IMG/VR virus record: IMGVR_UViG_3300029787_000032
Span: 1 to 62,121 of that record
Length of the DNA stretch: 62,121 nucleotides
Reading direction: 5' to 3' (one strand)
From: a virus
Every line of letters begins with the position of its first letter. The stretch's first letter is position 1. The position numbers and the translations under genes were made by a program. The notes beneath the pieces are model-generated. The model did no database searches. It worked only from the letters and a program-made list of their open reading frames with translations, and was not told the origin of the DNA. Below, in pieces: positions 1 to 62,121 of this stretch.

Positions 1-260
1 TCAGAACCTAAACCGCTTCCAACACCAATCCTAAATTCATCTGCTGAATCATCAAGTCCTACAACAAAGTCAACTGCGTTGCCATCAAACACTAATTTTG
101 CGTCCTCTGCTCCGCCATCACCAATCGTGAACGAAGGTGTAGTACCAGCTAGAGCAACGTCCCCGATAATGTTACCGTCTTTGATGGTTAGACCATCAAT
201 GGTTACACCGTTCGCGGATGTCTGTTCGCTAATAGTATCTACTTTTATTTCACTTGTCAT
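1..260 (-). CDS. Tail fibre protein, N-terminal part (runs off left edge)
   Basis: The first 86 codons of a fibre protein, starting MTSEIKVDTISEQTSANG and leaving the window at base 1. The start closely resembles that of the fibre at 56475-59420 (MSEIRVDTISEKTSANG), and both continue with a TIKDGN segment. It then enters a repeat with GDGGAEDAKLVFDGNAVDF and GLDDSAD motifs, also found in the partial fibre at the right edge. Bases 1-77 are identical to 61150-61226. The N-terminus probably attaches the fibre to the virion. It is likely the missing front of the right-edge gene; that link is inference. Confidence 0.85.
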   Translation of the reverse strand, partial: MTSEIKVDTISEQTSANGVTIDGLTIKDGNIIGDVALAGTTPSFTIGDGGAEDAKLVFDGNAVDFVVGLDDSADEFRIGVGSGLGS

Positions 261-269
261 AATTTGTCC

Positions 270-2486
270 TTAACAATGCAACGTACAAGGCACGGTATAA
301 CTACCATCACTGTACGTTTCTACTTTAATATTTGAATTTACTTTGGCAACTGTCTTGCTTCTTATAATATCATCATCTTGTTTTTTAGCTGTACCATCAC
401 CATTAGATACAAGAAGATCACCAGCTTCTACAGTTACGTCTTTATGTACTCTTATAATAAATGTACCAACTTGTGCGATATTCATATCATTAACATCACC
501 ATCAAGTCCATCATCAGCATCATCCCAATTTGAAAATACACCATAAACTTTTTTACTGTCTGCTGTGTCAGATACTTTACATTTATTATGTTTAATGTCA
601 TCTTCTTTAACAATAGTTCCTGTAAACTCAGTTCCTTCAGATGTAAAAGTAATTGCATCACCAACAGATTTACTACCTAACGCTATTGATTCTTTTACTG
701 TGTACGCTGCTTCTTTAACATCACCAACAGTTTGAGTTGCTGCCCATCTTACATCACCAACTTCAACATCATCAGGTAAAGTGTTATCTTCTGTCCAAAG
801 AGTATCTTGAGTTTCTTTATCTTCAGCAGTCCATAAAATTGCAGGCACTTCTGCAACAGCTTGATACCAATCACACATTTCATCTATTGATTCCATTATA
901 GTTCCACGAAGTATTGTTGGTTTAGAATTATCAGCAAGTCTTGACCAGTGAGAGCCAGTAAAACCATTATAAGAAACAGTTGAACCACTAACTTCAATTG
1001 AACCTTCTTCTGTACCAGCTTGATGAAATTGAGCTATTGTTCCATCATTAGTTAATCTGTTTAAATACATAATAGTAGCAGCAGATACAGTTGCACTTAG
1101 TTTATCTGTAAACAACTCAACTCCAGCATTTGCAATTCCTGATGATGATTTACCTACCATAAATTCACCTGAACTATTAAGTCTCATTTTTATAGCACCA
1201 CTAGTACCAAACTTCATTTCGTCTGCACCGTGGTCGTAAGTTATAATTCCTCTATTAGCTGCACCATTATCAGCAAAATGTATGTTACCTGAAGTTGATG
1301 TACTAGAACCTATGGTCATTCCAGCATTACCATTTGACTCTAAAAATAATTCATCTGCGTCAGAATTTGGGCCTGCTGTACTATCAGAAGTTCTAACTGT
1401 TAATTTTGCTGGATCACTTGTTGAGCCTATTGAAATATTACCGCCACTAAAGAAACGCATTCTTTCAGTGTTGTTTGTAGTAATAGCTATTGTATTTCCT
1501 GAAACTTCTTCAATAAAAGTGTCTCCACCACCATCAAGATATAGTCTTGAAGTTGCAGAAATATCCATATTCCCTGCAACGGAAAATGTTTGTGAGGGAC
1601 TATTGGTTCCGATTCCTATTCTATCATTACCACCATCAACAAATATCATATGAGTATTACCATTAGATTCTACTCGGAAGTCCATATCAATAGAATCATC
1701 ATTAATAGAAAATTCACTTGTTGTGCCATCAGAATAATATTTCCAAAGACCAGTTAAACTTCCATCTTTCATTACATCTACCTGTATGCCACCATCTTCA
1801 GTGCCATCTGTTTCATCTCTAGCTCGTGCCATCATACTAGCGTAAACAACATCTTGTGAGTTATCATTACGGCCTTCAAAATCTATTTGACCTAAATTAT
1901 CTCCAACTGCTGGAGAACTAGAGTTTCTATACAATCTTAAATTTGGACCACTGTTTGCATCAGCGTCAGTTGATATTAAAGATAGTGTGTCTAAATTACC
2001 TGCAGCAGAAAGTTCTAAACCAGCATTATGAACATGGGTTAACAGAACTTCACTATCAGCACCAAACTTTATTGAGTCACCGTCAACAGGTAAATTAATT
2101 CCTGTGCTAGATGTTAAAAACTTTTTAGTGTTATCGTAATATAAATCTACTGAACCATTATTATTACAATCAATGTGTGTTTCATTCATTGCACCATTGG
2201 TAATTTGAACATCGTTTCCAGCAAGAGTAAGATTACCTGCACTAGCCTCTCTAATAATACTAGCTGTACCAGAATGATATATTTCAAAATCACTATCATC
2301 ACCAAAGAATGCTTTTGAGTTATCACCTAGTTTTACATCATGATTAAATGTAGCTGTACCAGCGTCTGACATATCAAAGACTAATGCTGATATTTCACTA
2401 CCATCATCATTACCTTTAATAGTTACATCACCATCACTCGTGGTGTTTTTAATTATACCGTTAACGCCGTCAAATTCTAAAGGCAT
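270..2486 (-). CDS. Tail fibre / receptor-binding-type structural protein with C-terminal G2-like domain
   Basis: 738 residues. The body is rich in Asp, Gly, Ser and Thr, with fibre signatures such as DDSDFEIYHSGTASI, VLLTHVHNAGLELS and GNDRIGIGTNSPSQ, as in marine phage fibres that form trimeric beta-helices. The last ~120 residues change character: VYGVFSNWDD followed by a VEAGDLLVSNGDGTA segment resembles the G2-type autoproteolytic chaperone domain that releases itself after fibre folding. That assignment is by pattern only. The gene overlaps the upstream small gene by one base and is the last of the fibre run before the left-edge gene. Confidence 0.75.
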   Translation of the reverse strand: MPLEFDGVNGIIKNTTSDGDVTIKGNDDGSEISALVFDMSDAGTATFNHDVKLGDNSKAFFGDDSDFEIYHSGTASIIREASAGNLTLAGNDVQITNGAMNETHIDCNNNGSVDLYYDNTKKFLTSSTGINLPVDGDSIKFGADSEVLLTHVHNAGLELSAAGNLDTLSLISTDADANSGPNLRLYRNSSSPAVGDNLGQIDFEGRNDNSQDVVYASMMARARDETDGTEDGGIQVDVMKDGSLTGLWKYYSDGTTSEFSINDDSIDMDFRVESNGNTHMIFVDGGNDRIGIGTNSPSQTFSVAGNMDISATSRLYLDGGGDTFIEEVSGNTIAITTNNTERMRFFSGGNISIGSTSDPAKLTVRTSDSTAGPNSDADELFLESNGNAGMTIGSSTSTSGNIHFADNGAANRGIITYDHGADEMKFGTSGAIKMRLNSSGEFMVGKSSSGIANAGVELFTDKLSATVSAATIMYLNRLTNDGTIAQFHQAGTEEGSIEVSGSTVSYNGFTGSHWSRLADNSKPTILRGTIMESIDEMCDWYQAVAEVPAILWTAEDKETQDTLWTEDNTLPDDVEVGDVRWAATQTVGDVKEAAYTVKESIALGSKSVGDAITFTSEGTEFTGTIVKEDDIKHNKCKVSDTADSKKVYGVFSNWDDADDGLDGDVNDMNIAQVGTFIIRVHKDVTVEAGDLLVSNGDGTAKKQDDDIIRSKTVAKVNSNIKVETYSDGSYTVPCTLHC

Positions 2487-2668
2487 TACATCACCACCAC
2501 GACACCTGTTATGGTTACGATGGCGTTAAATGTAATTGGTCCTGCAAGAACTGCATGACCTACAACTTGATTAACATCAACAGTAGCATCGTGTTCAGGT
2601 ATAACCTCTGATGCCATTCCACCTGATCCAACAAATAACGGACCACCTATTTCTTCTTTGTATGCCAT
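2486..2668 (-). CDS. Small structural-region protein of unknown function
   Basis: 60 residues, MAYKEEIGGPLFVG... ending in a hydrophobic beta-type stretch (ITFNAIVTITGVVVVM). A strong ribosome-binding site (AAGGAG, 5-6 bases before ATG) supports the start. The stop overlaps the start of the following fibre gene, suggesting coupled translation. Its place among fibre genes suggests a small virion or fibre-assembly protein, but no family is recognised. Confidence 0.65.
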   Translation of the reverse strand: MAYKEEIGGPLFVGSGGMASEVIPEHDATVDVNQVVGHAVLAGPITFNAIVTITGVVVVM

Positions 2669-2677
2669 AGTTACTCC

Positions 2678-3007
2678 TTAACTAATTGCGTCAACTCTAC
2701 TTACCCAACAATCAAAACCGTTGGCTGTTCCGCTTTGTGCTTTCAATACGTCACCACTTTGCATAACAATTTTCGCACCACCTTGAATTATTTCAATTGA
2801 TGACGAAACCGGGACACTGACACCTTTGATTAAATATCTAGCAGTATCACTATCACCAGCGTCTGTAATAAATACATCTAGTGTGTCAGTTGTGGTTAGA
2901 ATATTAGCAAAACGAAGACCTACAACCGCATCATCGCTGTCTGCTGTAAAGATAGTGGTAGCAGAATTTGTTATTCTTTTACCATTTGATTCAAAATCTT
3001 GTGCCAT
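2678..3007 (-). CDS. Small virion structural protein (fibre or collar associated)
   Basis: 109 residues, predicted all-beta: MAQDFESNGKRITNSATTIFTADSDDAVVGLRFANI, then LDVFITDAGD and VPVSSSIEIIQGGAKIVMQSGDVLKAQSG. This is the pattern of small beta-sandwich virion proteins often found next to fibre genes in marine podoviruses and myoviruses. It lies between two fibre genes in the same direction. A structural role is inferred from pattern and position. Confidence 0.7.
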   Translation of the reverse strand: MAQDFESNGKRITNSATTIFTADSDDAVVGLRFANILTTTDTLDVFITDAGDSDTARYLIKGVSVPVSSSIEIIQGGAKIVMQSGDVLKAQSGTANGFDCWVSRVDAIS

Positions 3008-3029
3008 ATTTTTCTCCTATTTCCTTATA

Positions 3030-5894
3030 TCACAGCGCGATTGCCATTGCAACCGCCAGACCTTTACTAGCCTTTGTATCTAGCTGAGTCTGTATATTAG
3101 ATGTTACGCCGTCTGTATAGTTAAGTTCGGCTGTTGTCGCTGTAACTCCATCCATAATATTGAGTTCCGCAGTGGTTGCAGTGACTCCATCCATAATATT
3201 GAGTTCCGCAGCTGTAGCCGTAACGCCATCCAAGATGTTTAATTCAGCAGCTGTTGAGGTAACGTTGGTGCCACCTATATCTAATGTTGTCATGGACACT
3301 TCACCAGCCACAGTCAATATACCACTTGCAACGGTCATCAAGTCTGTATCGCCAGTGTGTCCTATAGTTGATCCATTTATTATGACATTGTCTACGGTCA
3401 ACGTAGTCAGTGTGCCCAAAGATGTAACATTTGCTTGAGCTGCTGTTTGTAGTGTACCAGCTAGTTGTGTAGCTGTAAGTCTGCCTGTGCTTGGATTGTA
3501 TGTAAAGTCTCCATCTGATTCTAAACCAACATTACCGGTAGCAGACTCATCTTCAATAAATGGTATTAAATTATTTTCATTTGTACTTTCATTATCAGCT
3601 ACAGATACATGAGCTGAGTTTGTTGCGTTTGTTGCATTTGTTACAGTAACGCCGGCGATAACTGTGTTGATAGCTGTGCCACCAATTGTGATCGCGTCAG
3701 CCTCTAGTGTTCCATCAATATCTGCATCACCCGATATATCTAAAGTTGCACCATCTAGTTCACCGGTAATTGTTAAGTTTCTAATACCAGTGTAATCTTT
3801 ATTAGAATCTAAAATAACTGCTTTAGAAGCAATCGCTGTACCAACTGCAGTAGAACCTAGATCTAATGCGTTAAGTTCGCCAACCACCGCTGTAACACCG
3901 TCAAGTGTATTTAACTCAGCTGTTGTAGCTGTCACACCGTCCATGATGTTTAACTCAGCTGTAGTTGATGTTACTCCATCAAGTATGTTAAGTTCTTCAG
4001 GTGTAGATGTAATCTGTGTAGTGCTTGCAGCTGCTAATACAGGTAATGTACCTGAAACGTTTGGTAGATTAATTGTTCTATCGCCAGTGGGATCTACAAT
4101 TGTAAGTGTAGTTTCATTTGCATCAGCAGTAGCACCTTCAAATATTATTGCGTTTTCAGCCTGCATTGTAACTGTGTCTACAGTCGTAGTTGTGCCTGCT
4201 ACAGTTAGTTTAGGTACAAGTAATTCTCCTGTGCTTGGATTATATCTTAGTGCCCCTGTGTCATCTAATAAACCATTTGACTCATCGTGAAATACAACAG
4301 GAAAGTTTGAGTTAGTTGTACTATCGCTAACTGTTACATTTGAGACTGTTGTTCCTGCGATCACACTTGCTAGAGCAGTACCGTTAACAGTTATTGCATC
4401 TGCCTCTAATGTACCGTCAATATCTGCATCACCACTTACGTCAAGAGAACCTGCATCAAGCTCACCTGTTAGTGTTATATTTCTAAATGATGCTACGTCT
4501 TTATTGGCATCTGCTGTTACAACTTTACTCGCAACCACTGTTCCAACGGCTGCTCCCGTATCACTATAGTTAAGTTCTGTTGCTGTTGCAGTTACACCAT
4601 CTAAAATGTTTAATTCAGCTGCTGTAGAAGTGACACCGTCTAATATATTAAGTTCCGCTGCTGTTGATGTTACACCATCTAAAATGTTTAGCTCGGCTGC
4701 TGTTGATGTTACCGTAGTACCATCAATTGAAAGTGCGTCTGTTTCTAACGTGCCATCAACATCCACATTGCCAGAAACATCTAAACTAGATGCTTCGATT
4801 TCACCACTTGCTTTAAATATTACATTGTCGCCACCAGACACTTCAAAGATAATTTGATTGTCTGTTCCAAATTTAATTCTGTTGTCTGCGTCTCTACCTA
4901 TTTCTAAACTTGTATTAACGACAGAAGTAATTCCTGTTTGTGCTGCATCGACTGCTAATGTAACTGTGTTAGAAGAAGCGCTTGAAGCTAGTCCTGTACC
5001 ACCGGCAACGGTTAACGTTTCACTGTCAAGGTCAATTGCAATCGTACCACTGTCAGTTGTTATATCTAAATCTTCAGCTGTTACTGATGCTGCCACAAAA
5101 GCTTTAATTGATTGTTGAGTAGCTAGTGCTGTTGCTGAGTCACTTGCCATGTCATCTTCATCTTTTATAGATGTAACAGTTGATCCACTTGCTAAAGTTA
5201 AACTTGTGCTAAGAGTAACTCCACCACCATCTACAATAACGATGGCATTGTCACCATCTGTAAATCCAATATTAGCTGTTTGTACTTCACCACCAACTTT
5301 TATATCTCCAGATACATCAACTCTTGTACTTGCATTTAAATCAATAATCGCTTCACCATCTATACGTAAAGTACCATCAGATGATTGTTGTATAAAAGAT
5401 GCTGTGTCACCAAATTGAATTTTTTCGGTGCTGTTCATTAATATGTCGTCAGAGAACAAGAAGTAGTCTTCGTCTTCTTTCCAAGTTATAACTCCGTCAT
5501 TACTTTCGCCGTCGAACGTAAGACTATAGTCAACACCAGCTGCTCCATTACCAATGACAAGACTATTACTACCATTTATGAAAGTTGATTTACTAGAAGG
5601 TAAAGTTACAAAAACATCTTTTGTTCCTGCACTAAAACTAACAGCACTATCACTGTTAGAACTTGAGATAACTGTAGTACGAGCTAATGTGTCAGGTGTT
5701 GCGTCAGCTACTGTGCCAATACCAAGTTCCCATTCATCAGCGTTACGATTAACAACTGCATAGTAAGTTGTATTACCATCACCTATTGCTGTAACAAAAG
5801 ATTGAAAGCCAGCTACTGCTCCGCCTAAACTGTATGTACCAGTTCCCGTTGTGGTTGTGGTCTCTCTGACTCTATCTTCTATTTTTAAAACCAT
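3030..5894 (-). CDS. Long tail fibre protein with TAAELN repeats
   Basis: 954 residues. The N-terminal ~100 residues (MVLKIEDRVRETTTTTGTGTYSLGG...) look like a virion-attachment domain. The rest is repetitive fibre. A 13-residue unit, T-[SA]-T-[AT]-x-ELN-[IAT]-[LM]-D-G-V, occurs 12 times in three blocks of four. Between blocks are LDVSGDADIDGTLEADAI units that are also repeated. No enzyme domain is seen. The gene follows the adaptor gene by two bases, so it is probably a major fibre or fibre-anchor protein. Confidence 0.8.
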   Translation of the reverse strand: MVLKIEDRVRETTTTTGTGTYSLGGAVAGFQSFVTAIGDGNTTYYAVVNRNADEWELGIGTVADATPDTLARTTVISSSNSDSAVSFSAGTKDVFVTLPSSKSTFINGSNSLVIGNGAAGVDYSLTFDGESNDGVITWKEDEDYFLFSDDILMNSTEKIQFGDTASFIQQSSDGTLRIDGEAIIDLNASTRVDVSGDIKVGGEVQTANIGFTDGDNAIVIVDGGGVTLSTSLTLASGSTVTSIKDEDDMASDSATALATQQSIKAFVAASVTAEDLDITTDSGTIAIDLDSETLTVAGGTGLASSASSNTVTLAVDAAQTGITSVVNTSLEIGRDADNRIKFGTDNQIIFEVSGGDNVIFKASGEIEASSLDVSGNVDVDGTLETDALSIDGTTVTSTAAELNILDGVTSTAAELNILDGVTSTAAELNILDGVTATATELNYSDTGAAVGTVVASKVVTADANKDVASFRNITLTGELDAGSLDVSGDADIDGTLEADAITVNGTALASVIAGTTVSNVTVSDSTTNSNFPVVFHDESNGLLDDTGALRYNPSTGELLVPKLTVAGTTTTVDTVTMQAENAIIFEGATADANETTLTIVDPTGDRTINLPNVSGTLPVLAAASTTQITSTPEELNILDGVTSTTAELNIMDGVTATTAELNTLDGVTAVVGELNALDLGSTAVGTAIASKAVILDSNKDYTGIRNLTITGELDGATLDISGDADIDGTLEADAITIGGTAINTVIAGVTVTNATNATNSAHVSVADNESTNENNLIPFIEDESATGNVGLESDGDFTYNPSTGRLTATQLAGTLQTAAQANVTSLGTLTTLTVDNVIINGSTIGHTGDTDLMTVASGILTVAGEVSMTTLDIGGTNVTSTAAELNILDGVTATAAELNIMDGVTATTAELNIMDGVTATTAELNYTDGVTSNIQTQLDTKASKGLAVAMAIAL

Positions 5895-5896
5895 AA

Positions 5897-6511
5897 CTAC
5901 CTAGTAAAGTTATCGCCACGTTTCAACGCAAGCTCACCGTTAACTGATTGAACGGCTTCTTGATACCGTTGTTGATAAACTTGTTGTTGAGCAGGGTTTT
6001 TATTATAAACAGCTGCTTCGATAAGAGAACCATAAAGTAGTGCATCATAAGCATGTTCTGTTAACCAATTTGTAGCTGTATCACTATCAAGAGCATCAAA
6101 TCTTCTTCTGTAATTAATTTCTAAATTTAAACCAGCGCTTGGAGTTGGTGCAACTATAAAAAAGTTATCATCCCAATCTGCATAGTATTTTGGAGTGCCA
6201 GTGCTTGTTCTAGTTGGCCAATACTCATTAATGTAACTAACATCTCTATATTCAAGAGGTGTTCTTGCTGCTGCTGAAGATAACACTTGAAAAGATATAG
6301 AAGAAACATAGTCTGATGGTTTGGTTATAAAAGGATCACTGGCTGTTAATGCAGAAGTAACGTGTTTTTGTAAACCGGGACAGTTCTCTAATTCTCTTGA
6401 TAGTCTTAATTCTGCTGTCGCTATAAACTGTAAACTTTCTGTTGCAAACGCTGAACTATTGTCCTCTGTTAAGTCAATTAAATCTTGTTTTAATATTGTA
6501 AATGTTGTCAT
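5897..6511 (-). CDS. Head-tail adaptor / tail-tube-A-like protein
   Basis: 204 residues. An N-terminal helical part (LIDLTEDNSSAFATESLQFIATAELRLSREL) is followed by a beta part with FFIVAPTPSAGLNLEINYRRR and a C-terminal helix rich in Gln and Tyr. This matches the connector/adaptor family of short-tailed phages (SU10-adaptor or T7 gp11-like) that sits under the portal. A second, related-looking adaptor is encoded at 8758-9429. It overlaps the upstream gene by four bases. Confidence 0.65.
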   Translation of the reverse strand: MTTFTILKQDLIDLTEDNSSAFATESLQFIATAELRLSRELENCPGLQKHVTSALTASDPFITKPSDYVSSISFQVLSSAAARTPLEYRDVSYINEYWPTRTSTGTPKYYADWDDNFFIVAPTPSAGLNLEINYRRRFDALDSDTATNWLTEHAYDALLYGSLIEAAVYNKNPAQQQVYQQRYQEAVQSVNGELALKRGDNFTR

Positions 6512-6831
6512 GATACCGTCACTGTTCCAATTTTAAATAAAGCTGTTATGTCTTGTGCAACAGTTGCTGGTTGCATTGTGTCAGAAGAAAATACGCTGTC
6601 GGCACCTCTTCCAATTGAAACAAAAACAACATGTTGTTCTTGAGGTCTAGCATCTTTTAAAGCAATATCGTCTGCTTTGGCTCTTTTAGGCTCCAATTGT
6701 GGGTGCTTAGCTTCATATTCTGTTTTATGCACCAAAGAACCATTCCATTCTTTTACCATTTCTTTATAGGGAAATGATACTCCACTTCGATCAGAAATCG
6801 CTTTTGCGTATTTACCTTTTGCGTACGCCAT
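6508..6831 (-). CDS. Conserved marine-phage structural-region protein
   Basis: 107 residues, starting MAYAKGKYAKAISDRSGVSFPYKEMVKEWNG, with a YEAKHPQLEPKRAK stretch and a beta-type C-terminus. This N-terminal pattern is familiar from uncharacterised structural-module proteins of marine phages; no function is assigned. A good ribosome-binding site (GGAGG, 5 bases before ATG) fixes the start. It is coupled to the adaptor gene by an ATGA overlap. Confidence 0.7.
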   Translation of the reverse strand: MAYAKGKYAKAISDRSGVSFPYKEMVKEWNGSLVHKTEYEAKHPQLEPKRAKADDIALKDARPQEQHVVFVSIGRGADSVFSSDTMQPATVAQDITALFKIGTVTVS

Positions 6832-6912
6832 TTAACCTCCAAATTGTACAGTACTTAACATGTAACCAATAGTCAATAAGAAGATAATTAAGTAGAGTTT
6901 AAGCTCAAACAC
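6832..6912 (-). CDS. Candidate 26-residue membrane peptide
   Basis: An open frame starts at GTG, overlaps the previous stop, and ends in TAA directly before the next ATG. The peptide is almost entirely hydrophobic (FELKLYLIIFLLTIGYMLS), one membrane segment. It fills the only gap in a tightly packed cassette and contains the next gene's GGAGG site. The GTG start and short length make this tentative. It could act in lysis or be chance. Confidence 0.35.
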   Translation of the reverse strand: MFELKLYLIIFLLTIGYMLSTVQFGG

Positions 6913-7135
6913 CTAGGTCTTCTGTAAGTATTTTGACAATTCTTTTTCTCCCCATGTCAATCTCTACTTCAGCCTCGACCTGCACGCACTGCATGTAAAC
7001 TCCCTCTTGTTCTGGGCCTATGTTTTGCATAGCTATACGTTTGGTCTTCAAACAATCAGCCATTCCTTCAGTCGGCACCGTCTCTATTATGGAACCGTTA
7101 GTTATCAATAATACTGCGAATAATGTTTCAATCAT
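6905..7135 (-). CDS. Small secreted or membrane-anchored protein in the lysis cassette
   Basis: 76 residues from the ATG at 7135, which overlaps the upstream stop. An upstream TTG start would add ten residues. MIETLFAVLLITNG looks like a short signal or anchor segment. Two cysteines follow (DCLKTKR, MQCVQVEAEVE), the pattern of several small exported proteins near phage lysis genes. It could be a spanin-like or superinfection-related protein; no family is recognised. Confidence 0.55.
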   Translation of the reverse strand: MIETLFAVLLITNGSIIETVPTEGMADCLKTKRIAMQNIGPEQEGVYMQCVQVEAEVEIDMGRKRIVKILTEDLGV

Positions 7136-7523
7136 GTGATGTTCCGTTTGCTCTAAGTTTATCAATTAGTGTTTCTACGTCAATCATACGTTCTTCAATA
7201 AATTGTAACTGCATGTTTAGTTTTGCAATCTCTGGAATTTCTGAATTAACGTGTGTACGAAGTTCTTCTTGTGTTTTGGAAAGCCATTCCACCAACATGT
7301 AGAGTTCGTTTACTTGTGGACTGACCATGGTGCCTTTGGGGACTCCGTCTATAAAATCATTAGCAGCTTCCATGTCTTGTGCCATTAATTGTTGATTTGT
7401 TTCCAACGTATTTAAACGTTCAATCACAGAAAAATAGCTCATAGTGCCGATCGCCACGGCAGCCAAAATTGCCAGTAAGTTACGCGCCGGGAGTGAAATT
7501 GCTGTGTTATCTGACAGTTTCAT
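7128..7523 (-). CDS. Membrane-anchored coiled-coil protein near lysis genes
   Basis: 131 residues. After MKLSDNTAISLPARN there is one membrane segment (LLAILAAVAIGTMSYFSV), then long helices predicted to coil (IERLNTLETNQQLMAQDMEAA; IAKLNMQLQFIEERMIDVETLIDKL). This fits a bitopic inner-membrane protein with a periplasmic coiled coil, the form of an i-spanin, although that role is only inferred from its place near the amidase and holin. Its start lies inside the tiny frame at 7507-7584 and lacks a clear ribosome-binding site. Confidence 0.6.
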   Translation of the reverse strand: MKLSDNTAISLPARNLLAILAAVAIGTMSYFSVIERLNTLETNQQLMAQDMEAANDFIDGVPKGTMVSPQVNELYMLVEWLSKTQEELRTHVNSEIPEIAKLNMQLQFIEERMIDVETLIDKLRANGTSHD

Positions 7524-7584
7524 AAAAACATAAAATAATTGCTACATAAAAAAAATAAATACCTAAACCAGAAAAATCCATCAT
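7507..7584 (-). CDS. Candidate 25-residue membrane peptide
   Basis: Starts at an ATG overlapping the upstream TGA and encodes MMDFSGLGIYFFYVAIILCFYETVR, written here as a 25-residue peptide with one membrane span (GIYFFYVAIILCFY). It ends 17 bases inside the following gene, which has no clear ribosome site of its own, so coupled translation would explain the layout. Similar tiny membrane peptides in lysis cassettes can be holin regulators. Tentative because of its size. Confidence 0.4.
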   Translation of the reverse strand: MMDFSGLGIYFFYVAIILCFYETVR

Positions 7585-7811
7585 ACTTCGTCCATTTCTA
7601 CAAATCTGCCTTCACAAAAATATTCAAAGGATTGCATAGTCATTCCGTCTATATCTCTAAACTTTAGTAATAAACTATCTACCAGCATTACCTTATTGTC
7701 AAAAAGATAGTCTTGACAATGGTCTTCAGAAATAAATTGCATATCTTGAAGATGCGTATTTCTAGTTTGTTCGCCTTCGTACCACATCATTACGGTCAGT
7801 ACCCAAATCAT
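7581..7811 (-). CDS. Small cysteine-containing exported-type protein
   Basis: 76 residues, beginning MIWVLTVMMWYEGEQTRNTHLQDMQFISEDHCQDYL and ending YFCEGRFVEMDEV. The first ten residues are hydrophobic, like a short anchor, and two cysteines flank a helical middle. Overlaps on both sides (ATGA types) place it in one transcript with the holin. Function unknown; it resembles in form the protein at 6905-7135. Confidence 0.55.
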   Translation of the reverse strand: MIWVLTVMMWYEGEQTRNTHLQDMQFISEDHCQDYLFDNKVMLVDSLLLKFRDIDGMTMQSFEYFCEGRFVEMDEV

Positions 7812-8215
7812 TTTTTAAACTTTTTTAATGTTGATACACCGAAACTTCCTCCCACTATTGTGAGGATAATGACCCAATAATAATCGTTAGCTTGTGCCAA
7901 AATTTCCCATCCTCTATTCATATAAGGTTGTAGTGGCCCAATAAAATGACATATGAAAATACCACTAAATGTCAAAGTGAGCCATTCGTCTTTCCATGAG
8001 TTTTCTGTTTGGCGCACCTGTTCTAGTTGTACTCCAATCTTAGCTACATCTACATCTCTTGCAGCTTCTATCTCTTTAGCTTTAATTATTTTATCCTTCT
8101 CAAGCTTGTGACTTATAGCTCCGACAGTTTTTTCAGTTATAAGTTTTGCAACGGGATTACCAAGTAAACTACTGCCTAATCCAATTAAAGGTTTAATCAA
8201 TAACAAGGGATTCAT
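7808..8215 (-). CDS. Holin, GTA three-transmembrane type
   Basis: 135 residues. A hydrophobic start (MNPLLLIKPLIGLGSSLLGNPVAKLI) is followed by a charged helix (KLEKDKIIKAKEIEAARDVDVAKI), the signature ENSWKDEWLTLTFSGIF, and two C-terminal membrane segments ending in SFGVSTLKKFKK. This matches the 3-TM holin family linked to gene-transfer-agent and phage release, which permeabilises the inner membrane so that lysin reaches the wall. It directly follows the amidase gene with a one-base overlap, as expected for a lysis pair. Confidence 0.8.
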   Translation of the reverse strand: MNPLLLIKPLIGLGSSLLGNPVAKLITEKTVGAISHKLEKDKIIKAKEIEAARDVDVAKIGVQLEQVRQTENSWKDEWLTLTFSGIFICHFIGPLQPYMNRGWEILAQANDYYWVIILTIVGGSFGVSTLKKFKK

Positions 8216-8637
8216 TATAAATTATCCTTTTTCCATTTTTGAACGTCAAATGATGGACATTCTTTTTCACTTATTTCATTATGACCAATAATATTAGCGT
8301 CTGGATATTGATCTTGTAGTTCTTTAACTAACACCAAAAGAGCTATCCATTGATGATTAGTAAAATTATTTTCAGCAGAATTATCATCAGCCATGCCTCC
8401 TACAAGACAAATACCTATGCTTTTGTGATTATATCCAGCAGCATGTGCTCCTGAATCACGAATATCTCGTCCGTCTTCAACTTCTCCCGAACGTTTTATT
8501 ACTTTGTGATAACCAATATCTCGCCATCCATTGCCATTGACATGCCAATCTTTTATGGTTGCTGCATCCACATCCATAGAAGTTTTTGTTGCCGCACAAT
8601 GGATAACGATTAACTCTGTTGAATTCCGTGGTTCCAT
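8215..8637 (-). CDS. N-acetylmuramoyl-L-alanine amidase (endolysin, T7-lysozyme-like)
   Basis: 140 residues, one amidase_2 domain that cleaves the bond between muramic acid and the stem peptide. Zinc ligands are visible: His13 (IVIHCAATK), His119 (IIGHNEIS) and Cys127 (KECPSF). Tyr43 (DIGYHKVI) and Lys125 fit the T7 lysozyme catalytic positions. The length is close to T7 gp3.5 (~150). No signal peptide is present, so export depends on the holin encoded next. Confidence 0.93.
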   Translation of the reverse strand: MEPRNSTELIVIHCAATKTSMDVDAATIKDWHVNGNGWRDIGYHKVIKRSGEVEDGRDIRDSGAHAAGYNHKSIGICLVGGMADDNSAENNFTNHQWIALLVLVKELQDQYPDANIIGHNEISEKECPSFDVQKWKKDNL

Positions 8638-8747
8638 TATTTTACCAATGCAATAATAATTATAATTACAATGGCTGCTGCAATAATCTTTTTCTTCTTA
8701 TCAAGATTCATCGCCCAGTCTTTTATAAAAAGTAACTTACTAATCAT
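8637..8747 (-). CDS. Small membrane protein, 36 residues
   Basis: The ATG at 8747 has a perfect AGGAGG site four bases upstream, so it is preferred over a longer upstream reading. The product is MISKLLFIKDWAMNLDKKKK followed by a hydrophobic stretch IIAAAIVIIIIIALVK, a single C-terminal membrane anchor. It touches the amidase start. A role in lysis timing is plausible but unproven. Confidence 0.7.
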   Translation of the reverse strand: MISKLLFIKDWAMNLDKKKKIIAAAIVIIIIIALVK

Positions 8748-8757
8748 AAATCCTCCT

Positions 8758-9429
8758 TTAGTAGTTGTTAAAGTACCCTCGTCCGGGAACTGCTCTATAA
8801 CTAGAGCGTTCTCTATCTTCTTGTCGAGCTCGTTCAAATTCTTCGTCATACACTGCTTTCAACAATTGAATTTTTTCAGGCGCTTTTTTCATAGCTAGAT
8901 AATAAGCCATACCTGCAACTAAACAAGGCAAAAATCTAAATGAAACGTTAGGATCATCTGTTGGTAAATCAAGATCATCTAATCTTTTTAGATAATAATA
9001 ACGTACACTGTAGGTAGATAAATCAGGCGTTGGATATAAAAATAATGTTGGAGTTGTTGTTCTTTCAAAATAAAACTGAGAAGGCCTTCCTTCTGAACTT
9101 TTATTTGGCAGCATATGATAGTCAGCACGGCTAACTCTAGCTAAACTTGTGTCCAAACTGTTAGAGTCTCTAATTACAACCTCTAAAATATCAACAATAT
9201 TTGTGTCTAAAGTGTAGTCAGGGTCACTTGCTGTTGTTGCTTGTGTTCCAAGTTGAATAGTCCATAAATTAAGACCACGATTAGCCCACTCAGACATCAA
9301 CAAGTTCATACTACGTATTGCTGTACGCAAGTCTTTCCCAGTAATTTCTTGTAGCCCACAACGTTCGTAAGCTTCTTGAATTACTTCTGCAGCATCTATG
9401 CTAAAATCAGTAGAACCTGATACAGCCAT
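8758..9429 (-). CDS. Head-tail connector / adaptor-like protein
   Basis: 223 residues. The helical N-terminus DAAEVIQEAYERCGLQEITGKDLRTAIRSMNLLMSEWANRGLNLWTI is characteristic of phage connector proteins (T7 gp11-like, SU10 adaptor). It is followed by a beta region (LDTNIVDILEVVIRD; FYFERTTTPTLFLYPTPD) and a C-terminal helical pair. It should form a ring between portal and tail. The second adaptor-like gene at 5897-6511 suggests two stacked rings or divided roles. Confidence 0.72.
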   Translation of the reverse strand: MAVSGSTDFSIDAAEVIQEAYERCGLQEITGKDLRTAIRSMNLLMSEWANRGLNLWTIQLGTQATTASDPDYTLDTNIVDILEVVIRDSNSLDTSLARVSRADYHMLPNKSSEGRPSQFYFERTTTPTLFLYPTPDLSTYSVRYYYLKRLDDLDLPTDDPNVSFRFLPCLVAGMAYYLAMKKAPEKIQLLKAVYDEEFERARQEDRERSSYRAVPGRGYFNNY

Positions 9430-9442
9430 ACGTTACTCCCTG

Positions 9443-9856
9443 TTACACTGATCCAGTTTTAATAAACTCTGCTACAACTGTGTACATATTACCATCATCC
9501 GCTTGTCCCGGTATTACAATGTTAATATCACCATTTGTGTTAGCATCAGTGCTTGGTGGTAATCCACCAAATTCTCTAAAGTCCCAATAACCTGTTCCTG
9601 TTAAGCCAAGTAAAGGTCTGTCTCCATCTGAATCTTCAAAGTCTAAACGAGCAAAAGAATCTGCTCCATCTCCGGTGTCGCACGCAAACCAAATTCTTTG
9701 CAACGCTCCTCTTGTAGCTGCTCCTGCTACCGTTCTTGCTGAAGCATCATAAAGAACTGTTGTGCTTCCAGTGCCGTCTGATTCTATAACTATTTTTAAA
9801 GTAACCCTTTTATCGTTTTCTTGTACGACTTCTGGTCCTGTTACTGTGTCTGCCAT
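9443..9856 (-). CDS. Virion structural protein, probable beta-rich
   Basis: 137 residues: MADTVTGPEVVQENDKRVTLKIVIESDGTGSTTVLYDASART, then IWFACDTGDGADSFARLDFED and a C-terminal NMYTVVAEFIKTGSV. It is acidic and beta-rich, as expected of a capsid or tail accessory protein. It lies between the decoration-like protein and the connector and has a GGAGG ribosome site. No named family is recognised. Confidence 0.65.
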   Translation of the reverse strand: MADTVTGPEVVQENDKRVTLKIVIESDGTGSTTVLYDASARTVAGAATRGALQRIWFACDTGDGADSFARLDFEDSDGDRPLLGLTGTGYWDFREFGGLPPSTDANTNGDINIVIPGQADDGNMYTVVAEFIKTGSV

Positions 9857-9881
9857 GTGTTTCCCTCCTTAATTAAGAAAC

Positions 9882-9903
9882 ATGTGGGCCCGAAGGCCCA
9901 CAT
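9882..9903 (-). terminator. Hairpin with UUCG loop after the 9915-10421 gene
   Basis: A nine-base stem, ATGTGGGCC / GGCCCACAT, closes on a TTCG tetraloop on the minus strand, just past the stop of the upstream gene. The tract after it (GTTTCTTAATT) is only partly T-rich, so it may be a weak terminator or an mRNA 3'-end stabiliser. Confidence 0.6.
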
Positions 9904-9914
9904 TAACGTTAATT

Positions 9915-10421
9915 TTATTGATCTGCAAATGCAGGTACATCTGCACCTTCTTGGTAACCCCAGATATAGTAATTAGTACTATCTTTAGCTAAAATATTAA
10001 TTTCAAACAAACCGAAGTCTGTAAGAGTTAAGCTTGAGTTAGAGTTTCCGTCTGAATATACAGATACGTTATCAGCATTAGAATCTAAGTGAACAATACC
10101 ACCAATGAAGAAATTAGTATTTCCCGGTGTTACAATAATTAGGTTCTCTGCTTCTTCTGCTGCGCCGCCATAAATAAGTTTATAGCATTGACCCGCAACT
10201 GGAGCTGGTAAAGTTATAGTTCTGTTAGCTGCTAGTGCAGGAACTACAAGTGTTCTTCCACTATGTGTTGCAGCATCAAGAGTTTTATTTTCATCTCCTA
10301 GTGCTACAGGTGCGTCACCCATAGTGATAATTTCAGTAATTGCTCCAGTAGTAGCATTTTTACTGATAGTTTTTAATGTGCTTTCCGATCTAATCGGACC
10401 GCTAAAAGTTGATTTTGCCAT
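9915..10421 (-). CDS. Capsid decoration-like or head structural protein
   Basis: 168 residues from the ATG at 10421, which has AAGGAG seven bases upstream; an earlier in-frame ATG adds only MLTKKETY. MAKSTFSGPIRSESTLKTISKNATTGAITE is followed by beta-rich sequence (GRTLVVPALAANRTITLPAP; NNVSVYSDGN-like repeats). It has its own strong promoter directly after the capsid terminator, so it is likely made in quantity. Decoration is inferred from position and composition. Confidence 0.62.
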   Translation of the reverse strand: MAKSTFSGPIRSESTLKTISKNATTGAITEIITMGDAPVALGDENKTLDAATHSGRTLVVPALAANRTITLPAPVAGQCYKLIYGGAAEEAENLIIVTPGNTNFFIGGIVHLDSNADNVSVYSDGNSNSSLTLTDFGLFEINILAKDSTNYYIWGYQEGADVPAFADQ

Positions 10422-10507
10422 ATAGGTCTCCTTTTTTGTCAACACAGTCTGAGACGTTGTCTACTGCACGAGTCTGTGATGACTATTAATAAATATGCAG
10501 TGTGTGA

Positions 10508-10536
10508 ATTATACGCTTTTAATAGGGTGATTGCAA
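10508..10536 (-). promoter_or_regulatory. Sigma70-type promoter for the 9915-10421 gene and following operon
   Basis: On the minus strand TTGCAA (10536-10531) is separated by exactly 17 bases from a perfect TATAAT (10513-10508). It lies between the capsid-gene terminator and the next gene, about 90 bases before its start codon. Confidence 0.75.
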
Positions 10537-10563
10537 ATAAAAAGGGGCGCCGAAACGCCCCTT
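10535..10563 (-). terminator. Rho-independent terminator after the major capsid gene
   Basis: An eight-base GC stem, AAGGGGCG / CGCCCCTT (10563-10542 on the minus strand), has a six-base loop and is followed by TTTATTTG. It stands 25 bases past the capsid stop codon and should end capsid transcription. Confidence 0.85.
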
Positions 10564-10588
10564 CTAAGTTCTTTATTGAAAAGAATTA

Positions 10589-11494
10589 TTACGCTCCTTC
10601 AGAAGCAAACATTCCTCTCCAATCAGAGAAACCAAAGCTGTAACGCTCTCTAGCCTTGTATTTCATATTTCCTGTTTCAAAGTCGCCTTCCATAGAAGTA
10701 GCGATCGGTGATCTTTGGAAATGTTTCATACCGTTAGGCACATCAGTTTTGATAAAGAACGCGTCTGTGTCAGTTAGGTAGTTGTTCACTACATAACCTT
10801 CAGGCACCATTCCTTTTGATGCTAGTGCGTTGATGTCGTTATCAGCAGTTCCAACTCTGTTTGCAGATTTCATTAATCTTTCTGCAGTGAATTGTAAAGC
10901 TGAAGGTATAATCAACTTACGAGCTTTAGCAGCAACTTTTAGACCTCTGTCATCAGCAAACGCAGCAATGTCAATCATTGCTTGTTCTAGTGATGTTTCG
11001 TTAAGGTCAGAAGCAGTTGCTAGTTCGTTTCTTTGGTTACCAGATGTAGTTGGGTGAGCTGAAGAAAATAGCTCAACGCCATCACCACCTGTAAAGCTAG
11101 AGTCGAAACCGTTGTTTAAAACGTTTGCAGCTTTAACTTGTTTTGTATGAGCCATTGAACGTGCAAGAGCTTTCGTATAACGAGTACTGATCTTGTCGTA
11201 AAGGTTATCCTCTACAGCTTCTTCAGTAATCTGGAAAGCCAGTGCCACTGTTTCATGAGAGTAACGAGCTGTGAAAGACTCAGTTGCGCTATCAAAGTTA
11301 ACAGAAGAACCTTCTGGTTTAACTGATGCAGAACCGAAGCCTGACAACATTACTTCTTCTTCGAAAGCTCTGTCAGAGTTTTCTGTGTCGAAGATTTCAG
11401 CGTGCTGATTCTCATAGCCTTGATATTCCAGTCCAAATAAGGCATTCAAACCGGGTTCCAACTCTTTTGCGAGTTGTGATCTATTTATAGCCAT
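10589..11494 (-). CDS. Major capsid protein (HK97 fold)
   Basis: 301 residues. Starts MAINRSQLAKELEPGLNALFGLEYQGYENQHAEIF, then an extended segment (SFTARYSHETVALAFQITEEAVEDNLYDKISTRYTKALARSMAHTKQ cut into its parts: E-loop region then spine helix), and ends in a beta-rich P-domain-like part with KARERYSFGFSDWRGMFASEGA. This is the phage capsid pattern seen in short-tailed marine phages. It follows the scaffold and two small head genes and has its own terminator, consistent with high expression. Confidence 0.85.
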   Translation of the reverse strand: MAINRSQLAKELEPGLNALFGLEYQGYENQHAEIFDTENSDRAFEEEVMLSGFGSASVKPEGSSVNFDSATESFTARYSHETVALAFQITEEAVEDNLYDKISTRYTKALARSMAHTKQVKAANVLNNGFDSSFTGGDGVELFSSAHPTTSGNQRNELATASDLNETSLEQAMIDIAAFADDRGLKVAAKARKLIIPSALQFTAERLMKSANRVGTADNDINALASKGMVPEGYVVNNYLTDTDAFFIKTDVPNGMKHFQRSPIATSMEGDFETGNMKYKARERYSFGFSDWRGMFASEGA

Positions 11495-11508
11495 AGTTTA
11501 AATCCTCC

Positions 11509-12075
11509 CTATACGCCAGTTGTTAGTTTATACACATGCTCACCAGTGTTAAACACTACATACGCGTTAGCGTTTGCATTTGCTGTATCACTGTTATCAG
11601 GATCTTTTGAGATTCCGATTTGCTTAAAACCACCTGATGTACCAGAAGTAGAAGTATCAATCTCAGAAGTTGATTGTCCAGTAATAGTGCTTCCACCAGT
11701 ACCTACAAAATCAAAACCTGAATGATTCATAGCTGCTGTTCCAGTTCCATCATGTTGTGCTTCAAACACGATATGTGGATCTGAGTAAACATACGCAACG
11801 ATATCAGAAGCGTTAGTGCTTGCTGGATAAAATGCTTTGTATGTTGGTTTACTTGATGTCGGATCAGTATAAAAACAACCTCCAAAAACACCCAGTTGTT
11901 GAGTGTCTCCAGCTGCTGCATCTTCAATACCTCCGCCTGCCACTGCTTCTACAACTTGTCCGCTATAGATAGAAGTGCCGTAGTTAGCTGCAATTGCATA
12001 CTCTTCAGTACGAATCTCGCCACCACTTAAATGCCTTGCGGGTTTAAAACCAAAGGCTGCGTCTTTATTTGCCAT
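11509..12075 (-). CDS. Head decoration-like structural protein
   Basis: 188 residues: MANKDAAFGFKPARHLSGGEIRTEEYAIAANYGTSIYSGQVVE, beta-rich with many Gly, Thr and Ala, and ending NAYVVFNTGEHVYKLTTGV. This beginning is typical of phage proteins encoded directly before the major capsid gene, which are capsid-associated. A GGAGG ribosome site precedes it. The 84 bases upstream are AT-rich and may hold a weak promoter (TTGCCA, 17 bases, TAACAA). Confidence 0.65.
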   Translation of the reverse strand: MANKDAAFGFKPARHLSGGEIRTEEYAIAANYGTSIYSGQVVEAVAGGGIEDAAAGDTQQLGVFGGCFYTDPTSSKPTYKAFYPASTNASDIVAYVYSDPHIVFEAQHDGTGTAAMNHSGFDFVGTGGSTITGQSTSEIDTSTSGTSGGFKQIGISKDPDNSDTANANANAYVVFNTGEHVYKLTTGV

Positions 12076-12159
12076 AATTATAGTCCTCCTTAGACTAATA
12101 AATTATTAGTTATTGTTAATAATCCAATTTAATTCTGGCAATGAATAGTGTAATAGAAA

Positions 12160-12624
12160 CTAATCTTGTTTCTTGGCACCGCCAAAAGATACTCTTGTTT
12201 GCCTAGTTGGATTGTCTATAGGCATACTAGGATGCTGCTCCCTTAACAAACTATTGTCAACAGCTTGCTGTTGATCTGATGTTTGTTGTGCAAAATAAGC
12301 TCTACGCTCATCTGCAATTTCATTTGGTATTTTGGCTAGCAGTAATCCACCTACAGCAACAACGCCTTTATGTGTTCCGTCTTCAACAGTTGGAGCATCA
12401 AAGCCACCTAATTCTTCGAGTCTAACAAGTTCATAACCTTCTCTAATACGAGAAGAAACGTTTTTCTTGTCTTCTTGACCCATAACTTCAGCTCGAATCC
12501 AACGATACTGAAATCCGTCAGGTGCTTGTGGCGCGTCTAATCTAGATGGTGGTCGCCATGGCTGCCTTTTGGCAGTTTTATCTCTAGTTTGAGATGAGCG
12601 TGAGGTTCTTGTTTTATCATTCAT
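12160..12624 (-). CDS. Conserved protein between scaffold and capsid genes
   Basis: 154 residues. A basic, disordered start (MNDKTRTSRSSQTRDKTAKRQPWRPPSRL) is followed by FQYRWIRAEVMGQEDKKNVSSRIREGYELVRLEEL and a GVVAVGGLLLAKIPNEIADERRAYF stretch. Proteins with this core are common beside scaffold genes in marine phages, with no known function. A virion or assembly role is inferred from position. Confidence 0.65.
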   Translation of the reverse strand: MNDKTRTSRSSQTRDKTAKRQPWRPPSRLDAPQAPDGFQYRWIRAEVMGQEDKKNVSSRIREGYELVRLEELGGFDAPTVEDGTHKGVVAVGGLLLAKIPNEIADERRAYFAQQTSDQQQAVDNSLLREQHPSMPIDNPTRQTRVSFGGAKKQD

Positions 12625-12629
12625 AATGC

Positions 12630-13604
12630 TTACTCCTTCACGTATTTAGCATATTCTTCTAATGGCACACCAAGTTTTTTCGCTATCGCAACTTGTGATG
12701 GTGTGAGTCTCACAGTGCGTTTTCCTTTTTTGGAAACTGATCTTACCGCAGGAGCCACTGTTTGGTCAACCTTTTTTTGCGGTTTTTCTGCCTCAAACTT
12801 ATTTGGAAATTGTTCTCTAATTCTACGATCAACTTGTTCGTAATAATCATCAGAACGTGGGTCATACCCTTCTTCTTCCACAAGTTTTCTATGAATCGCA
12901 AACGCTGTGTACGTCATTGCTTCATCTTGACCAAACCACGTGTTTTTCTCTGCCCAACTGTTTGCTTTCGGATCTGGAGCAGGTGCTGGCTGCTGTGGTT
13001 GTTGGTATTGTTGAGGTTGCTGTTGAGGTATTTCTCTTTGTTGCTGAAATTGTTGTGCTTGATATTCAAGTTGTTCTTTTTGAATTTTAGCACGTTCAGC
13101 ATTTAATGTTGCTTTAGCCAATGCACTTTGTGCTTCAGCTTGTATGTCAACATTGCCATCCTCAATAGCTTTTTTTAATTTTAATTTAGCTTCTTCTATT
13201 TGAGCTAATGACTCAGACTCAAGACTAGACACATAGTTTTGATTTGTGTCAGCATAACGTTGTTCAAGATCATCTTTTGTTTCTTTAAGACCTTGAGCAT
13301 ACTTCATCGCCGCTTCTTCACGACGTTCTGATTCTCTGAGTTTTCCTACAAGCTTTGCTATTCGTTTTTGAACTTTATCGCTGTAGTCTTGTAATTCACC
13401 GTTGTCCGTTGGCCGTTGTTCCTGAACATCATTGCTGACATCAGATTCCTCAACTGCGTCATCGGCGACAACACTCTCTTCTGGTTGCTCTTCATTATCT
13501 TCTACTGGGGTTACTTTTGATTCTTCTAGTTCAACATCAACGGCTTCTCCGCTAGTGTCAATATCGACAAGTTTATTGTCTTGTATTTTTTCTGCCTCTG
13601 GCAT
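12630..13604 (-). CDS. Capsid scaffolding protein
   Basis: 324 residues. The first ~90 residues are very acidic and unstructured (many Glu, Asp, Val); the middle is a long helix predicted to form a coiled coil, then a Gln/Pro-rich linker, and a basic C-terminus (KKGKRTVRLTPSQVAIAKKLGVPLEEYAKYVKE) that could contact the capsid protein. This arrangement and its place between portal and capsid genes match phage scaffolds, which guide procapsid assembly and then leave. Confidence 0.8.
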   Translation of the reverse strand: MPEAEKIQDNKLVDIDTSGEAVDVELEESKVTPVEDNEEQPEESVVADDAVEESDVSNDVQEQRPTDNGELQDYSDKVQKRIAKLVGKLRESERREEAAMKYAQGLKETKDDLEQRYADTNQNYVSSLESESLAQIEEAKLKLKKAIEDGNVDIQAEAQSALAKATLNAERAKIQKEQLEYQAQQFQQQREIPQQQPQQYQQPQQPAPAPDPKANSWAEKNTWFGQDEAMTYTAFAIHRKLVEEEGYDPRSDDYYEQVDRRIREQFPNKFEAEKPQKKVDQTVAPAVRSVSKKGKRTVRLTPSQVAIAKKLGVPLEEYAKYVKE

Positions 13605-13641
13605 GGTTCTTGTTCTCCATGGTTAATTATTGCAAGATGAC

Positions 13642-14151
13642 TTACATGTGTAAGATGTCAGTCGGATCCTGTATTATAGCAAGTATTTCGTCATCATTCA
13701 AGAGTCTTAAATCACCGCCGTCAATTTTTAATCTTGACCCCGCATAACGGGCAAAGATCACCCAATCACCCTTTTTGCACCACGGACCTTCAGGAAACTT
13801 GTTGGTATCGCCATACGCATCAGGGCCAGTGGCCACCACATAACCGCAAACGGTCGCTAATTGTTCTCTTTCTCGAGTTTGATCAGACAAAATAACACCA
13901 CCTTTTGTACGTTCAGCACCTAAATATGGTAAAATTAGAATCCTCCAACCAGTGGGACGAGGTAGCTTTTCAGCAATATCGCTGTCAATATTATCAGGGT
14001 CCAAGTATTTAGATTCTCGCTGTCCATATATTTCCTCTACTTCCTTTTGCTTTTTCTCTAATTCAGCTACTGTTTTACCTTCTTCAGCAACCTTTATTTT
14101 TTCTTTTTTTCTGGCTTTCGCCATGTGCGTGGGTAATATTAAATCATTCAT
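13642..14151 (-). CDS. GroES-like co-chaperonin (Cpn10 fold)
   Basis: 169 residues. After a ~60-residue charged extension, residues ~65-160 carry a Cpn10 domain: PTGWRILILPYLGAERTKGGVILSDQTREREQLATVCGYVVATGPDAY in sequence form R-I-L-I-x-P, mobile-loop-like GGVILSD, then GDWVIFARYAGSRLKIDGGDLRLLNDDEILAII. Such proteins cap host GroEL, like T4 gp31, often to fold the capsid protein. It sits between portal and scaffold genes. The start has AAGGAG eight bases upstream. The N-terminal extension is unusual for a plain GroES (~95 residues). Confidence 0.85.
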   Translation of the reverse strand: MNDLILPTHMAKARKKEKIKVAEEGKTVAELEKKQKEVEEIYGQRESKYLDPDNIDSDIAEKLPRPTGWRILILPYLGAERTKGGVILSDQTREREQLATVCGYVVATGPDAYGDTNKFPEGPWCKKGDWVIFARYAGSRLKIDGGDLRLLNDDEILAIIQDPTDILHM

Positions 14152-14341
14152 CGTTTTGTTCTCCTTGTTTCATTATGTCTTGTATTTCCCCTTCTATTTC
14201 TTCCAAAGCACGAAAACGGCCCATCATTTTTGCATAGTCTGTAGATTCTTCTACCGTACCCTGCATAACATAGTCCGTTGTCTGTTGTTTTTTGTTGCGT
14301 ATAATACGCAAAAGCTTTTCGCTTAAATATAATCCGTCCAT
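14144..14341 (-). CDS. Small helical protein, head module
   Basis: 65 residues: MDGLYLSEKLLRIIRNKKQQTTDYVMQGTVEESTDYAKMMGRFRALEEIEGEIQDIMKQGEQNDE. Two amphipathic helices, the second acidic. It overlaps the co-chaperonin start by eight bases. A portal-associated or assembly role is possible; no family is recognised. Confidence 0.65.
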   Translation of the reverse strand: MDGLYLSEKLLRIIRNKKQQTTDYVMQGTVEESTDYAKMMGRFRALEEIEGEIQDIMKQGEQNDE

Positions 14342-14348
14342 TATTTCT

Positions 14349-14606
14349 TTATAAGTTAGATCTAATCGCTCTGTACTTCTCTAATATATCTGCTATCCCA
14401 GAATTTGCAACATCATTGTGGCCAATGATCATCATGCCACCGTCCATTTTACTTTCTCTATCCATTAACGCAATATTACCTAAATCGTAAGAACCGCTTT
14501 GAGCCATTTCACTTATTCTTTGCATAGCCTCTTCTTGTGTCATGCCCATTTCCATTAAACGATTAAGAACAGCGCTTCCTTTAGAACTTAAACCAAACTC
14601 CTCCAC
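14349..14606 (-). CDS. Small head-module protein of unknown function
   Basis: 85 residues: MEEFGLSSKGSAVLNRLMEMGMTQEEAMQRISEMAQSGSYDLGN, then MDGGMMIIGHNDVANSGIADILEKYRAIRSNL. The first half is helical and Met-rich, resembling a UBA-like small helical bundle; the DGGMM segment recalls the Gly-rich motifs in other virion proteins here. It lies two bases after the portal gene. Confidence 0.6.
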   Translation of the reverse strand: MEEFGLSSKGSAVLNRLMEMGMTQEEAMQRISEMAQSGSYDLGNIALMDRESKMDGGMMIIGHNDVANSGIADILEKYRAIRSNL

Positions 14607-14608
14607 GA

Positions 14609-17074
14609 CTACATACCCCCAAACGTATCACTTAAATTTTTAGTAATCTTCTCTGCTTTGTCCAACACTTTTTGTTCTGCATCGTTCTCTAATTTCTCTA
14701 TAGCGATAGCCGAACGAATTGCAACAGCGTCTTTTTGTTGATCAATCTTTTCTTTATCAGTTTGTTCTCGTGCTTCAGCTTTGTCTTTTTCAAGTGCAAG
14801 TTTAGCTCGAGCTTCTTTTTCTTTACGTTCGTTTTCTTCACTTCGAATGTCTAGTTCTTTTTGTTTTAACTCAACAAGTGGGTCATCTTGAGTTACGTTT
14901 AACATTTCATCCATGTCCTCAATGTACTCAGCTATTAACTGCGACTGACGAACAGCAATTAAATTTTGCATTTCTGCCATAATTTGTTGTTGCATCTGTT
15001 GCATCTCTTCTGGAGACGATCCTTGTGCTTGTTCCATTTGCTCCTGCATGGATTCTTGCATTGATTCTTGTATATCTTCTTGAGCTAGTAATGAGATGTG
15101 TTGCATAATATGTGCCTGTATATTTGACATAGCTTGTGGGTTAGTTTTTGTAATTGCACTACCAAGTAACGCAATATGTGAAGCAATATGTGCTTGATGG
15201 TCTTGTCCCGGGAATGCTTGCGCTGTCATACCTGCCGTTAACTCTGCATTTTCTAATGCAGGATCTTTTGGTTGTGGTTGAGGTGGAGGCGGCATTAAAG
15301 CCTCAATGTTTTGTACACCCATGGCCTCATACATTCTTCTGTATGCTTCAGGTAAACTGTGCATTTGTGGTGCAGCCTGCGCTAATTGTAATTGTTGTTG
15401 CGCTAAAGTCACACGTTGTGTCACTGAAAAAATGTTTGGATCAGATACAGGTATTACATCAATACGTGCATCAAAGTCTTGAGACATAATTGTTTGGTCA
15501 GCACCTACAATTTGATAAGGGTAGTTTTGAGGTAGTGTTGATGCAAATAGTTTTGCTAATAACTTAAATTCTTTTCCTTGAGCAGAATGCATTCTTTTGT
15601 GAATTGCAGACATAACTTTCATGCCTCTCTCAAGAAGAGCCATAGTCGTGCCAACAGGATTTACTTCGTTACCTTCACCAAGTTTCATGTCAGCGACAGC
15701 AGCGAATGATTTGCCACTCTCAATAACAAAACCTAATAGTTGGTATAATGTGCCAGACGGTTCTTTATATGGTAGTGGTACAAGTGAGCTTGCAATATCT
15801 CCTGCTGGAGCATCCACATCTCTAAACTCTCCGGGAACTAAAGGCTGATCGTCATCACGGATACGTAAGCCTCTTGCTTTGAAACCAGAGGGTAAGTTGG
15901 CGAGTGTGCCGGCGTCAATGAGTTGTCGTAGTATAGAGGTTGCAGACTTTGATAAACCACCAAGCATATGAATAAGACCAAAACCATAAAAGCCAAGGCC
16001 GGGTAAAAATTTGTAGTGAACAAAATATTGTTTTTTGTTTTTAAATCTATCTGCTTCATTCCAGTTTCTACGTATTGACAGTACAGTTGATGAACTCTCA
16101 TCAATAGTTACAATATAAGGTAAACTAATTCCACTTTCTTCACCTGCCTCATTGGCATCTTCGTATCCGGGTAAATCTAAATCTGTATGTATTTCTAAAA
16201 TTGTATGTATATCGTCTTTTGTATAAATTCGTTTCTTACCATCAAGAGAATCAATTTTTTCACTCACCGAGTCTGTGTCTGGATCACCCGGCTCATCCAG
16301 TTCAATGTCTCTGTAAAAACCTGTTGCTTGATATTTACGTACGTCATTTGCTGCCATCTTAACAACATGAGTAATTCGCATACATGTCATTAGATCTGTT
16401 GCATCGTAAGGTACAACGAGATCTTGAGATGATACAAATTTAGAAACAGGTCTGCCTAGTTTTTCGTCAAAGTAAACTTTACGGAACGCCGAACCTGATA
16501 ATGGAAGATGAAATAACATTTGATCAAGTTCGGGTTCATACTCCTCCATGACATGGGAAAGTTGATAATTCATATATTCTTTTACACGTTTTGACTGTGC
16601 TTCGACTTGTGGATTAGTTGCACCCATAATTTGAGTTTTTACAGGACCGCCTGCTGGAAATAATTCTTTGTACGATTGTGCTTGAAATTGTGTCACTGAT
16701 TCTGCAAGTAGTGGATGTGTTACACCAGACGCACCGGGAAACGGGTCGCTTCTGTCTTCATACGTCATGCCTAATAATCCTAAACCTTCTGCGTAGGTAG
16801 ATGCCCATTCTGCTCTAGAATCGTTATCTGCTTCATACGCCTCCATCAACTCATCTGCTATTACAGCTAAATCAGACTCGTCCATAAATTCAGCTAAGTT
16901 AGAAGTATGTTCTTCTGCTACGGGAGCATCAGAACCAAAATTAATTGTAGCGCCGCCGTCTTCGTCTAGTTCGGGGTCGCCATTTAATAATTCAACATCT
17001 TCGGGTAAAACATTTTCTGCTTCTAAATTAAACTTCATTTGTTCATTTAAAGGCATATCTTTTTCTATCGGCAT
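14609..17074 (-). CDS. Portal protein
   Basis: 821 residues. An acidic N-terminus is followed by the portal core: DRSDPFPGASGVTHPLLAESVTQFQAQSYKELFPAGGPV, YEPELDQMLFHLPLSGSAFRKVYFD, VVPYDATDL and YFVHYKFLPGLGFYGFGLIHMLGG, then a long helical region (GTTMALLERGMKVMSAIHKRMHSAQ) and a ~200-residue C-terminus rich in Gln, Met and charged coiled coil. It forms the dodecameric DNA channel at one vertex. The length and the long C-terminal helical tail fit portals of short-tailed phages with barrel-like ends. Confidence 0.88.
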   Translation of the reverse strand: MPIEKDMPLNEQMKFNLEAENVLPEDVELLNGDPELDEDGGATINFGSDAPVAEEHTSNLAEFMDESDLAVIADELMEAYEADNDSRAEWASTYAEGLGLLGMTYEDRSDPFPGASGVTHPLLAESVTQFQAQSYKELFPAGGPVKTQIMGATNPQVEAQSKRVKEYMNYQLSHVMEEYEPELDQMLFHLPLSGSAFRKVYFDEKLGRPVSKFVSSQDLVVPYDATDLMTCMRITHVVKMAANDVRKYQATGFYRDIELDEPGDPDTDSVSEKIDSLDGKKRIYTKDDIHTILEIHTDLDLPGYEDANEAGEESGISLPYIVTIDESSSTVLSIRRNWNEADRFKNKKQYFVHYKFLPGLGFYGFGLIHMLGGLSKSATSILRQLIDAGTLANLPSGFKARGLRIRDDDQPLVPGEFRDVDAPAGDIASSLVPLPYKEPSGTLYQLLGFVIESGKSFAAVADMKLGEGNEVNPVGTTMALLERGMKVMSAIHKRMHSAQGKEFKLLAKLFASTLPQNYPYQIVGADQTIMSQDFDARIDVIPVSDPNIFSVTQRVTLAQQQLQLAQAAPQMHSLPEAYRRMYEAMGVQNIEALMPPPPQPQPKDPALENAELTAGMTAQAFPGQDHQAHIASHIALLGSAITKTNPQAMSNIQAHIMQHISLLAQEDIQESMQESMQEQMEQAQGSSPEEMQQMQQQIMAEMQNLIAVRQSQLIAEYIEDMDEMLNVTQDDPLVELKQKELDIRSEENERKEKEARAKLALEKDKAEAREQTDKEKIDQQKDAVAIRSAIAIEKLENDAEQKVLDKAEKITKNLSDTFGGM

Positions 17075-17083
17075 ATTTTTTTC

Positions 17084-17548
17084 CTATATAAATTCTTGTA
17101 TCTCTTCTGGAGTGTAACCAAACTCTAAAAGATCGTTAATGCTATACATTGCTCCTTCTTCACCTTCAATCATTTTGTCGTCCATTTTACCCAAATATTC
17201 GTAACCTATCTTATCAAAAACCATTTCGTGCTCATTGAGGCCTCCGCCATCCATCACGTCATACATTAACATTGGTATGCCCGCTAATCTTGACGTACCT
17301 CTCAAAAGGTTTTTTCCTGCATATTTTGCTGCGTTTTTTGCAACATTGCCTATGTTCGATAACATAGATCTTCCCGCGTCAGCGGAAACAACTCCTGCAT
17401 TAGCGTACCCTATACGTCCACCATCGGCCTCTAGCACTCGACCTGTAATCTGAAATATCTCAGCATCGATGTGAGAAAAATCTTCGCCTATTTCTTTTAA
17501 ATAACGTTTCTCATTTAACAGTTCTGATATTCTATTTTCCCCGGGCAT
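17084..17548 (-). CDS. Unknown protein with GGRIG motif, upstream of portal
   Basis: 154 residues. A helical start (NRISELLNEKRYLKEIGEDFSHIDAEIF) leads to EADGGRIGYANAG, a Gly-rich short motif shared in form with several other proteins of this genome, then a helical Ala/Lys stretch and an acidic C-terminus (INDLLEFGYTPEEIQEFI). Function unknown; the location suggests a minor virion protein. It overlaps the start of the Hint-domain gene's end by 17 bases. Confidence 0.6.
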   Translation of the reverse strand: MPGENRISELLNEKRYLKEIGEDFSHIDAEIFQITGRVLEADGGRIGYANAGVVSADAGRSMLSNIGNVAKNAAKYAGKNLLRGTSRLAGIPMLMYDVMDGGGLNEHEMVFDKIGYEYLGKMDDKMIEGEEGAMYSINDLLEFGYTPEEIQEFI

Positions 17549-18794
17549 CTTCTAGCTCTCTGTTAAGTTTTTGTCTAACTGCTTCAAAGTGCGGTTCCCA
17601 ATCTTCATCATTGCCTGTTTCAAAGTCACCAAATTCAATGTCGTTAATCCAGATTCTGTTGTCTGAAGTTTTAAGTGTATAGACAGGTTCTATTCTATCT
17701 GTAAGCACTCCGTGTTTACTATCTTCAACAGCAACAAAATTACCGTCTTCTATTACCCAGTGTGAACCAGAAACAAAAACGTCTTTGTAGTTATAAATTG
17801 TTTGTGGCAAACCTTGCATTGTCATTTGAACAATTCCGCCTTTGGTGTTATCTCCTAGTTCAACAGTGGTAATTTCTTTTGTAGTCCCGTCCGCCATTTC
17901 AATTAAAGTACCTGCAACAAAACAACTGCTTCCGCCGGGTCCGCCGGGTCCGCCGGGTCCGCCGGGTCCGCCGCCTCCGCCTCCGGGTCTATTTGGACCT
18001 TCTCCCGGTGGTGGTCCGGGATTATTAGGTGGTCGTGTTACAGGCGGTGCTGCCACGGGTGGAGGTGGAGGTGGTGGTATGTAAGGTTGAATGATATCAG
18101 GAGATTGATTTGCGAGCATCTCTTGTCTTTTTCTTATGGATTCAAAAAAATCTCTTTCAGCTTCTTGTTGTAAAATAGTTTTGTAATTAACTTCAGGTTG
18201 AATACTGTCTGGTCCAAACAACTGTTCTAATGTCGGAGTTGATGTTCCTTTCGTGTACGTAAGTGCATCTAAATTTCGTCTACCAAAATCTGCACTCGGT
18301 CCGTAACCGTATGTATAAGGATTAGGAACACTGAATGGAGAACTCCCCGGAGCTGGTAAACCACCGGGTCTTACAGGTGTTGGAGCAGTTGTTGGAGGTG
18401 GAGTTGGTCCTCCGGGAGGTCTTGGAGTAATAGGAGGTCCGCCTATAATTGGTAAAGGAACATTAATAGGAGGTGGTTTTTTACCTCCGGGTTTTTTACC
18501 TCCGGGTTTAGGTTTTGGTTTAGTAATAGGAAAAGGAACTGGATTAGGCATGATATTAATAGGGTAAGGTGTGATAGGAGATCCAAATGGAGGCATAGAG
18601 CCACCTGTGTATGTTGTGCTCCCGCCCGGTCCTTGTGTTTTCGTTCCACCACCTGCAAGATAGTTTGCCAAAGTTGCTGCACCGTCTGGATCAAGAGTGT
18701 TTTCTATTCCATAGTTTCCAGACACATTCATAATCTTTTGAAGAAGACCTCCTAGGCCATATCCCATTCGAAAAGATTTCATGCTGTAGCTCAT
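17532..18794 (-). CDS. Pro/Gly-rich protein with C-terminal Hint (Hedgehog/intein) domain
   Basis: 420 residues. Residues ~50-285 are low complexity: Pro-rich, with KPGGKKPGGKK repeats, a PPPPPPP run and a collagen-like (GGP)n tract. From Cys291 to the end is a Hint-type domain: CFVAGTLIEMADGTTKEI (intein block A with nucleophile Cys and GD after it), VSGSHWVIEDGN (block B-like His), and NRIWINDIEFGDFETGND near the end. Hint domains carry out self-cleavage or splicing. The usual terminal His-Asn pair is not obvious, so cleavage without splicing is more likely. It lies in the head module and is a candidate self-processed virion protein. Confidence 0.8.
   Translation of the reverse strand: MSYSMKSFRMGYGLGGLLQKIMNVSGNYGIENTLDPDGAATLANYLAGGGTKTQGPGGSTTYTGGSMPPFGSPITPYPINIMPNPVPFPITKPKPKPGGKKPGGKKPPPINVPLPIIGGPPITPRPPGGPTPPPTTAPTPVRPGGLPAPGSSPFSVPNPYTYGYGPSADFGRRNLDALTYTKGTSTPTLEQLFGPDSIQPEVNYKTILQQEAERDFFESIRKRQEMLANQSPDIIQPYIPPPPPPPVAAPPVTRPPNNPGPPPGEGPNRPGGGGGGPGGPGGPGGPGGSSCFVAGTLIEMADGTTKEITTVELGDNTKGGIVQMTMQGLPQTIYNYKDVFVSGSHWVIEDGNFVAVEDSKHGVLTDRIEPVYTLKTSDNRIWINDIEFGDFETGNDEDWEPHFEAVRQKLNRELEDARGK
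17930..17969. repeat. 9-bp tandem repeat encoding the Gly-Gly-Pro tract
   Basis: The unit TCCGCCGGG repeats four times in a row and then decays into CCGCCTCCG units. It encodes GGP triplets just before the Hint cysteine and is the most GC-rich stretch in a GC-poor gene, so length variation by slippage is likely. Confidence 0.85.
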
Positions 18795-18843
18795 TTGATG
18801 TTCCTATAACTTACCCTTGTAGTGCTGACTCAGAATACTGTTT

Positions 18844-18987
18844 TTATTGTTTCTCGTCAACTTTCTTTTCTTTGAGTCTGTCCCAAAACTCGTCTAAGGC
18901 GTTGTGCTCGCAGTTTGCACATTTGCATACAGCACACTGACCATTATTACCGCAATGACACTCGTGTTCGCAATTTCGGCACAACAC
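18844..18987 (-). CDS. Cysteine-rich 47-residue metal-binding-type protein
   Basis: Starts at GTG (or the next codon, TTG) just after the preceding stop. The product reads LCRNCEHECHCGNNGQCAVC, then KCANCEHNALDEFWDRLKEKKVDEKQ: eight Cys and three His in 28 residues, followed by an acidic/basic helix. The spacing of CxxC pairs strongly suggests bound zinc, as in a double zinc knuckle or metallothionein. No ATG is available and the ribosome site is weak, so the exact start is uncertain. It separates the basic-protein run from the Hint-domain gene. Confidence 0.65.
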   Translation of the reverse strand: MLCRNCEHECHCGNNGQCAVCKCANCEHNALDEFWDRLKEKKVDEKQ

Positions 18988-18990
18988 GTG

Positions 18991-19272
18991 TTAGCAATTC
19001 CATTTTCGTAAAGATTTATTGATCCTAGAATTTGGATCACGTGCTGTTTTTGCACTTGTGCGTCTTTTTTTCATGCCTTTCATACGTGCGCAAAACGATT
19101 TACGTCGTTTTGATGCTTTGGAACCTTTTTTTAATTTAGATGGTTTAGTTGTGACTGCTGTTTTTAATTTTGAATTGGGATTTGCAGCTCTGTATGACGC
19201 AACACCTTTTTTGTTTAGTCCTCCGGACTTACTTTTTCCTTCTTTTCGTTGCCATGCTGGTGTTTTTGCCAT
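18991..19272 (-). CDS. Small basic protein, DUF6321-like
   Basis: 93 residues, ~35% Lys/Arg: TPAWQRKEGKSKSGGLNKKGVASYRAANPNSKL, TTKPSKLKKGSKASKRRKSFCARMKGMKKRR, and ending INKSLRKWNC. The AWQRKEGK...GGLNKKG...RRKSFCARM...LRKWxC layout is a conserved family in marine phages (I place it with DUF6321 by memory of the pattern). Function unknown; the charge suggests nucleic acid binding, possibly packaged with DNA. Confidence 0.75.
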   Translation of the reverse strand: MAKTPAWQRKEGKSKSGGLNKKGVASYRAANPNSKLKTAVTTKPSKLKKGSKASKRRKSFCARMKGMKKRRTSAKTARDPNSRINKSLRKWNC

Positions 19273-19363
19273 GTTTTCCTCTTATTTATTTTGTTTTTTA
19301 GCCTACTTATTGGAAAATTCTTGTAAGTTGACGTTATCCATTCATTTCCTACCTTTGTCGGCT

Positions 19364-19669
19364 TCACGGTTTCCTTAAATGCTGCTTGTATTTACGTATT
19401 GAGCCTCCATTTAAGGCTTTTTTGCGTTTTGCAAACGTTTTTACGTTTGTTGGCTTGCCTCCGGGATTACCCGCGGCTCGTTTTCTGCTGACAGCACTCG
19501 CCTTTTGCGACTTTGTCATTCGTGTGGCCTTTGCAAGTGGTACGCATTTTGGATATTTCCTCTTTGATCCCTTGCTTCTTCCGCATGGCTGGTATTTCCC
19601 ATTCTTCTTGGGTGCTCCAATGTCCACCCACTTCTCTTTGACCCATGCTCTTAACCCCTTCTTGGCCAT
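19364..19669 (-). CDS. Small basic protein, DUF5872-like
   Basis: 101 residues: KGLRAWVKEKWVDIGAPKKNGKYQPCGRSKG, then KRKYPKCVPLAKATRMTKSQKASAVSRKRAAGNPGG and a basic tail. The EKWVDIGxPKKxGKYxPCGRSKG...YPKCVP signature is a known short domain of unknown function in viruses and bacteria. Two cysteines in CGR and KCVP may bind metal. It is one of seven neighbouring strongly basic proteins. Confidence 0.75.
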   Translation of the reverse strand: MAKKGLRAWVKEKWVDIGAPKKNGKYQPCGRSKGSKRKYPKCVPLAKATRMTKSQKASAVSRKRAAGNPGGKPTNVKTFAKRKKALNGGSIRKYKQHLRKP

Positions 19670-19899
19670 CAGACATACTTGGTTACTTTACGACGGTTAC
19701 TCATAACCGCCCCACAACCTTTTGCTATACCACCTTTGCCCAAAGTGATACGTCCGCCTTGTGCTTTCTTTTTTTTCTTACCACCCGGTGTAACTTTGCC
19801 TGAACATACAGCTGATGCATACATATTAGCGTACGCTGAAGGATAAACCTTAAACTTACGCTTCGCTGCTGCTTTACCTTTTGGACAAAGTTTTCCCAT
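19669..19899 (-). CDS. Small basic protein with GGRI motif
   Basis: 76 residues: MGKLCPKGKAAAKRKFKVYPSAYANMYASAVCSGK, then KKKKKAQGGRITLGKGGIAKGCGAVMSNRRKVTKYV. The YPSAYANMYASAVCSGK core recurs in many marine phages. Four Cys (KLCP, AVCSG, KGCG) could form a zinc site. It carries a GGRITLGKGG version of the Gly-rich motif seen elsewhere in the genome. Overlaps both neighbours by one base. Confidence 0.75.
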   Translation of the reverse strand: MGKLCPKGKAAAKRKFKVYPSAYANMYASAVCSGKVTPGGKKKKKAQGGRITLGKGGIAKGCGAVMSNRRKVTKYV

Positions 19900-20414
19900 T
19901 ATGCACTCTTAGTTGTTTTCTTTTTCTTTTTCTTTAAAAGAGCAAAATCTACTTTAGATATTTTACCGTCTTTGTTAGCGTCTAATTTTTTTTGACCCCC
20001 TACCAATTTGCCTTTTTTATACCCCTCACGACCTTTTCTCTTTTGAAGCCGTAAACGTGATTTGTCCGAAGTAGAAAGACGTTTTTTAGCCTGTCCTTTT
20101 GTTCCGGGTTTCTTTTTTACAGTATATTTTTTACCAACATTTTTAGCTTCACCTAAACCTAGTCTTGATCTTTGATTTTCTGCTTTAGATAGAAAACGCG
20201 CAGGGTCAATCATAAGTCCTTCTTTAGAAGTGTTAGTTCTTCTAGCTTTTGACAGTGCTTTTCTAAGCTGTTGTACAGGAGTTGATAAGTAAGAAGGTTT
20301 CTGTGGTGTCTTACGACTTTTTTTCTGAGACCCTCCTCTTGGTCTTGATGGTCTAATTCTTTTTGAGCCAATGTTATCCATAGTAGTTTTTCCTAATTGT
20401 GAACGGTTAATCAT
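19899..20414 (-). CDS. Basic protein with C-terminal EF-hand-like loop
   Basis: 171 residues (or 160 from the ATG at 20381, which has a nearby AGGA). It is highly basic throughout. Near the C-terminus KLDANKDGKISKVDFALLKK matches a single EF-hand/dockerin calcium loop: D-x-N-x-D-G-x-I-S-x-x-D. The rest is disordered (Arg/Lys/Ser/Thr). Its function is unknown. Calcium sensing by a DNA-binding virion protein is only a speculation from composition. Confidence 0.65.
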   Translation of the reverse strand: MINRSQLGKTTMDNIGSKRIRPSRPRGGSQKKSRKTPQKPSYLSTPVQQLRKALSKARRTNTSKEGLMIDPARFLSKAENQRSRLGLGEAKNVGKKYTVKKKPGTKGQAKKRLSTSDKSRLRLQKRKGREGYKKGKLVGGQKKLDANKDGKISKVDFALLKKKKKKTTKSA

Positions 20415-20426
20415 AAATATAAACGA

Positions 20427-21065
20427 TTACTCTTGCTCTTTCAAGCCGTAAAAGTAATTATCGTCGTCGCCCGCTGTCCACTTACTCTCTGTCTCTACAT
20501 TATACTCAATCGTTGATACCTTAAAGTCAGGTACAGTAAGTTTCGCCGGGCTCAATGACTTGTCATAGAACAAGCATCGATTGTTAGGTTGCGCTGCAAA
20601 ATGTTTATTGTCAAGTAGCAAAATGTTAAATGACTTATGTTCCTCGGGAATTTCTGCATAGCCGGTGTTTAATGTGTTCTTATCAGCATGACAGTTGTCA
20701 ATGGTGAACAAATATTCCCCGGTGTGCCATTTTTTAGAGGGGGATAAATACTTAGCTTTGCATCCTGATATGGATGCTTTTTCAATTACAGCTAAGTCGT
20801 AATCAAAGGCGTCCCACAGCTCTAGTTCTTCAAGTGGTAAGTCTAGATCAGTTGGTTCATCTACAAAAGCGGAAATCGGAAGTTTATCATAAAGCGCACC
20901 GTACTCAGGCAAATAGGTTTCGAAGTAGAGCGCTCGACCTTGTATCGATTTGCACGTGATCCACACTCCTTCTGTGAACTCGCCGTGTCCTTTTTGATGA
21001 TCATAGAGATATTGTTTCTTAACGTGAACCTTAACGGGAGGAAGATTGGCAACGAGAAAGGCCAT
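20427..21065 (-). CDS. Conserved unknown protein in the terminase-portal interval
   Basis: 212 residues, acidic, unlike its basic neighbours. Beta-rich start MAFLVANLPPVKVHVKKQYLYDHQKGHGEFTEGVWITCKS, then Glu/Asp-rich linker, KKWHTGEYLFTIDNCHADKNTLNTGYAEIPEEHKSFNILLLDNKHFAAQPNNRCLFYD near the end. Proteins with the HKSFN-LLLDN-HFAAQPNNR core are common in marine phages but uncharacterised. The gene begins 2 bases from the next basic gene, in the same transcript. Confidence 0.7.
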   Translation of the reverse strand: MAFLVANLPPVKVHVKKQYLYDHQKGHGEFTEGVWITCKSIQGRALYFETYLPEYGALYDKLPISAFVDEPTDLDLPLEELELWDAFDYDLAVIEKASISGCKAKYLSPSKKWHTGEYLFTIDNCHADKNTLNTGYAEIPEEHKSFNILLLDNKHFAAQPNNRCLFYDKSLSPAKLTVPDFKVSTIEYNVETESKWTAGDDDNYFYGLKEQE

Positions 21066-21067
21066 GA

Positions 21068-21394
21068 CTATTTTAAATTTTTATGTTTGATAGGTTTGCT
21101 GCCTCCTGCAGCTCCTACGGCCACCACTCCAGCGCCAGCGCCAGCGGCGATTCCTGCACCTTGTTTAAGATTAGGCTTATTAAACCCTGTTGTGACTTTT
21201 GTTTCTGTTGTTTCTGTTGTTTTCTTTTTAGTTGTTTTCTTTTTAGTTGTTTTCTTTTTAGGTGTTTTCTTTTTAGGTTTTATTTTAGGTGTTTTCTTTT
21301 TAATTTTAATTTTAGGTTTCTTTTTTCCAGTAACTTTATTTACCACTTTTTTCGCAGCTTTTTTAGCTGTATCTAAAATTAATTTTTTTACCAT
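21068..21394 (-). CDS. Lys-rich small protein with C-terminal Gly/Ala segment
   Basis: 108 residues. MVKKLILDTAKKAAKKVVNKVTGKKKPKIK is followed by repeats of KKKT and PKIKPKKK, then GAGIAAGAGAGVVAVGAAGG near the end, which could be a weak membrane segment. The VTGKKKPKIK stretch is shared with the next two upstream genes, showing local duplication. The DNA has a 15-base repeat (TTTTCTTTTTAGTTG) copied several times. Function unknown; possible packaged DNA-binding protein. Confidence 0.7.
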   Translation of the reverse strand: MVKKLILDTAKKAAKKVVNKVTGKKKPKIKIKKKTPKIKPKKKTPKKKTTKKKTTKKKTTETTETKVTTGFNKPNLKQGAGIAAGAGAGVVAVGAAGGSKPIKHKNLK

Positions 21395-21404
21395 TATCGT
21401 CTCC

Positions 21405-21743
21405 TTAATTTTTTAATAGACTTTTTAATATTTTTTTATTTTTTTCTTTAAACTTTAATCCAATTTCTGGTTTTGATCTACCCACTCTTCTATTTGGATT
21501 TCTGTTTTTGTATATTGCCTCTTGAATAGCTTTTGTTTTTTCTTTACCAGACAAAGATTTCTTCTTTGCAATCTGAGCTATTCTCCTTGTCCGTGGTGCG
21601 TTTTCCGGATTTGTTTTAGCGCCGCCACGAAGTTCTATCTTTTCTTTTTTAGGCTTAGTCTTCTTTTTAATCTTAGGCTTCTTTTTTCCAGTAACTTTGT
21701 CCGCTACTTTCTTTGCAACCTTTTTTATAATTTTTTTCTTCAT
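21405..21743 (-). CDS. Lys-rich small protein, paralogue of neighbours
   Basis: 112 residues: MKKKIIKKVAKKVADKVTGKKKPKIKKK, then a helical C-terminal half (RRIAQIAKKKSLSGKEKTKAIQEAIYKN). The first 30 residues closely match those of the 21068-21394 gene product, so the pair arose by duplication. Strongly basic, no membrane segment. Function unknown. Confidence 0.7.
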   Translation of the reverse strand: MKKKIIKKVAKKVADKVTGKKKPKIKKKTKPKKEKIELRGGAKTNPENAPRTRRIAQIAKKKSLSGKEKTKAIQEAIYKNRNPNRRVGRSKPEIGLKFKEKNKKILKSLLKN

Positions 21744-21745
21744 GA

Positions 21746-22216
21746 CTAATCTTTTTTTCTAAATAACGATCCTACTTTTTTTGGTTTCTTAGCTTTGGAC
21801 GTTACAGCTTTACCAGACTTATCACGGACCGCGAAACCTTTTTTGTCACGCACTGCATTTGATTTTGCACCACGTCCTTTAAACTTATCACGAGCATCAG
21901 GTAATGCTTTTGCTTTAACTTTTGCTTTAACTTTTGTCTTTGACTTTGTTCTAGACTCTGTAGGTAATTTACGTTTCGTTGGCTCTGCTTTGGCGTCTTT
22001 GTTACTTTTTAGTTTATTTAAAGTTCCAATAGTGGCTGCACCACCTAGACCTATTCCTAAAGCATATTTCTCTGCTCTGGTCATGTCTTTAACACTTTTA
22101 ATCTTTCTTGTTTTAAAGCTCTTAGGATTATTTAATTTAATTTTAGGTTTCTTTTTTGGTTTAAGAAAATCTTTTCCTTTTTTTATTACCTGTTTAGCAA
22201 TTTCTTTTTTCGCCAT
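21746..22216 (-). CDS. Lys-rich protein preceding terminase-distal cluster
   Basis: 156 residues: MAKKEIAKQVIKKGKDFLKPKKKPKIKLNN, then a short hydrophobic segment (EKYALGIGLGGAATIGTLNKL) and a long basic tail with TKVKAKVKAKAL and two RDKKGFAVRDKSG-like repeats. The KKKPKIK motif links it to the two following proteins. It lies 12 bases after the terminase gene. Possibly a minor head protein; function unknown. Confidence 0.7.
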   Translation of the reverse strand: MAKKEIAKQVIKKGKDFLKPKKKPKIKLNNPKSFKTRKIKSVKDMTRAEKYALGIGLGGAATIGTLNKLKSNKDAKAEPTKRKLPTESRTKSKTKVKAKVKAKALPDARDKFKGRGAKSNAVRDKKGFAVRDKSGKAVTSKAKKPKKVGSLFRKKD

Positions 22217-22228
22217 GTTGTTCTCCTT

Positions 22229-23737
22229 TTAATAATAGACCTTTGGCCGTTGGTCGATGGGCGTGTCCTCATAATCTTGTCTCAATTGAATCAAGCCCGA
22301 TTGTCTGAATCTTAACAGAGCCTGTGTGACTGTGTCAACATAATCATCGTTCTCCCCAAATGGAAACGCCGCACACTCTTCTATCACTTCTTCAGCGAAA
22401 CGTCTACCCTCTGGATAATAAATCATGCCCGCTTCAAACATGGGTGATACTGCGTTGACCCTTGTTGTTTTATCGTTACCTCTGGTTGGTGTATAATTTG
22501 TTACGGGTATTCCTGATCGTCTAAGTTCATCGGACAACGGCATACCGCTTGACTTGGCCTCAATCAACACCATCTCAGGTTCCCAATAATTATATTCTTT
22601 GTAGGCAATCTCTTTTAGTTCAGGAAAGTCCCATCGTCCGCGCTGCGCATCCAACAAGATTAACGCTGGCCGGTGTTCGTCAGGACTGAATATACCCCAT
22701 GTTGTAATCGCACTGTAGTCAGCAGTCTCCTTCTTACTGAAGGCTGTATCGTAGCTTTGAATAATATATTGCAGAGCAGGAATATCTTTATCATCCCACG
22801 GCTGCCACCAGTCTCGTTTAAGGATAGCACCTTCTTCTGATGTCGGCTGCTGCATCCACTGTGCGTTCCATTTTGTAATCGCAAGTGATGCCTTAACACT
22901 CTCTAATTCTTCTAGCTTCCAATACTCAGGCCATGTTGGTCCACCACTGTCCATGATTGCCGGGAACTCGACAACCTCCCACTGATCGGCTTTTGGTTCA
23001 ACTTGTGCCTTTATCAATTGTCCTGTCAAATCAATCGTCGACCAACGTGTCATCACAAGAACGATTGCGCCGCCCGGCTGCAAACGTTGACGAGGACCTG
23101 ATGTATACCACTCGTAAGCGTTTTCCATGGCCGTTGTCGATAGTGCGTCTTGCTCTGAATGTGGATCATCAATAATTAATAAATCAGCACCACGACCTGT
23201 AATCGCACCACCGACACCGGCAGCGAAGTATTCGCCACCCGCACTTGTGTCCCAACGACCGGCAGCTTTTGAATCTGCTTGTAACATTGTTTCAGGAAAC
23301 ACTTCCTTATAATCACTTGAGTCAATCAACTGTTTGGTTTTACGACCGAACCGTTGTGAAAGTTCCGCGGTGTGAGACGTTTGTATAATTTTCGTTTGTG
23401 GATTTTTTCCCATAATATATGCAGGGAAAAGGTATGACGCAAACTCAGATTTGGTATGTCTAGGAGGCATATTAACTATAAGCCGCTTTAGGGTCCCATC
23501 TGCAATTTTATTAAATTTTTCTGCAATAATTTTATGGTGTCTACCTTCCACGAACCCCGGCCAAACGGATTTTACAAAAGACATAAAATCTTCTTTTGCA
23601 TTCTGATTTAATTCTATTTTTTTATTTCGTTTATATAATTCAAGGAAACGCTTAACTTCTTTATCGCCTAGTTTTTTTCTTAACTCGGGATTTGTTAAAA
23701 TTTCGTTTAATCTTTCTTCCAAACCAATTTCTGGCAT
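22229..23737 (-). CDS. terL: Terminase large subunit
   Basis: 502 residues. ATPase domain: Walker A-like PPRHTKS at 91-97, Walker B LLIIDDP with Asp190-Asp191, and coupling motif region VLVMTRWS at ~227. Nuclease domain (RNase H fold): Asp330 (SYDTAFS), Glu393 (IEAKSSG) and a late Asp in NDDYVDT. It translocates DNA into the procapsid and cuts the concatemer. Its small-subunit partner is encoded 7 kb away on the other strand. The upstream spacer carries the first 30-bp repeat. Confidence 0.95.
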   Translation of the reverse strand: MPEIGLEERLNEILTNPELRKKLGDKEVKRFLELYKRNKKIELNQNAKEDFMSFVKSVWPGFVEGRHHKIIAEKFNKIADGTLKRLIVNMPPRHTKSEFASYLFPAYIMGKNPQTKIIQTSHTAELSQRFGRKTKQLIDSSDYKEVFPETMLQADSKAAGRWDTSAGGEYFAAGVGGAITGRGADLLIIDDPHSEQDALSTTAMENAYEWYTSGPRQRLQPGGAIVLVMTRWSTIDLTGQLIKAQVEPKADQWEVVEFPAIMDSGGPTWPEYWKLEELESVKASLAITKWNAQWMQQPTSEEGAILKRDWWQPWDDKDIPALQYIIQSYDTAFSKKETADYSAITTWGIFSPDEHRPALILLDAQRGRWDFPELKEIAYKEYNYWEPEMVLIEAKSSGMPLSDELRRSGIPVTNYTPTRGNDKTTRVNAVSPMFEAGMIYYPEGRRFAEEVIEECAAFPFGENDDYVDTVTQALLRFRQSGLIQLRQDYEDTPIDQRPKVYY

Positions 23738-23860
23738 ACTCTATGTCCACATTGTTATAACACAGTATATACAAAACATTCTGCGCAAAAGGGGGTGTTG
23801 ACGAATTTTACAGCAATCAATCTAGTTTGGCAAGAGTTACAGGTACCCTACAGCTTTTCA

Positions 23861-23890
23861 GGGTGGGTGGGCCCTCGAGCTAGCAGGCGT
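23861..23890 (+). repeat. 30-bp GC-rich repeat, copy 1
   Basis: Most diverged copy: GGGTGGGTGGGCCC, variable middle TCGAGCTA, GCAGGCGT. It lies between the terminase start and the hairpin past the DUF932 gene. Nine copies of this 30-base unit occur in spacers between 23861 and 27476, all in the same orientation; the shared frame is GGGAGGGTGGGCCC, a variable tetramer to hexamer, then CCGTCAAGCGT. Confidence 0.85.
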
Positions 23891-23900
23891 ATACTACATG

Positions 23901-23928
23901 TAGTAGGTAGCCCGAAGGCTACCCACTA
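23901..23928 (-). terminator. 12-bp hairpin with UUCG loop after the DUF932 gene
   Basis: Minus strand TAGTGGGTAGCC / GGCTACCTACTA pairs over 12 bases (one G-U) around TTCG, 20 bases past the stop. No T-tract follows, so termination may be partial. The arm overlaps the perfect 14-base palindrome TACTACATGTAGTA at 23892-23905. Confidence 0.65.
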
Positions 23929-23947
23929 GATGATGTGTCAAGAGAAA

Positions 23948-24790
23948 TTAGGCTACTAATTGCATAAAGTCTTGAGACTGTAACAATTTTGTCACATCCA
24001 TTTGACGAGACAAGTACACGTTATTAACGTCTGCGGTCTTGCGTGCCTCGTGATGCGTTGCCCACTCGGTTACACCATTGTAGACGCTGTATAAGTCAAT
24101 CTTATCAATAGAGCCTCGGTTATTACTCTCGACGTATTCCATGATTTGATTTTCTTTTACTTCATTCTTTGCAATGGTATTTTTAAGAGTGTTTCTAATC
24201 GTCTTAAGATCTACCACTGTATTAGCATAAGTTTGAAGTTGTTTATCAAAATGATCTACAGCACTTTTAAACATACTAATTTTATTGTACTCGTTTCCAA
24301 ATACATCGCTGTTAGTGTGTTTTTTAAATGCTTGAACACCAGAGTCTTTATCTAATGCAACCATTCCGTTTAAACATACAAGACGCATTAAGCCAAAACA
24401 TATAGAGGCTTTCCTTGAGCCGTCATAACTATTGATTAAAGTTATTTGAGCTTTTACGGCATCGCCTTCAACTGGGTTAATAACTTCTCTATTAAATGTC
24501 ATAGTTCGAGAATTAACCCCACCATATGCCCATTTGCGGTCGACTATTCCTACGTCCGCTATATTAACACCATTCTCAATTAATCGAGCGTTGATGTTTT
24601 CTAGCATAGTATCAGTTCTATTAATGTGATACTGACCAGCAAAATTGCCTATTCGTTTATTATTAACAAACACGTCTTGCCCTAAGTACTGCATGCCATC
24701 GATTACGGCATTAGTTCTCATTTCAATTTGATCGTCTTGAAATACTGACAAATCATGAATGTTACTATGTTTTACTTTTACGTTTTCCAT
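23948..24790 (-). CDS. DUF932-family protein
   Basis: 280 residues. The central ICFGLMRLVCLNGMVALDKDSG and the preceding FNREVINPVEGDAVKAQITLINSYDGSRKAS match the DUF932 (phage/plasmid YfjQ-like) family, whose members occur on phages, plasmids and integrative elements with no settled biochemical role. The C-terminal half is helical. It is the first minus-strand gene next to the repeat-rich divergent spacer, so it is probably early. Confidence 0.82.
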   Translation of the reverse strand: MENVKVKHSNIHDLSVFQDDQIEMRTNAVIDGMQYLGQDVFVNNKRIGNFAGQYHINRTDTMLENINARLIENGVNIADVGIVDRKWAYGGVNSRTMTFNREVINPVEGDAVKAQITLINSYDGSRKASICFGLMRLVCLNGMVALDKDSGVQAFKKHTNSDVFGNEYNKISMFKSAVDHFDKQLQTYANTVVDLKTIRNTLKNTIAKNEVKENQIMEYVESNNRGSIDKIDLYSVYNGVTEWATHHEARKTADVNNVYLSRQMDVTKLLQSQDFMQLVA

Positions 24791-25067
24791 ATTATTACTT
24801 TCTGAGATCTTTGATCCCTGTTAGATTACGGGCGCATTATTGCTCCCGCTTGTTTGAGATTTAAGAGCTTAGGCTCCGAGCTGGAAACCAGATTGAGTAT
24901 ATAGCTAATCAAAGTCCGATTTTGTAAACTATATAAACCGCCTACCAGACAACGAAAATTATATAGATTTATACTATATAAGCAAGTACTTTATATTAAA
25001 TAATATAGGTCTATATCTTGTATGTATCAGACTGATATACACAAGTTCAATTTTTTTTTTTTTTTGT
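24791..25067. other. AT-rich divergent spacer, candidate regulatory or origin region
   Basis: About 280 bases without a gene between the DUF932 gene and the plus-strand gene at 25202. It has strings of TATATA-type sequence, an imperfect 13-base inverted repeat TTGTATGTATCAG / CTGATATACACAA (25021-25047), the word CAGACAACG that recurs in two other spacers, and a run of 15 T at 25051-25065 just before the tandem repeat copies. Low melting temperature plus adjacent repeats fits an origin or early control region; this is inference. Confidence 0.45.
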
Positions 25068-25131
25068 AATGGTGGGTGGGCCCTAGAGTTGTCAAGCGTA
25101 ATGGTGGGTGGGCCCTAGAGTTGTCAAGCGT
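25068..25131 (+). repeat. 30-bp repeat, copies 2 and 3 in exact tandem
   Basis: Two identical 32-base units (25068-25099 and 25100-25131), each AAT plus GGTGGGTGGGCCC, TAGAGTT and GTCAAGCGT. Exact identity suggests recent duplication. The last GTCAAGCGT forms one arm of the inverted repeat at 25125-25147. Confidence 0.92.
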
Positions 25132-25147
25132 TAAAAAATAACGCTTG
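25125..25147. promoter_or_regulatory. Inverted repeat next to plus-strand promoter
   Basis: CAAGCGTTA and TAACGCTTG are perfect nine-base arms around AAAAA. The left arm is the end of repeat copy 3, the right arm overlaps the -35 box of the promoter at 25145. It is a candidate operator that ties the repeats to control of the 25202 gene. Confidence 0.5.
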
Positions 25148-25173
25148 TCATCTTTCGTTATCTACTATAGAAT
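25145..25173 (+). promoter_or_regulatory. Sigma70-type promoter with TTATCTACT box
   Basis: TTGTCA (25145-25150), 17 bases, TAGAAT (25168-25173). The spacer holds TTATCTACT (25158-25166), a box that recurs at 26766, 27293 and, as a full dyad, at 35308-35334. Drives the 25202-25507 gene. Confidence 0.6.
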
Positions 25174-25201
25174 ATGGGATATTAGAAAGGAGGTGATTAG
25201 A

Positions 25202-25507
25202 ATGGACAGAGACCCAAGGAAACACTCCTACACAACTACAGTGATTGAGCTGATAGAGTGGGAGCGCTTCGATAACACAGGACACACGCCCAAAGAATGG
25301 GCGCTGGTTCGAATGATGGAAGCGGCTAAAATTGAGTTAGCACGCATTGAAGATGCTAAAGAAAACGGATACGAAATCGGTTTAACTAAAAAGTATATTG
25401 ATGCGTTCAAAAAACTCAACAACGATCTGTTGGACAAGTACCATGAGTTGACGGGCGGAGACGCACACAGTTACTACATGGAAACAGATCCTAAGTACCA
25501 AGACTGA
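25202..25507 (+). CDS. Small plus-strand protein of unknown function
   Basis: 101 residues from the ATG with a perfect AGGAGG site; longer upstream readings are not needed. MDRDPRKHSYTTTVIELIEWERFDNTGHTPKEWALVRMMEAAKIELARIEDAKENGYEIGLTKKYIDAFKKLNNDLLDKYHEL in parts is mainly helical and charged. It has its own promoter and terminator, the form of an independently expressed early or moron-like gene. No family is recognised. Confidence 0.75.
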   Translation: MDRDPRKHSYTTTVIELIEWERFDNTGHTPKEWALVRMMEAAKIELARIEDAKENGYEIGLTKKYIDAFKKLNNDLLDKYHELTGGDAHSYYMETDPKYQD

Positions 25508-25516
25508 ACCGCGCGC

Positions 25517-25548
25517 GGGGGAGAGATAAGACTCTCCCCCTTTTTATT
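25517..25548 (+). terminator. Rho-independent terminator
   Basis: GGGGGAGAG / CTCTCCCCC, nine base pairs with a six-base loop, followed by TTTTTATTTATTTTTT, ten bases after the plus-strand gene's stop. Confidence 0.92.
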
Positions 25549-25557
25549 TATTTTTTA

Positions 25558-25587
25558 GGGAGGGTGGGCCCGTTGGCCGTCAAGCGT
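25558..25587 (+). repeat. 30-bp repeat, copy 4
   Basis: GGGAGGGTGGGCCC, GTTGG, CCGTCAAGCGT. It lies directly after the T-tract of the plus-strand terminator and overlaps the hairpin at 25586-25615 by two bases. Confidence 0.9.
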
Positions 25588-25615
25588 CAACCGTGGTTCG
25601 TTGTCCACGGTTGAC
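25586..25615 (-). terminator. Perfect 11-bp hairpin past the 25625 gene
   Basis: GTCAACCGTGG / CCACGGTTGAC around an eight-base loop. It stands ten bases after the stop of the minus-strand gene at 25625. No T-tract follows; a termination, RNA-stability or protein-binding role are all possible. Confidence 0.5.
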
Positions 25616-25624
25616 GGTCGTTCT

Positions 25625-25747
25625 CTAACGGGAAACCTTTTCTTTGACGAGGTGTCGTTTAATTTCGACGCCTCTCTGTTTCGCTTTCCGTTCTCCTTCT
25701 TTCACTTTCTGTTGGACAAGGGACAACAGTTCTTTGAAAGTAATCAT
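25625..25747 (-). CDS. Small basic helical protein, 40 residues
   Basis: MITFKELLSLVQQKVKEGERKAKQRGVEIKRHLVKEKVSR, in two halves one long amphipathic basic helix. The ATG overlaps the upstream TGA (ATGA) and has AGGGA six bases before it, so coupled translation is likely. Function unknown. Confidence 0.6.
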   Translation of the reverse strand: MITFKELLSLVQQKVKEGERKAKQRGVEIKRHLVKEKVSR

Positions 25748-26235
25748 GATGCTTCCCTGTCTAAGTAGTCTACGTATGAAAGACAGACCACATCTCTTAT
25801 CGGACATACCATAGATTCTTTCCGTGTCGAACGTACCGAGTGGAATAGTCCGTCAGTCCAGTCTGAGGTGTTGCCGTCAGATGAGATCTTTTCCATTGGA
25901 TGAGCAGATCGATTTTGTTGAGGTGGGGAGTCTGTTAGGTTGTATAACGCACAAAGGACAGCAACTACATATTTATCATATGGCTTACGTGCTGTCTTGC
26001 AAAAGTCGAACGCCTCTCCTTTCTTTTTAGTGATGAGGAATGTTTCGTGGCTGTCTTCACCTAGTCCATTGAACCAGACACGATCGCCGTTTACCTCTGG
26101 CTTTCCGCCGTCACCGAACCCGTCAGATAATATACCTTCGTTATCTGCTATGATTAAGTTTGTTAGTCGAACAAATTCTTCCCATTCAGCGTCTGTAAAG
26201 TCTCTGTTCTGTCTCCAGTAATGAGTGTAGCCCAT
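25744..26235 (-). CDS. MGYTHYW-type conserved protein
   Basis: 163 residues. MGYTHYWRQNRDFTDAEWEEFVRLTNLII, then VWFNGLGEDSHETFLITKKKGEAFDFCKTARKPYDKYVVAVLCALYNLT and EKISSDGNTSDWTDGLFHS. This is a widespread uncharacterised phage and bacterial family. The region between the core and ISSDG (TDSPPQQNRSAHPM) and the tail after FHS look less conserved; a late frameshift is possible but not shown. Function unknown. Confidence 0.78.
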   Translation of the reverse strand: MGYTHYWRQNRDFTDAEWEEFVRLTNLIIADNEGILSDGFGDGGKPEVNGDRVWFNGLGEDSHETFLITKKKGEAFDFCKTARKPYDKYVVAVLCALYNLTDSPPQQNRSAHPMEKISSDGNTSDWTDGLFHSVRSTRKESMVCPIRDVVCLSYVDYLDREAS

Positions 26236-26693
26236 TATTTATCCTCCTTTTTTTGTTTTTCAATAATATCATTATTATATACGCCAACCCTTTCTAATAC
26301 TTCAGTCCAAGTATCGCAAAAATGTTCCTCGTAATATGGATCAGCTTCATCACCACTATCATAATGGCCATAAACAAAAAATACCCCTGACTCATTAATG
26401 TCTAGTATGATATCTTTATGCTTGTTAATCATTTTTTTAGCCATTGCTTTCATATCAAATTCATAGTCAATTACTTCGCTATTTACTTTATATGGTCTTT
26501 GTAATTCTTGAATATCTTCTATTTTCATTTCAAGTGCAGTAATTTGTTGTTGCAACTTTGAAATTCTAAAATCATATTCTTGAACTTTTTGATCTGATTT
26601 TTCTTTAATGCTTAAAAGAAAAGAATCGTGACTATAAAACTCATCTCTTTTAACATCTACTGATTTTGCTGTGTTAAGTATTCTATGTAACAT
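26235..26693 (-). CDS. Coiled-coil protein of unknown function
   Basis: 152 residues. A long central helix (KSDQKVQEYDFRISKLQQQITALEMKIEDIQELQ in parts) predicts a coiled coil, followed by FDMKAMAKKMINKHKDIILDINESGVFFVYGHYDSGDE and an acidic, aromatic stretch. The stop overlaps the next start by one base. It has its own promoter. Unknown function, probably early. Confidence 0.68.
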   Translation of the reverse strand: MLHRILNTAKSVDVKRDEFYSHDSFLLSIKEKSDQKVQEYDFRISKLQQQITALEMKIEDIQELQRPYKVNSEVIDYEFDMKAMAKKMINKHKDIILDINESGVFFVYGHYDSGDEADPYYEEHFCDTWTEVLERVGVYNNDIIEKQKKEDK

Positions 26694-26720
26694 TATTTTT
26701 CCTTTGTTAGATTTAATGTA

Positions 26721-26748
26721 AACATAGCATAATCAAGGATAAGGTCAA
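26721..26748 (-). promoter_or_regulatory. Candidate promoter for the 26235-26693 gene
   Basis: Minus strand TTGACC (26748-26743), 16 bases, TATGTT (26726-26721), about 28 bases before the start codon. Confidence 0.5.
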
Positions 26749-26765
26749 CAACTATTTTCTTTTTG

Positions 26766-26790
26766 TTATCTACTGTGGCATTTATGCAAC
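26766..26790 (+). promoter_or_regulatory. Shared spacer box, copy in the parS spacer
   Basis: TTATCTACTGTGGCATTTATGC here matches TTATCTACTGTGACATTTATGC at 27293 with one change, and the TTATCTACT part matches 25158 and the dyad at 35308. Each is in a spacer near 30-bp repeats or a promoter. Written here in parts: TTATCTACT then GTGGCATTTATGC. Confidence 0.6.
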
Positions 26791-26810
26791 ACCCTCGTCA
26801 GACAACGTAA

Positions 26811-26826
26811 TGTTTCACGTGAAACA
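26811..26826. promoter_or_regulatory. parS-type ParB-binding site (perfect palindrome)
   Basis: TGTTTCACGTGAAACA, a perfect 16-base palindrome identical to the canonical bacterial chromosomal parS sequence bound by ParB (Spo0J) proteins. It lies in the spacer between the genes at 26235-26693 and 26936-27205, nine bases from two 30-bp repeats. No parA or parB gene is seen in the window. A half-site, GTTTCAC, stands at the matching place in the next spacer (27351-27357). Confidence 0.85.
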
Positions 26827-26834
26827 ATTTAATA

Positions 26835-26895
26835 GGGCGGGTGGGCCCATGAACCGTCAAGCGTAGGGAGGGTGGGCCCTTGAAGCGTCAAGCGT
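26835..26895 (+). repeat. 30-bp repeat, copies 5 and 6
   Basis: 26835-26864 (GGGCGGGTGGGCCC, ATGAA, CCGTCAAGCGT) and 26866-26895 (GGGAGGGTGGGCCC, TTGAA, GCGTCAAGCGT), one base apart, directly after the parS palindrome. Confidence 0.92.
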
Positions 26896-26923
26896 TGTCC
26901 ACGGTCAATGACCGTGGACAACG
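26893..26923. terminator. 31-bp perfect palindrome past the 26936 gene
   Basis: Arms CGTTGTCCACGGTCA and its exact complement around a single A. It begins inside repeat copy 6 and ends 13 bases from the stop of the minus-strand gene at 26936. It may form a terminator-like hairpin or cruciform, or bind a dimeric protein. No T-tract follows. Confidence 0.6.
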
Positions 26924-26935
26924 GATCGTGGTTAA

Positions 26936-27205
26936 CTAAACCTCGTAGACACCCAACGTACCCGGGTCGTACCATTCGGCGTACAGGCCATGCTTGTCCA
27001 AGATAGTGTTGATCTTTGGATTAACTCCAAAGTCATCTAAGCCCAACTCAGCTTCGTTGAAACCAATCGCCCAGTAGTCTGCCCAGTTCTCTCCAGTCTC
27101 AGCATTAATGCGGAAACGGTCTGGGTTGTCGTTCATGTCTCCTTGGATAACAGGAACACCGATTGCTTTTAATTCGTTGTATGCTTTTTCGTATTGTTTT
27201 TTCAT
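26936..27205 (-). CDS. Small acidic protein of unknown function
   Basis: 89 residues: MKKQYEKAYNELKAIGVPVIQGDMNDNPDRFRINAETGENWADYWAIGFNEAELGLDDFGVNPKINTILDKHGLYAEWYDPGTLGVYEV in parts; alpha/beta, acidic. Small proteins with the NWADYW...LDDFGVNPKIN core occur in many phages, without known function. A weak minus-strand promoter (TTGTAT, 16 bases, TAGGCT) lies near 27240-27267. Confidence 0.68.
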   Translation of the reverse strand: MKKQYEKAYNELKAIGVPVIQGDMNDNPDRFRINAETGENWADYWAIGFNEAELGLDDFGVNPKINTILDKHGLYAEWYDPGTLGVYEV

Positions 27206-27292
27206 ATCATTTTTCCTTGTTTGTTAGAGTTACCTTAGCCTAGCAGATTGTGGGATAGATACAACCCCTTTTTTCACTTTCTTTCACTTTTA

Positions 27293-27315
27293 TTATCTAC
27301 TGTGACATTTATGCC
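27293..27315 (+). promoter_or_regulatory. Shared spacer box, second copy
   Basis: TTATCTACT followed by GTGACATTTATGCC, nearly the same as at 26766. It is followed, as there, by CAGACAACGTA (27340-27350) and a GTTTCAC half parS before the 30-bp repeats, so the two spacers are related by duplication. Confidence 0.6.
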
Positions 27316-27360
27316 ACACTGTATAACGAGCTGTTATGTCAGACAACGTAGTTTCACTTG

Positions 27361-27476
27361 GGGAGGGAGGGCCCGTGAGCCGTCATGCGTGATTCAGGGA
27401 GGGTGGGCCCGTGAACCGTCAAGCGTGGACAACGAACCACGGACAAGGGTGGGTGGGCCCGTGAACCGTCAGGCGT
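27361..27476 (+). repeat. 30-bp repeat, copies 7, 8 and 9
   Basis: 27361-27390, 27397-27426 and 27447-27476. Copy 8 equals the consensus (GGGAGGGTGGGCCC, GTGAA, CCGTCAAGCGT). Between copies 8 and 9 lies GTGGACAACGAACCACGG, made of the same short words found in the palindromes at 25586 and 26893. An apparent plus-strand frame through these repeats is not a gene. Confidence 0.92.
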
Positions 27477-27490
27477 AGATTAGAATGATT

Positions 27491-27880
27491 CTAAACTAGA
27501 AGATCTTGGAGCATGTCCCATTGGACAAGGTCATGCGTATCGTGGACAACGAACAACGGCTCGTGGTTCGTTAATTTTACTCGTGGTTCGCTAGCTAGTG
27601 TACCTTGAAAAAGTTTTACGGCTGACTGACAACGGCTCGTTGTCATAATAAATTTGGAGCCGTAATTGGTCAGATGAAAGGCGACTTGGTGGGCTGAAAA
27701 CACTATCGTATCGGAGGCATTTGTTACTTTAAGTTCCACTGTAAAAAAATGGCTATTGGCTTGGCTTCCAATAAGGTCTGGGAAGCCTCGATTGACAGAA
27801 TTTTCTATTCTATTCCAACGAATTCTGGGGGTACGTTGTTTAATGAGTTTCCATAATTTTGTTTCGTTTTTACCACTCAT
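27491..27880 (-). CDS. VRR-NUC / PD-(D/E)XK-type nuclease
   Basis: 129 residues. Motifs: RIENSVNRGFPDLIG with Glu26 and Asp35, FFTVELKV with Glu49 and Lys51, and SAHQVAFHLTNYGSKF after it. This is the VRR-NUC layout (Holliday-junction or structure-specific nucleases), cutting DNA with a bound metal. The C-terminal ~35 residues are encoded by CGTTGTCCACG-like words related to the nearby repeats and look like an extension built from them. Probably acts in recombination or replication fork processing. Confidence 0.8.
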   Translation of the reverse strand: MSGKNETKLWKLIKQRTPRIRWNRIENSVNRGFPDLIGSQANSHFFTVELKVTNASDTIVFSAHQVAFHLTNYGSKFIMTTSRCQSAVKLFQGTLASEPRVKLTNHEPLFVVHDTHDLVQWDMLQDLLV

Positions 27881-28382
27881 TATTCAACGGAACATTCCTT
27901 TATTACATTTGATTATTTAGCGAGAGAGAGCATACTCAGTAGCCACAGGTTTAAACTGATTTTGGATATCCTCGGCTGTACACTCCCTCTCCATTAAATG
28001 CTTGAGGCTACTCGTCAGCAGTCTAACCTTGCACTTAAATATTTTAGCGAGAGAGTTGCAAGTTGCGGTACCTTAGATTGCCTCTCATATGTATCTTACA
28101 ACTCTCTCTTTACGGCCTTGCGACCTTGCACCTTGGACTACCCTTTCGTTTGTTATATAGACACTTATTAATGTGTCAGCATTCCAAGGCTTGGTATCTG
28201 GTGATTGTTCTGTTTCATTTGTGTTCTGTTCAATCAACAACATAGGTATTAAGATGTACGCCTATGTAGAACCCAGAATATTGTATCGAGAGTTGCAAGT
28301 TGCGATGTACTCATGTTTATCTTACAACTCTCTCTTTTCCTCTAACAAGGAATATTTTTTATAGTCTTTGTATCCCATAATG
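27881..28382. ncRNA. 500-base gene-free tract with many inverted repeats; candidate structured RNA
   Basis: No convincing protein gene on either strand; the only notable frame is a 25-residue minus-strand reading (27917-27994). Two related units share GAGAGTTGCAAGTTGCG and ATCTTACAACTCTCTC (28049-28108 and 28288-28332), each a stem of 8-10 base pairs with a 29-40 base loop. Other pairs: CAGTAGCC with GGCTACTC, GACAC with GTGTC (28160-28177), CATAGG with CCTATG. TTTAGCGAGAGAG occurs at 27917 and 28045. Direction cannot be told. Confidence 0.4.
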
Positions 28383-28547
28383 TCAAGTACTTTTATATAT
28401 TTTTTTAAAAATAATTAGTCCTTGTTGTCTGGTGTACTCTGGTTCGTTGTATGCTCTATGCTCTCTGTTTGTCCAACGGAGCCATCTATCAAAATTTTCA
28501 TCTTTGGACTGTTCGTTGTTGTATTCAAACTTAAGATCACTTTCCAT
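28383..28547 (-). CDS. Small charged protein, 54 residues
   Basis: From the ATG overlapping the upstream stop (TAATGG): MESDLKFEYNNEQSKDENFDRWLRWTNREHRAYNEPEYTRQQGLIIFKKIYKST in parts. Charged and aromatic, with a GGAGAGG ribosome site inside the upstream gene. Last of a chain of tiny early genes. Function unknown. Confidence 0.6.
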   Translation of the reverse strand: MESDLKFEYNNEQSKDENFDRWLRWTNREHRAYNEPEYTRQQGLIIFKKIYKST

Positions 28548-28732
28548 TATACAACGTCCTCTCCATCTACTAGCACCAACGTAGCTGTTTGATAGCTCTT
28601 GTAGTCTAACCCACATAGTTCGCCATCTATCGAAAGTCCACCTTCTTTAACCAAAATTTCTCTTGCCTTCTCTTCGCTGTCTGCTGTAATTGTGTACCTA
28701 AACCAAGCGGGTACTTCAAACTCGTATGTCAT
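28547..28732 (-). CDS. Small protein of unknown function, 61 residues
   Basis: From the ATG at 28732 (overlapping the preceding TGA): MTYEFEVPAWFRYTITADSEEKAREILVKEGGLSIDGELCGLDYKSYQTATLVLVDGEDVV in parts. A beta-alpha-beta fold is likely; the ADSEEKAREIL segment is a form seen in many small phage proteins that read like DpnD/PcfM-type folds, and in the 29424 gene here. Function unknown. Confidence 0.65.
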   Translation of the reverse strand: MTYEFEVPAWFRYTITADSEEKAREILVKEGGLSIDGELCGLDYKSYQTATLVLVDGEDVV

Positions 28733-28842
28733 ACTCCCCACCCCCAAAAAATAATAGCTCGTACAGGGAAGTAAACGGCTCCCAAAATAACTACAATGTA
28801 CAACCAACCCATATTGCTTATATAACGAGTATATTTTTTCAT
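28729..28842 (-). CDS. Small membrane protein, 37 residues
   Basis: MKKYTRYISNMGWLYIVVIL followed by GAVYFPVRAIIFWGWGV: one membrane segment and a basic start. Its ATG overlaps the upstream TGA and its own TGA overlaps the next ATG, so the chain of ATGA junctions is unbroken. Found by reading the spacer; the tight coupling supports it as real. Confidence 0.6.
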   Translation of the reverse strand: MKKYTRYISNMGWLYIVVILGAVYFPVRAIIFWGWGV

Positions 28843-29012
28843 TCAGCTTTCCTTTTCCATTGATTAAAAAACGTTTTATGAACCCAATTTAAAACTAATT
28901 GTTTGTCTTCCTTTGTTTTAAATTCAAGGTCATTAAGTATTGGCATTATTTTATTTGCGTGTTCATTCATTTTGCCAAAGTCTTTTCTAATATTAATATA
29001 TCTATTATACAT
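28839..29012 (-). CDS. Small helical protein, 57 residues
   Basis: MYNRYINIRKDFGKMNEHANKIMPILNDLEFKTKEDKQLVLNWVHKTFFNQWKRKAE in parts; helical, basic C-terminus. Its ATG follows the upstream TAA directly and its TGA overlaps the next ATG. Function unknown. Confidence 0.62.
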   Translation of the reverse strand: MYNRYINIRKDFGKMNEHANKIMPILNDLEFKTKEDKQLVLNWVHKTFFNQWKRKAE

Positions 29013-29216
29013 TTATTGTACTGTCTCCCCTTGTCTAAGTTCAAAACCAATTATCTTTTCTACCTCAAACAATGACCACATGCTAGATACTACAATGTCA
29101 TCATGTAAGTCCGATAGTACCTCATCTACTGTGACTAGTCCGTGTCTAAGGTGAGTAATTTTCTGATTGATACGTTCCTCAGATAAATCAAACATCTTTT
29201 GTTTGTACATGCTCAT
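29013..29216 (-). CDS. Small helical protein, 67 residues
   Basis: MSMYKQKMFDLSEERINQKITHLRHGLVTVDEVLSDLHDDIVVSSMWSLFEVEKIIGFELRQGETVQ in parts; two helices and an acidic middle. The second Met (MYKQKM) is an alternative start. Overlaps the upstream stop by four bases. Function unknown. Confidence 0.6.
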   Translation of the reverse strand: MSMYKQKMFDLSEERINQKITHLRHGLVTVDEVLSDLHDDIVVSSMWSLFEVEKIIGFELRQGETVQ

Positions 29217-29434
29217 TGATCGTACCCCTCTATAATATGATTATCAATATCTCTATAAATGTTAGCGATTGTTTCGTCAGACAACACAACACTATTGAAC
29301 ACTTTGGATACATCACCATCAAATATCACTTCAACTTTGATCTTGCTTAGTTCGTATCTTGGCTCTGCATTATGCTTGTCATCTAACGGAATTGTGTCGC
29401 CATTGTAGTCTACTTCATACATATTACTCATCAT
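29213..29434 (-). CDS. Small protein, 73 residues
   Basis: The start is taken at the ATG inside the end of the upstream gene (MMSNMYEVDYNGDTIPLDDKHN), with a GGGGGG tract just before it; a longer open frame exists but overlaps the 29424 gene in another phase. Product: YELSKIKVEVIFDGDVSKVFNSVVLSDETIANIYRDIDNHIIEGYDQ in parts, alpha/beta, acidic. Function unknown. Confidence 0.58.
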   Translation of the reverse strand: MMSNMYEVDYNGDTIPLDDKHNAEPRYELSKIKVEVIFDGDVSKVFNSVVLSDETIANIYRDIDNHIIEGYDQ

Positions 29435-29726
29435 ACCCCCCATCATATTCGCATTCAAAGTCTTCTTCTCCGTATTGACGGAAATCGTCTTCCTTGATTG
29501 TCGTAAGCTCTTCAACATTAATTTCATTTGACTCACAACGAACCCCTTGAAACAATATATTCTCTCCATCACCAAAAGATTTATCAAACCTGTTATCAAA
29601 CATAATATCAGTAGCTTCGTCTTCACTATCTGCCATAACTCTATAATGCTCGACAAGGTATTCGCCTACTTTTATGTCATAGATTTTTTTACCTATGTGT
29701 TCTTTTTTTATATCTAATTTACTCAT
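29424..29726 (-). CDS. Small acidic protein, 100 residues
   Basis: MSKLDIKKEHIGKKIYDIKVGEYLVEHYRVMADSEDEATDIMFDNRFDKSFGDGENILFQGVRCESNEINVEELTTI in parts. The YRVMADSEDEATDIM segment resembles the ADSEEKAREIL part of the 28547 gene product, suggesting a shared small fold. AAAGGAA six bases before ATG. Very acidic C-terminus (EEDFECEYDGGYDE). A DNA-mimic role is conceivable but not supported beyond charge. Confidence 0.68.
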   Translation of the reverse strand: MSKLDIKKEHIGKKIYDIKVGEYLVEHYRVMADSEDEATDIMFDNRFDKSFGDGENILFQGVRCESNEINVEELTTIKEDDFRQYGEEDFECEYDGGYDE

Positions 29727-29895
29727 TGTTCTTCCTTTCTATAATTCTAATATAAAGATCAACGTCTTCTTTCTTGGCTTCTTGTTCGTCATTAAAACAG
29801 TCAATATTAAATCTGTCTAAAATTTGTTCAAACTGTTCTAACATCTCGTAGTGTCCTTCTTCAGCAGAATAAACTTGTATATTGAGTTCTTTCAT
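29719..29895 (-). CDS. Small acidic protein, 58 residues
   Basis: MKELNIQVYSAEEGHYEMLEQFEQILDRFNIDCFNDEQEAKKEDVDLYIRIIERKNNE in parts. A beta strand, two acidic helices and a strand. GGAG ten bases before ATG; overlaps the next gene by eight bases and starts three bases after the upstream stop. Function unknown. Confidence 0.65.
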   Translation of the reverse strand: MKELNIQVYSAEEGHYEMLEQFEQILDRFNIDCFNDEQEAKKEDVDLYIRIIERKNNE

Positions 29896-29898
29896 TAT

Positions 29899-30267
29899 CT
29901 AACACTCCGCCTCAAACACACATTGACTATTTTCTTCTACACATTTTAAAATTTTTTCACCTAATTCTAATCGTGCATACCACTCGAGCATTGTCCCGTC
30001 TGTTAGATTGATCTCTTCTTCTAACATCTTGTCGTTATAGCCGTCATTCTTTTCAAAAAAGTCGTCCAGTTTTTTCTTCCAATCCCCTAATCTTTCTTTG
30101 CACTCGTCAATGCCTCTTTTTATGTCATCTAAGTTATCTTCATCAAAATAGTATTCTAGTAAACTAGGTGTCGTACCTTCAACACCAAAAAAATCTGCGT
30201 CATTACTATCTTGAACAGCAACCCAAAATTTGCCTTCTATGTCACCATGAAAATATCTACCCATCAT
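29899..30267 (-). CDS. Acidic protein of unknown function
   Basis: 122 residues: MGRYFHGDIEGKFWVAVQDSNDADFFGVEGTTPSLLEYYFDEDNLDDIKRGIDECKERLGDWKKKLDDFFEKND in parts, strongly acidic and helical in the second half. Proteins starting GRYFxGDIEGKFWF-like are known from several phages without function. It is the first gene of the minus-strand chain that runs down to 28383. Confidence 0.68.
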   Translation of the reverse strand: MMGRYFHGDIEGKFWVAVQDSNDADFFGVEGTTPSLLEYYFDEDNLDDIKRGIDECKERLGDWKKKLDDFFEKNDGYNDKMLEEEINLTDGTMLEWYARLELGEKILKCVEENSQCVFEAEC

Positions 30268-30353
30268 TCTTCCTTTCTAATAAATTATTTTGAATCATAA
30301 TCTGATTTGTTTCCCATAGTCAATAGCATTTTATAATTATTTTATTTTTTTTA

Positions 30354-30383
30354 TTGACTTTTTCCACAACCACTAGATATAGT
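30354..30383 (+). promoter_or_regulatory. Promoter of the small terminase operon
   Basis: TTGACT (30354-30359), 18 bases, TATAGT (30378-30383), 24 bases before the start codon. The -10 region reads ACTAGATATAGTAG, with CTA/TAG half-sites similar to the dyad at 35308-35334. Confidence 0.6.
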
Positions 30384-30407
30384 AGCTTCAAGGAGAACAG
30401 ATACTAG

Positions 30408-30938
30408 ATGTCGAGAAGAAAGCACCTTACACCCCAACAACTAAAATTCGTTAATCTTTTGGTATACAACGAAGGACGTTTAACGGCTACAGAATGTGCT
30501 GTCCAAAGCGGTTACGCTAAAGAACGAGCAAGGTCGTCAGCTAGTGAACTACAGAATTCAAATTACTATCCTCTCGTTGTACAAGAAATCAACAAGCTCA
30601 GAAAAGAAGTGAACGAGAAATATCGAGCATCTCTGGAAACCCACATGCGCGATTTAGCGGACATCAAGCGTAGAGCACTAGAAGAGAACTCATTTTCGGC
30701 GGCTGTACAAGCAGAAGTTGCAAGAGGCAAAGCGGCAGGACTGTACCACGAAACTAAGACCATCATGCATGGAAAGATAGATCAGCTATCGGCTGAAGAA
30801 GTTCGCAAAGAACTAGAGTCAATAGCCAACCAAATCAATCCAAAGATTGTTGAAGGCAAGGCAGAAGAAATTATAAACAAGAGAAAGATCAAGCGTAATG
30901 AAAAAGAAAAGCAGACCACAAGTAGTGAAGACGCCTGA
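30408..30938 (+). CDS. terS: Terminase small subunit
   Basis: 176 residues. The N-terminal DNA-binding part reads LTPQQLKFVNLLVYNEGRLTATECAVQSGYAKERARSSASELQN, the helix-turn-helix form of Terminase_2-type small subunits. It is followed by an oligomerisation helix pair (AALEENSFSAAVQAEVARGKAAGLY-like) and a basic, charged tail. It should recognise the packaging site and load the large subunit. It is unusual in lying ~6.7 kb from the large subunit and on the opposite strand. A ribosome site AAGGAG precedes it. Confidence 0.82.
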   Translation: MSRRKHLTPQQLKFVNLLVYNEGRLTATECAVQSGYAKERARSSASELQNSNYYPLVVQEINKLRKEVNEKYRASLETHMRDLADIKRRALEENSFSAAVQAEVARGKAAGLYHETKTIMHGKIDQLSAEEVRKELESIANQINPKIVEGKAEEIINKRKIKRNEKEKQTTSSEDA

Positions 30939-31290
30939 AGGCGAACCAGAACTAGTCAAAGTAGGCTATAGAGACATACGAATTGAATGGGTGGCGCCCG
31001 ATTTTAGGACAGATGAGCTCACAGACTGCTATGGGCAGTACAAATCTAGAGAAGGACTTATTCAAATACAACATAATCTGTGCGGACAAGAGAAATCTAA
31101 CACTTTATTACACGAAGTAATGCACGCGTGCGCTTACGGATCCGGCCTCAATCAAGCTAACGGCCCTCTCAAGGAGGAGGACGCTGAAGAACTTACAATA
31201 AATCAGCTCAGCAACTATCTAATGGGTGTCTTCAGAGACAACCCTTGGTTCCTTGACTATCTAAAGAAGAACATAGAAAAAGACCTCTAA
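30898..31290 (+). CDS. Zinc-dependent peptidase-like protein (HExxH, minigluzincin or ImmA-like)
   Basis: 130 residues. LLHEVMHACAYGSGL has His72-Glu73 and His76, the zinc-binding HExxH motif, in a helix. Glu-rich DAEELTINQLSNYLMGVFRDNP downstream could supply the third ligand. Length and layout fit small phage zincins, which may cut a host or repressor protein. It overlaps the small terminase gene by 41 bases. Confidence 0.75.
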   Translation: MKKKSRPQVVKTPEGEPELVKVGYRDIRIEWVAPDFRTDELTDCYGQYKSREGLIQIQHNLCGQEKSNTLLHEVMHACAYGSGLNQANGPLKEEDAEELTINQLSNYLMGVFRDNPWFLDYLKKNIEKDL

Positions 31291-31580
31291 GAGTATTTCT
31301 GCCAGAAATATTTTTAAACAAAATAAAGTTCCGCCCACACGACTCTACAGTAAATTACCTGTAATATGCTAAAATTACCTGTAAATTACCCTAAAATTAC
31401 TTTAATAAACTGTATTAACCTATTGATATATATACATTACGTATAAAAAATTACCAAATTACCTGTAAAATTATTTTTTTTCTCGGTCAGAATATTTTCT
31501 GGCAAAAAAACTCTATAGAGGTAATTTTTGTCCCTTGGCCGTAGACCGTGAGCCGTATACCGTAGACAATGAACCCCCAT
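31291..31580. repeat. AT-rich spacer with AAATTACCTGTAA repeats
   Basis: No gene. About six copies of AAATTAC(C), three extended to AAATTACCTGTAA (31352, 31371, 31455 regions), lie between an inverted pair GCCAGAAATATT (31301) and AATATTTTCTGGC (31490). The perfect palindrome TATTTCTG-C-CAGAAATA (31294-31310) followed by TTTTT may end the plus-strand operon. At 31537-31571 a run of seven-base units (CCGTAGA, CCGTGAG, CCGTATA, CCGTAGA) occurs. Iteron-like, a candidate origin. Confidence 0.5.
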
Positions 31581-31736
31581 CTATTCATCAAGACCATAAT
31601 AATACCATATATCGCTGACTTGATCGCGCAGTATCTGTATCTCAGATGAGCACCAGTTCACATCAAGGTATCGATATTGATTGATCGACATAGATGTCAA
31701 CAGCACCATGATCGCAAATAAAAATAATGTTTTCAT
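31581..31736 (-). CDS. Small exported or membrane protein, 51 residues
   Basis: MKTLFLFAIMVLLTSMSINQYRYLDVNWCSSEIQILRDQVSDIWYYYGLDE in parts. A clear hydrophobic signal or anchor (LFLFAIMVLLTSMS) is followed by an aromatic, acidic tail with one Cys. Its ATG overlaps the previous TGA. Found by reading the spacer. Confidence 0.6.
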   Translation of the reverse strand: MKTLFLFAIMVLLTSMSINQYRYLDVNWCSSEIQILRDQVSDIWYYYGLDE

Positions 31737-31924
31737 TTTTTTGCTTTTGGTCTCCCCTTTGGTTTACCAGTATATCTGCTTTTTAGGTGTCCGTGAACCT
31801 TTAAATACGCTGTACTGCACCGGTCAGAACAATACTTTTTTTGCCTTTGCCATCTGTTGATTGCGAACTCTTCTTCACAAACAACACAAACTTTGGTGCC
31901 TATAATTCCTACCGCATCACTCAT
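31733..31924 (-). CDS. Small zinc-ribbon protein
   Basis: 63 residues from the ATG overlapping the upstream stop: KVCVVCEEEFAINRWQRQKKYCSDRCSTAY, a CxxC...CxxxC zinc site like those of MYM/FCS-type or CGNR-type fingers, then a basic tail GKPKGRPKAKK. Likely binds nucleic acid. An upstream in-frame start overlapping the neighbour is less likely. Confidence 0.7.
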   Translation of the reverse strand: MSDAVGIIGTKVCVVCEEEFAINRWQRQKKYCSDRCSTAYLKVHGHLKSRYTGKPKGRPKAKK

Positions 31925-32027
31925 AGGCTTTGCCCCATGACTTTTGTATGTACTTAATAAACTCCTCATCAATGTCTTTGTTGTAGAACGCCTTCCACAA
32001 TCGTCTGATCTCATTTGCTGTAAACAT
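31917..32027 (-). CDS. Small helical protein, 36 residues
   Basis: MFTANEIRRLWKAFYNKDID followed by EEFIKYIQKSWGKAYE: helical, basic and aromatic. Ends in an ATGA-type overlap with the zinc-ribbon gene. Found by direct reading. Function unknown. Confidence 0.55.
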   Translation of the reverse strand: MFTANEIRRLWKAFYNKDIDEEFIKYIQKSWGKAYE

Positions 32028-32038
32028 AATATTCCTTT

Positions 32039-32230
32039 CTATGGATAATAAGCCATGACCAATTCTTTATCTGCCACGGCCTTGTCTAAATAAGCTACTG
32101 CATCACGAACTTTTTTGCTGACTCCTTTTCCATGGTGATCATCAACAAAATGACACAATGTATTTATTGCCTCACACAATTCGTGTTGTGTGATGTAGTT
32201 GTCTCTATCAAAATCTGCGCTTGTTAGCAT
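32039..32230 (-). CDS. Small protein with EF-hand-like calcium loop
   Basis: 63 residues. DFDRDNYITQHE at residues 6-17 has the EF-hand ligand pattern (Asp6, Asp8, Asp10, Tyr12 backbone, Thr14, Glu17), followed by a helix (LCEAINTLCHFVDDHHG) and a second helical part. A single EF-hand in a phage miniprotein is uncommon. Function unknown. Confidence 0.65.
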   Translation of the reverse strand: MLTSADFDRDNYITQHELCEAINTLCHFVDDHHGKGVSKKVRDAVAYLDKAVADKELVMAYYP

Positions 32231-32258
32231 AAGTATTCCTTTCTGTCTTTCCCCTTAT

Positions 32259-32378
32259 TTAAAGTTCATCAAACCAATAATCATCTTGAAGCAACTCTTT
32301 CTCCAGTTGTTGCATTAAATTTAGAAGTTCTATGATTTTATCTTTACTTATATTGTTTAAATCTATTTCTATTGTCAT
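32259..32378 (-). CDS. Small acidic helical protein, 39 residues
   Basis: MTIEIDLNNISKDKIIELLN followed by LMQQLEKELLQDDYWFDEL. A strong ribosome site (AAGGAGTAAC ATG) and the promoter at 32467-32495 support it. First gene of the operon running to 31581. Function unknown. Confidence 0.65.
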   Translation of the reverse strand: MTIEIDLNNISKDKIIELLNLMQQLEKELLQDDYWFDEL

Positions 32379-32466
32379 GTTACTCCTTCTTTGCGCTGTC
32401 TCGTTTTGGGTTTTCATGTCAAGCATTGCTACACTACTAAAGCCAAAACGAGAACAATTAATGTAC

Positions 32467-32495
32467 TATATAATGCTAGTTCTTATATCTGTCAA
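32467..32495 (-). promoter_or_regulatory. Strong sigma70-type promoter
   Basis: Minus strand TTGACA (32495-32490), 17 bases, TATATA (32472-32467). It sits in a 267-base spacer and faces the small-gene operon 32378-31581. Confidence 0.75.
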
Positions 32496-32645
32496 GTATT
32501 TTTTATCGTTGTCTTCCTTGACCACGATATGGTTTAAAAGAACGGCGCTTGCTCTTGTTCATTGTGCTTGTGATGGGGTTGCGGCCTTGACTTGTGCCCT
32601 TGAACGTTGGTTCGTGGTGCGTTTCTCGTTGAAATTTTTTAGCCA

Positions 32646-32864
32646 CTAGATAATACCACTTTTGCGCGCTTCCATAATCTTTTGTTCGGCAAGTGCGGCC
32701 TCTTGATCGCGTTGAATTTTTTTGCGCTTCTCTAATAAAGCATACAGATGCCCACCCCAGATAGTCTTCATACTGACGGGCGTTGTAAGGTCATCATACT
32801 TTTGTTGCAGTCTTGTTATCCTGCGGTTCAATGTGATTTGATCTTTAAGTCTTTTGTTAATCAT
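32646..32864 (-). CDS. Small basic coiled-coil protein, 72 residues
   Basis: MINKRLKDQITLNRRITRLQQKYDDLTTPVSMKTIWGGHLYALLEKRKKIQRDQEAALAEQKIMEARKSGII in parts; two helical segments, basic. Overlaps the zinc-ribbon gene by eight bases. Function unknown. Confidence 0.6.
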   Translation of the reverse strand: MINKRLKDQITLNRRITRLQQKYDDLTTPVSMKTIWGGHLYALLEKRKKIQRDQEAALAEQKIMEARKSGII

Positions 32865-33027
32865 TGGTTCTCCCTTCTACGTTGACATGATATACTAAAA
32901 CCTCTGCTGTACACTTAGGGCACGATAAGTTTGTGACGACCATGTGCTGTTCTTCTTCGTTGTCTTCCCACTCGGTGTCGTGATCACCACCCCAAATCAA
33001 TTCGTGTCCACAGCTCCAACATTTCAT
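32857..33027 (-). CDS. Small zinc-ribbon protein (MKCWSCG type)
   Basis: 56 residues from the ATG overlapping the upstream TGA. MKCWSCGHELIWGGDHDTEWEDNEEE then MVVTNLSCPKCTAEVLVYHV: two CxxC pairs forming a zinc ribbon. This small family is frequent in phages. Likely nucleic-acid or protein binding; no specific role known. Confidence 0.75.
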   Translation of the reverse strand: MKCWSCGHELIWGGDHDTEWEDNEEEQHMVVTNLSCPKCTAEVLVYHVNVEGRTND

Positions 33028-33263
33028 TTGTCTATACACAATCCGTTATCTAAAACTATTTTTTCATCTGTTTCAATCCAGACTCTTGCACCACAAGATA
33101 AAGGCTTGTCCTTAGCGTAAACCACTTTAGATGGCCCTTGTATGTCCACTTCATGAGCATAATTATTTGACTTGTACGTTTTGACTGTCAACACAGGCTC
33201 GTTAGTGTTGTTCTTTTTATTGCTTCTTATCTTATGCATATTTACATGTATTATTTTTTTCAT
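33024..33263 (-). CDS. Small protein of unknown function, 79 residues
   Basis: MKKIIHVNMHKIRSNKKNNTNEPVLTVKTYKSNNYAHEVDIQGPSKVVYAKDKPLSCGARVWIETDEKIVLDNGLCIDK in parts; beta-rich, basic start. The PVLTVKTYKSNNYAHEVDIQGPSKVVY segment occurs in many short phage proteins of unknown function. Overlaps the next gene by four bases. Confidence 0.68.
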   Translation of the reverse strand: MKKIIHVNMHKIRSNKKNNTNEPVLTVKTYKSNNYAHEVDIQGPSKVVYAKDKPLSCGARVWIETDEKIVLDNGLCIDK

Positions 33264-33482
33264 CTATAGTTCTTGTATTACAATTATTAAACGATACTTT
33301 TCTTTTGCACCTATAATAGTGTTCGGTACAAGATCAATCTTTTTTATGTCAAATGATGTGTTAGGCCGTGAACCAAATCCCATGGGTACAGCAAGAGATA
33401 CTCTGGCGTTCGCACCTTCCGGGCTTGTACAAAACTTTTCTAATACAGACACTAGTTCTTTTGTTGTCCAACGTACGCTCAT
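33264..33482 (-). CDS. Small protein of unknown function, 72 residues
   Basis: Start chosen at the ATG with AAAGGAA seven bases upstream: MSVRWTTKELVSVLEKFCTSPEGANARVSLAVPMGFGSRPNTSFDIKKIDLVPNT in parts, then a beta strand end. Small alpha/beta protein. Coupled to the 2OG oxygenase gene by an ATGA overlap. Function unknown. Confidence 0.62.
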   Translation of the reverse strand: MSVRWTTKELVSVLEKFCTSPEGANARVSLAVPMGFGSRPNTSFDIKKIDLVPNTIIGAKEKYRLIIVIQEL

Positions 33483-34222
33483 AAATCTTCCTTTCGTTCC
33501 TCTGATTGCAACCAAAATACCAATAGATAGCGATCACCGTCTTCGACTGGTAAACCCCTGTGTAAGTGAGTAAAACTAGGAAAAATAAGACCATGTCCGT
33601 TAGGCAACGGCGGTACAACTCCTCGTCCAAAGAACTCTGTACCTCCACCTTTGTAATCTCCGGTGTTCAACGGCACCACCATACTGATGTCAGCGCTCGT
33701 GTCATGGTGCCATGCTGTCTGACTGATGTCTCGTGGGTTGTAGTTCGCGACTTGAATGCCACCGCCCACAACTTCTCTGTTCCACAACGTTTGAAAGACC
33801 ACATTGATTTTAGAGATAACAAGTTTCATTAACGACAGATACAGGTCTCTCGCATCATTTTGTAAAACAAACTCATTGATCTGATGTTGTTTTAGTTCGC
33901 TGTAGTTTGGTTCAAATGTAAATTGTTTTTCCATGTTCCGCACTTCGTCCATGAATACAGAGCAAAACTCTTCTGAAAAGATAGGCAAGGTAAACACCTC
34001 ATTCAACGGTTCGTTGATCGTGTTTCGTAGTTTGGTAGGCTCGGGATCTTCAAGGCCTTCTTCGTTCTCGAAACGTTGCATAACCGGTAGCGCACCATTG
34101 ATCAAAGGCAATGTCTTATCATCGATGAACCATTCAGAGGCCATCAACAACAACGCGTTCTTGTAGATGTACGGTCGCCCAAAGTTTTTTTGAAATCGTG
34201 GTAGTTCAGTTATGTTATACAT
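33479..34222 (-). CDS. 2OG-Fe(II) oxygenase
   Basis: 247 residues. Double-stranded beta-helix core in the C-terminal half with iron ligands His172 and Asp174 (WHHDTSAD) and His219 or His221 (THLHRGLPVEDGDRYLL), and Arg231 for 2-oxoglutarate. The N-terminal ~110 residues are helical. Such enzymes hydroxylate proteins or nucleobases; marine phages often carry them, with unknown targets. Its neighbours are a nuclease and zinc proteins, so a nucleic-acid substrate is possible. Confidence 0.85.
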   Translation of the reverse strand: MYNITELPRFQKNFGRPYIYKNALLLMASEWFIDDKTLPLINGALPVMQRFENEEGLEDPEPTKLRNTINEPLNEVFTLPIFSEEFCSVFMDEVRNMEKQFTFEPNYSELKQHQINEFVLQNDARDLYLSLMKLVISKINVVFQTLWNREVVGGGIQVANYNPRDISQTAWHHDTSADISMVVPLNTGDYKGGGTEFFGRGVVPPLPNGHGLIFPSFTHLHRGLPVEDGDRYLLVFWLQSEERKEDL

Positions 34223-34916
34223 CGTGTTCGTTGTAATATTTTTCGCATCGCTTTAGCCATTTGTATTTGTAGTCATCTAACCGTTGGCCGTTGATCGTGA
34301 ACATTTGTAGATCCATACCACGCGACGCCATGAGAACCACACCGGCTTTCATTTCTGTACCATACAGTGCATCGTGCGCCATGCAGTACGCCGCCAACTG
34401 TGTAAAGTAATCATCAATCCACTCTTCTTTCTTCGGTTTGTTTGTCTGCTTAAAATCAATAACTGCGGGCTGTTCACGCCAAACTCCTACACAGTCTGCT
34501 GTGCCACCATAGAACGTGGGGTAGTAAAGAGGAACTTCTGTGCCCCAGTATTCGTCCATTGATGGTAAAGCATTCTTAATAATTGTTTGTGCCATTCTCT
34601 TGGCTATAATACCAATATTACTTTTATCATCATAACCAACACCCTTTATATGACACTCGAGAAATTTGTGCATAGCGGTACCAACAGAAGCCGCTTGATG
34701 CATAACTGCATCTGCTTCTGCGTCGCCAACTTTGTCTCTCCATCGTTGAAGACCCGCCTTATCTTTCTCATCTTTTGTTGCAGATATAACCGTTGTGACC
34801 GAAGGAAGAAGTTTGTTCTCTCCCTCGTAATATCGTTTTCCGTTCACCTTCTTACGTCGAACATCTTTGTAGTCATAACGTTCGGTGATTAATGACTCAA
34901 GATTTTGAATGGCCAT
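34215..34916 (-). CDS. RecB/Cas4-like exonuclease (PD-(D/E)XK)
   Basis: 233 residues. Motifs of the PDDEXK_1 family: His83 (GTAMHKFLE), Glu127 (GTEVPLYY), Asp141 (GGTADCVG), Asp154-x-Lys156 (VIDFKQTNK) and QLAAY at ~173. Phage members are single- or double-strand exonucleases used in replication and recombination. It lies upstream of the oxygenase and downstream of a ribbon-helix-helix gene in the same operon. Confidence 0.85.
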   Translation of the reverse strand: MAIQNLESLITERYDYKDVRRKKVNGKRYYEGENKLLPSVTTVISATKDEKDKAGLQRWRDKVGDAEADAVMHQAASVGTAMHKFLECHIKGVGYDDKSNIGIIAKRMAQTIIKNALPSMDEYWGTEVPLYYPTFYGGTADCVGVWREQPAVIDFKQTNKPKKEEWIDDYFTQLAAYCMAHDALYGTEMKAGVVLMASRGMDLQMFTINGQRLDDYKYKWLKRCEKYYNEHDV

Positions 34917-35079
34917 TCAATCCTAGTTGCTTTGCTTTCTGTGTTGCTAGGTGCTCAATGGTCTTAGCCAAAGATACTTTCATTCCTAACTCAGTTGATA
35001 ACGCAGCAGATACTGCCTTTAGTTCTTTGTATGTCTTTTTATTCACAGAGACAGAACTGTACTTAAGAATGTCGGGCAT
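34897..35079 (-). CDS. Ribbon-helix-helix-like regulator, 60 residues
   Basis: KYSSVSVNKKTYKELKAVSAALSTELGMKVSLAKTIEHLATQKAKQ in parts has the form strand-helix-helix of an Arc/CopG-type repressor. AAAGGAA precedes the ATG. It could bind the dyad operator at 35308-35334, about 230 bases upstream, and so control both divergent transcripts. That link is inference. Confidence 0.62.
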   Translation of the reverse strand: MPDILKYSSVSVNKKTYKELKAVSAALSTELGMKVSLAKTIEHLATQKAKQLGLNGHSKS

Positions 35080-35109
35080 TCTTGTTCCTTTCTTTATGTA
35101 TTTCGTCCT

Positions 35110-35286
35110 TTATCTAACGTTAGAGAACTTTTTAGGACCTGTTGCTTGCTCTAAACAAACTTTTAGCTCCTTTAATTGCTCAGTCAAAGAACGATTTTGT
35201 AGTCGTAAGTGTTCGTTCTCCATAACCAAAGCGTTTTTCTCTGTCCAGTTGTTTAAATTGGACGCTAAATTATCGTTATAATCCAT
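35110..35286 (-). CDS. Small coiled-coil protein, 58 residues
   Basis: Start at the ATG with GGAGG six bases upstream (an earlier ATG four codons up lacks a site): MDYNDNLASNLNNWTEKNALVMENEHLRLQNRSLTEQLKELKVCLEQ in parts, a leucine-zipper-like helix, then a basic tail. Possibly an oligomerising partner of the regulator encoded next. Function unknown. Confidence 0.65.
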   Translation of the reverse strand: MDYNDNLASNLNNWTEKNALVMENEHLRLQNRSLTEQLKELKVCLEQATGPKKFSNVR

Positions 35287-35304
35287 GGAAACCTCCATAT
35301 TTTA

Positions 35305-35334
35305 TTGTAATCTACTACTAGATGTAGTAGATTA
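35305..35334 (+). promoter_or_regulatory. Promoter overlapped by an 11-bp dyad operator
   Basis: TTGTAA (35305-35310), 17 bases, TAGATT (35328-35333) make the plus-strand promoter. Over it lies a perfect inverted repeat, TAATCTACTAC / GTAGTAGATTA with loop TAGAT (35308-35334). A dimeric repressor bound here would block the promoter and could affect the divergent gene at 35286. Confidence 0.7.
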
Positions 35335-35365
35335 TGGAAAATTGTCAACAAAAAAAGGAAGAATT

Positions 35366-35671
35366 ATGAGATCAGAATTAGCAGACCGTAGGCCGTGTTA
35401 CGCATTCACTATACAAGACAACAATGGAACACCATACAGACTCACAGTTTCGTTTGAAAATGATGTTGTTAAAGAGGTTTGGATCAATGGTGGAGGCAAA
35501 GCCGGGACAGAACGGTTTGATATATTAACTGAGTTTGGAAGATTAGTTTCAGTTGCATTGCAAAACGGTACACCTCTTGAAGAATTAAAATCGTGCGCAA
35601 CGTTTCATACTGACGGTAGGCCGTCGACAATTGTTGGTGAAGTATTTAATCAGTTAGAAAAACTTAGTTAA
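35366..35671 (+). CDS. TSCPD-domain protein (ribonucleotide reductase-related)
   Basis: 101 residues from the ATG with AGGAAG five bases upstream. PYRLTVSFENDVVKEVWINGGGKAGTERFDILTEFGRLVSVALQNGTPLEELKSC, in parts, matches the TSCPD domain found at the C-terminus of class II ribonucleotide reductases and as stand-alone proteins in phages and alphaproteobacteria. It may modulate nucleotide reduction by the host. The stop overlaps the convergent gene by eight bases. Confidence 0.78.
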   Translation: MRSELADRRPCYAFTIQDNNGTPYRLTVSFENDVVKEVWINGGGKAGTERFDILTEFGRLVSVALQNGTPLEELKSCATFHTDGRPSTIVGEVFNQLEKLS

Positions 35672-36017
35672 CTTTGTCAGGGTCAAAGTCAGGCTCAAAA
35701 TCAATGTCGAACTCAAGTTCATCGTCTGGTTCAGGTTCTTCATCTTCTTTGTATTTTTCAAAGATTACTTTTAAACGTGAATCTAATTCTTTCATGGCCT
35801 CTGCTGTTCGATCAGAATTAAATGTAAATAAAATTTTATTGTCATCCATGGTCTCAGCCACAGCGAGAGGTATATAAATTAATTTACCATTTTTAAACTG
35901 TTTAAATTTTTGATGACATAATCTACAGAAATAAATGTTGTCTTCAAGGGGTTTCATGTGAGTCAAATGACTACAACCCGGACATAAGCAGACATTGATA
36001 ATGTTATCCTCAGTCAC
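35664..36017 (-). CDS. Zinc-finger protein with acidic tail
   Basis: 117 residues. CLCPGCSHLTHMKPLEDNIYFCRLCHQKF gives a CxxC...CxxC zinc site near the N-terminus; the last 30 residues are almost all Asp and Glu (DEEPEPDDELEFDIDFEPDFDPD). The acidic tail resembles those of phage single-strand-binding proteins and DNA mimics. Overlaps the polymerase start by eight bases. Function unknown, probably in replication. Confidence 0.68.
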   Translation of the reverse strand: MTEDNIINVCLCPGCSHLTHMKPLEDNIYFCRLCHQKFKQFKNGKLIYIPLAVAETMDDNKILFTFNSDRTAEAMKELDSRLKVIFEKYKEDEEPEPDDELEFDIDFEPDFDPDKVN

Positions 36018-37911
36018 CTTTTGCGTCTCCCCAGTTCTTGGCTAGAATGTATTCAACCTTACTGGGTACATGCAAAGGCGAGTCTCCCGGCATACAGTCT
36101 TCCATTTTTTGTGCAATCATTTTTGCTTGCTCCTCACTCTCAATTGAGATGTTAAGTTCATCATGAACTTGTATATGTGGTATGATACCATCTTGTTCAT
36201 ACAAGTCCACCATTGCTTGTTTGGTTTGATCTGCCGCAGACCCTTGAATTAGTTTGTTTAATGCTTTGTAGGTGTAAGCTTTTTTATAATTATATTTGCC
36301 CCACTCTGCCTCTGCTTCTTTTTCTGTTTTAAAAAATCCTTTTACATTCCATTGCTTTGAAACATAACCAAAAGAACGACAACGCCGACCACCTATCGTG
36401 GTTACAAAACCATTCTCATCCATTGCGCCCATAGCATATTGAGACAGTTGTTTCACAAAAGGAACCTTTTGATTGTATTCATCGATCAATTGTTCAGCAG
36501 TCTCTTGATCAATGCCTAGTTCCTCTGTAAGTTTGGCTTTACCCATACCATAAAATAATCCTAAATTAATTGTTTTTGCAATCTTACGATCAATGCCCGC
36601 CATCTTAGCGACCATAGTGTGGAAGTCAGCATCTCCCTTGCGATACCCTTTAATAAATTCTTTGGTGGCCATCGTTGGCCGTTTTGAGTTGTGCGTATAC
36701 CCATCTACTTCATTAACTTTCTCTGCAAAATGCACCACCAGTCGTGGTTCTTGCTGTGAATAGTCAAAGCTTCCCCATTGTGTTCCTTCTTCTGGTATAA
36801 ACAAAGAACGTATTTTGTTTTTAATGTCTTCGTTTCGTGCAGGAATCTGTTGCAAATTAGGTTTGCTGTAACTAAAACGTCCAGTCACAGTTCCGCCGTT
36901 GTCACTCCTCATCTGATGTATCTCAGAATGAATGCGTCCTTTGTGTTGATGTTTTAATATACTGTCAATAAATGTTGTGTGCGCCTTGTTTGTTTCTCGT
37001 GCTTTAACAATTAATTTTGCTAAAGGAGATCCGTTGGTGTTTAAAAAATTTTTTGTGAAAGAAGGTTTTCCTGTTGGTGTTGTTTCATACTTCACATTCA
37101 TATTATCAAATGCTTTTGCAACAGAAGCTGCGGCCCAAATATCAACGTCTACATTTGATAATTTTTTTATCTCAAACAATGCTTGTTTTTCTTGACTCAA
37201 CAATTCTGCTTTTGCAATCGCGGCTCCGTCAAGATCTACACGAACACCGTGAGCTCTCATGTCTATCAAACAAGGTTGTAGTCTGCATTCTAAATCATAA
37301 ATTTTATAAAGGTCTTGATCCTCAATTTCTTTTTGGTTGTGAAAGTATAAGTCATACGTTAATCGTGCGTCCATTTCTGCATACTTGCCTACATACATTG
37401 CCGGAACCTTGTACATCTCAGCTTTGGGATCAATGCCTTTTGACTTTGCAAACTCCACAAGAACATCTTCGTTCTTTGTTTGTCCCAATTTATCTTTAGC
37501 TAAACTGTTTAAAGTAAAAGAAAAACGATTTTCATCAATCAAAGCACTTGAAATCATTGTGTCATGTATTGTACCATTGACGGTTATGCCTGCGTTTCGT
37601 AACCAACCTACATCGTAGGACGCATTGTGAAATATTTTAGGCATGGGATAAGATAAAGTTTTCTTTATCCAAGAAATAACTTTATCTTTTTCGTAGTTAC
37701 CTTCTTCGTGAGCTATTGGGTAGTACCCCTCCCAGTCTGCTGTGGCTAGTGCAAATCCAGTTATATAACCTTTGCCGGTAGCCCAACCTGCTCCATGTGT
37801 CATCAAATGTATGTCACATGTTTCTAAGTCAACCGCTAGATAAGGAACTTTGGACAGATCAGGAAAATTGTCGTCAGCAACCCACTCAGTCCATTTAACT
37901 TGATTATTCAT
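36010..37911 (-). CDS. DNA polymerase, family A (with 3'-5' exonuclease)
   Basis: 633 residues from the ATG at 37911. Exonuclease motifs: VDLETCD (Exo I), FHNASYDVGWL (Exo II), YAEMDARLTYD (Exo III). Polymerase motifs: A, GSFDYSQQEPRLVV with catalytic Asp; B, RKIAKTINLGLFYGMG; C, HIQVHDELN. The residue equal to E. coli Pol I Phe762 is Leu (NLG). It has no 5' nuclease domain, as in T7. It copies the phage genome. Leu at this position has been linked in viral surveys to slower or temperate lifestyles. Confidence 0.95.
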   Translation of the reverse strand: MNNQVKWTEWVADDNFPDLSKVPYLAVDLETCDIHLMTHGAGWATGKGYITGFALATADWEGYYPIAHEEGNYEKDKVISWIKKTLSYPMPKIFHNASYDVGWLRNAGITVNGTIHDTMISSALIDENRFSFTLNSLAKDKLGQTKNEDVLVEFAKSKGIDPKAEMYKVPAMYVGKYAEMDARLTYDLYFHNQKEIEDQDLYKIYDLECRLQPCLIDMRAHGVRVDLDGAAIAKAELLSQEKQALFEIKKLSNVDVDIWAAASVAKAFDNMNVKYETTPTGKPSFTKNFLNTNGSPLAKLIVKARETNKAHTTFIDSILKHQHKGRIHSEIHQMRSDNGGTVTGRFSYSKPNLQQIPARNEDIKNKIRSLFIPEEGTQWGSFDYSQQEPRLVVHFAEKVNEVDGYTHNSKRPTMATKEFIKGYRKGDADFHTMVAKMAGIDRKIAKTINLGLFYGMGKAKLTEELGIDQETAEQLIDEYNQKVPFVKQLSQYAMGAMDENGFVTTIGGRRCRSFGYVSKQWNVKGFFKTEKEAEAEWGKYNYKKAYTYKALNKLIQGSAADQTKQAMVDLYEQDGIIPHIQVHDELNISIESEEQAKMIAQKMEDCMPGDSPLHVPSKVEYILAKNWGDAKGD

Positions 37912-38122
37912 TAACAATACTCTTTAATTTATTTATGTACCAAATAGATTTATCTAGATCCTCTTGTGCTTTGCCCTTATGTTGATAGCGCCATAAATAT
38001 TTCATAGCGTTTCCTTGCAAATAAAATTTAAAGCCTTCGCCCAAACAAGATGCAATGGCATCAATGCACTCTACGTCTCCTTGTTTATAATGAGGAGGAT
38101 GGTTGACGTTATCAACTTTCAT
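37904..38122 (-). CDS. DUF3310 protein
   Basis: 72 residues: VNHPPHYKQGDVECIDAIASCLGEGFKFYLQGNAMKYLWRYQHKGKAQEDLDKSIWYINKL in parts, the complete DUF3310 signature. Often annotated in phages as nucleotide-kinase-like, though the activity is unproven. It is encoded between the helicase and polymerase and overlaps the latter. Confidence 0.9.
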   Translation of the reverse strand: MKVDNVNHPPHYKQGDVECIDAIASCLGEGFKFYLQGNAMKYLWRYQHKGKAQEDLDKSIWYINKLKSIVNE

Positions 38123-39703
38123 TTATGCTACTTTTTTTCTTTCGTTGTATTGCTTGAACACTCTATCAAAATTAAATCGATATGGCAAATCAGAACACAT
38201 ATAAACATACATAGCTTTCTTTGCTCTTGTGCTACCAACATAAAACATTCTTATAATAGCGTCTCGTTCATCAGATTCGCTGCTTCTGTATTTGTTATAA
38301 AAAGGTTGCTCCATGTTACCAACTAAAACAACATTATCGTCTTCGCCGCCTTTCATACCGTGTATGGTCGACATCTTGATCGCAGGTTTTTTTGTAAATA
38401 TATCAACGTTGTTATCAATACAATCTTTTATATAACGAAACTTTTTTTTCCATTCTGGATTGTTCACATTTGAAAAATGTTCCTTCCAATCTATTGAAAA
38501 ATCAAAGTCAAACATCTCCTCCAATTGTTTCCCGTTGTACAACTGATCTTTGTCTAACCCTTCCAATTGTTTCGGCATAAAGTTTTTTGGTTTGACTAGT
38601 GTCCTGTATATAAGAAGATCTGATTTAGAAACGTACTTGCCTTCTTGTAAATTAAAATAACATTTCAACGCTGATAATATTTTAGACCCTACAGGATAAT
38701 GAACATAACCTCTAGCAGTGGTTTGTTTAAACCATAATCTTTTTCTCATCATTATGTTTTTCATTTCATCCATAATCCGTGAGCCGGTGACCATGATTGT
38801 CCAAGACTCACCATTGTCTACCGGTATTGACATAAAGCTACCTGTGTATTGCAAGTAACCTTTCTCTTCTTTTTTTGCAACATACTTTTTTTGCTGTCTT
38901 GTTTTTATAGTTTCACTAATCAAACTTGCAAAGTCTATGTGCTCTTGAGACAATCTATGTGATTCTGTTAAAGAAACATTTTCGCATATGTTTGAGTATT
39001 TATTTAGAAAATAATTAACTTCGCCTCCGTTCCAATCAAAAATTGCTTGATCATCATCTCCGGCGATGTACAAGTAATCAACAGAGTTTTTCTCCAACAG
39101 TTTGTCAATGACTTGCCACTGGCACCACGAGGAATCTTGAGCTTCATCTAAGAATACAGCTTTGTATTTTTGAAACTGATTGGCTTCCAAAGCAAATAAA
39201 ATTTGATCTGTAAAATCATGTAACTTATTGTTTTCTTTATACTTATGCCAGCTTTCTACATAATACTTAACATACTTCCATTTGTAATTTCTTTCGTTAA
39301 TCTTTATAAAAGATTGTTCCAACGAAGTGTTTGATACCCTTTGCAGATTGTAAAGTTGCACAATAAAATTATTGTCGTGATCTCCTCCGTACTCTTTTTT
39401 TACATCGCCTCGTTCTGATTTAGCCCAATACTCAAAGTCTGATGATTCAACTAACTTTGAACTTTCGCCCTTTATGTATCGATTACACAAACCGTGAATC
39501 GTGGCAAACGATTCATAGCCCTCTGTCTTTTTAAGAACTCCTAAACGTTCTCTTACTTCGTCAATACCTTTGTTTGTAAATGTGATGTAACAAATATCTT
39601 TTGGATGTATTTTCTTGTTGTCAATAATATCCATTAATTTTGTAATTAAATAATTTGTTTTACCTGTTCCCGGAGGACCAAATATTTTTTGTGCTTCTAT
39701 CAT
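38123..39703 (-). CDS. Superfamily 1 (UvrD/Rep-type) DNA helicase
   Basis: 526 residues. Walker A GPPGTGKTNYL near the N-terminus, motif Ia YITFTNKGIDEVRERL, FATIHGLC, motif II AVFLDEAQDSS, motif III IAGDDDQAIFDWNGG, motif IV region SHRLSQEH, and motifs V/VI STIHGMKGGEDDNVVL and FYVGSTRAKKAMYVY. It unwinds DNA 3' to 5' and likely works with the primase and polymerase encoded beside it. No DnaB-type replicative helicase is visible, so this could be the fork helicase. It overlaps the primase stop. Confidence 0.92.
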   Translation of the reverse strand: MIEAQKIFGPPGTGKTNYLITKLMDIIDNKKIHPKDICYITFTNKGIDEVRERLGVLKKTEGYESFATIHGLCNRYIKGESSKLVESSDFEYWAKSERGDVKKEYGGDHDNNFIVQLYNLQRVSNTSLEQSFIKINERNYKWKYVKYYVESWHKYKENNKLHDFTDQILFALEANQFQKYKAVFLDEAQDSSWCQWQVIDKLLEKNSVDYLYIAGDDDQAIFDWNGGEVNYFLNKYSNICENVSLTESHRLSQEHIDFASLISETIKTRQQKKYVAKKEEKGYLQYTGSFMSIPVDNGESWTIMVTGSRIMDEMKNIMMRKRLWFKQTTARGYVHYPVGSKILSALKCYFNLQEGKYVSKSDLLIYRTLVKPKNFMPKQLEGLDKDQLYNGKQLEEMFDFDFSIDWKEHFSNVNNPEWKKKFRYIKDCIDNNVDIFTKKPAIKMSTIHGMKGGEDDNVVLVGNMEQPFYNKYRSSESDERDAIIRMFYVGSTRAKKAMYVYMCSDLPYRFNFDRVFKQYNERKKVA

Positions 39704-41391
39704 TAAAACGCCCTTTCTTTTATAATTTCTTTTGGTTCAACGTTGTCTCCTGAAAGATCAAACAATCTTGAATCTACCACCCACACGTGAATAGTTTTTT
39801 TATTTACAGTTTTCTTTGTCTGCTCTCCATTCAAACCCGGATTTTTAACTCGTTCTGTTTTACCATCAATCTGTATTTCGTACGGCTTCTTTACAAAATC
39901 ATATAACAAAGAAGATTCTTTTTGTGTGTCTCTAATAATTTTTGTTGACACCAATGCCGAACGCAAATCTTCAAACTTAAAGAATATTTTATTTTTCTTT
40001 TCATCGTAGAAAGAACTACCTTGCAATAAACCTTCAACATCATCTCCACGTCCTGTGCCAGACAACCAGTCCTCAACTCCTTTGTATATTCTATTGTTTC
40101 TTCCAACACCTTCTGGCAACTCCATAATATCTAAGTGCTCTCTCATGTGATGATTAATATATGTATCAAAATCGTCTGCGCCCATTCGTGCAGGCTTAAA
40201 ATCTAAGGTCACACCAACTTTTTTCCTCCAATTTTTTTCTTCAAAAATGTCATCAACTTCTGCTTTCATAACAACACCGTTCTCAAACGTCACATAATAA
40301 AAAACAGGGTCATCTAATACTTTATGTATCTGAGATATGTCTGTTTGATTATCGTCACCGTCCGTTGTCCGTGTTACGCCGTACTTTCTAGGTATACACT
40401 CTTCACGATTGCAGTAACTTTTCATAGGCTCTTGCTTACACAGATAGTGATAGCTTGAAGTGCTCTCTTCGTCTAAGTGTTCTCCCTCTTCCGTGATAGA
40501 GTTTACTGAGGATTCTGTATGACTTGTGACTGAAGAATATATTCTAGACACCTCTGTTGGTGATAAAGGATTTGTTATGTATTTTTGATTTGCTTCTTGA
40601 AGTTTAGAAAACCAGTCCTCTCCGCTCTCTTCGTACATTTTTTTATACATTACAGCCACATTAAAAAGATACATGTTACGACCGCCTTCAGCGCAACCAC
40701 GAAGAGCTATACAATTATTACACGGAGGACCATCAGGAAATACAGTGTCAGTTTTTATTACAAATTTATCTATTGATTCAACAAGTGTGTTCTCGTACAC
40801 TGCAAAAAATTCCTGCAACGACAACTGTTTTATTTTCTCGTTGTCATCCAACACCATCGCATAACGATCTGGATTATCCGCATTAAAATACGGAGTGTTG
40901 ACGTAGTTGCCGAAGAAACCTGTCGGTAATTCACTTTGCTTTGGAAATATCTCTTGACCTTTAAATCCAAGCAAAGAGGCGGCCTTGTCTAATTTCTTTC
41001 TCAATGCTTTTGCTTTGACAGGATTTTTAAAAAATATGTAAACGTGAGCTCCACCACTTTTAGATTTAAAAACAATAAAAGGAAGCTTTGCTCTTTTGAT
41101 ACTTACAAGAAGTTGCCTGTGATCAAATCCTTTGTAACTATCAATATCAATGCACCCCCAAAAACATTCGTGTTGTTTGTTAATTGGAATGACACCTATA
41201 CTTTGAACACCATCTAGATGATTCTTCCATAGTGTTTCGTCTTCAGATAACACCTCTCCCTCTGGCAGAGGCAAGGTCTTACAAGAACCTTTTGCTTTTC
41301 CTCTGGAGTCTACTTCTCCAGATGGAACGTAGGTGCCGTAAGCGTTCTCGTTTCCTTTGAATACTTGTCTAATAAATAATCTATCTTTCAT
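39703..41391 (-). CDS. AEP-type primase (PrimPol/TOTE-like)
   Basis: 562 residues from the ATG at 41391 with GGGG upstream. Residues ~75-200 form an archaeo-eukaryotic primase domain: Asp82-x-Asp84 (CIDIDSY) for metal, KSKSGGAHVYIFF with His116, and GNYVNTPYFN. A Cys-rich region (CNNCIALRGC) and a PriCT-like helical part follow, then CKQEPMKSYCNREEC. It should make primers for the family A polymerase. Marine phages with this primase instead of a DnaG/gp4 type are known but less common. Confidence 0.82.
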   Translation of the reverse strand: MKDRLFIRQVFKGNENAYGTYVPSGEVDSRGKAKGSCKTLPLPEGEVLSEDETLWKNHLDGVQSIGVIPINKQHECFWGCIDIDSYKGFDHRQLLVSIKRAKLPFIVFKSKSGGAHVYIFFKNPVKAKALRKKLDKAASLLGFKGQEIFPKQSELPTGFFGNYVNTPYFNADNPDRYAMVLDDNEKIKQLSLQEFFAVYENTLVESIDKFVIKTDTVFPDGPPCNNCIALRGCAEGGRNMYLFNVAVMYKKMYEESGEDWFSKLQEANQKYITNPLSPTEVSRIYSSVTSHTESSVNSITEEGEHLDEESTSSYHYLCKQEPMKSYCNREECIPRKYGVTRTTDGDDNQTDISQIHKVLDDPVFYYVTFENGVVMKAEVDDIFEEKNWRKKVGVTLDFKPARMGADDFDTYINHHMREHLDIMELPEGVGRNNRIYKGVEDWLSGTGRGDDVEGLLQGSSFYDEKKNKIFFKFEDLRSALVSTKIIRDTQKESSLLYDFVKKPYEIQIDGKTERVKNPGLNGEQTKKTVNKKTIHVWVVDSRLFDLSGDNVEPKEIIKERAF

Positions 41392-41408
41392 GAACCCCAC
41401 AAAAAGAA

Positions 41409-41430
41409 AGGGCGGCTATCGCCGCCCTGT
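41409..41430 (-). terminator. Rho-independent terminator after the 41436 gene
   Basis: AGGGCGGC / GCCGCCCT, eight GC-rich base pairs around a four-base loop, then TTCTTTTT on the minus strand. It separates the SSB-like gene from the primase operon. Confidence 0.88.
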
Positions 41431-41435
41431 TCTAA

Positions 41436-42227
41436 CTAAAACGCTTTCTTTTGTGAGACTTGCGCTTCGTCCGAGTGCTCCACTTTCACAGCGTTTTTAT
41501 TAACGCCTTGTGCGAAATGTTTTGCGGCATCATACACGCCCTGTGACTGAACTGGGCCAATCTTAAAGACTTCCCAACCAAACCACGTTCCTTTAGAATT
41601 GGACTGCGGTATAGTTTTAATTCTGTACACATGACTGTATGATGGTGGGGTAAAAGATTTACCGTCCGGACCCTGCATCTTAACTTGAAGCATCATAGAG
41701 TTCCACTTACGAGAAACTTTTCTTTGTGTTGATTTCATAGTAATCAAAGCTTGTTCAAAGCCTCCATCACCATCTAAGACCAATACAAAGTGATTTGCAG
41801 TTTCTTCTACAATGTTACCGTTCGGCAACCTGTTTTGAAAACCTGCGTCTCTCGGAGCTTGACTAATGTCATAGTCAGAGTCGTGAATTGCAATAGGAGC
41901 TCCGCTCCCTGTGCCTCTCTCGCCCCACTCTATATACTCTCGTTTGTAGAAACAAGGAACGATATCGATCCCTTCTTCTCCGTCATAGAGTTTGCCACTA
42001 ACACTATTATAGATCATGCCGGGTTCAGCACCTTCCACAAAATTGTTACTGGTCTTGTTGCACTGCGGCGATAGTTGGCTCAATACTTTTAAGAAAGGCA
42101 GTGCCAAGTCATCTGCGGAGTTCACGTTTTCGAGCCCCGATAATGATTCAGCGTCTGATATGATTGAGTCAAGACTAACTGCAGTGAGTGCTTGCCCGTT
42201 GCTTTTTGTTTTTGCTACTTTATTCAT
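41436..42227 (-). CDS. Replication-module protein, single-strand-binding candidate
   Basis: 263 residues. ALPFLKVLSQLSPQCNKTSNNFVEGAEPGMIYNSVSG, then GIDIVPCFYKREYIEWGERGTGSGAPIAIHDSD, FQNRLPNGNIVEETANHFVLVLDGDGGFEQALITMKSTQRKVSRKWNSMM in parts. This family is conserved beside primases and nucleases of marine phages and is sometimes annotated as an SSB; the sequence alone does not prove it. It has its own terminator, implying a high or separately tuned level, as expected for an SSB. Confidence 0.6.
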   Translation of the reverse strand: MNKVAKTKSNGQALTAVSLDSIISDAESLSGLENVNSADDLALPFLKVLSQLSPQCNKTSNNFVEGAEPGMIYNSVSGKLYDGEEGIDIVPCFYKREYIEWGERGTGSGAPIAIHDSDYDISQAPRDAGFQNRLPNGNIVEETANHFVLVLDGDGGFEQALITMKSTQRKVSRKWNSMMLQVKMQGPDGKSFTPPSYSHVYRIKTIPQSNSKGTWFGWEVFKIGPVQSQGVYDAAKHFAQGVNKNAVKVEHSDEAQVSQKKAF

Positions 42228-42229
42228 TG

Positions 42230-42790
42230 TTATTTTTTCCTTATAACTTTTGCTTGTCTACCCACAAACGTTTTAAATATCTCTTCTGGTGGTAGAGCCG
42301 CACCTTTTTCGTGCAGTTCCCTAAGAGTTGCTTTTAGAGTCATAGGCTCAACTTTTAAATTTTGTTCAACCTCATACCCATTTGCGGTGGCTAACTTGGC
42401 AAATTCCAACGCCTTCCCGTCTTCGTTACGTCCAAACCTAGCGGCAATCTCATTCTTAATAAGATCACCAAGGTTGTTGTCTCGAAGCCATTGATACGCC
42501 GTGGACCGTTGATCGGGGTCCTTTGGTATCGTAATTCCATAAAAATTCTTTATGTCAATTGAACTACCGTCATTCAGTTTCAACTGCGATAAATTTTTAT
42601 CTTGCATCCATTCTGGAATCTTGACTTGCCTAATATCCAGAGCGTGCTCTTGTTTTTGTTTTAATAATTCTTTTAGTGAATCAATCTCTGCTTCTGTGTC
42701 AACTAACTCTTGACAAAGTGCACCGATTGTTGCGGCATCGTCGTTTGTGACTTGCTCTATTTCATCTTCTTTAAAATTGATCTTCTCCAT
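42230..42790 (-). CDS. Conserved phage protein, replication module
   Basis: 186 residues. A helical N-terminus (TIGALCQELVDTEAEIDSLKELLKQKQEHAL) leads to KIPEWMQDKNLSQLKLNDGSSIDIKNFYGITIPKDPDQRSTAYQWLRDNNLGDLIKNEIAARFGR in parts and LKATLRELHEKGAALPPEEIFKTFVG. This family accompanies SSB-like genes in many podoviruses; function unknown. It ends three bases before the next gene. Confidence 0.75.
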   Translation of the reverse strand: MEKINFKEDEIEQVTNDDAATIGALCQELVDTEAEIDSLKELLKQKQEHALDIRQVKIPEWMQDKNLSQLKLNDGSSIDIKNFYGITIPKDPDQRSTAYQWLRDNNLGDLIKNEIAARFGRNEDGKALEFAKLATANGYEVEQNLKVEPMTLKATLRELHEKGAALPPEEIFKTFVGRQAKVIRKK

Positions 42791-43130
42791 TATTCTCTTC
42801 TTTCTGATATAAGTTTACACTCAATGGATAATACTTAGCAGATTCTCGATCCCATTTCAACATCTTAAATTTACCGTTGTTGATATCGGAAACTACAGCA
42901 CTAGTAGCAGCAATGATAGCAGGATCACCCACAAGAAGTAGATAATCTTCGTCATTAAAATTTTCAAGTTTCTTTCTAAGTTCATGTATAAGTGCACCGG
43001 CACTATATACCAACTGTGCTCTTTCTGTAAACAAAAATTTTACATCTCCAAAAGGTAATGCTTTCATCACATCCATTTTTGGTGTACCTCTTGATGTTCC
43101 CGGTGGTTCTTGCACACAGTAAACTGTCAT
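42771..43130 (-). CDS. Conserved small phage protein, replication module
   Basis: 119 residues: MTVYCVQEPPGTSRGTPKMDVMKALPFGDVKFLFTERAQLVYSAGALIHELRKKLENFNDEDYLLLVGDPAIIAATSAVVSDINNGKFKMLKWDRESAKYYPLSVNL in parts. A conserved phage family with DEDYLLLxGDPA and KMLKWDRE motifs, of unknown function. First minus-strand gene at the divergent spacer facing the SNF2 helicase. Confidence 0.78.
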   Translation of the reverse strand: MTVYCVQEPPGTSRGTPKMDVMKALPFGDVKFLFTERAQLVYSAGALIHELRKKLENFNDEDYLLLVGDPAIIAATSAVVSDINNGKFKMLKWDRESAKYYPLSVNLYQKEENNGEDQF

Positions 43131-43141
43131 ATTTTTCTTTC

Positions 43142-43171
43142 TTGACTATTTGTAAATGTTTCTTATTATAT
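43142..43171 (+). promoter_or_regulatory. Promoter of the SNF2-type helicase gene
   Basis: TTGACT (43142-43147), 18 bases, TTATAT (43166-43171), 24 bases before the ATG, in the 65-base divergent spacer. Confidence 0.5.
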
Positions 43172-43195
43172 ATTCTTTAGAAAGAAAGACAATAT

Positions 43196-44650
43196 ATGAA
43201 TTACAAGTTCAAAACGAAGCCGTACAAGCATCAATTGACGGCTTTGAAAAAAAGTTGGGACAAGAAAAACTACGCGTTATTCTGTGAGATGGGTACGGGT
43301 AAGTCTAAGATATTGTTAGATAATATAGCTATGCTGTATGATCACGGAAAAATAAATGCCGCTGTTATTGTTGCACCAAAAGGTGTTTACAAAAACTGGG
43401 TAGAACAAGAGATACCTAAACATATTCCTAAACATATACAATGCAGAACGTTTTATTGGGTAGCACCTAGTTCTCGTTCTAAAGATGATAAAGAAATGTT
43501 GTCTCAATTATATTCAAAAACAAGAGATCCTCACCTTACATTTTTTGTGATTAACGTAGAAGCGTTTTCTACTAAACCCGGTCGTGATGAAGCTGAAAAA
43601 TTCTTGTGGGCATATAAAGCAATGATGGCAGTAGATGAAAGCACATCTATTAAAACGCCTACGGCTCAAAGAACAAGAAACATATTGTCTGTTGGCATGA
43701 ACGCTGAGTATAAAAGAATTATGACAGGAAGCCCTGTTACTAAAAGTCCTTTGGACCTGTATTCTCAATGTGATTTTTTAGATTCTGAATTGTTAGGACA
43801 AGATTCTTTTGTAGCGTTTCGTAATCGATACGCTCACATGCAAACAATTAATGTGAACGGACGTTTTGTAAATATAGTAAGGCCTCACGACAGCTACCGT
43901 AACTTGGCAGAACTATCCGATATTGTATCTCAATTTTCTTACAGAATATTAAAAGAAGATTGTTTGGACTTACCAGAAAAAGTTTATCAAAAACGTATTA
44001 TTGAAATGACACCGGAACAAAGAAAAACGTATGATTCGATGAAAGCAATTGCACTGGCAGAACTTGACGGTAAAGTTTGTTCTACGATGAGTGTGTTGAC
44101 ACAGCTGTTAAGACTTCATCAAATAACATGTGGCACATTTAAAGCTGATGATGGAACAATTAAACAACTTAAAAACAACAGAATGTCAGAACTGATGTCT
44201 GTTCTTGAAGAAACGGATGGCAAGGTCATAATATGGGCAACTTACGTTGCAGACATAGAAAATATAGTTGCTGCTTTAAAAAAAGCTTACGGAGAAGCCT
44301 CTACAGTGGCATATTACGGTGCAGTGAATGCAAAGGTCCGCCAAAAACAAATCACTCTGTTTCAAGAGAAAAAAGGCCCTACACGCTATTTCGTTGGAAA
44401 CCCCTCTACTGGAGGGTACGGAATTACACTTACAGCGGCTAACACGGTAGTATACTACTCAAACAGCTACGACTTAGAAAAAAGACTGCAATCAGAAGAT
44501 CGCGCGCATAGAATAGGTCAAGAACATAAAGTTAATTATGTGGATTTAATATGTGAAAACACTGTTGATGAAAAAATTGTGAAAGCATTACGTTCTAAAA
44601 TAAATATTGCAAATGAAATATTAGGCGAAGAACTTAAAGAGTGGCTATAA
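43196..44650 (+). CDS. SNF2-type superfamily 2 helicase
   Basis: 484 residues. Motif I CEMGTGKSKILLD (Lys36), Ia VIVAPKGVYKNW, II MAVDESTSIKT (DExx form), III IMTGSPVTKSPLDLYSQ, V GGYGITLTAANTVVYYSNSY, VI SEDRAHRIGQEHKVNYVDL. This is the phage SNF2/DEAD family that translocates on double-stranded DNA. Plus-strand, unlike the replication operon beside it, so expressed separately. Confidence 0.93.
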   Translation: MNYKFKTKPYKHQLTALKKSWDKKNYALFCEMGTGKSKILLDNIAMLYDHGKINAAVIVAPKGVYKNWVEQEIPKHIPKHIQCRTFYWVAPSSRSKDDKEMLSQLYSKTRDPHLTFFVINVEAFSTKPGRDEAEKFLWAYKAMMAVDESTSIKTPTAQRTRNILSVGMNAEYKRIMTGSPVTKSPLDLYSQCDFLDSELLGQDSFVAFRNRYAHMQTINVNGRFVNIVRPHDSYRNLAELSDIVSQFSYRILKEDCLDLPEKVYQKRIIEMTPEQRKTYDSMKAIALAELDGKVCSTMSVLTQLLRLHQITCGTFKADDGTIKQLKNNRMSELMSVLEETDGKVIIWATYVADIENIVAALKKAYGEASTVAYYGAVNAKVRQKQITLFQEKKGPTRYFVGNPSTGGYGITLTAANTVVYYSNSYDLEKRLQSEDRAHRIGQEHKVNYVDLICENTVDEKIVKALRSKINIANEILGEELKEWL

Positions 44651-44946
44651 GCAAACAACAAAAAGGTATACGCAACGAATTGCTCGCAGCAATAGAATTT
44701 TTATCTCGACCCTATCATCATGTCTATTATGATTTAGGAGGCAAAGGTCCTTGCGATCTTGTTGTAATAGATTCAAAAATTGGAACCATTGATTTGTATG
44801 ATGTGAAAACACATAGTGAACGAATGGACAAAGGCAAAATGAGAAGAATTAATAGAACAAAAAACAAGTCAGCAAAAAATTTAACTGTTAGAATAATATA
44901 TGTTAAAGAAGTTTCTGGAACACCCACACAATACTCAGTAGAATAG
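44641..44946 (+). CDS. Holliday-junction-resolvase-like small protein
   Basis: 101 residues from GTG overlapping the helicase stop. GIRNELLAAIEFLSRPYHHVYYDLGGKGPCDLVVIDSKIGTIDLYDVKTHS in parts has the PD-(D/E)XK layout: Glu in the first helix, GPCDLVV (Asp), and YDVKT (Asp-x-Lys). The third acidic position is Asp rather than Glu. Likely a nuclease that works with the helicase. Overlaps a convergent gene by 44 bases. Confidence 0.65.
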   Translation: MAISKQQKGIRNELLAAIEFLSRPYHHVYYDLGGKGPCDLVVIDSKIGTIDLYDVKTHSERMDKGKMRRINRTKNKSAKNLTVRIIYVKEVSGTPTQYSVE

Positions 44947-45130
44947 ATATTGCAGCGAACGACGCTGCTGCACCCATAAACCACGTCATCATTTGCCTTA
45001 ATTCAAATGTGTGTTTGTTTATTTTTTCTTGTTGTATTTGAACGTTATCAAGTTTTTCTTCAAACACTTCATACCGTAATTGACATTCAGCCAAGTGTGT
45101 TTCTAACGCTGCTTTTGTGTCATCGCTCAT
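44903..45130 (-). CDS. Small membrane protein with coiled coil
   Basis: 75 residues: DDTKAALETHLAECQLRYEVFEEKLDNVQIQQEKINKHTFELRQM in parts, a coiled coil, then one membrane segment MGAAASFAAISILLSIVWVF. The ETHLAECQLRYE start is typical of small tail-module proteins of marine phages. Ends inside the convergent nuclease gene; its start overlaps the large virion protein's stop. Confidence 0.68.
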   Translation of the reverse strand: MSDDTKAALETHLAECQLRYEVFEEKLDNVQIQQEKINKHTFELRQMMTWFMGAAASFAAISILLSIVWVFQKLL

Positions 45131-48100
45131 GCTAAATCCTTTAAAAACTCATCGTCTCTAATAATTCTTTGCCTTAAATTACCAGAAGATAAACCCCCCA
45201 ATGGCTGTGTCATGCCAGTTACTTTCGCTGAAGGAGTATTTAACGGTGAACCGCCGGCCGTTGTCCCTTGCCCCTGTATCGCTGTTCTTTGAGCTATTCT
45301 TTCGTTTCTATTTTTTTCTTTATTTTTTATTATACCACGAACTTTGTCTAAAGATTGAAGTAAATCTACATTACGATACTGTCTTTCAATAGCCCTTGTT
45401 GTGCTTGTTGGAAACAATAATCTTCTAGAAATACCTCTATCTTTTGCAATTTTTTCAAAACGTTGATCATTAAAAAATGTCTCCCATTTTGGAGGAACAA
45501 AACGATCTCGTCTTAGTGTTTTTACAATATCTTTTCTTACTTTCCTTTGTTTAAAATATTTGTTTATATATTTTTTTTCAAAACCTAAAAGTTCTAAGTC
45601 ATTTAATATTTTTTTCATTTCATTATATTCTTTGTATGAACCTTCAACATACTCTTTGTACGCAGAAGCTACAGTATTTGGCGTAACATTTGCTGCAAAA
45701 ATTTGTGCTCCAGCTCTACTTTTTAAAGTTTGAATAGATCTAAGATGGTTGTTAATACTAAAATTTAAATTATTTTTCATGTCTGCTTCATACACTCGAA
45801 CTCCTGAAAGCAAAGCAATTAGCTCATCACTAAGATCATATTGTTTTCCGTATGGAGTAACATTCTTGGCAACTGCTTCAGAAACATTTGCAGCTTGAGT
45901 AAAAACTCCGGGAGAAATGCCTTTTAACATATGTGTAAACGAACGAACTATTATATCTCCCGCATCATCCACATTTTTGTCCCATATTCTTTTCCCTGTA
46001 TTTGTGGATCCTCTAAGAACATCTAAAGACCTTTCTGTAAAAATAGCCTCTCCTATAAAAGGTTGAAACAAAGAAGACACACTTTGCAAAGCGGATCTTA
46101 CGAATCTATCTTCGTGATCTAAACCCATTTTTCCTGTTGCACTGTACTCTCCAAAAAAATTATAAATAGGAGATCGAATATAGTCGTAAGGATTTTGGTA
46201 AGCAAAATTTAAATATTTGTATTTTACATTACCGTCTTTATCTTTTTGTTTACCAACCATAATAAGATCACTAAATTGATTCCATTCTGCAACTTGTGAT
46301 TCTCTCAAGGCTTCGTATTGTTCTTCTGTCATTCCTAACATTTTCATAGAGTATGTTGCTAATATTGGTCCAGAAGAATATCCTGCCATCTGACCTAATA
46401 ATCTTCTTGATCCCATTTTTCTAACCGCTGTGTTTAATACTTCGTTTTTCGTTGCAATACTTAATTCTCTTCCTGTTAACACAGCTAAATTACTAGACGT
46501 TCTTAGTATTTCAGCGGGGAAAGAAATAAAGTTTCCAATTGGAAGACGTCTTAGTTCTCTAATTGCTTGAGAAACATACGAGTAATTAGGGTATGTATTC
46601 TTTACATATTCTGCAGCAAACTCTTCCATCAGTTCTTTTCTAGCTTTATATTCTGTTCCTAAAGTACCAAATTTTTTTCCGCGTTCTGCTCCTTCTTTTA
46701 AAATATTTGGACGACGTTTAAATAAATGAACATGCGCCTCCTCTATAAGTTCTGCTATTTCTTTTTGTGTATAATTTTGTTTTGTTATTGGATTTAAAGA
46801 AGTTATATCAGGCAAAGCTTCATTTAATTGAGACATGGTGTACCTGTAGCCATAATCTTTCCAAAAATCATCACCCTTTGAATAAAATTGATTTGCTTTG
46901 TTGTATGTGCTTTTAGTAAAATCTGTTATATTCTGAACACTTTTTTCTGATGCGCCTCTTAAAGCTTTAAATTTTTTACTATTGTAGACAGAATTAAATA
47001 GCCCGTCAGTAGTCTTATAATTGCTTTTAGTTCTAGCAATGTCTAAAAGAATATCATCAATTTCTCCTTGAACCAAACTTCCTGATGTCACTCCTAATTC
47101 TAACTTTCTTCTGGCTTCTTGAGCCATTTTTTGAAGCCCTGCTTGATCAACAACACCTTTTGGAAATAATTCATCTATGTGAGTTTTTAATACGTCTGTT
47201 ATAGAAAACTCTCCTTTTCCAAAAGGATTTCCAAAATGACCATTATGTAAAGCAAAAAAAGCAGCTGAAGTAAAGTTACGAATCTGTGTAACAGGACTGA
47301 GTATAGTTTTACCTATTTGAGTTCCTCCTTTGGCCATTAAAAAACTTCTATAGAAAGGCATGGTCAAAAGAGTGTCTGTCATTTCTCTCATACCATTTAA
47401 ATTTTGAGCAATTTGTTCCGTAGTGTAAAAAGTTCCTCCTTGTTTTTGAGGATTTATTGCATCATAAATTCCAAACACATCTTCTTCTACAGCTTTTGTT
47501 CCTTTAAATTTGTTTGGTCCGGTCAAAACTAATTCTGGAACTTTTTCTATATCTAACCCATATTCTTTTGCCACTTGTCTTCTAAGATCTAATGACACTT
47601 CTGCCGTAGCTAAATCTTCCGTTATGCCTTTTTCTTTCATTAATGTTTTAGCATCTTTAGTTGGTTTAAAAAATATTTTTTCCATCCTGTTCGCAACAGC
47701 TTCTCCCAAAGATTTATTGTGATTAACTAAACTGTTAATATAACGTTTCATACCTAACTGTTGACCTAAAGCCATATACTTGTCTTCAAAACCTTTTAAA
47801 GGAGCAAATTCAGCGCCTAATAAATTTTTTAATCGTAAGGAGTATTTGTCTCCTTCTTTAAAAAATCTTTTGTTTATCATGTCTTTACTTATTGTAGAAA
47901 AATATTTTTCTGTTGCACCTTCTTTATCTCCAATTGCTTTCCTTATTCTTAATTCATGAAAAAAAGACCCTTCGCTTCTTTGGTTTTCTGCTAAAGTTAT
48001 TAATTGCCTTACTTGATTTTTTGCGTTTTCTCTTAAGACTTCATCACTTGTTTTAGTAAATTTTTTTCCTGAATTTTTTGCTTGTGTTTCAAGGTTTTTT

Positions 48101-49524
48101 TGCCTTGCTTTTAACACTTGAAAAGCTTCTTCTACAGCGGCTTTCTTTTTAATTTCAAATTCTTTTCCTGAAAATTTATACTTAACTCCTTTGTCAAAGG
48201 CAGCAAAATAATTTGCTGAGTCTCTTACTAACGTGGCTTCTATAGCTTCGTTTATTTCACTCTTTAATTTTTTTGTAGTTGCCTTGTTTAATTTTTTTTC
48301 TTTAAATGCAGCTAGAACAGACTTTGTTATTCTTGTTCTAATGTTTCTTACATTTTTTACAGCGTTTACAAAATTTTCTAACTCTTCCCCTTTAAGTCCT
48401 CTATCAATAAACATTTTTTCAAGTTCTTTTAAACGCAAAGCTCCTCCTTCTGCAGCGTCACCACTTAAAACTCTATTCACATCTTTAAGAACCGCTTGTT
48501 CCCGTGTAAGTGTAGTAGGGCCAGTTGTGTTTAAATTTATTTTAGAGGTGTTAGCTACAGCCTTTACTTGTTCTGATAGTTTCGGTAAAAATATATTTAA
48601 ATCACTTCTAATTGCTTTTAAAGCATCTGTTGCTCCCGCTAATCTAGATTGAACTTCTCTTGGATTTATGCCTTCAGGAGCTAAATAACGTCCAAGCATT
48701 GATCTAAATTTTTCGCCTAAAGTTTTTTCGTTTTCTGCAACAAATTTTAATTGTCTTATAGATAGTGGGGCTACTTTTTGTTTTGCAGTTTTAATATATC
48801 CCAATGTTTTTCTAGTCAAATCTCCTACTGCAGGTTTTGCAAGAATGTTCTGAAGAGGATTTATAACAAGAGGAGACACAATTTTTCCTGCACCAGACGC
48901 TCCTTTTGCTCCTAATTTAAATGTAGTTTTAATTGCAGGGCCAGCTGCAGTTGAAATAAGTCCTCCTAAAACTCCTCCTTCTATACCTGTCAATACTTTT
49001 TGTTTTAAAACTTCTTCTGCCTTTTCTCTTCCTTCCTTGCCTTCAACTTGAGTTTCATAGTCACTATAAAGACCAAAAGCTTCTCCTAATGTTGCATCTC
49101 TAGCTGATCCAGTAACAGAGTCCGCAATAACAGCAGGTGCTCCGTAATATCCCATTTTTCCAGCAATTCTAGATGCAGTGTTAGCTTTGGTTGCACTACC
49201 GAGATCGCGCATTTTTTTCATTGCTCCCATTTTACTACCAATCTTTAACGCTGCTCCGTAAGGAACTCCGTATTGAAGAGCAATTTCTACAAATTTACCA
49301 ACTCCGTCAGTAACATTAATTTTTGGGTAATTTTCTTCTAATGCAGTTACAAGGTTTGTGTCAGCAGCATAATCAACAAACCCCGCTCCTAACTCTAAAA
49401 TTGCTTCAGGTATTTTTAAAAGACCTGATGCTACTCCTAAACCTATATTTTCAAAAACATTAAACTCAGGACCTTTGGTCCCTTCTTCAGTGCCAAATAA
49501 ATAAAATCTGTCTTTCTTTGCCAT
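45127..49524 (-). CDS. Large internal virion / ejection-type protein
   Basis: 1465 residues, the longest gene here, basic and mainly helical. The N-terminal ~250 residues alternate Gly/Ala-rich amphipathic helices (FENIGLGVASGLLKIPEAILELGAGFVDYAAD; LKQKVLTGIEGGVLGGLISTAAGPA), as in proteins that enter membranes. Long Lys/Glu helical parts follow. No lytic transglycosylase motif was noticed. Size and position next to fibre and nozzle genes fit an internal core protein injected with DNA (T7 gp16-like in role), by inference. Confidence 0.65.
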   Translation of the reverse strand: MAKKDRFYLFGTEEGTKGPEFNVFENIGLGVASGLLKIPEAILELGAGFVDYAADTNLVTALEENYPKINVTDGVGKFVEIALQYGVPYGAALKIGSKMGAMKKMRDLGSATKANTASRIAGKMGYYGAPAVIADSVTGSARDATLGEAFGLYSDYETQVEGKEGREKAEEVLKQKVLTGIEGGVLGGLISTAAGPAIKTTFKLGAKGASGAGKIVSPLVINPLQNILAKPAVGDLTRKTLGYIKTAKQKVAPLSIRQLKFVAENEKTLGEKFRSMLGRYLAPEGINPREVQSRLAGATDALKAIRSDLNIFLPKLSEQVKAVANTSKINLNTTGPTTLTREQAVLKDVNRVLSGDAAEGGALRLKELEKMFIDRGLKGEELENFVNAVKNVRNIRTRITKSVLAAFKEKKLNKATTKKLKSEINEAIEATLVRDSANYFAAFDKGVKYKFSGKEFEIKKKAAVEEAFQVLKARQKNLETQAKNSGKKFTKTSDEVLRENAKNQVRQLITLAENQRSEGSFFHELRIRKAIGDKEGATEKYFSTISKDMINKRFFKEGDKYSLRLKNLLGAEFAPLKGFEDKYMALGQQLGMKRYINSLVNHNKSLGEAVANRMEKIFFKPTKDAKTLMKEKGITEDLATAEVSLDLRRQVAKEYGLDIEKVPELVLTGPNKFKGTKAVEEDVFGIYDAINPQKQGGTFYTTEQIAQNLNGMREMTDTLLTMPFYRSFLMAKGGTQIGKTILSPVTQIRNFTSAAFFALHNGHFGNPFGKGEFSITDVLKTHIDELFPKGVVDQAGLQKMAQEARRKLELGVTSGSLVQGEIDDILLDIARTKSNYKTTDGLFNSVYNSKKFKALRGASEKSVQNITDFTKSTYNKANQFYSKGDDFWKDYGYRYTMSQLNEALPDITSLNPITKQNYTQKEIAELIEEAHVHLFKRRPNILKEGAERGKKFGTLGTEYKARKELMEEFAAEYVKNTYPNYSYVSQAIRELRRLPIGNFISFPAEILRTSSNLAVLTGRELSIATKNEVLNTAVRKMGSRRLLGQMAGYSSGPILATYSMKMLGMTEEQYEALRESQVAEWNQFSDLIMVGKQKDKDGNVKYKYLNFAYQNPYDYIRSPIYNFFGEYSATGKMGLDHEDRFVRSALQSVSSLFQPFIGEAIFTERSLDVLRGSTNTGKRIWDKNVDDAGDIIVRSFTHMLKGISPGVFTQAANVSEAVAKNVTPYGKQYDLSDELIALLSGVRVYEADMKNNLNFSINNHLRSIQTLKSRAGAQIFAANVTPNTVASAYKEYVEGSYKEYNEMKKILNDLELLGFEKKYINKYFKQRKVRKDIVKTLRRDRFVPPKWETFFNDQRFEKIAKDRGISRRLLFPTSTTRAIERQYRNVDLLQSLDKVRGIIKNKEKNRNERIAQRTAIQGQGTTAGGSPLNTPSAKVTGMTQPLGGLSSGNLRQRIIRDDEFLKDLA

Positions 49525-51122
49525 TACAACATTCCATCTGTTGAGGCCTCATCTTCAGCAAGTGGCATAGTTACTTGAACATTATATTTTTGTTCAAATC
49601 TATTTAAATCTTCTATGGTTTGCGCTTCTGCTAAATCCATCAATGCTTCTGGACTGTTGACTAATAGTCTTACAACATCGTCGTTAATATAATCTGGTAA
49701 CTGAGCTCTTAATTCTTCAAACGTAATGGACTCTGTTTCGGTTTGCGCTGTTGGAGCAATTTGATTAGGAGCTGATAAAAGATCCGTTGTCGCTTGTCCT
49801 CCCACGTTTAAACCCACTCTACCTCCTTTAGCACTAGGTGTTCTGTCTGGCACAGCAAATGGGTTTGCAGTAACAGTGTCTGCCGTAATTGTTTTGTCAA
49901 GCAAACTATCAGAAGAGCCTCCAACAAGGCCTTTTGTTGCAACTTCAAATGCTTCTGCAAAACTTGCACCTTTGTTTTCACTTATATAGTCCGCTATTTG
50001 TTCCATAAGAACATCATTTCCCATAGCCTGTAAAATCATATTGTTTTCAAAATCAGTGGTTCCTGTTAAAAGCTCTAAAACTTTTTGTTGAGGAATACCT
50101 CTGTTAATAAAGTATTCTGCTAATTCAACTTGAGCTCCCGGTCTTTCAGGAGTTAGTCCTGTGTCGGCTCTAGTAGCATATCTATCGTAGACATCTTTAT
50201 CGTACTCAGCTTCCGTTGCATACAGTTCTTTCATAGGATCTTGAAAAGATTTTGCTAACATAGGAATTAAAGATTGTCCTCTTTGTACAGGATCTGCTGC
50301 TCCTATATTTATTAAAGATGTATTTAAAGCTTGTTTTTTTGCTTTCTCATCTATACCTAATTGTTCTCGAGCTCCAAGTATTTTGTTAATGTAGTCTTCT
50401 CTAAATTCATCTGTTGTCTGATCTCTTCCCATTAAACTGTCTCTATCAACAAGAGAAGTAAGTCCTGCATCAGTTTCACCACCGCCAACATCTTCACTAC
50501 CACCAACATCTTCACCACTTTCATCTAAAGTAGGTGGTATTTCTATTTTCGCTGTTAAATTACCTCCAGATTTTTCATTTAATTCTGTTTCTTGTTTTTT
50601 TATTTTTTCTGCAAAGTCTGTTAAATTTACTTTGACCCTACTGTTAATTGAATTTGTAATTGCTTTTAAAGCATTGTTTATAGTGTAGTCACCACCAAAA
50701 TTTTGTTGAACTACATCTATTGGAACAGAGTATTTATCAGAGATATCATTAAGAATTGTAGTGTTAAGTTCTTGCGCTATTATTTCCTGTTGTTCTTTTG
50801 GAAGAGAAAAAAAAGTTTCTTTTAAATTTCTATCATTTAATTCTTTATTTAATCTAAAATAATATTCTTTTGCCGCTAAACTTAAACTGTTAATATCAGC
50901 TGGATTTAACAGAAAAGGTTTATTTCTTCCTTTAAACAAAGATTCTTTAGCTTTTATAGTTTGCCCTTCTGCAACAGTCTGTGAAATTAGGTCCCCACCT
51001 TTATTCAATTTTACCCGTCCGCCGACCGCGAACTCTTGTCTTTCGACTAACCCAGAAGCTATTCCTGTACCATAATGATGATACGGCGTGTGTGTAAATA
51101 ATTTTCTATTAAAAACTGACAT
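49524..51122 (-). CDS. Virion-module protein with two GGRV motifs
   Basis: 532 residues. Near the start EFAVGGRVKLNKGGDL and near residue 435 SAKGGRVGLNVGGQA, versions of a short Gly-rich motif seen in several genes here. In between are helical, acidic stretches and a Gly/Glu/Asp-rich linker (GEDVGGSEDVGGGETD). One-base overlaps tie it to neighbours. Likely an internal or ejected virion protein; no family is recognised. Confidence 0.62.
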   Translation of the reverse strand: MSVFNRKLFTHTPYHHYGTGIASGLVERQEFAVGGRVKLNKGGDLISQTVAEGQTIKAKESLFKGRNKPFLLNPADINSLSLAAKEYYFRLNKELNDRNLKETFFSLPKEQQEIIAQELNTTILNDISDKYSVPIDVVQQNFGGDYTINNALKAITNSINSRVKVNLTDFAEKIKKQETELNEKSGGNLTAKIEIPPTLDESGEDVGGSEDVGGGETDAGLTSLVDRDSLMGRDQTTDEFREDYINKILGAREQLGIDEKAKKQALNTSLINIGAADPVQRGQSLIPMLAKSFQDPMKELYATEAEYDKDVYDRYATRADTGLTPERPGAQVELAEYFINRGIPQQKVLELLTGTTDFENNMILQAMGNDVLMEQIADYISENKGASFAEAFEVATKGLVGGSSDSLLDKTITADTVTANPFAVPDRTPSAKGGRVGLNVGGQATTDLLSAPNQIAPTAQTETESITFEELRAQLPDYINDDVVRLLVNSPEALMDLAEAQTIEDLNRFEQKYNVQVTMPLAEDEASTDGML

Positions 51123-51868
51123 TATCCCATTTGTCCTAAAGATCTTCCAATTCCAATGCCACCTATACCTCCTTGAAACACGTTAGGCATATTTGGTTGT
51201 TGGAACATAGGCATACCAAATGTTGCTTGCTGTAAGAAAGCAGCTTGATTCATAGGTAATTGATATGAGAGTCGTGCTCTTTCAGCATCATAGCCTCTTC
51301 TTGTTTGTCCTAAATTGAATAACGCGTTGACGTCTCCTAGTCTTTGTTGCTGCATTTGAGAACCAAGTCCAGCCATTAAACCTGATGCGTTTTGCGCTGC
51401 TTGTTGTGATTGTTGAAACCCTTGATTGTATAAATCACCAATGGTGTTTCTCATTGTATTCGCTTGTTCTCCTTTTAACGCTGCATCAAACACAGCTCCA
51501 CGAGTTCCAGACCCTGCAAATGATCCAGATTGAATAGCTCGTTGATCAGCTTGTGCTTGTTGTAAGCCAAATTGTTTGTTTAAATCAGTCATTGTGTTTT
51601 GAACCACGTTTTGAGTGTATGGGTTCATAAATGCAGAAGCTCCTTGAGGTCCCGCGTATTGAGCTGCTTTTTCAATATAAGGCATGTACGAGCCAAGACC
51701 TTGAGTTAATATTCCTGCCGCTCCTGATTGATACGGATCAAAGCCCGGAGACATTGCTCCAACATTAACAGGCCTACTTGCAAGATTAGATGCTTGACCG
51801 ATTGTTTTTTGATAAGCTTCTTGAAGAAACTTAGGCATGTTGGTGTAATCGCCAGCTGGTGTAGCCAT
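51122..51868 (-). CDS. Gln/Gly-rich virion-module protein
   Basis: 248 residues. MPKFLQEAYQKTIGQASNLASRPVNVGAMSPGFDPYQSGAAGILTQGLGSYMPYIEKAAQYAGPQGA in parts, then helical Gln-rich sequence (LNKQFGLQQAQADQRAIQSGSFAGSGTRGAVFDAAL; GFQQSQQAAQNASGLMAGLG). Proteins of this kind are common before internal-core genes in marine podoviruses and resemble DNA-ejection proteins in composition. Exact role unknown. Confidence 0.62.
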   Translation of the reverse strand: MATPAGDYTNMPKFLQEAYQKTIGQASNLASRPVNVGAMSPGFDPYQSGAAGILTQGLGSYMPYIEKAAQYAGPQGASAFMNPYTQNVVQNTMTDLNKQFGLQQAQADQRAIQSGSFAGSGTRGAVFDAALKGEQANTMRNTIGDLYNQGFQQSQQAAQNASGLMAGLGSQMQQQRLGDVNALFNLGQTRRGYDAERARLSYQLPMNQAAFLQQATFGMPMFQQPNMPNVFQGGIGGIGIGRSLGQMG

Positions 51869-51872
51869 AACT

Positions 51873-53114
51873 TTATCCTCTTCCTTGGTTTTCTAAACTG
51901 TGCATCATATTATACATACGTTTTGCACCTTCATTAATACTACCACCACCTGCTGCTCGTACAGCGTCAGCGGTCATTACAAATTCATTTTTCGCCAACA
52001 TTGCTGGCACATCATCTTTACGTTCTTTTGCTCCCATTGGAATAAAACCTCCACCTCTACCATCTAACTGTTGTCCTTGTGGCACCATTGATGTCTGTGG
52101 TATACTACCAAGTCCGCCCATATTATAGTTTGTTCGTGCTTCAATCATACCACCGTCTGCTTGATTTGTCCTTAGATATTGTTGCATTATGTGTAGCAAC
52201 ATTTTTCTTGTTTGTGCATCAGATGCTCCTAACATATCTGCAAGTTCCATTCTATGTTGTGGGTTTCGTACGTCATACATTCCGCCCGCAGATGAGTTCA
52301 TTATAGATAAGAATTCTCTGTTCAATTGATCGTAGCCGTCTGGAACAGCTGCCGCAGCTGTGTTTCTACCTCCTTCATCTTCATCTTCATCTCCAAATCC
52401 AAGTAAATCAGACAGTCCACCTAAAAATCCATGAACTCTGCCGCCATCTTGATAGACAGCTGCTGGATCATAATTTACACTGGCTAATGGGTTTTCTTGT
52501 TGTAGTTCTGCTAAAGATTTGTTAAAACCACTGCCTGCTATTTTTTTCTCCATGTCTTTTTTAGCAAAATAAGACTCTAGTGCTCCTGCACCGCCAAACA
52601 ATAGATCTTTCATTGTTATTCCAAGATTACCTTTTCCAAACAATATATCACTTAATCCGCCACCGCCCGGTCTTCCTTGACCATACTGTTTAATTTGTCT
52701 TCCATACTCATCGTACGCAACTGGAGGCTGTTCTCCAGTAAACCCTGTTTTCAATAGATTACCAAATTTACCGCCCTGACCTTGAATGTTTTTAAATATG
52801 CTTCCGATTCCTTGTCCTAAATTACTCCCTGCAATTTGACCTACGCCCGGAATGTTTTTTAATCCACCAACTAGTGCATCACTGATGCCCCCACCAAATT
52901 GAGGCATTCCCGCACCTTTGGCAAATGACCCTAGGCCGTAGGCTCCAAGCCCCGACATAGCTGCCTTCATTAAATTTCCTTCTCGAATTCCACCTGCAAC
53001 ACCCATCATGGCGCCAAGAGCTGGATTGAACATACCAACTATAGGAGCTAATCCTCCTACTTCTTTTGGTATAACTTTTTTAGCTATTTTCTTTAATGAT
53101 TTTCCAATACCCAT
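51873..53114 (-). CDS. Gly-rich virion-module protein, ejection-type
   Basis: 413 residues. The basic start MGIGKSLKKIAKKVIPKEVGG is followed by a Gly/Ala-rich hydrophobic region (ALGAMMGVAGGIREGNLMKAAMSGLGAYGLGSFAKG) and later YQDGGRVHGFLGGLSDL, AKNEFVMTADAVRAAGGGSINEGAKRMYNMMHSLENQGRG in parts. The final segment KNEFVMTADAVRAAGGG is widespread at the end of marine phage internal proteins. Contains one copy of the GGRV motif. Probable internal virion protein. Confidence 0.65.
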   Translation of the reverse strand: MGIGKSLKKIAKKVIPKEVGGLAPIVGMFNPALGAMMGVAGGIREGNLMKAAMSGLGAYGLGSFAKGAGMPQFGGGISDALVGGLKNIPGVGQIAGSNLGQGIGSIFKNIQGQGGKFGNLLKTGFTGEQPPVAYDEYGRQIKQYGQGRPGGGGLSDILFGKGNLGITMKDLLFGGAGALESYFAKKDMEKKIAGSGFNKSLAELQQENPLASVNYDPAAVYQDGGRVHGFLGGLSDLLGFGDEDEDEGGRNTAAAAVPDGYDQLNREFLSIMNSSAGGMYDVRNPQHRMELADMLGASDAQTRKMLLHIMQQYLRTNQADGGMIEARTNYNMGGLGSIPQTSMVPQGQQLDGRGGGFIPMGAKERKDDVPAMLAKNEFVMTADAVRAAGGGSINEGAKRMYNMMHSLENQGRG

Positions 53115-53117
53115 AAA

Positions 53118-53801
53118 TTAACTCGCTGCATAGAGTGGCATGTAGTATGTTGTACCACCTTGTTTAACTTTTATATATCTTGAAATTGAACCAACAGAGC
53201 CAGTCTCTACGCTACTACCTGATCCTGCTGTACCATCAAAATCAATAAACGGTGCATCGGTATCATCTTGATCCAATGTAAGGCAGGGATTGCCACTTGA
53301 CCCTGAGTATTGTAACTTAGCGGCAGTACCGGAAGCGTTGACAGTTAGACCTGACAAGGTTCCTACACTAGTTATAGCAGTCTGCGCTGCTGTGGTCAAC
53401 GTTAAATCAGACACATATGTCTTAATTCTTGACGCTGTAACCTTCTTATTATCACTGTTAGCGTATGTTTCTGTGCCTAGATTTAAGTCTAACATAAAGA
53501 ATACATCATTATTGTTAATAGCGTCACCTTGAGTTGTAGCTCCAGCAAGGTCTAATTTTGTTATATCTATATCAGCAACTGAGCTTACTTGAGCGTTAGC
53601 TACTGTTGCTGAACCAATTGCTGGTGCTTCAAAACCAGTGTCAAGGTCTAAGTCTTCTGTTGCTACAGCACGATCTATTTCAAGAATGTTTTGCTCAATT
53701 ACACTTGTAAGAAGATTTATATGCTCACCTAAGACATCCGTTGTCGGTTGGCCGTTAAGCGCTGTAAATCGTGGTAATGATCTAAATCGTGATCCTGACA
53801 T
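53118..53801 (-). CDS. Tail or fibre-anchor structural protein
   Basis: 227 residues: RSLPRFTALNGQPTTDVLGEHINLLTSVIEQNILEIDRAVATEDLDLDTG in parts, then beta-rich fibre-like sequence (DNKKVTASRIKTYVSDLTLTTAAQTAITSVGTLSGLTVNASG) ending in ISRYIKVKQGGTTYYMPLYAAS, a compact beta end domain. Follows the nozzle-like gene with a one-base overlap. Probably a fibre-like appendage of the tail. Confidence 0.65.
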   Translation of the reverse strand: MSGSRFRSLPRFTALNGQPTTDVLGEHINLLTSVIEQNILEIDRAVATEDLDLDTGFEAPAIGSATVANAQVSSVADIDITKLDLAGATTQGDAINNNDVFFMLDLNLGTETYANSDNKKVTASRIKTYVSDLTLTTAAQTAITSVGTLSGLTVNASGTAAKLQYSGSSGNPCLTLDQDDTDAPFIDFDGTAGSGSSVETGSVGSISRYIKVKQGGTTYYMPLYAAS

Positions 53802-55303
53802 TATCGTTTACCATCAGGTTGAATGTTTAAACGAATGTCACCAAGTCTCCAGTGTGAACTAGTTGCGTTACTTGATAAGATAACAGACATCTGTCGTCCA
53901 CGTGCTCTGATACTTGCAAACTCAGTTGTCGTTGCTAATGTTTCAGTTGCTTCTGTTATTTGAGAAGCATTTGGATATATTCTAAATTTTAAATTCATAC
54001 TGACTGAACCAACTTGATCATCAAAGTCTGGTATAACTTTGTCTACAAACATAATATCGTCACCGTCTTGAATGTCCATTTCTCCAGACGTCAACGTACA
54101 AGACATAGCAGATGATTCATCGTCTGTGCCAAACTCGTGTTTGTAAATGTATGAAGACGTTGCAGCAACTGAACTTGCGATAGGATTATCGTAAATACCT
54201 TCAGGTGCCCACGCTCCTCTGACTAATGACCCGATAGACCATACTCGTTCTTTATAGTTGTAGATGACGTATTTATTTATATCTTCAGCGTCGTCATTAG
54301 TTCCCGCTGGATAAAACCACCATACTTCATTAAACTTAGGATTAATGCCAGCAAAACATTTTATCTTTTGTTGTTTGGTTAGATTATCAAATACATGACG
54401 TTCTACTGAACAAGGTATCTGTTGTACACCACCTGCATATTGATAGAAGCCATCATTGCCCATCCAAAACACTGTGCCGTTAAACTCGGCTGCTGCCTGC
54501 GGCCCAACAATACCTGCATTTTCTGCAACTTGTTGAAATGCAAACACATCAGGTTGTCCAACAAATGTCATGGTAAATACTGACGTATCAGAAAACAAAA
54601 GAATAGCTCCTCTTGTTCGTATGCCACCAAGAAGTAAGTTACCTCCAGTTAAGACTTGTGCGCCTGCAAAGTTAGAAGTAGCAGGAACAAAATCTGTAAT
54701 GTCTTGAAGATCAGAAAACGCTACGTTCATCGGGTTTGCTGCTGTACCGTCATGTGCTCCATACAGCACTACTTGTCTTGATGCAGAATTTACAATCACG
54801 CCATTTGCAGAAGCTGGAACTCCTGTAGTTGTTTCTGTAACAGCATTGGTTGCTGCGTTTGATTGAAAAGCACTTGTATCTAATCTTACAAGTCGTCCAC
54901 CAATACCGTTGACGCCAATTAAATCTTCACCAAACATATCCAATGTCCATACAGTATTGTATGTGTATGCTCCTGAACTGATCGTTGTGTGTTGTGCACC
55001 AGCTGTGTAGTTTGAAGCGGGTGTAATATCTACATAGCTGCCCGCACCATCATCATATAAATAAAGATGACTGTGTGTGCCGATGCCAATATAACGTTTT
55101 GAGTTGTTGGCACGAAATGGAAGCAGTGCTCGAACCACTCCACTTGCAATATTGTCAGTGTCTAGTTTTGCCCAACCACCTATTTTTTCTGGTCTATTCT
55201 GTAAGAATCTAATTTTATCTGCATCGATATACCTGCCTTCTTGAGAGTAAGCGCTCTCATCTTTAAATATTCCCGGAGCTATTTCTAGTTTTGATAAAGG
55301 CAT
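53801..55303 (-). CDS. Tail nozzle-like / stabilisation structural protein
   Basis: 500 residues, beta-rich throughout, beginning LSKLEIAPGIFKDESAYSQEGRYIDADKIRFLQNRPEKIGGW. Repeats of the type VRALLPFRANNSKRYIGIGTHSHLYLYDDG, RQVVLYGAHDGTAANPMNVAFSDLQDI and GTVFWMGNDGFYQYAGGVQQIPCSVERHVF suggest a propeller. This is a conserved tail protein of marine and SU10-like podoviruses, probably the nozzle (P22 gp10 or T7 gp12-like place). Confidence 0.72.
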   Translation of the reverse strand: MPLSKLEIAPGIFKDESAYSQEGRYIDADKIRFLQNRPEKIGGWAKLDTDNIASGVVRALLPFRANNSKRYIGIGTHSHLYLYDDGAGSYVDITPASNYTAGAQHTTISSGAYTYNTVWTLDMFGEDLIGVNGIGGRLVRLDTSAFQSNAATNAVTETTTGVPASANGVIVNSASRQVVLYGAHDGTAANPMNVAFSDLQDITDFVPATSNFAGAQVLTGGNLLLGGIRTRGAILLFSDTSVFTMTFVGQPDVFAFQQVAENAGIVGPQAAAEFNGTVFWMGNDGFYQYAGGVQQIPCSVERHVFDNLTKQQKIKCFAGINPKFNEVWWFYPAGTNDDAEDINKYVIYNYKERVWSIGSLVRGAWAPEGIYDNPIASSVAATSSYIYKHEFGTDDESSAMSCTLTSGEMDIQDGDDIMFVDKVIPDFDDQVGSVSMNLKFRIYPNASQITEATETLATTTEFASIRARGRQMSVILSSNATSSHWRLGDIRLNIQPDGKR

Positions 55304-55725
55304 TAGCTTACCCTTATTAAGGCTGTTGTCGCTGACGCTGTTGGTAATGTTATTGTTAATGTGCCACTAGATACTGACTTTGTAGAGCCAAAATCTATGA
55401 CTGCTATAGCTCTATTACTAGCAGATGAATTGTATATCAAAGCTCCTGCAGCATCACTGATTGTTGCACTTGTAAAAGACACATTGTCAAAATCAACAAA
55501 AGCCGTAGTGCCTGATAAGGATACAGCAACGTTTGCAAGTGTTGCACCGCCTGCTGTGTACCCTGTGCCACTTGATTCGTTTGTTGTAGAATATGCTGTA
55601 GTCGTTGCACCAAGTGTAGCACTTGACGTAAATAATGCCATCTTTAATGTATGCCCATCAAGGTCATGTAGACCTTGTAGAAGTTCTTGTTTGAATGAAT
55701 TACATAGTGCTTGTGTTATTGCCAT
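55303..55725 (-). CDS. Virion structural protein, FKQELLQG family
   Basis: 140 residues: FKQELLQGLHDLDGHTLKMALFTSSATLGATTTAYSTTNESSGTGYTAGGATLANVAVSLSGTTAFVDFDNVSFTSATISDAAGALIYN in parts, a well-conserved beta-rich tail-module protein in many phages, function undetermined. Followed directly by the nozzle-like gene. GGAG ribosome site. Confidence 0.78.
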   Translation of the reverse strand: MAITQALCNSFKQELLQGLHDLDGHTLKMALFTSSATLGATTTAYSTTNESSGTGYTAGGATLANVAVSLSGTTAFVDFDNVSFTSATISDAAGALIYNSSASNRAIAVIDFGSTKSVSSGTLTITLPTASATTALIRVS

Positions 55726-55734
55726 AATATCTCC

Positions 55735-55971
55735 TTACGGACTAATAGATGTCCATGATTCACCCGTGCCACCTGCGTTGACCGTTGACCATGTTTCTCC
55801 TGTCCCTGATGCGCTGATCTCTGTCCATAATTCGACTGAAGTGTCAACGCTACCTGCAAATGATACTACACCAAAAGCGTTTTCACCAAAAGTAGAAGTT
55901 TCTATTTTTTGAACAAGGTCGGTTGATATAGCCGAAAGAACGTATACCGGTGACCAATGTTCAGTGGCCAT
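55735..55971 (-). CDS. Small virion-module protein, 78 residues
   Basis: MATEHWSPVYVLSAISTDLVQKIETSTFGENAFGVVSFAGSV in parts, then SGTGETWSTVNAGGTGESWTSISP, where GTGE[TS]W is repeated. Its start overlaps the upstream stop (TAATG). Beta-rich; likely a minor fibre or tail protein. Function unknown. Confidence 0.62.
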   Translation of the reverse strand: MATEHWSPVYVLSAISTDLVQKIETSTFGENAFGVVSFAGSVDTSVELWTEISASGTGETWSTVNAGGTGESWTSISP

Positions 55972-56147
55972 TACTCAGCCTCTTGATCTTCTGACTTTTC
56001 CTCAGTTTCTTTATCTTGTGCAGCAGTCTCCGCTCTAAGCACATCCAATTCGGCTTGAAGTTTTGCATTAACATCAAGTGCTTGGTTTCTTTGCTTAGTA
56101 AGCATACTTATAAGACCGTTCACATAATTTTGAGTTTTTTCGTCCAT
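55971..56147 (-). CDS. Small helical acidic protein, 58 residues
   Basis: MDEKTQNYVNGLISMLTKQRNQALDVNAKLQAELDVLRAETAAQDKETEEKSEDQEAE in parts: one long helix likely to coil, acidic tail. AAAGG before the ATG, and the stop overlaps the next start as TAATG. Found by direct reading. May be a tail-assembly helper. Confidence 0.65.
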   Translation of the reverse strand: MDEKTQNYVNGLISMLTKQRNQALDVNAKLQAELDVLRAETAAQDKETEEKSEDQEAE

Positions 56148-56170
56148 TTCTATACCTTTCGTAAGTTATA

Positions 56171-56473
56171 TTAACTATCGTTTAATGTACTTATATCGAA
56201 CGAATTGTCAACTGTATCTACTGCTGGCGGGTTCTTGTGTACGTTATGTTTTTTATTAAACATATCATCCCAATGTGCCTCGTCCATAAGTGCTAGTATC
56301 TCAGCTTTAGTATAGCTACCCGGTGCTTTTGATGGTGTGTCTATCTTTTCAGATTTACTGAATGTATGAGAAAAGTCACCGTCAGTATATTTATACTCAA
56401 CGGACCATTCTGTTACATTACCATCAGCATTCTTTTTTGGTTTAGCTGATACCCATGTTTTAGTTACTGCCAT
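56171..56473 (-). CDS. Small conserved protein, 100 residues
   Basis: MAVTKTWVSAKPKKNADGNVTEWSVEYKYTDGDFSHTFSKSEKIDTPSKAPGSYTKAEILALMDEAHWDDMFNKKHN in parts. Beta strands then helices; the DGNVTEWSVEYKYTDG part resembles DUF7936-type small phage proteins. Lies between fibre and tail genes. Function unknown. Confidence 0.65.
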   Translation of the reverse strand: MAVTKTWVSAKPKKNADGNVTEWSVEYKYTDGDFSHTFSKSEKIDTPSKAPGSYTKAEILALMDEAHWDDMFNKKHNVHKNPPAVDTVDNSFDISTLNDS

Positions 56474-56474
56474 A

Positions 56475-59420
56475 TTATTCTCCTTTTAGAGTGTTTACTT
56501 CATTTTGTAGAGTTGTTACTTGAGCCGACAACTCTTGTACGGCTTTTATTAATGGCATAGTCAATGTTTCATACTGAATAGACTGTTTACTTGAGTATGC
56601 AACTTGATGACCAGAAAAACTGACACCAAGTTCTTTACAAACAGCTTCAACTTCTTGAGCTATTAAACCATCAAATACATTATCTTTTTCTTCTTCTTTA
56701 ATTGGTTCTTTATTGCTATCTTCAAAAATATCAGCATACTCTGCTGGATCACGTCTTTTAAATTTTCGAGGTTTTAGTTTATTTACAAACTCTAAACCTA
56801 AATCAGTATCAACAATATCTTTTTTAATTCTTTCATCAGAATATGTGCCAAAAGAAACTTGTCCTTTAATTGCAGTAACAGATGTGTTTCCAATGTGTAC
56901 TTCATTACCTTGTCCTGATGTTATGCCAGAACCAAGGACTGTTGTGTTATCTTCATTGTCTGCTGATGAATGAGGTCTTGATCCAAAACCTACAATAGTA
57001 CAATTACTTCCACTTCCTACATAAGAGCCACCAGCATCTCTACCTATTAAAGTATTATTATCTCCTGTATCCATACCTTGAGCGGCAAGTCTACCTACAA
57101 CAGTGTTTCCAGCTCCGGTTGTTAGATCTTCGGCAGTATCTTGACCAATAATAGTATTAGAAAAACCAGTATTTATATTATCACCAGCTCCATATCCTAC
57201 AGCAACATTGTTATCACCAGAAGTTAAATTTTGTAATGCAAAATTTCCTACTGCTGTGTTGTATTCACCACCATTTACTCCAACAGACATACTTTGTAAC
57301 CCAATAGCTACGTTATGTCCTTCATCGTCACCAGTCTTATATGCCTCTCTACCGATAGCAAGTATTCCAGAACCACTTGTATTAGCTAATGCAGCTTCAG
57401 AACCAAATGCAGTACATTCGTGAGCTGTGTTTGCTACTCCAGCATTGTAGCCTACCAATGTAGTATTTTGAGCAGTGGTTTGTACCTTCCCAGCACCGTA
57501 ACCTACAAGGGTTGCTTTAAGTCCAGTAGTCACTGCACTTCCAGCTTCATAACCTACAGCAGTACAAAAGTCAGCAGACGTCAAAGCATCGAGTGCAACA
57601 TTACCAATAGCTACATTGTATTCACCACCAGCAATATTTCCGCCCAATGCATTTTTACCAATACCTAAGTTGTTTGTTTCAGCATCGTGATGATCACCAG
57701 CAGCAGTACCTACAAAAATGTTATCTCCACCAGTTGTGATTCTTTCACCAGCACCTTGACCAATTAAAACATTGTTGTCTGCTGTTGTTTGTTCTAGCCC
57801 AGCATCTTCTCCAATAATAATATTACCATCAGCAGATGTCATATTGTAACCAGCAAGTTTTCCAATCACCACATTGTTGGCTCCAGTAAATGTTCCACTT
57901 TGTACCGCATAAGTACCGACAATAGTGTTTCCAGCGGCAGTCGTGGTAGCTTGTCCAGCACCAGATCCTATAAAAATGTTATTATCTGATGTTGTTAATG
58001 CAGTACCAGCATTGTAACCCAATGCGGTGTTGTTATCTCCAGACGTCAAAGCATCTAAAGTGTAGTTACCGATAGCTACGTTAAATTCTCCGCCACCATT
58101 AACTACGTTTAATGCGTTTAAACCAACAGCTAAGTTGTGAGTTTCAGTATCAGAAGTTTCTAATGCTCCACTACCAAACACATTATTTCCTAATCCAGTT
58201 GTAATTGCTGCACCAGCCTTGTTACCAACACAAGTTGTATTACTTGCTTCTGTAAGTGCTTGGCCAGCAGTTCTTCCAATTAAAACTGTTTGATTAGCAG
58301 TTGTAACCGCAGTTCCAGCTTGATAACCTATTGCAGTATTTTCATCACCAGAAGTCAAAGCATCTAATGAGTAGTTTCCTATTGCTACGTTGTATTCTCC
58401 GCCAGCTACAGGGCCACTAAGTGCTAAATAACCAACAGCTGTGTTATGACTTTCTGTATCATATCCATCACCAGCAAAACCACCTATAAGTGTATTGTAA
58501 GCAGCGTTAGTTATAGAAAGACCAGCTTGATAACCTAGCATTACATTATAAGAGTCACCATCATAGTTAAGTGCTTTACCAGCTTGAAAACCTACAAGAG
58601 TATTACCATCTGCACTAGCCATGGCTTCTCCAGCTTCCATACCAAGAACAACGTTTCCGTTTGCAGATGTAAAAGATAAACCAGCGTCTTTACCAATAAC
58701 CACATTGTTATCACCAGTAACAACACCATTAGCCGCTGCGTTCATACCAATAATTACATTTGCACTGTGTGTAGTTCCTTGTCTAGCAGCATCTGAACCA
58801 ATAACAACATTATCTGAATCTGTTAATGCATTGCCTGCTCTGTAGCCAATAAGTACATTGTTTGTGTCATCAGTTAAAGCAGCACCAGCAACGTAACCCA
58901 TAATAGTGTTGTTGCCTCCAGTGTTTATAGCTCCACCAGCACCGTACCCAATTACACTATTGTAGTCAGCAGAAGTTAAAGCATCTAAACTTAAGTTACC
59001 AATAGCTATGTTATATTCTCCACCAGCTACACTACTACCAAGAGCAGCTTGACCAATTGATAAGTTGTTACTTTCTGTGTCAGCACCAAAATTAGCTTGA
59101 ACACCTATTGAAATATTACTAGCCCCAGTAGTGTTAGCAGATAAAGATTCTTTACCAATTGCTATGTTGTGATCACCAGTTGTAATAGCATCTAAAGCTG
59201 AAAAACCATATGCAGTATTATTTTCTGCCGTGTTGTCTGTGCCTGACACATCGTGTGTGTATAAAGAGTTGTTTGATGATACTGAATAAAACGGAATACC
59301 TGCAACACTAGTCGCGGTACCTGTTGCACCTACGTTGCCGTCTTTAATAGTTACACCGTCAACGGCTACACCGTTCGCGGATGTTTTTTCTGATATAGTA
59401 TCGACTCTTATTTCACTCAT
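56475..59420 (-). CDS. Tail fibre with hexapeptide-like repeats and S74 chaperone end
   Basis: 981 residues. N-terminus MSEIRVDTISEKTSANGVAV is an attachment segment shared with the left-edge fibre. The body has about twenty repeats of ~28 residues of the form NTAVGYxAGxALTxGDNNxxIGxxAG, like YadA/trimeric adhesin heads. The last ~130 residues, YSDERIKKDIVDTDLGLEFVNKLKPRKFKRRD and IAQEVEAV, form a peptidase S74 intramolecular chaperone that cuts itself off after trimer folding. Confidence 0.88.
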   Translation of the reverse strand: MSEIRVDTISEKTSANGVAVDGVTIKDGNVGATGTATSVAGIPFYSVSSNNSLYTHDVSGTDNTAENNTAYGFSALDAITTGDHNIAIGKESLSANTTGASNISIGVQANFGADTESNNLSIGQAALGSSVAGGEYNIAIGNLSLDALTSADYNSVIGYGAGGAINTGGNNTIMGYVAGAALTDDTNNVLIGYRAGNALTDSDNVVIGSDAARQGTTHSANVIIGMNAAANGVVTGDNNVVIGKDAGLSFTSANGNVVLGMEAGEAMASADGNTLVGFQAGKALNYDGDSYNVMLGYQAGLSITNAAYNTLIGGFAGDGYDTESHNTAVGYLALSGPVAGGEYNVAIGNYSLDALTSGDENTAIGYQAGTAVTTANQTVLIGRTAGQALTEASNTTCVGNKAGAAITTGLGNNVFGSGALETSDTETHNLAVGLNALNVVNGGGEFNVAIGNYTLDALTSGDNNTALGYNAGTALTTSDNNIFIGSGAGQATTTAAGNTIVGTYAVQSGTFTGANNVVIGKLAGYNMTSADGNIIIGEDAGLEQTTADNNVLIGQGAGERITTGGDNIFVGTAAGDHHDAETNNLGIGKNALGGNIAGGEYNVAIGNVALDALTSADFCTAVGYEAGSAVTTGLKATLVGYGAGKVQTTAQNTTLVGYNAGVANTAHECTAFGSEAALANTSGSGILAIGREAYKTGDDEGHNVAIGLQSMSVGVNGGEYNTAVGNFALQNLTSGDNNVAVGYGAGDNINTGFSNTIIGQDTAEDLTTGAGNTVVGRLAAQGMDTGDNNTLIGRDAGGSYVGSGSNCTIVGFGSRPHSSADNEDNTTVLGSGITSGQGNEVHIGNTSVTAIKGQVSFGTYSDERIKKDIVDTDLGLEFVNKLKPRKFKRRDPAEYADIFEDSNKEPIKEEEKDNVFDGLIAQEVEAVCKELGVSFSGHQVAYSSKQSIQYETLTMPLIKAVQELSAQVTTLQNEVNTLKGE

Positions 59421-59423
59421 AGT

Positions 59424-62121
59424 TTATCCTTCCAATGCTGCCACTTTAGTTTCTAAAGTTTCAATTCTTGTTTGTGCTTCTTGTAATGCTTTTATAGCTT
59501 TCATATACAAAATAGAATAATTAACACGCTTAACTTGTTCTGTTATTTCTTTTACATCACCGATTTGTTTTGTAGATGCTTTAGATTGAATTTTAACATC
59601 ACCAACATTTTTAGCACCATCAATAACTTCTTGGTCTTCAGCAGTATATAAAACTTCTTCTACTGCGTCTTGAGTTTCTGGATCATCTGCTGTCCAAAGA
59701 GTTCCAAAACTAGAATCAGAAAGTATATCATTAGGACTTGGGTCGTTGTGTCTAATTAATTTTGGACTTACAGCTTCTAGTTCTTGTGCTACAACTCCAA
59801 TTTGTTCCCAAGCATTATCACCATATTGTCTAACATCATCTTTCTTTTTAAAGTTTCTAACCTTAACAGCTTTGATGTCATCCCATTGTGAATTACTATC
59901 TCTAATGTCTTGTTTAATTCTTTCATCAGAGGTTGATCCGTATGAATTATCGTGGTTTTGCACATCTCCGTCTGAAAGAACTTGCATTCTAGTAGTACCT
60001 GAATCTTGAGCTAAGAAAAATTGATTTCCACTACCATCAGGAGCACACGATGTATATTTCATAAATATACCAAAAGCATCACTTGTATGTTGATTTAGAA
60101 ACCTTGTTAGATAGTTACTAACAGTGTACTGTACTTTTAAAGGTGAGTCTGGTTCGTGAGTCCCTATGCCGACCATACCATCGTGTTGAACAGTCATTCT
60201 TACAGCATAAGTTCCCCCACCTTTTGTGCCAAAACCTAAATCTCCATCTTCGTTACCATTATTTACTTCTCTAGCTATACATACAATTTGTGAAAATACC
60301 TCTGCGTTGCCACCATCATCTTGTCCAATAAAATTAATTAAACCAACTTCATCACCATCTGCTGGTGAACTACTCTTTTTTTGAAGAATAAGAGAAGGAG
60401 CAACAGTATTAGCGTTTGTATTACAAATTCTAACAGGAGTGTTTGTACCACTACTGTAAACTGCAAGAACATCAGATGATTCTATTGTTGCAGAACCAAT
60501 ATGAACTGAATTATTACCAGCATCAACCAATAACATATTAGTATTACCATCAGATTCTACTCGGAAGTCATGGTCTTTAGAGCCTTCATTAACAACAGTT
60601 TCAGGGCCACTAATTGTAAGCATCTGATTTAAAGCACCAGCGTTCATTACTTTGAGTGTAAGTGTAGCATCTTCACTGCCATCAGTAGCATCTGTAATTG
60701 TAACTGCTGCTGATGCATAATCAGTTAAACCACCTCCAGCATCTTGTCCAGCCCAATCAATAGTTCCTATTGCATCACTTGCTGCTCCAGCAACGGCTCT
60801 GTATAGTCTAAGGTTTGGGCCAATATTAGCATCAGTGTCTGTTGTTTTTAATGTAAGATTATCGTTGTTACCAGAACTTATTATGGTAACTGAGTTATCA
60901 GGAAACTCTACATTAGTGTTTTCGTCCATTGTAAACCCAGGATATGTACCAAGAGCATTACCAAGACCAATAGTTAATTTATCAGTTGAATCATCTAGTC
61001 CTATGTGAAAATTATGTGCGTTGCCATCAAATAATATTTTAGCATCTTCAGCTCCGCCATCACCAACTGTTACTGTTGGTGTGCTTCCTGCAAAATGAAC
61101 AGCTTTTTGAAAAGTAGAAACTCCTGATGAATTAATCTCAAATACTCTATCAGAACCTAAACCGCTTCCAACACCAATCCTAAATTCATCTGCTGAATCA
61201 TCAAGTCCTACAACAAAGTCAACTGCATTACCGTCAAATACAATCTTAGTGTCTTCCGCTCCAGCGTCACCGATTGTAAGTGTGGGAGTTGTTCCACCAA
61301 GAATTAAACCAGTGTCATGAACATGTGTTAAAGTAATTTCACTATCAGCACCAAAATGAATGACAGCACCATCACTTAACATCTTTAAGTCGTCACCCAT
61401 AACTGTATCTTTAGTAACGGATAAACCGCCTGCTGTAGCTATGGATCCATCTGAAGTAGTTGTTGCTTCAGTTCCACCTGCTACAACTACTCGCGAACTT
61501 ACGTCTAATGTGCCTGTAAGGTTGCCACCTTCAGCATCTGTAACGAATCTAGCAACATTATCATGATAAAGTTCACAACCAGCATCAGTATCAAAAAACG
61601 CCATTGTTTCAGTTGTGCCTTTTTGAAATGATATGGCATTACCATTTGAAATAATTTTTAAATCACCTGCTCCATTGTCTTGTATGTAAGAGTTAGTGCC
61701 ATCATGATAAATCTGTAAATCATTACTACCACCGAAAACTGCAAAATCGCCATCACCAAAATATACATGGTCATTAACAGTTATACCTTTTAGAAAAACA
61801 GCTTGTCCACCACTAGACATATCAAGAGTAAGGGCTGTGATTGCAGAGCCGCCATCGTTGCCTTTAAATACAATATCGCCATCTGAAATACTTGAGTGAA
61901 TGTTTAAACTATTACCTGATAAATTAAATTTTCCATACTCAGCACCTGAACCTTTTAAACTTATGTCTCCACCACCAACGTCAAGTGTAATATCCGCGGC
62001 AGAGTCTAGTGTAAAATCTCCATCAGAGTCTATGGTTATTAAACTGTTACTCCCAACCGTTGACCCCGATCCGATGATCAAGTTATCTGCTGAGTCGTCA
62101 AGTCCTATATAATAGTCTAAC
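59424..62121 (-). CDS. Tail fibre body and S74 chaperone end (runs off right edge)
   Basis: At least 898 residues, open to the right edge with no start in the window; an internal TTG at 62081 is not a credible start because the frame stays open and keeps the GLDDSAD repeat upstream. Repeats with GDGGAED-KILFDGNA and IGLDDSxD continue from the left-edge fibre. The end carries the S74 motif STSDERIKQDIRDSNSQWDDI and VVAQELEAVSP. Likely the remainder of the gene whose N-terminus is at 1-260. Confidence 0.85.
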   Translation of the reverse strand, partial: LDYYIGLDDSADNLIIGSGSTVGSNSLITIDSDGDFTLDSAADITLDVGGGDISLKGSGAEYGKFNLSGNSLNIHSSISDGDIVFKGNDGGSAITALTLDMSSGGQAVFLKGITVNDHVYFGDGDFAVFGGSNDLQIYHDGTNSYIQDNGAGDLKIISNGNAISFQKGTTETMAFFDTDAGCELYHDNVARFVTDAEGGNLTGTLDVSSRVVVAGGTEATTTSDGSIATAGGLSVTKDTVMGDDLKMLSDGAVIHFGADSEITLTHVHDTGLILGGTTPTLTIGDAGAEDTKIVFDGNAVDFVVGLDDSADEFRIGVGSGLGSDRVFEINSSGVSTFQKAVHFAGSTPTVTVGDGGAEDAKILFDGNAHNFHIGLDDSTDKLTIGLGNALGTYPGFTMDENTNVEFPDNSVTIISSGNNDNLTLKTTDTDANIGPNLRLYRAVAGAASDAIGTIDWAGQDAGGGLTDYASAAVTITDATDGSEDATLTLKVMNAGALNQMLTISGPETVVNEGSKDHDFRVESDGNTNMLLVDAGNNSVHIGSATIESSDVLAVYSSGTNTPVRICNTNANTVAPSLILQKKSSSPADGDEVGLINFIGQDDGGNAEVFSQIVCIAREVNNGNEDGDLGFGTKGGGTYAVRMTVQHDGMVGIGTHEPDSPLKVQYTVSNYLTRFLNQHTSDAFGIFMKYTSCAPDGSGNQFFLAQDSGTTRMQVLSDGDVQNHDNSYGSTSDERIKQDIRDSNSQWDDIKAVKVRNFKKKDDVRQYGDNAWEQIGVVAQELEAVSPKLIRHNDPSPNDILSDSSFGTLWTADDPETQDAVEEVLYTAEDQEVIDGAKNVGDVKIQSKASTKQIGDVKEITEQVKRVNYSILYMKAIKALQEAQTRIETLETKVAALEG

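Follow-up and report, generated by a model that had tools for sequence, protein, structure and literature searches.

Why does a phage genome with no recognisable partition genes of its own carry a perfect copy of the site at which ParB loads on bacterial chromosomes? The DNA analysed here (62,121 bases; hereafter the window) contains a single exact copy of TGTTTCACGTGAAACA, located at positions 26811-26826. As an earlier note on this DNA had proposed, this palindrome matches exactly the consensus of the chromosomal ParB/Spo0J-type parS site (TGTTnCACGTGnAACA). The second-best match in the window has 3 mismatches, which is the level of chance. Under Markov models of the window (order 1 to order 3), only 2e-5 to 6e-5 exact copies would be expected, which bears out the view taken in that note that a random exact match is very unlikely (about 1e-5). 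The site was also correctly placed in a non-coding spacer, i.e. a 242-bp gap (26694-26935) separating two minus-strand ORFs (26235-26693 and 26936-27205). The features of this region are as follows:

22229-23737, minus strand: terminase large subunit, TerL (PHROG 38, E 4e-109)
26235-26693, minus strand: ORF of 152 aa, the first gene read from the promoter-like element (no PHROGs match)
26721-26748, minus strand: promoter-like element TTGACC-16-TATGTT, its second hexamer preceded by TG (consensus scan)
26811-26826, no strand assigned: parS site, predicted host-ParB loading site (exact consensus match)
26834-26903, plus strand: two repeat copies adjoining parS, members of a nine-copy family of 31-39 bp
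26936-27205, minus strand: ORF of 89 aa on the other flank of parS (no assigned function)
27150-27480, minus strand: paralogous leader of the neighbouring gene (alignment)
27491-27880, minus strand: nuclease-like gene (PHROG 2165)
30408-30938, plus strand: terminase small subunit (PHROG 51, E 4.5e-10)

The window represents a phage of about 60 kb, in which TerL, a portal protein, a PolA-type DNA polymerase, a helicase and a primase were recognised. Its nearest named relatives, which share 60-65% identity with it in TerL and 47-52% in PolA, include phage 023Pt_psg01 and the Pelagibacter phages HTVC027P and HTVC023P. The TerL and DNA polymerase are homologous to those of HTVC023P and HTVC027P, which relates the phage to the HTVC023P-type pelagiphages, with only a tentative placement by clade. 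Pelagiphages of this type are described as widespread and among the most abundant (PMC9599517).

Neither gene of a ParABS system of its own, parB or parA, was found in the window. Searches of all six frames gave no match to the ParA-type family (PF13614) or to ParB_N (PF02195), even at E ≤ 1, in agreement with the earlier claim that the phage has no ParA or ParB homologue; a ParB of another fold would escape such a search. The same holds for a wider sample: ParB_N was not found in 49 related records, 24 sister-clade records and 27 longer records of all phage groups (three partly overlapping sets), nor were ParA-type ATPases found in the last of these, and ParB_N is also missing from 23 of 26 other parS-bearing viral records. 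That this phage and many of its relatives have an exact parS but no Par genes of their own suggests that they borrow the segregation protein of the host during infection. No integrase or plasmid partition gene occurs among the 25 of 34 Pfam families listed for the window, which shows no sign of long-term carriage; this counts against a role in partition.

A different answer would be that the match arose by chance in one genome, and the closest relatives lend it something. Several of them have no site, L122 being an example, and among the 50 records with the closest TerL only six match parS with at most one mismatch. In two of these six, HTVC023P and L189, the core is broken; the near-matches of HTVC023P, which disrupt CACGTG, were not counted. 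HTVC027P was likewise discounted as a cultured carrier of parS, because its one-mismatch sequence CGTTTCACGTGAAACA is explained by codons for a conserved AFHVKH stretch of a nuclease. The best cases are L124 and L125 (TerL identity 82%), both of which carry the variant TGTTTCACGTGGAACA. In L125, this variant occupies the same interval between the nuclease and TerL genes as in the window (nuclease - parS - TerL), which speaks against chance. No parS was found in the cultured Roseobacter phages CRP-901 and CRP-902 or in the Manatee Spring phage MW202675, of each of which 49-50 kb was scanned. A TerL tree of 155 rows, which include rows chosen for parS, requires by parsimony at least 15 changes in parS presence. 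The position of the site is fixed within sub-lineages and otherwise variable, mostly within about 5 kb of TerL. The expectation that close relatives would carry the same 16-mer at the same locus is thus borne out only in part: a few of them, such as L124 and L125, carry the site in the form of a variant, L122 does not, and in respect of position the expectation does not hold generally. In HTVC027P, a VRR-NUC-like nuclease gene homologous to window positions 27491-27880 is unannotated (L203:7665-7970); it lies in an annotation gap between gp31 and gp32.

The case against chance is decided on a larger scale. At least 120 exact-parS loci were found in IMG/VR, whereas a control palindrome, made by reversal and equal in composition, gave one. 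Judged by TerL, portal or capsid, about 36 of the 120 exact-parS matches listed belong to relatives of this phage (one of them, L092, by a weak assignment). Two further sets of loci, from a sister clade and from a distant family, were fetched by TerL alone, which removes selection on parS. In the sister clade (query, the TerL of L093; 75 loci whose upstream sequence spans 200 bp or more), parS is present in 43 of the 75 TerL leaders, 56-166 bp upstream of the TerL match. Conservation is all-or-none: the best match per leader has 0 mismatches in 41 cases, 1 in two and at least 5 in 32, with nothing between 1 and 5, and shuffled leaders yield best matches with 5-8 mismatches. In these loci 43 sites were observed, against 0.00017 exact copies expected, and the flanks of the site differ freely. 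Given such overwhelming enrichment across the lineage, in addition to the low number of copies expected in the window, a chance origin appears extremely improbable.

Where parS does vary, the changes fall at the two N positions of the consensus (TGTTTCACGTGGAACA, TGTTCCACGTGGAACA); those at an outer base are rare, and a single core change was observed (L413). The 16-mer is therefore under purifying selection that leaves the two N positions free to vary, as is evident across the lineage rather than from one genome. Variation confined almost entirely to positions at which ParB tolerates change supports the predicted identity of the site as parS. It could be supposed instead that the palindrome is used by a phage-encoded DNA-binding protein, or as an RNA hairpin or terminator, its likeness to parS being coincidental; the palindrome does lie near promoters, and many phage proteins have no assigned function. 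This is very unlikely, however, since there are almost no compensatory changes, most variants break the symmetry at positions that ParB ignores, and no intrinsic terminator (GC stem plus T run) was detected at 26600-27500. Moreover, the same exact 16-mer recurs in distant phage families and on host chromosomes, and a consensus variant of it in phage phi29.

Presence of parS in the sister clade follows the G+C content of the locus: the site was found in 36 of 36 loci with a GC of at least 0.5 and in none of 22 below 0.42. Independent pairs are few, and this link may be mostly a matter of shared ancestry; it may also reflect the host group. Members of this clade with and without parS (L349-L428) also share a conserved AGGG(G/T)CCCC box about 10 bp before the TerL start, which could be a ribosome binding or packaging cut site.

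The distant family (L437-L515, apparently aquatic) was reached through the TerL of L044, which is 28% identical to that of the window. Of its 53 loci whose upstream sequence spans 2 kb or more, 29 contain sites; these number 107 (106 exact), and all lie upstream of TerL, with none downstream. They form arrays of 1-5 sites, 0.1-4.8 kb from TerL. Thirteen whole parS-bearing records (21-61 kb) were scanned and carry 1-5 sites each, with the same clustering as the loci upstream of TerL. The longer records of the family have no recognisable ParB or ParA. Judged by their arrangement, these arrays look like a centromere or a ParB sink, unlike a lone operator.

Cultured relatives of this phage infect SAR11, and the likely host machinery can be examined in that group. 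By means of a 16S signature, 25 partial SAR11 genomes were located, of which 13 have a parS match; each of the 13 contains exactly one, and it is always TGTTTCACGTGAAACA. In the three genomes inspected, the site lies inside rsmG and is followed by parA and parB. The 16 bp of the window are thus identical to a chromosomal parS of SAR11, the host of the cultured relatives and a candidate host of the window phage. The setting differs: chromosomal parS sites lie near the bacterial origin, whereas that of the window lies beside terminase genes in a genome without parAB. The residues of Caulobacter ParB that read parS are 170-173 and 201 (PMC7383237). SAR11 ParB, matched by eye, retains GKSR, the equivalent of Caulobacter 170-173, and the glycine of AGH, the equivalent of G201. 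It is very probable that host ParB binds the phage site in infected cells. The proposal of the earlier note that a phage without ParAB recruits host ParB therefore appears well supported, on sequence grounds, by the conserved 16-mer, its identity with the SAR11 site and the lack of Par genes.

Alternatively, replicating phage genomes might act as a decoy that titrates host ParB, disturbing segregation or freeing the origin region for the phage. The SAR11 genomes with a match hold one parS, so few phage copies would equal or exceed the host site number, and as many as five sites per genome occur in the distant family. Most sister-clade genomes, by contrast, have one site, fewer than would be expected of an evolved decoy, and a decoy has no need for placement near TerL. 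We therefore regard this role as improbable.

According to the explanation that we consider probable, the 16-mer is a true parS, and docking of host ParB lets the phage DNA use the host partition machinery. The phage would contribute only the site, a cis-acting centromere recognised by host ParB, and both ParA and ParB would come from the host. ParB-CTP clamps would load from parS onto the phage DNA and slide along it. The chromosome-segregation machinery of the host would then hold, position or segregate the intracellular phage genome and so prevent its loss from a slow-growing, starved or dividing infected cell. Against this stand the patchy presence of parS, the small number of good sites in the 50 closest records and the 0 of 22 low-GC members of the sister clade. 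Nor does partition alone account for the clustering of sites near TerL, in many cases at promoters.

The promoter-like element of the window is located 62 bp from parS and points towards ORF 26235-26693 and TerL; parS lies upstream of it on the minus strand, which is the strand of TerL. Homologous promoters adjoin parS in L124 and L125, and in the latter the site is flanked by two perfect sigma-70 promoters. The leader at 27150-27480 aligns with that containing parS and has the same promoter region and repeats, but lacks the site. As to the two 30-bp repeats noted earlier beside parS, they are indeed present (26834-26903), but belong to a GC-rich family of 31-39 bp (GGGTGGGCCC...CGTCAAGCGT; also AGGGNGGGTGGGCCC...CGTCAAGCGT) with nine copies upstream of TerL (23860-27484). 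Elsewhere only partial copies were seen, in L142, L193 and L194. The repeats do not travel with parS.

This arrangement suggests a further possibility, namely that host ParB acts as a regulator which, bound at parS or sliding from it, represses promoters beside the terminase and late genes. It could even serve as a copy-number timer, in which multiplication of the phage genome dilutes ParB and releases the promoters. Repression by Pseudomonas ParB of promoters beside parS3 and parS4 has been reported (PMC5521831, PMC7022226). We take regulation most seriously among the alternatives, because many sites are promoter-proximal near TerL, as in the sister clade, L125 and the window, and because of this Pseudomonas precedent. 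Even so, it seems rather unlikely. In other relatives, parS is found at distances of 1-4 kb, on the downstream side of TerL or within large genes; the arrays, in which as many as five sites lie 0.1-4.8 kb upstream, do not resemble an operator; and intergenic placement by itself brings a site near promoters. Partition or positioning is the main function that we favour, albeit tentatively and by analogy with phage phi29. A broader idea is possible, if doubtful: mimicry of the host centromere may be widespread among aquatic phages and may have arisen in them repeatedly, with one parS or an array beside the terminase genes coupling host ParB clamps to genome retention and to the timing of packaging-gene expression.

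Known systems resemble this one in part. Phage-plasmids and extrachromosomal prophages, e.g. those of mycobacteria, likewise carry a centromere on phage DNA; they encode their own parABS (PMC7157519), whereas no Par proteins were found here. Phages of Alphaproteobacteria with CtrA sites ('lytic deferment', PMC9437464) also carry sites for a host cell-cycle protein, but CtrA is a transcription factor, whereas ParB is a partition clamp whose effects on transcription are merely secondary. The nearest parallel is Bacillus phage phi29, which has four TGTTTCACGTGGAACA sites. Host Spo0J traps the phi29 genome in spores, according to the account of Meijer et al. 2005 given in PMC9437464. Like the window phage, phi29 bears consensus parS on its DNA without a ParB of its own, and it uses host Spo0J; it may thus be taken as a precedent, showing that a lytic phage can profit from this host protein. 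It differs in being an unrelated phage of a sporulating Gram-positive host, with entrapment in spores as the outcome. The phages described here carry one site or TerL-linked arrays, and the SAR11 hosts of their cultured relatives form no spores.

The use of phage-borne parS by host ParB is therefore already known from phi29. What appears to be new is the presence of parS in an abundant aquatic phage lineage, its all-or-none conservation and its link with the terminase region. Neither parS nor ParB is mentioned in a survey that covered 80 HTVC023P-type genomes (PMC9599517), and we found no paper describing phage parS in these lineages in the open-licence literature; reports in subscription journals may exist. 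Should host ParB bind these sites, aquatic phages would commonly target or exploit the segregation of bacterial chromosomes, well beyond the case of phi29, and a single site would provide a testable link that joins the replication and packaging of the phage to the partition system of the host. In phi29 itself (L347), the sites at 15903 and 17243 flank the packaging ATPase gene 16, which echoes the terminase link of the aquatic phages.
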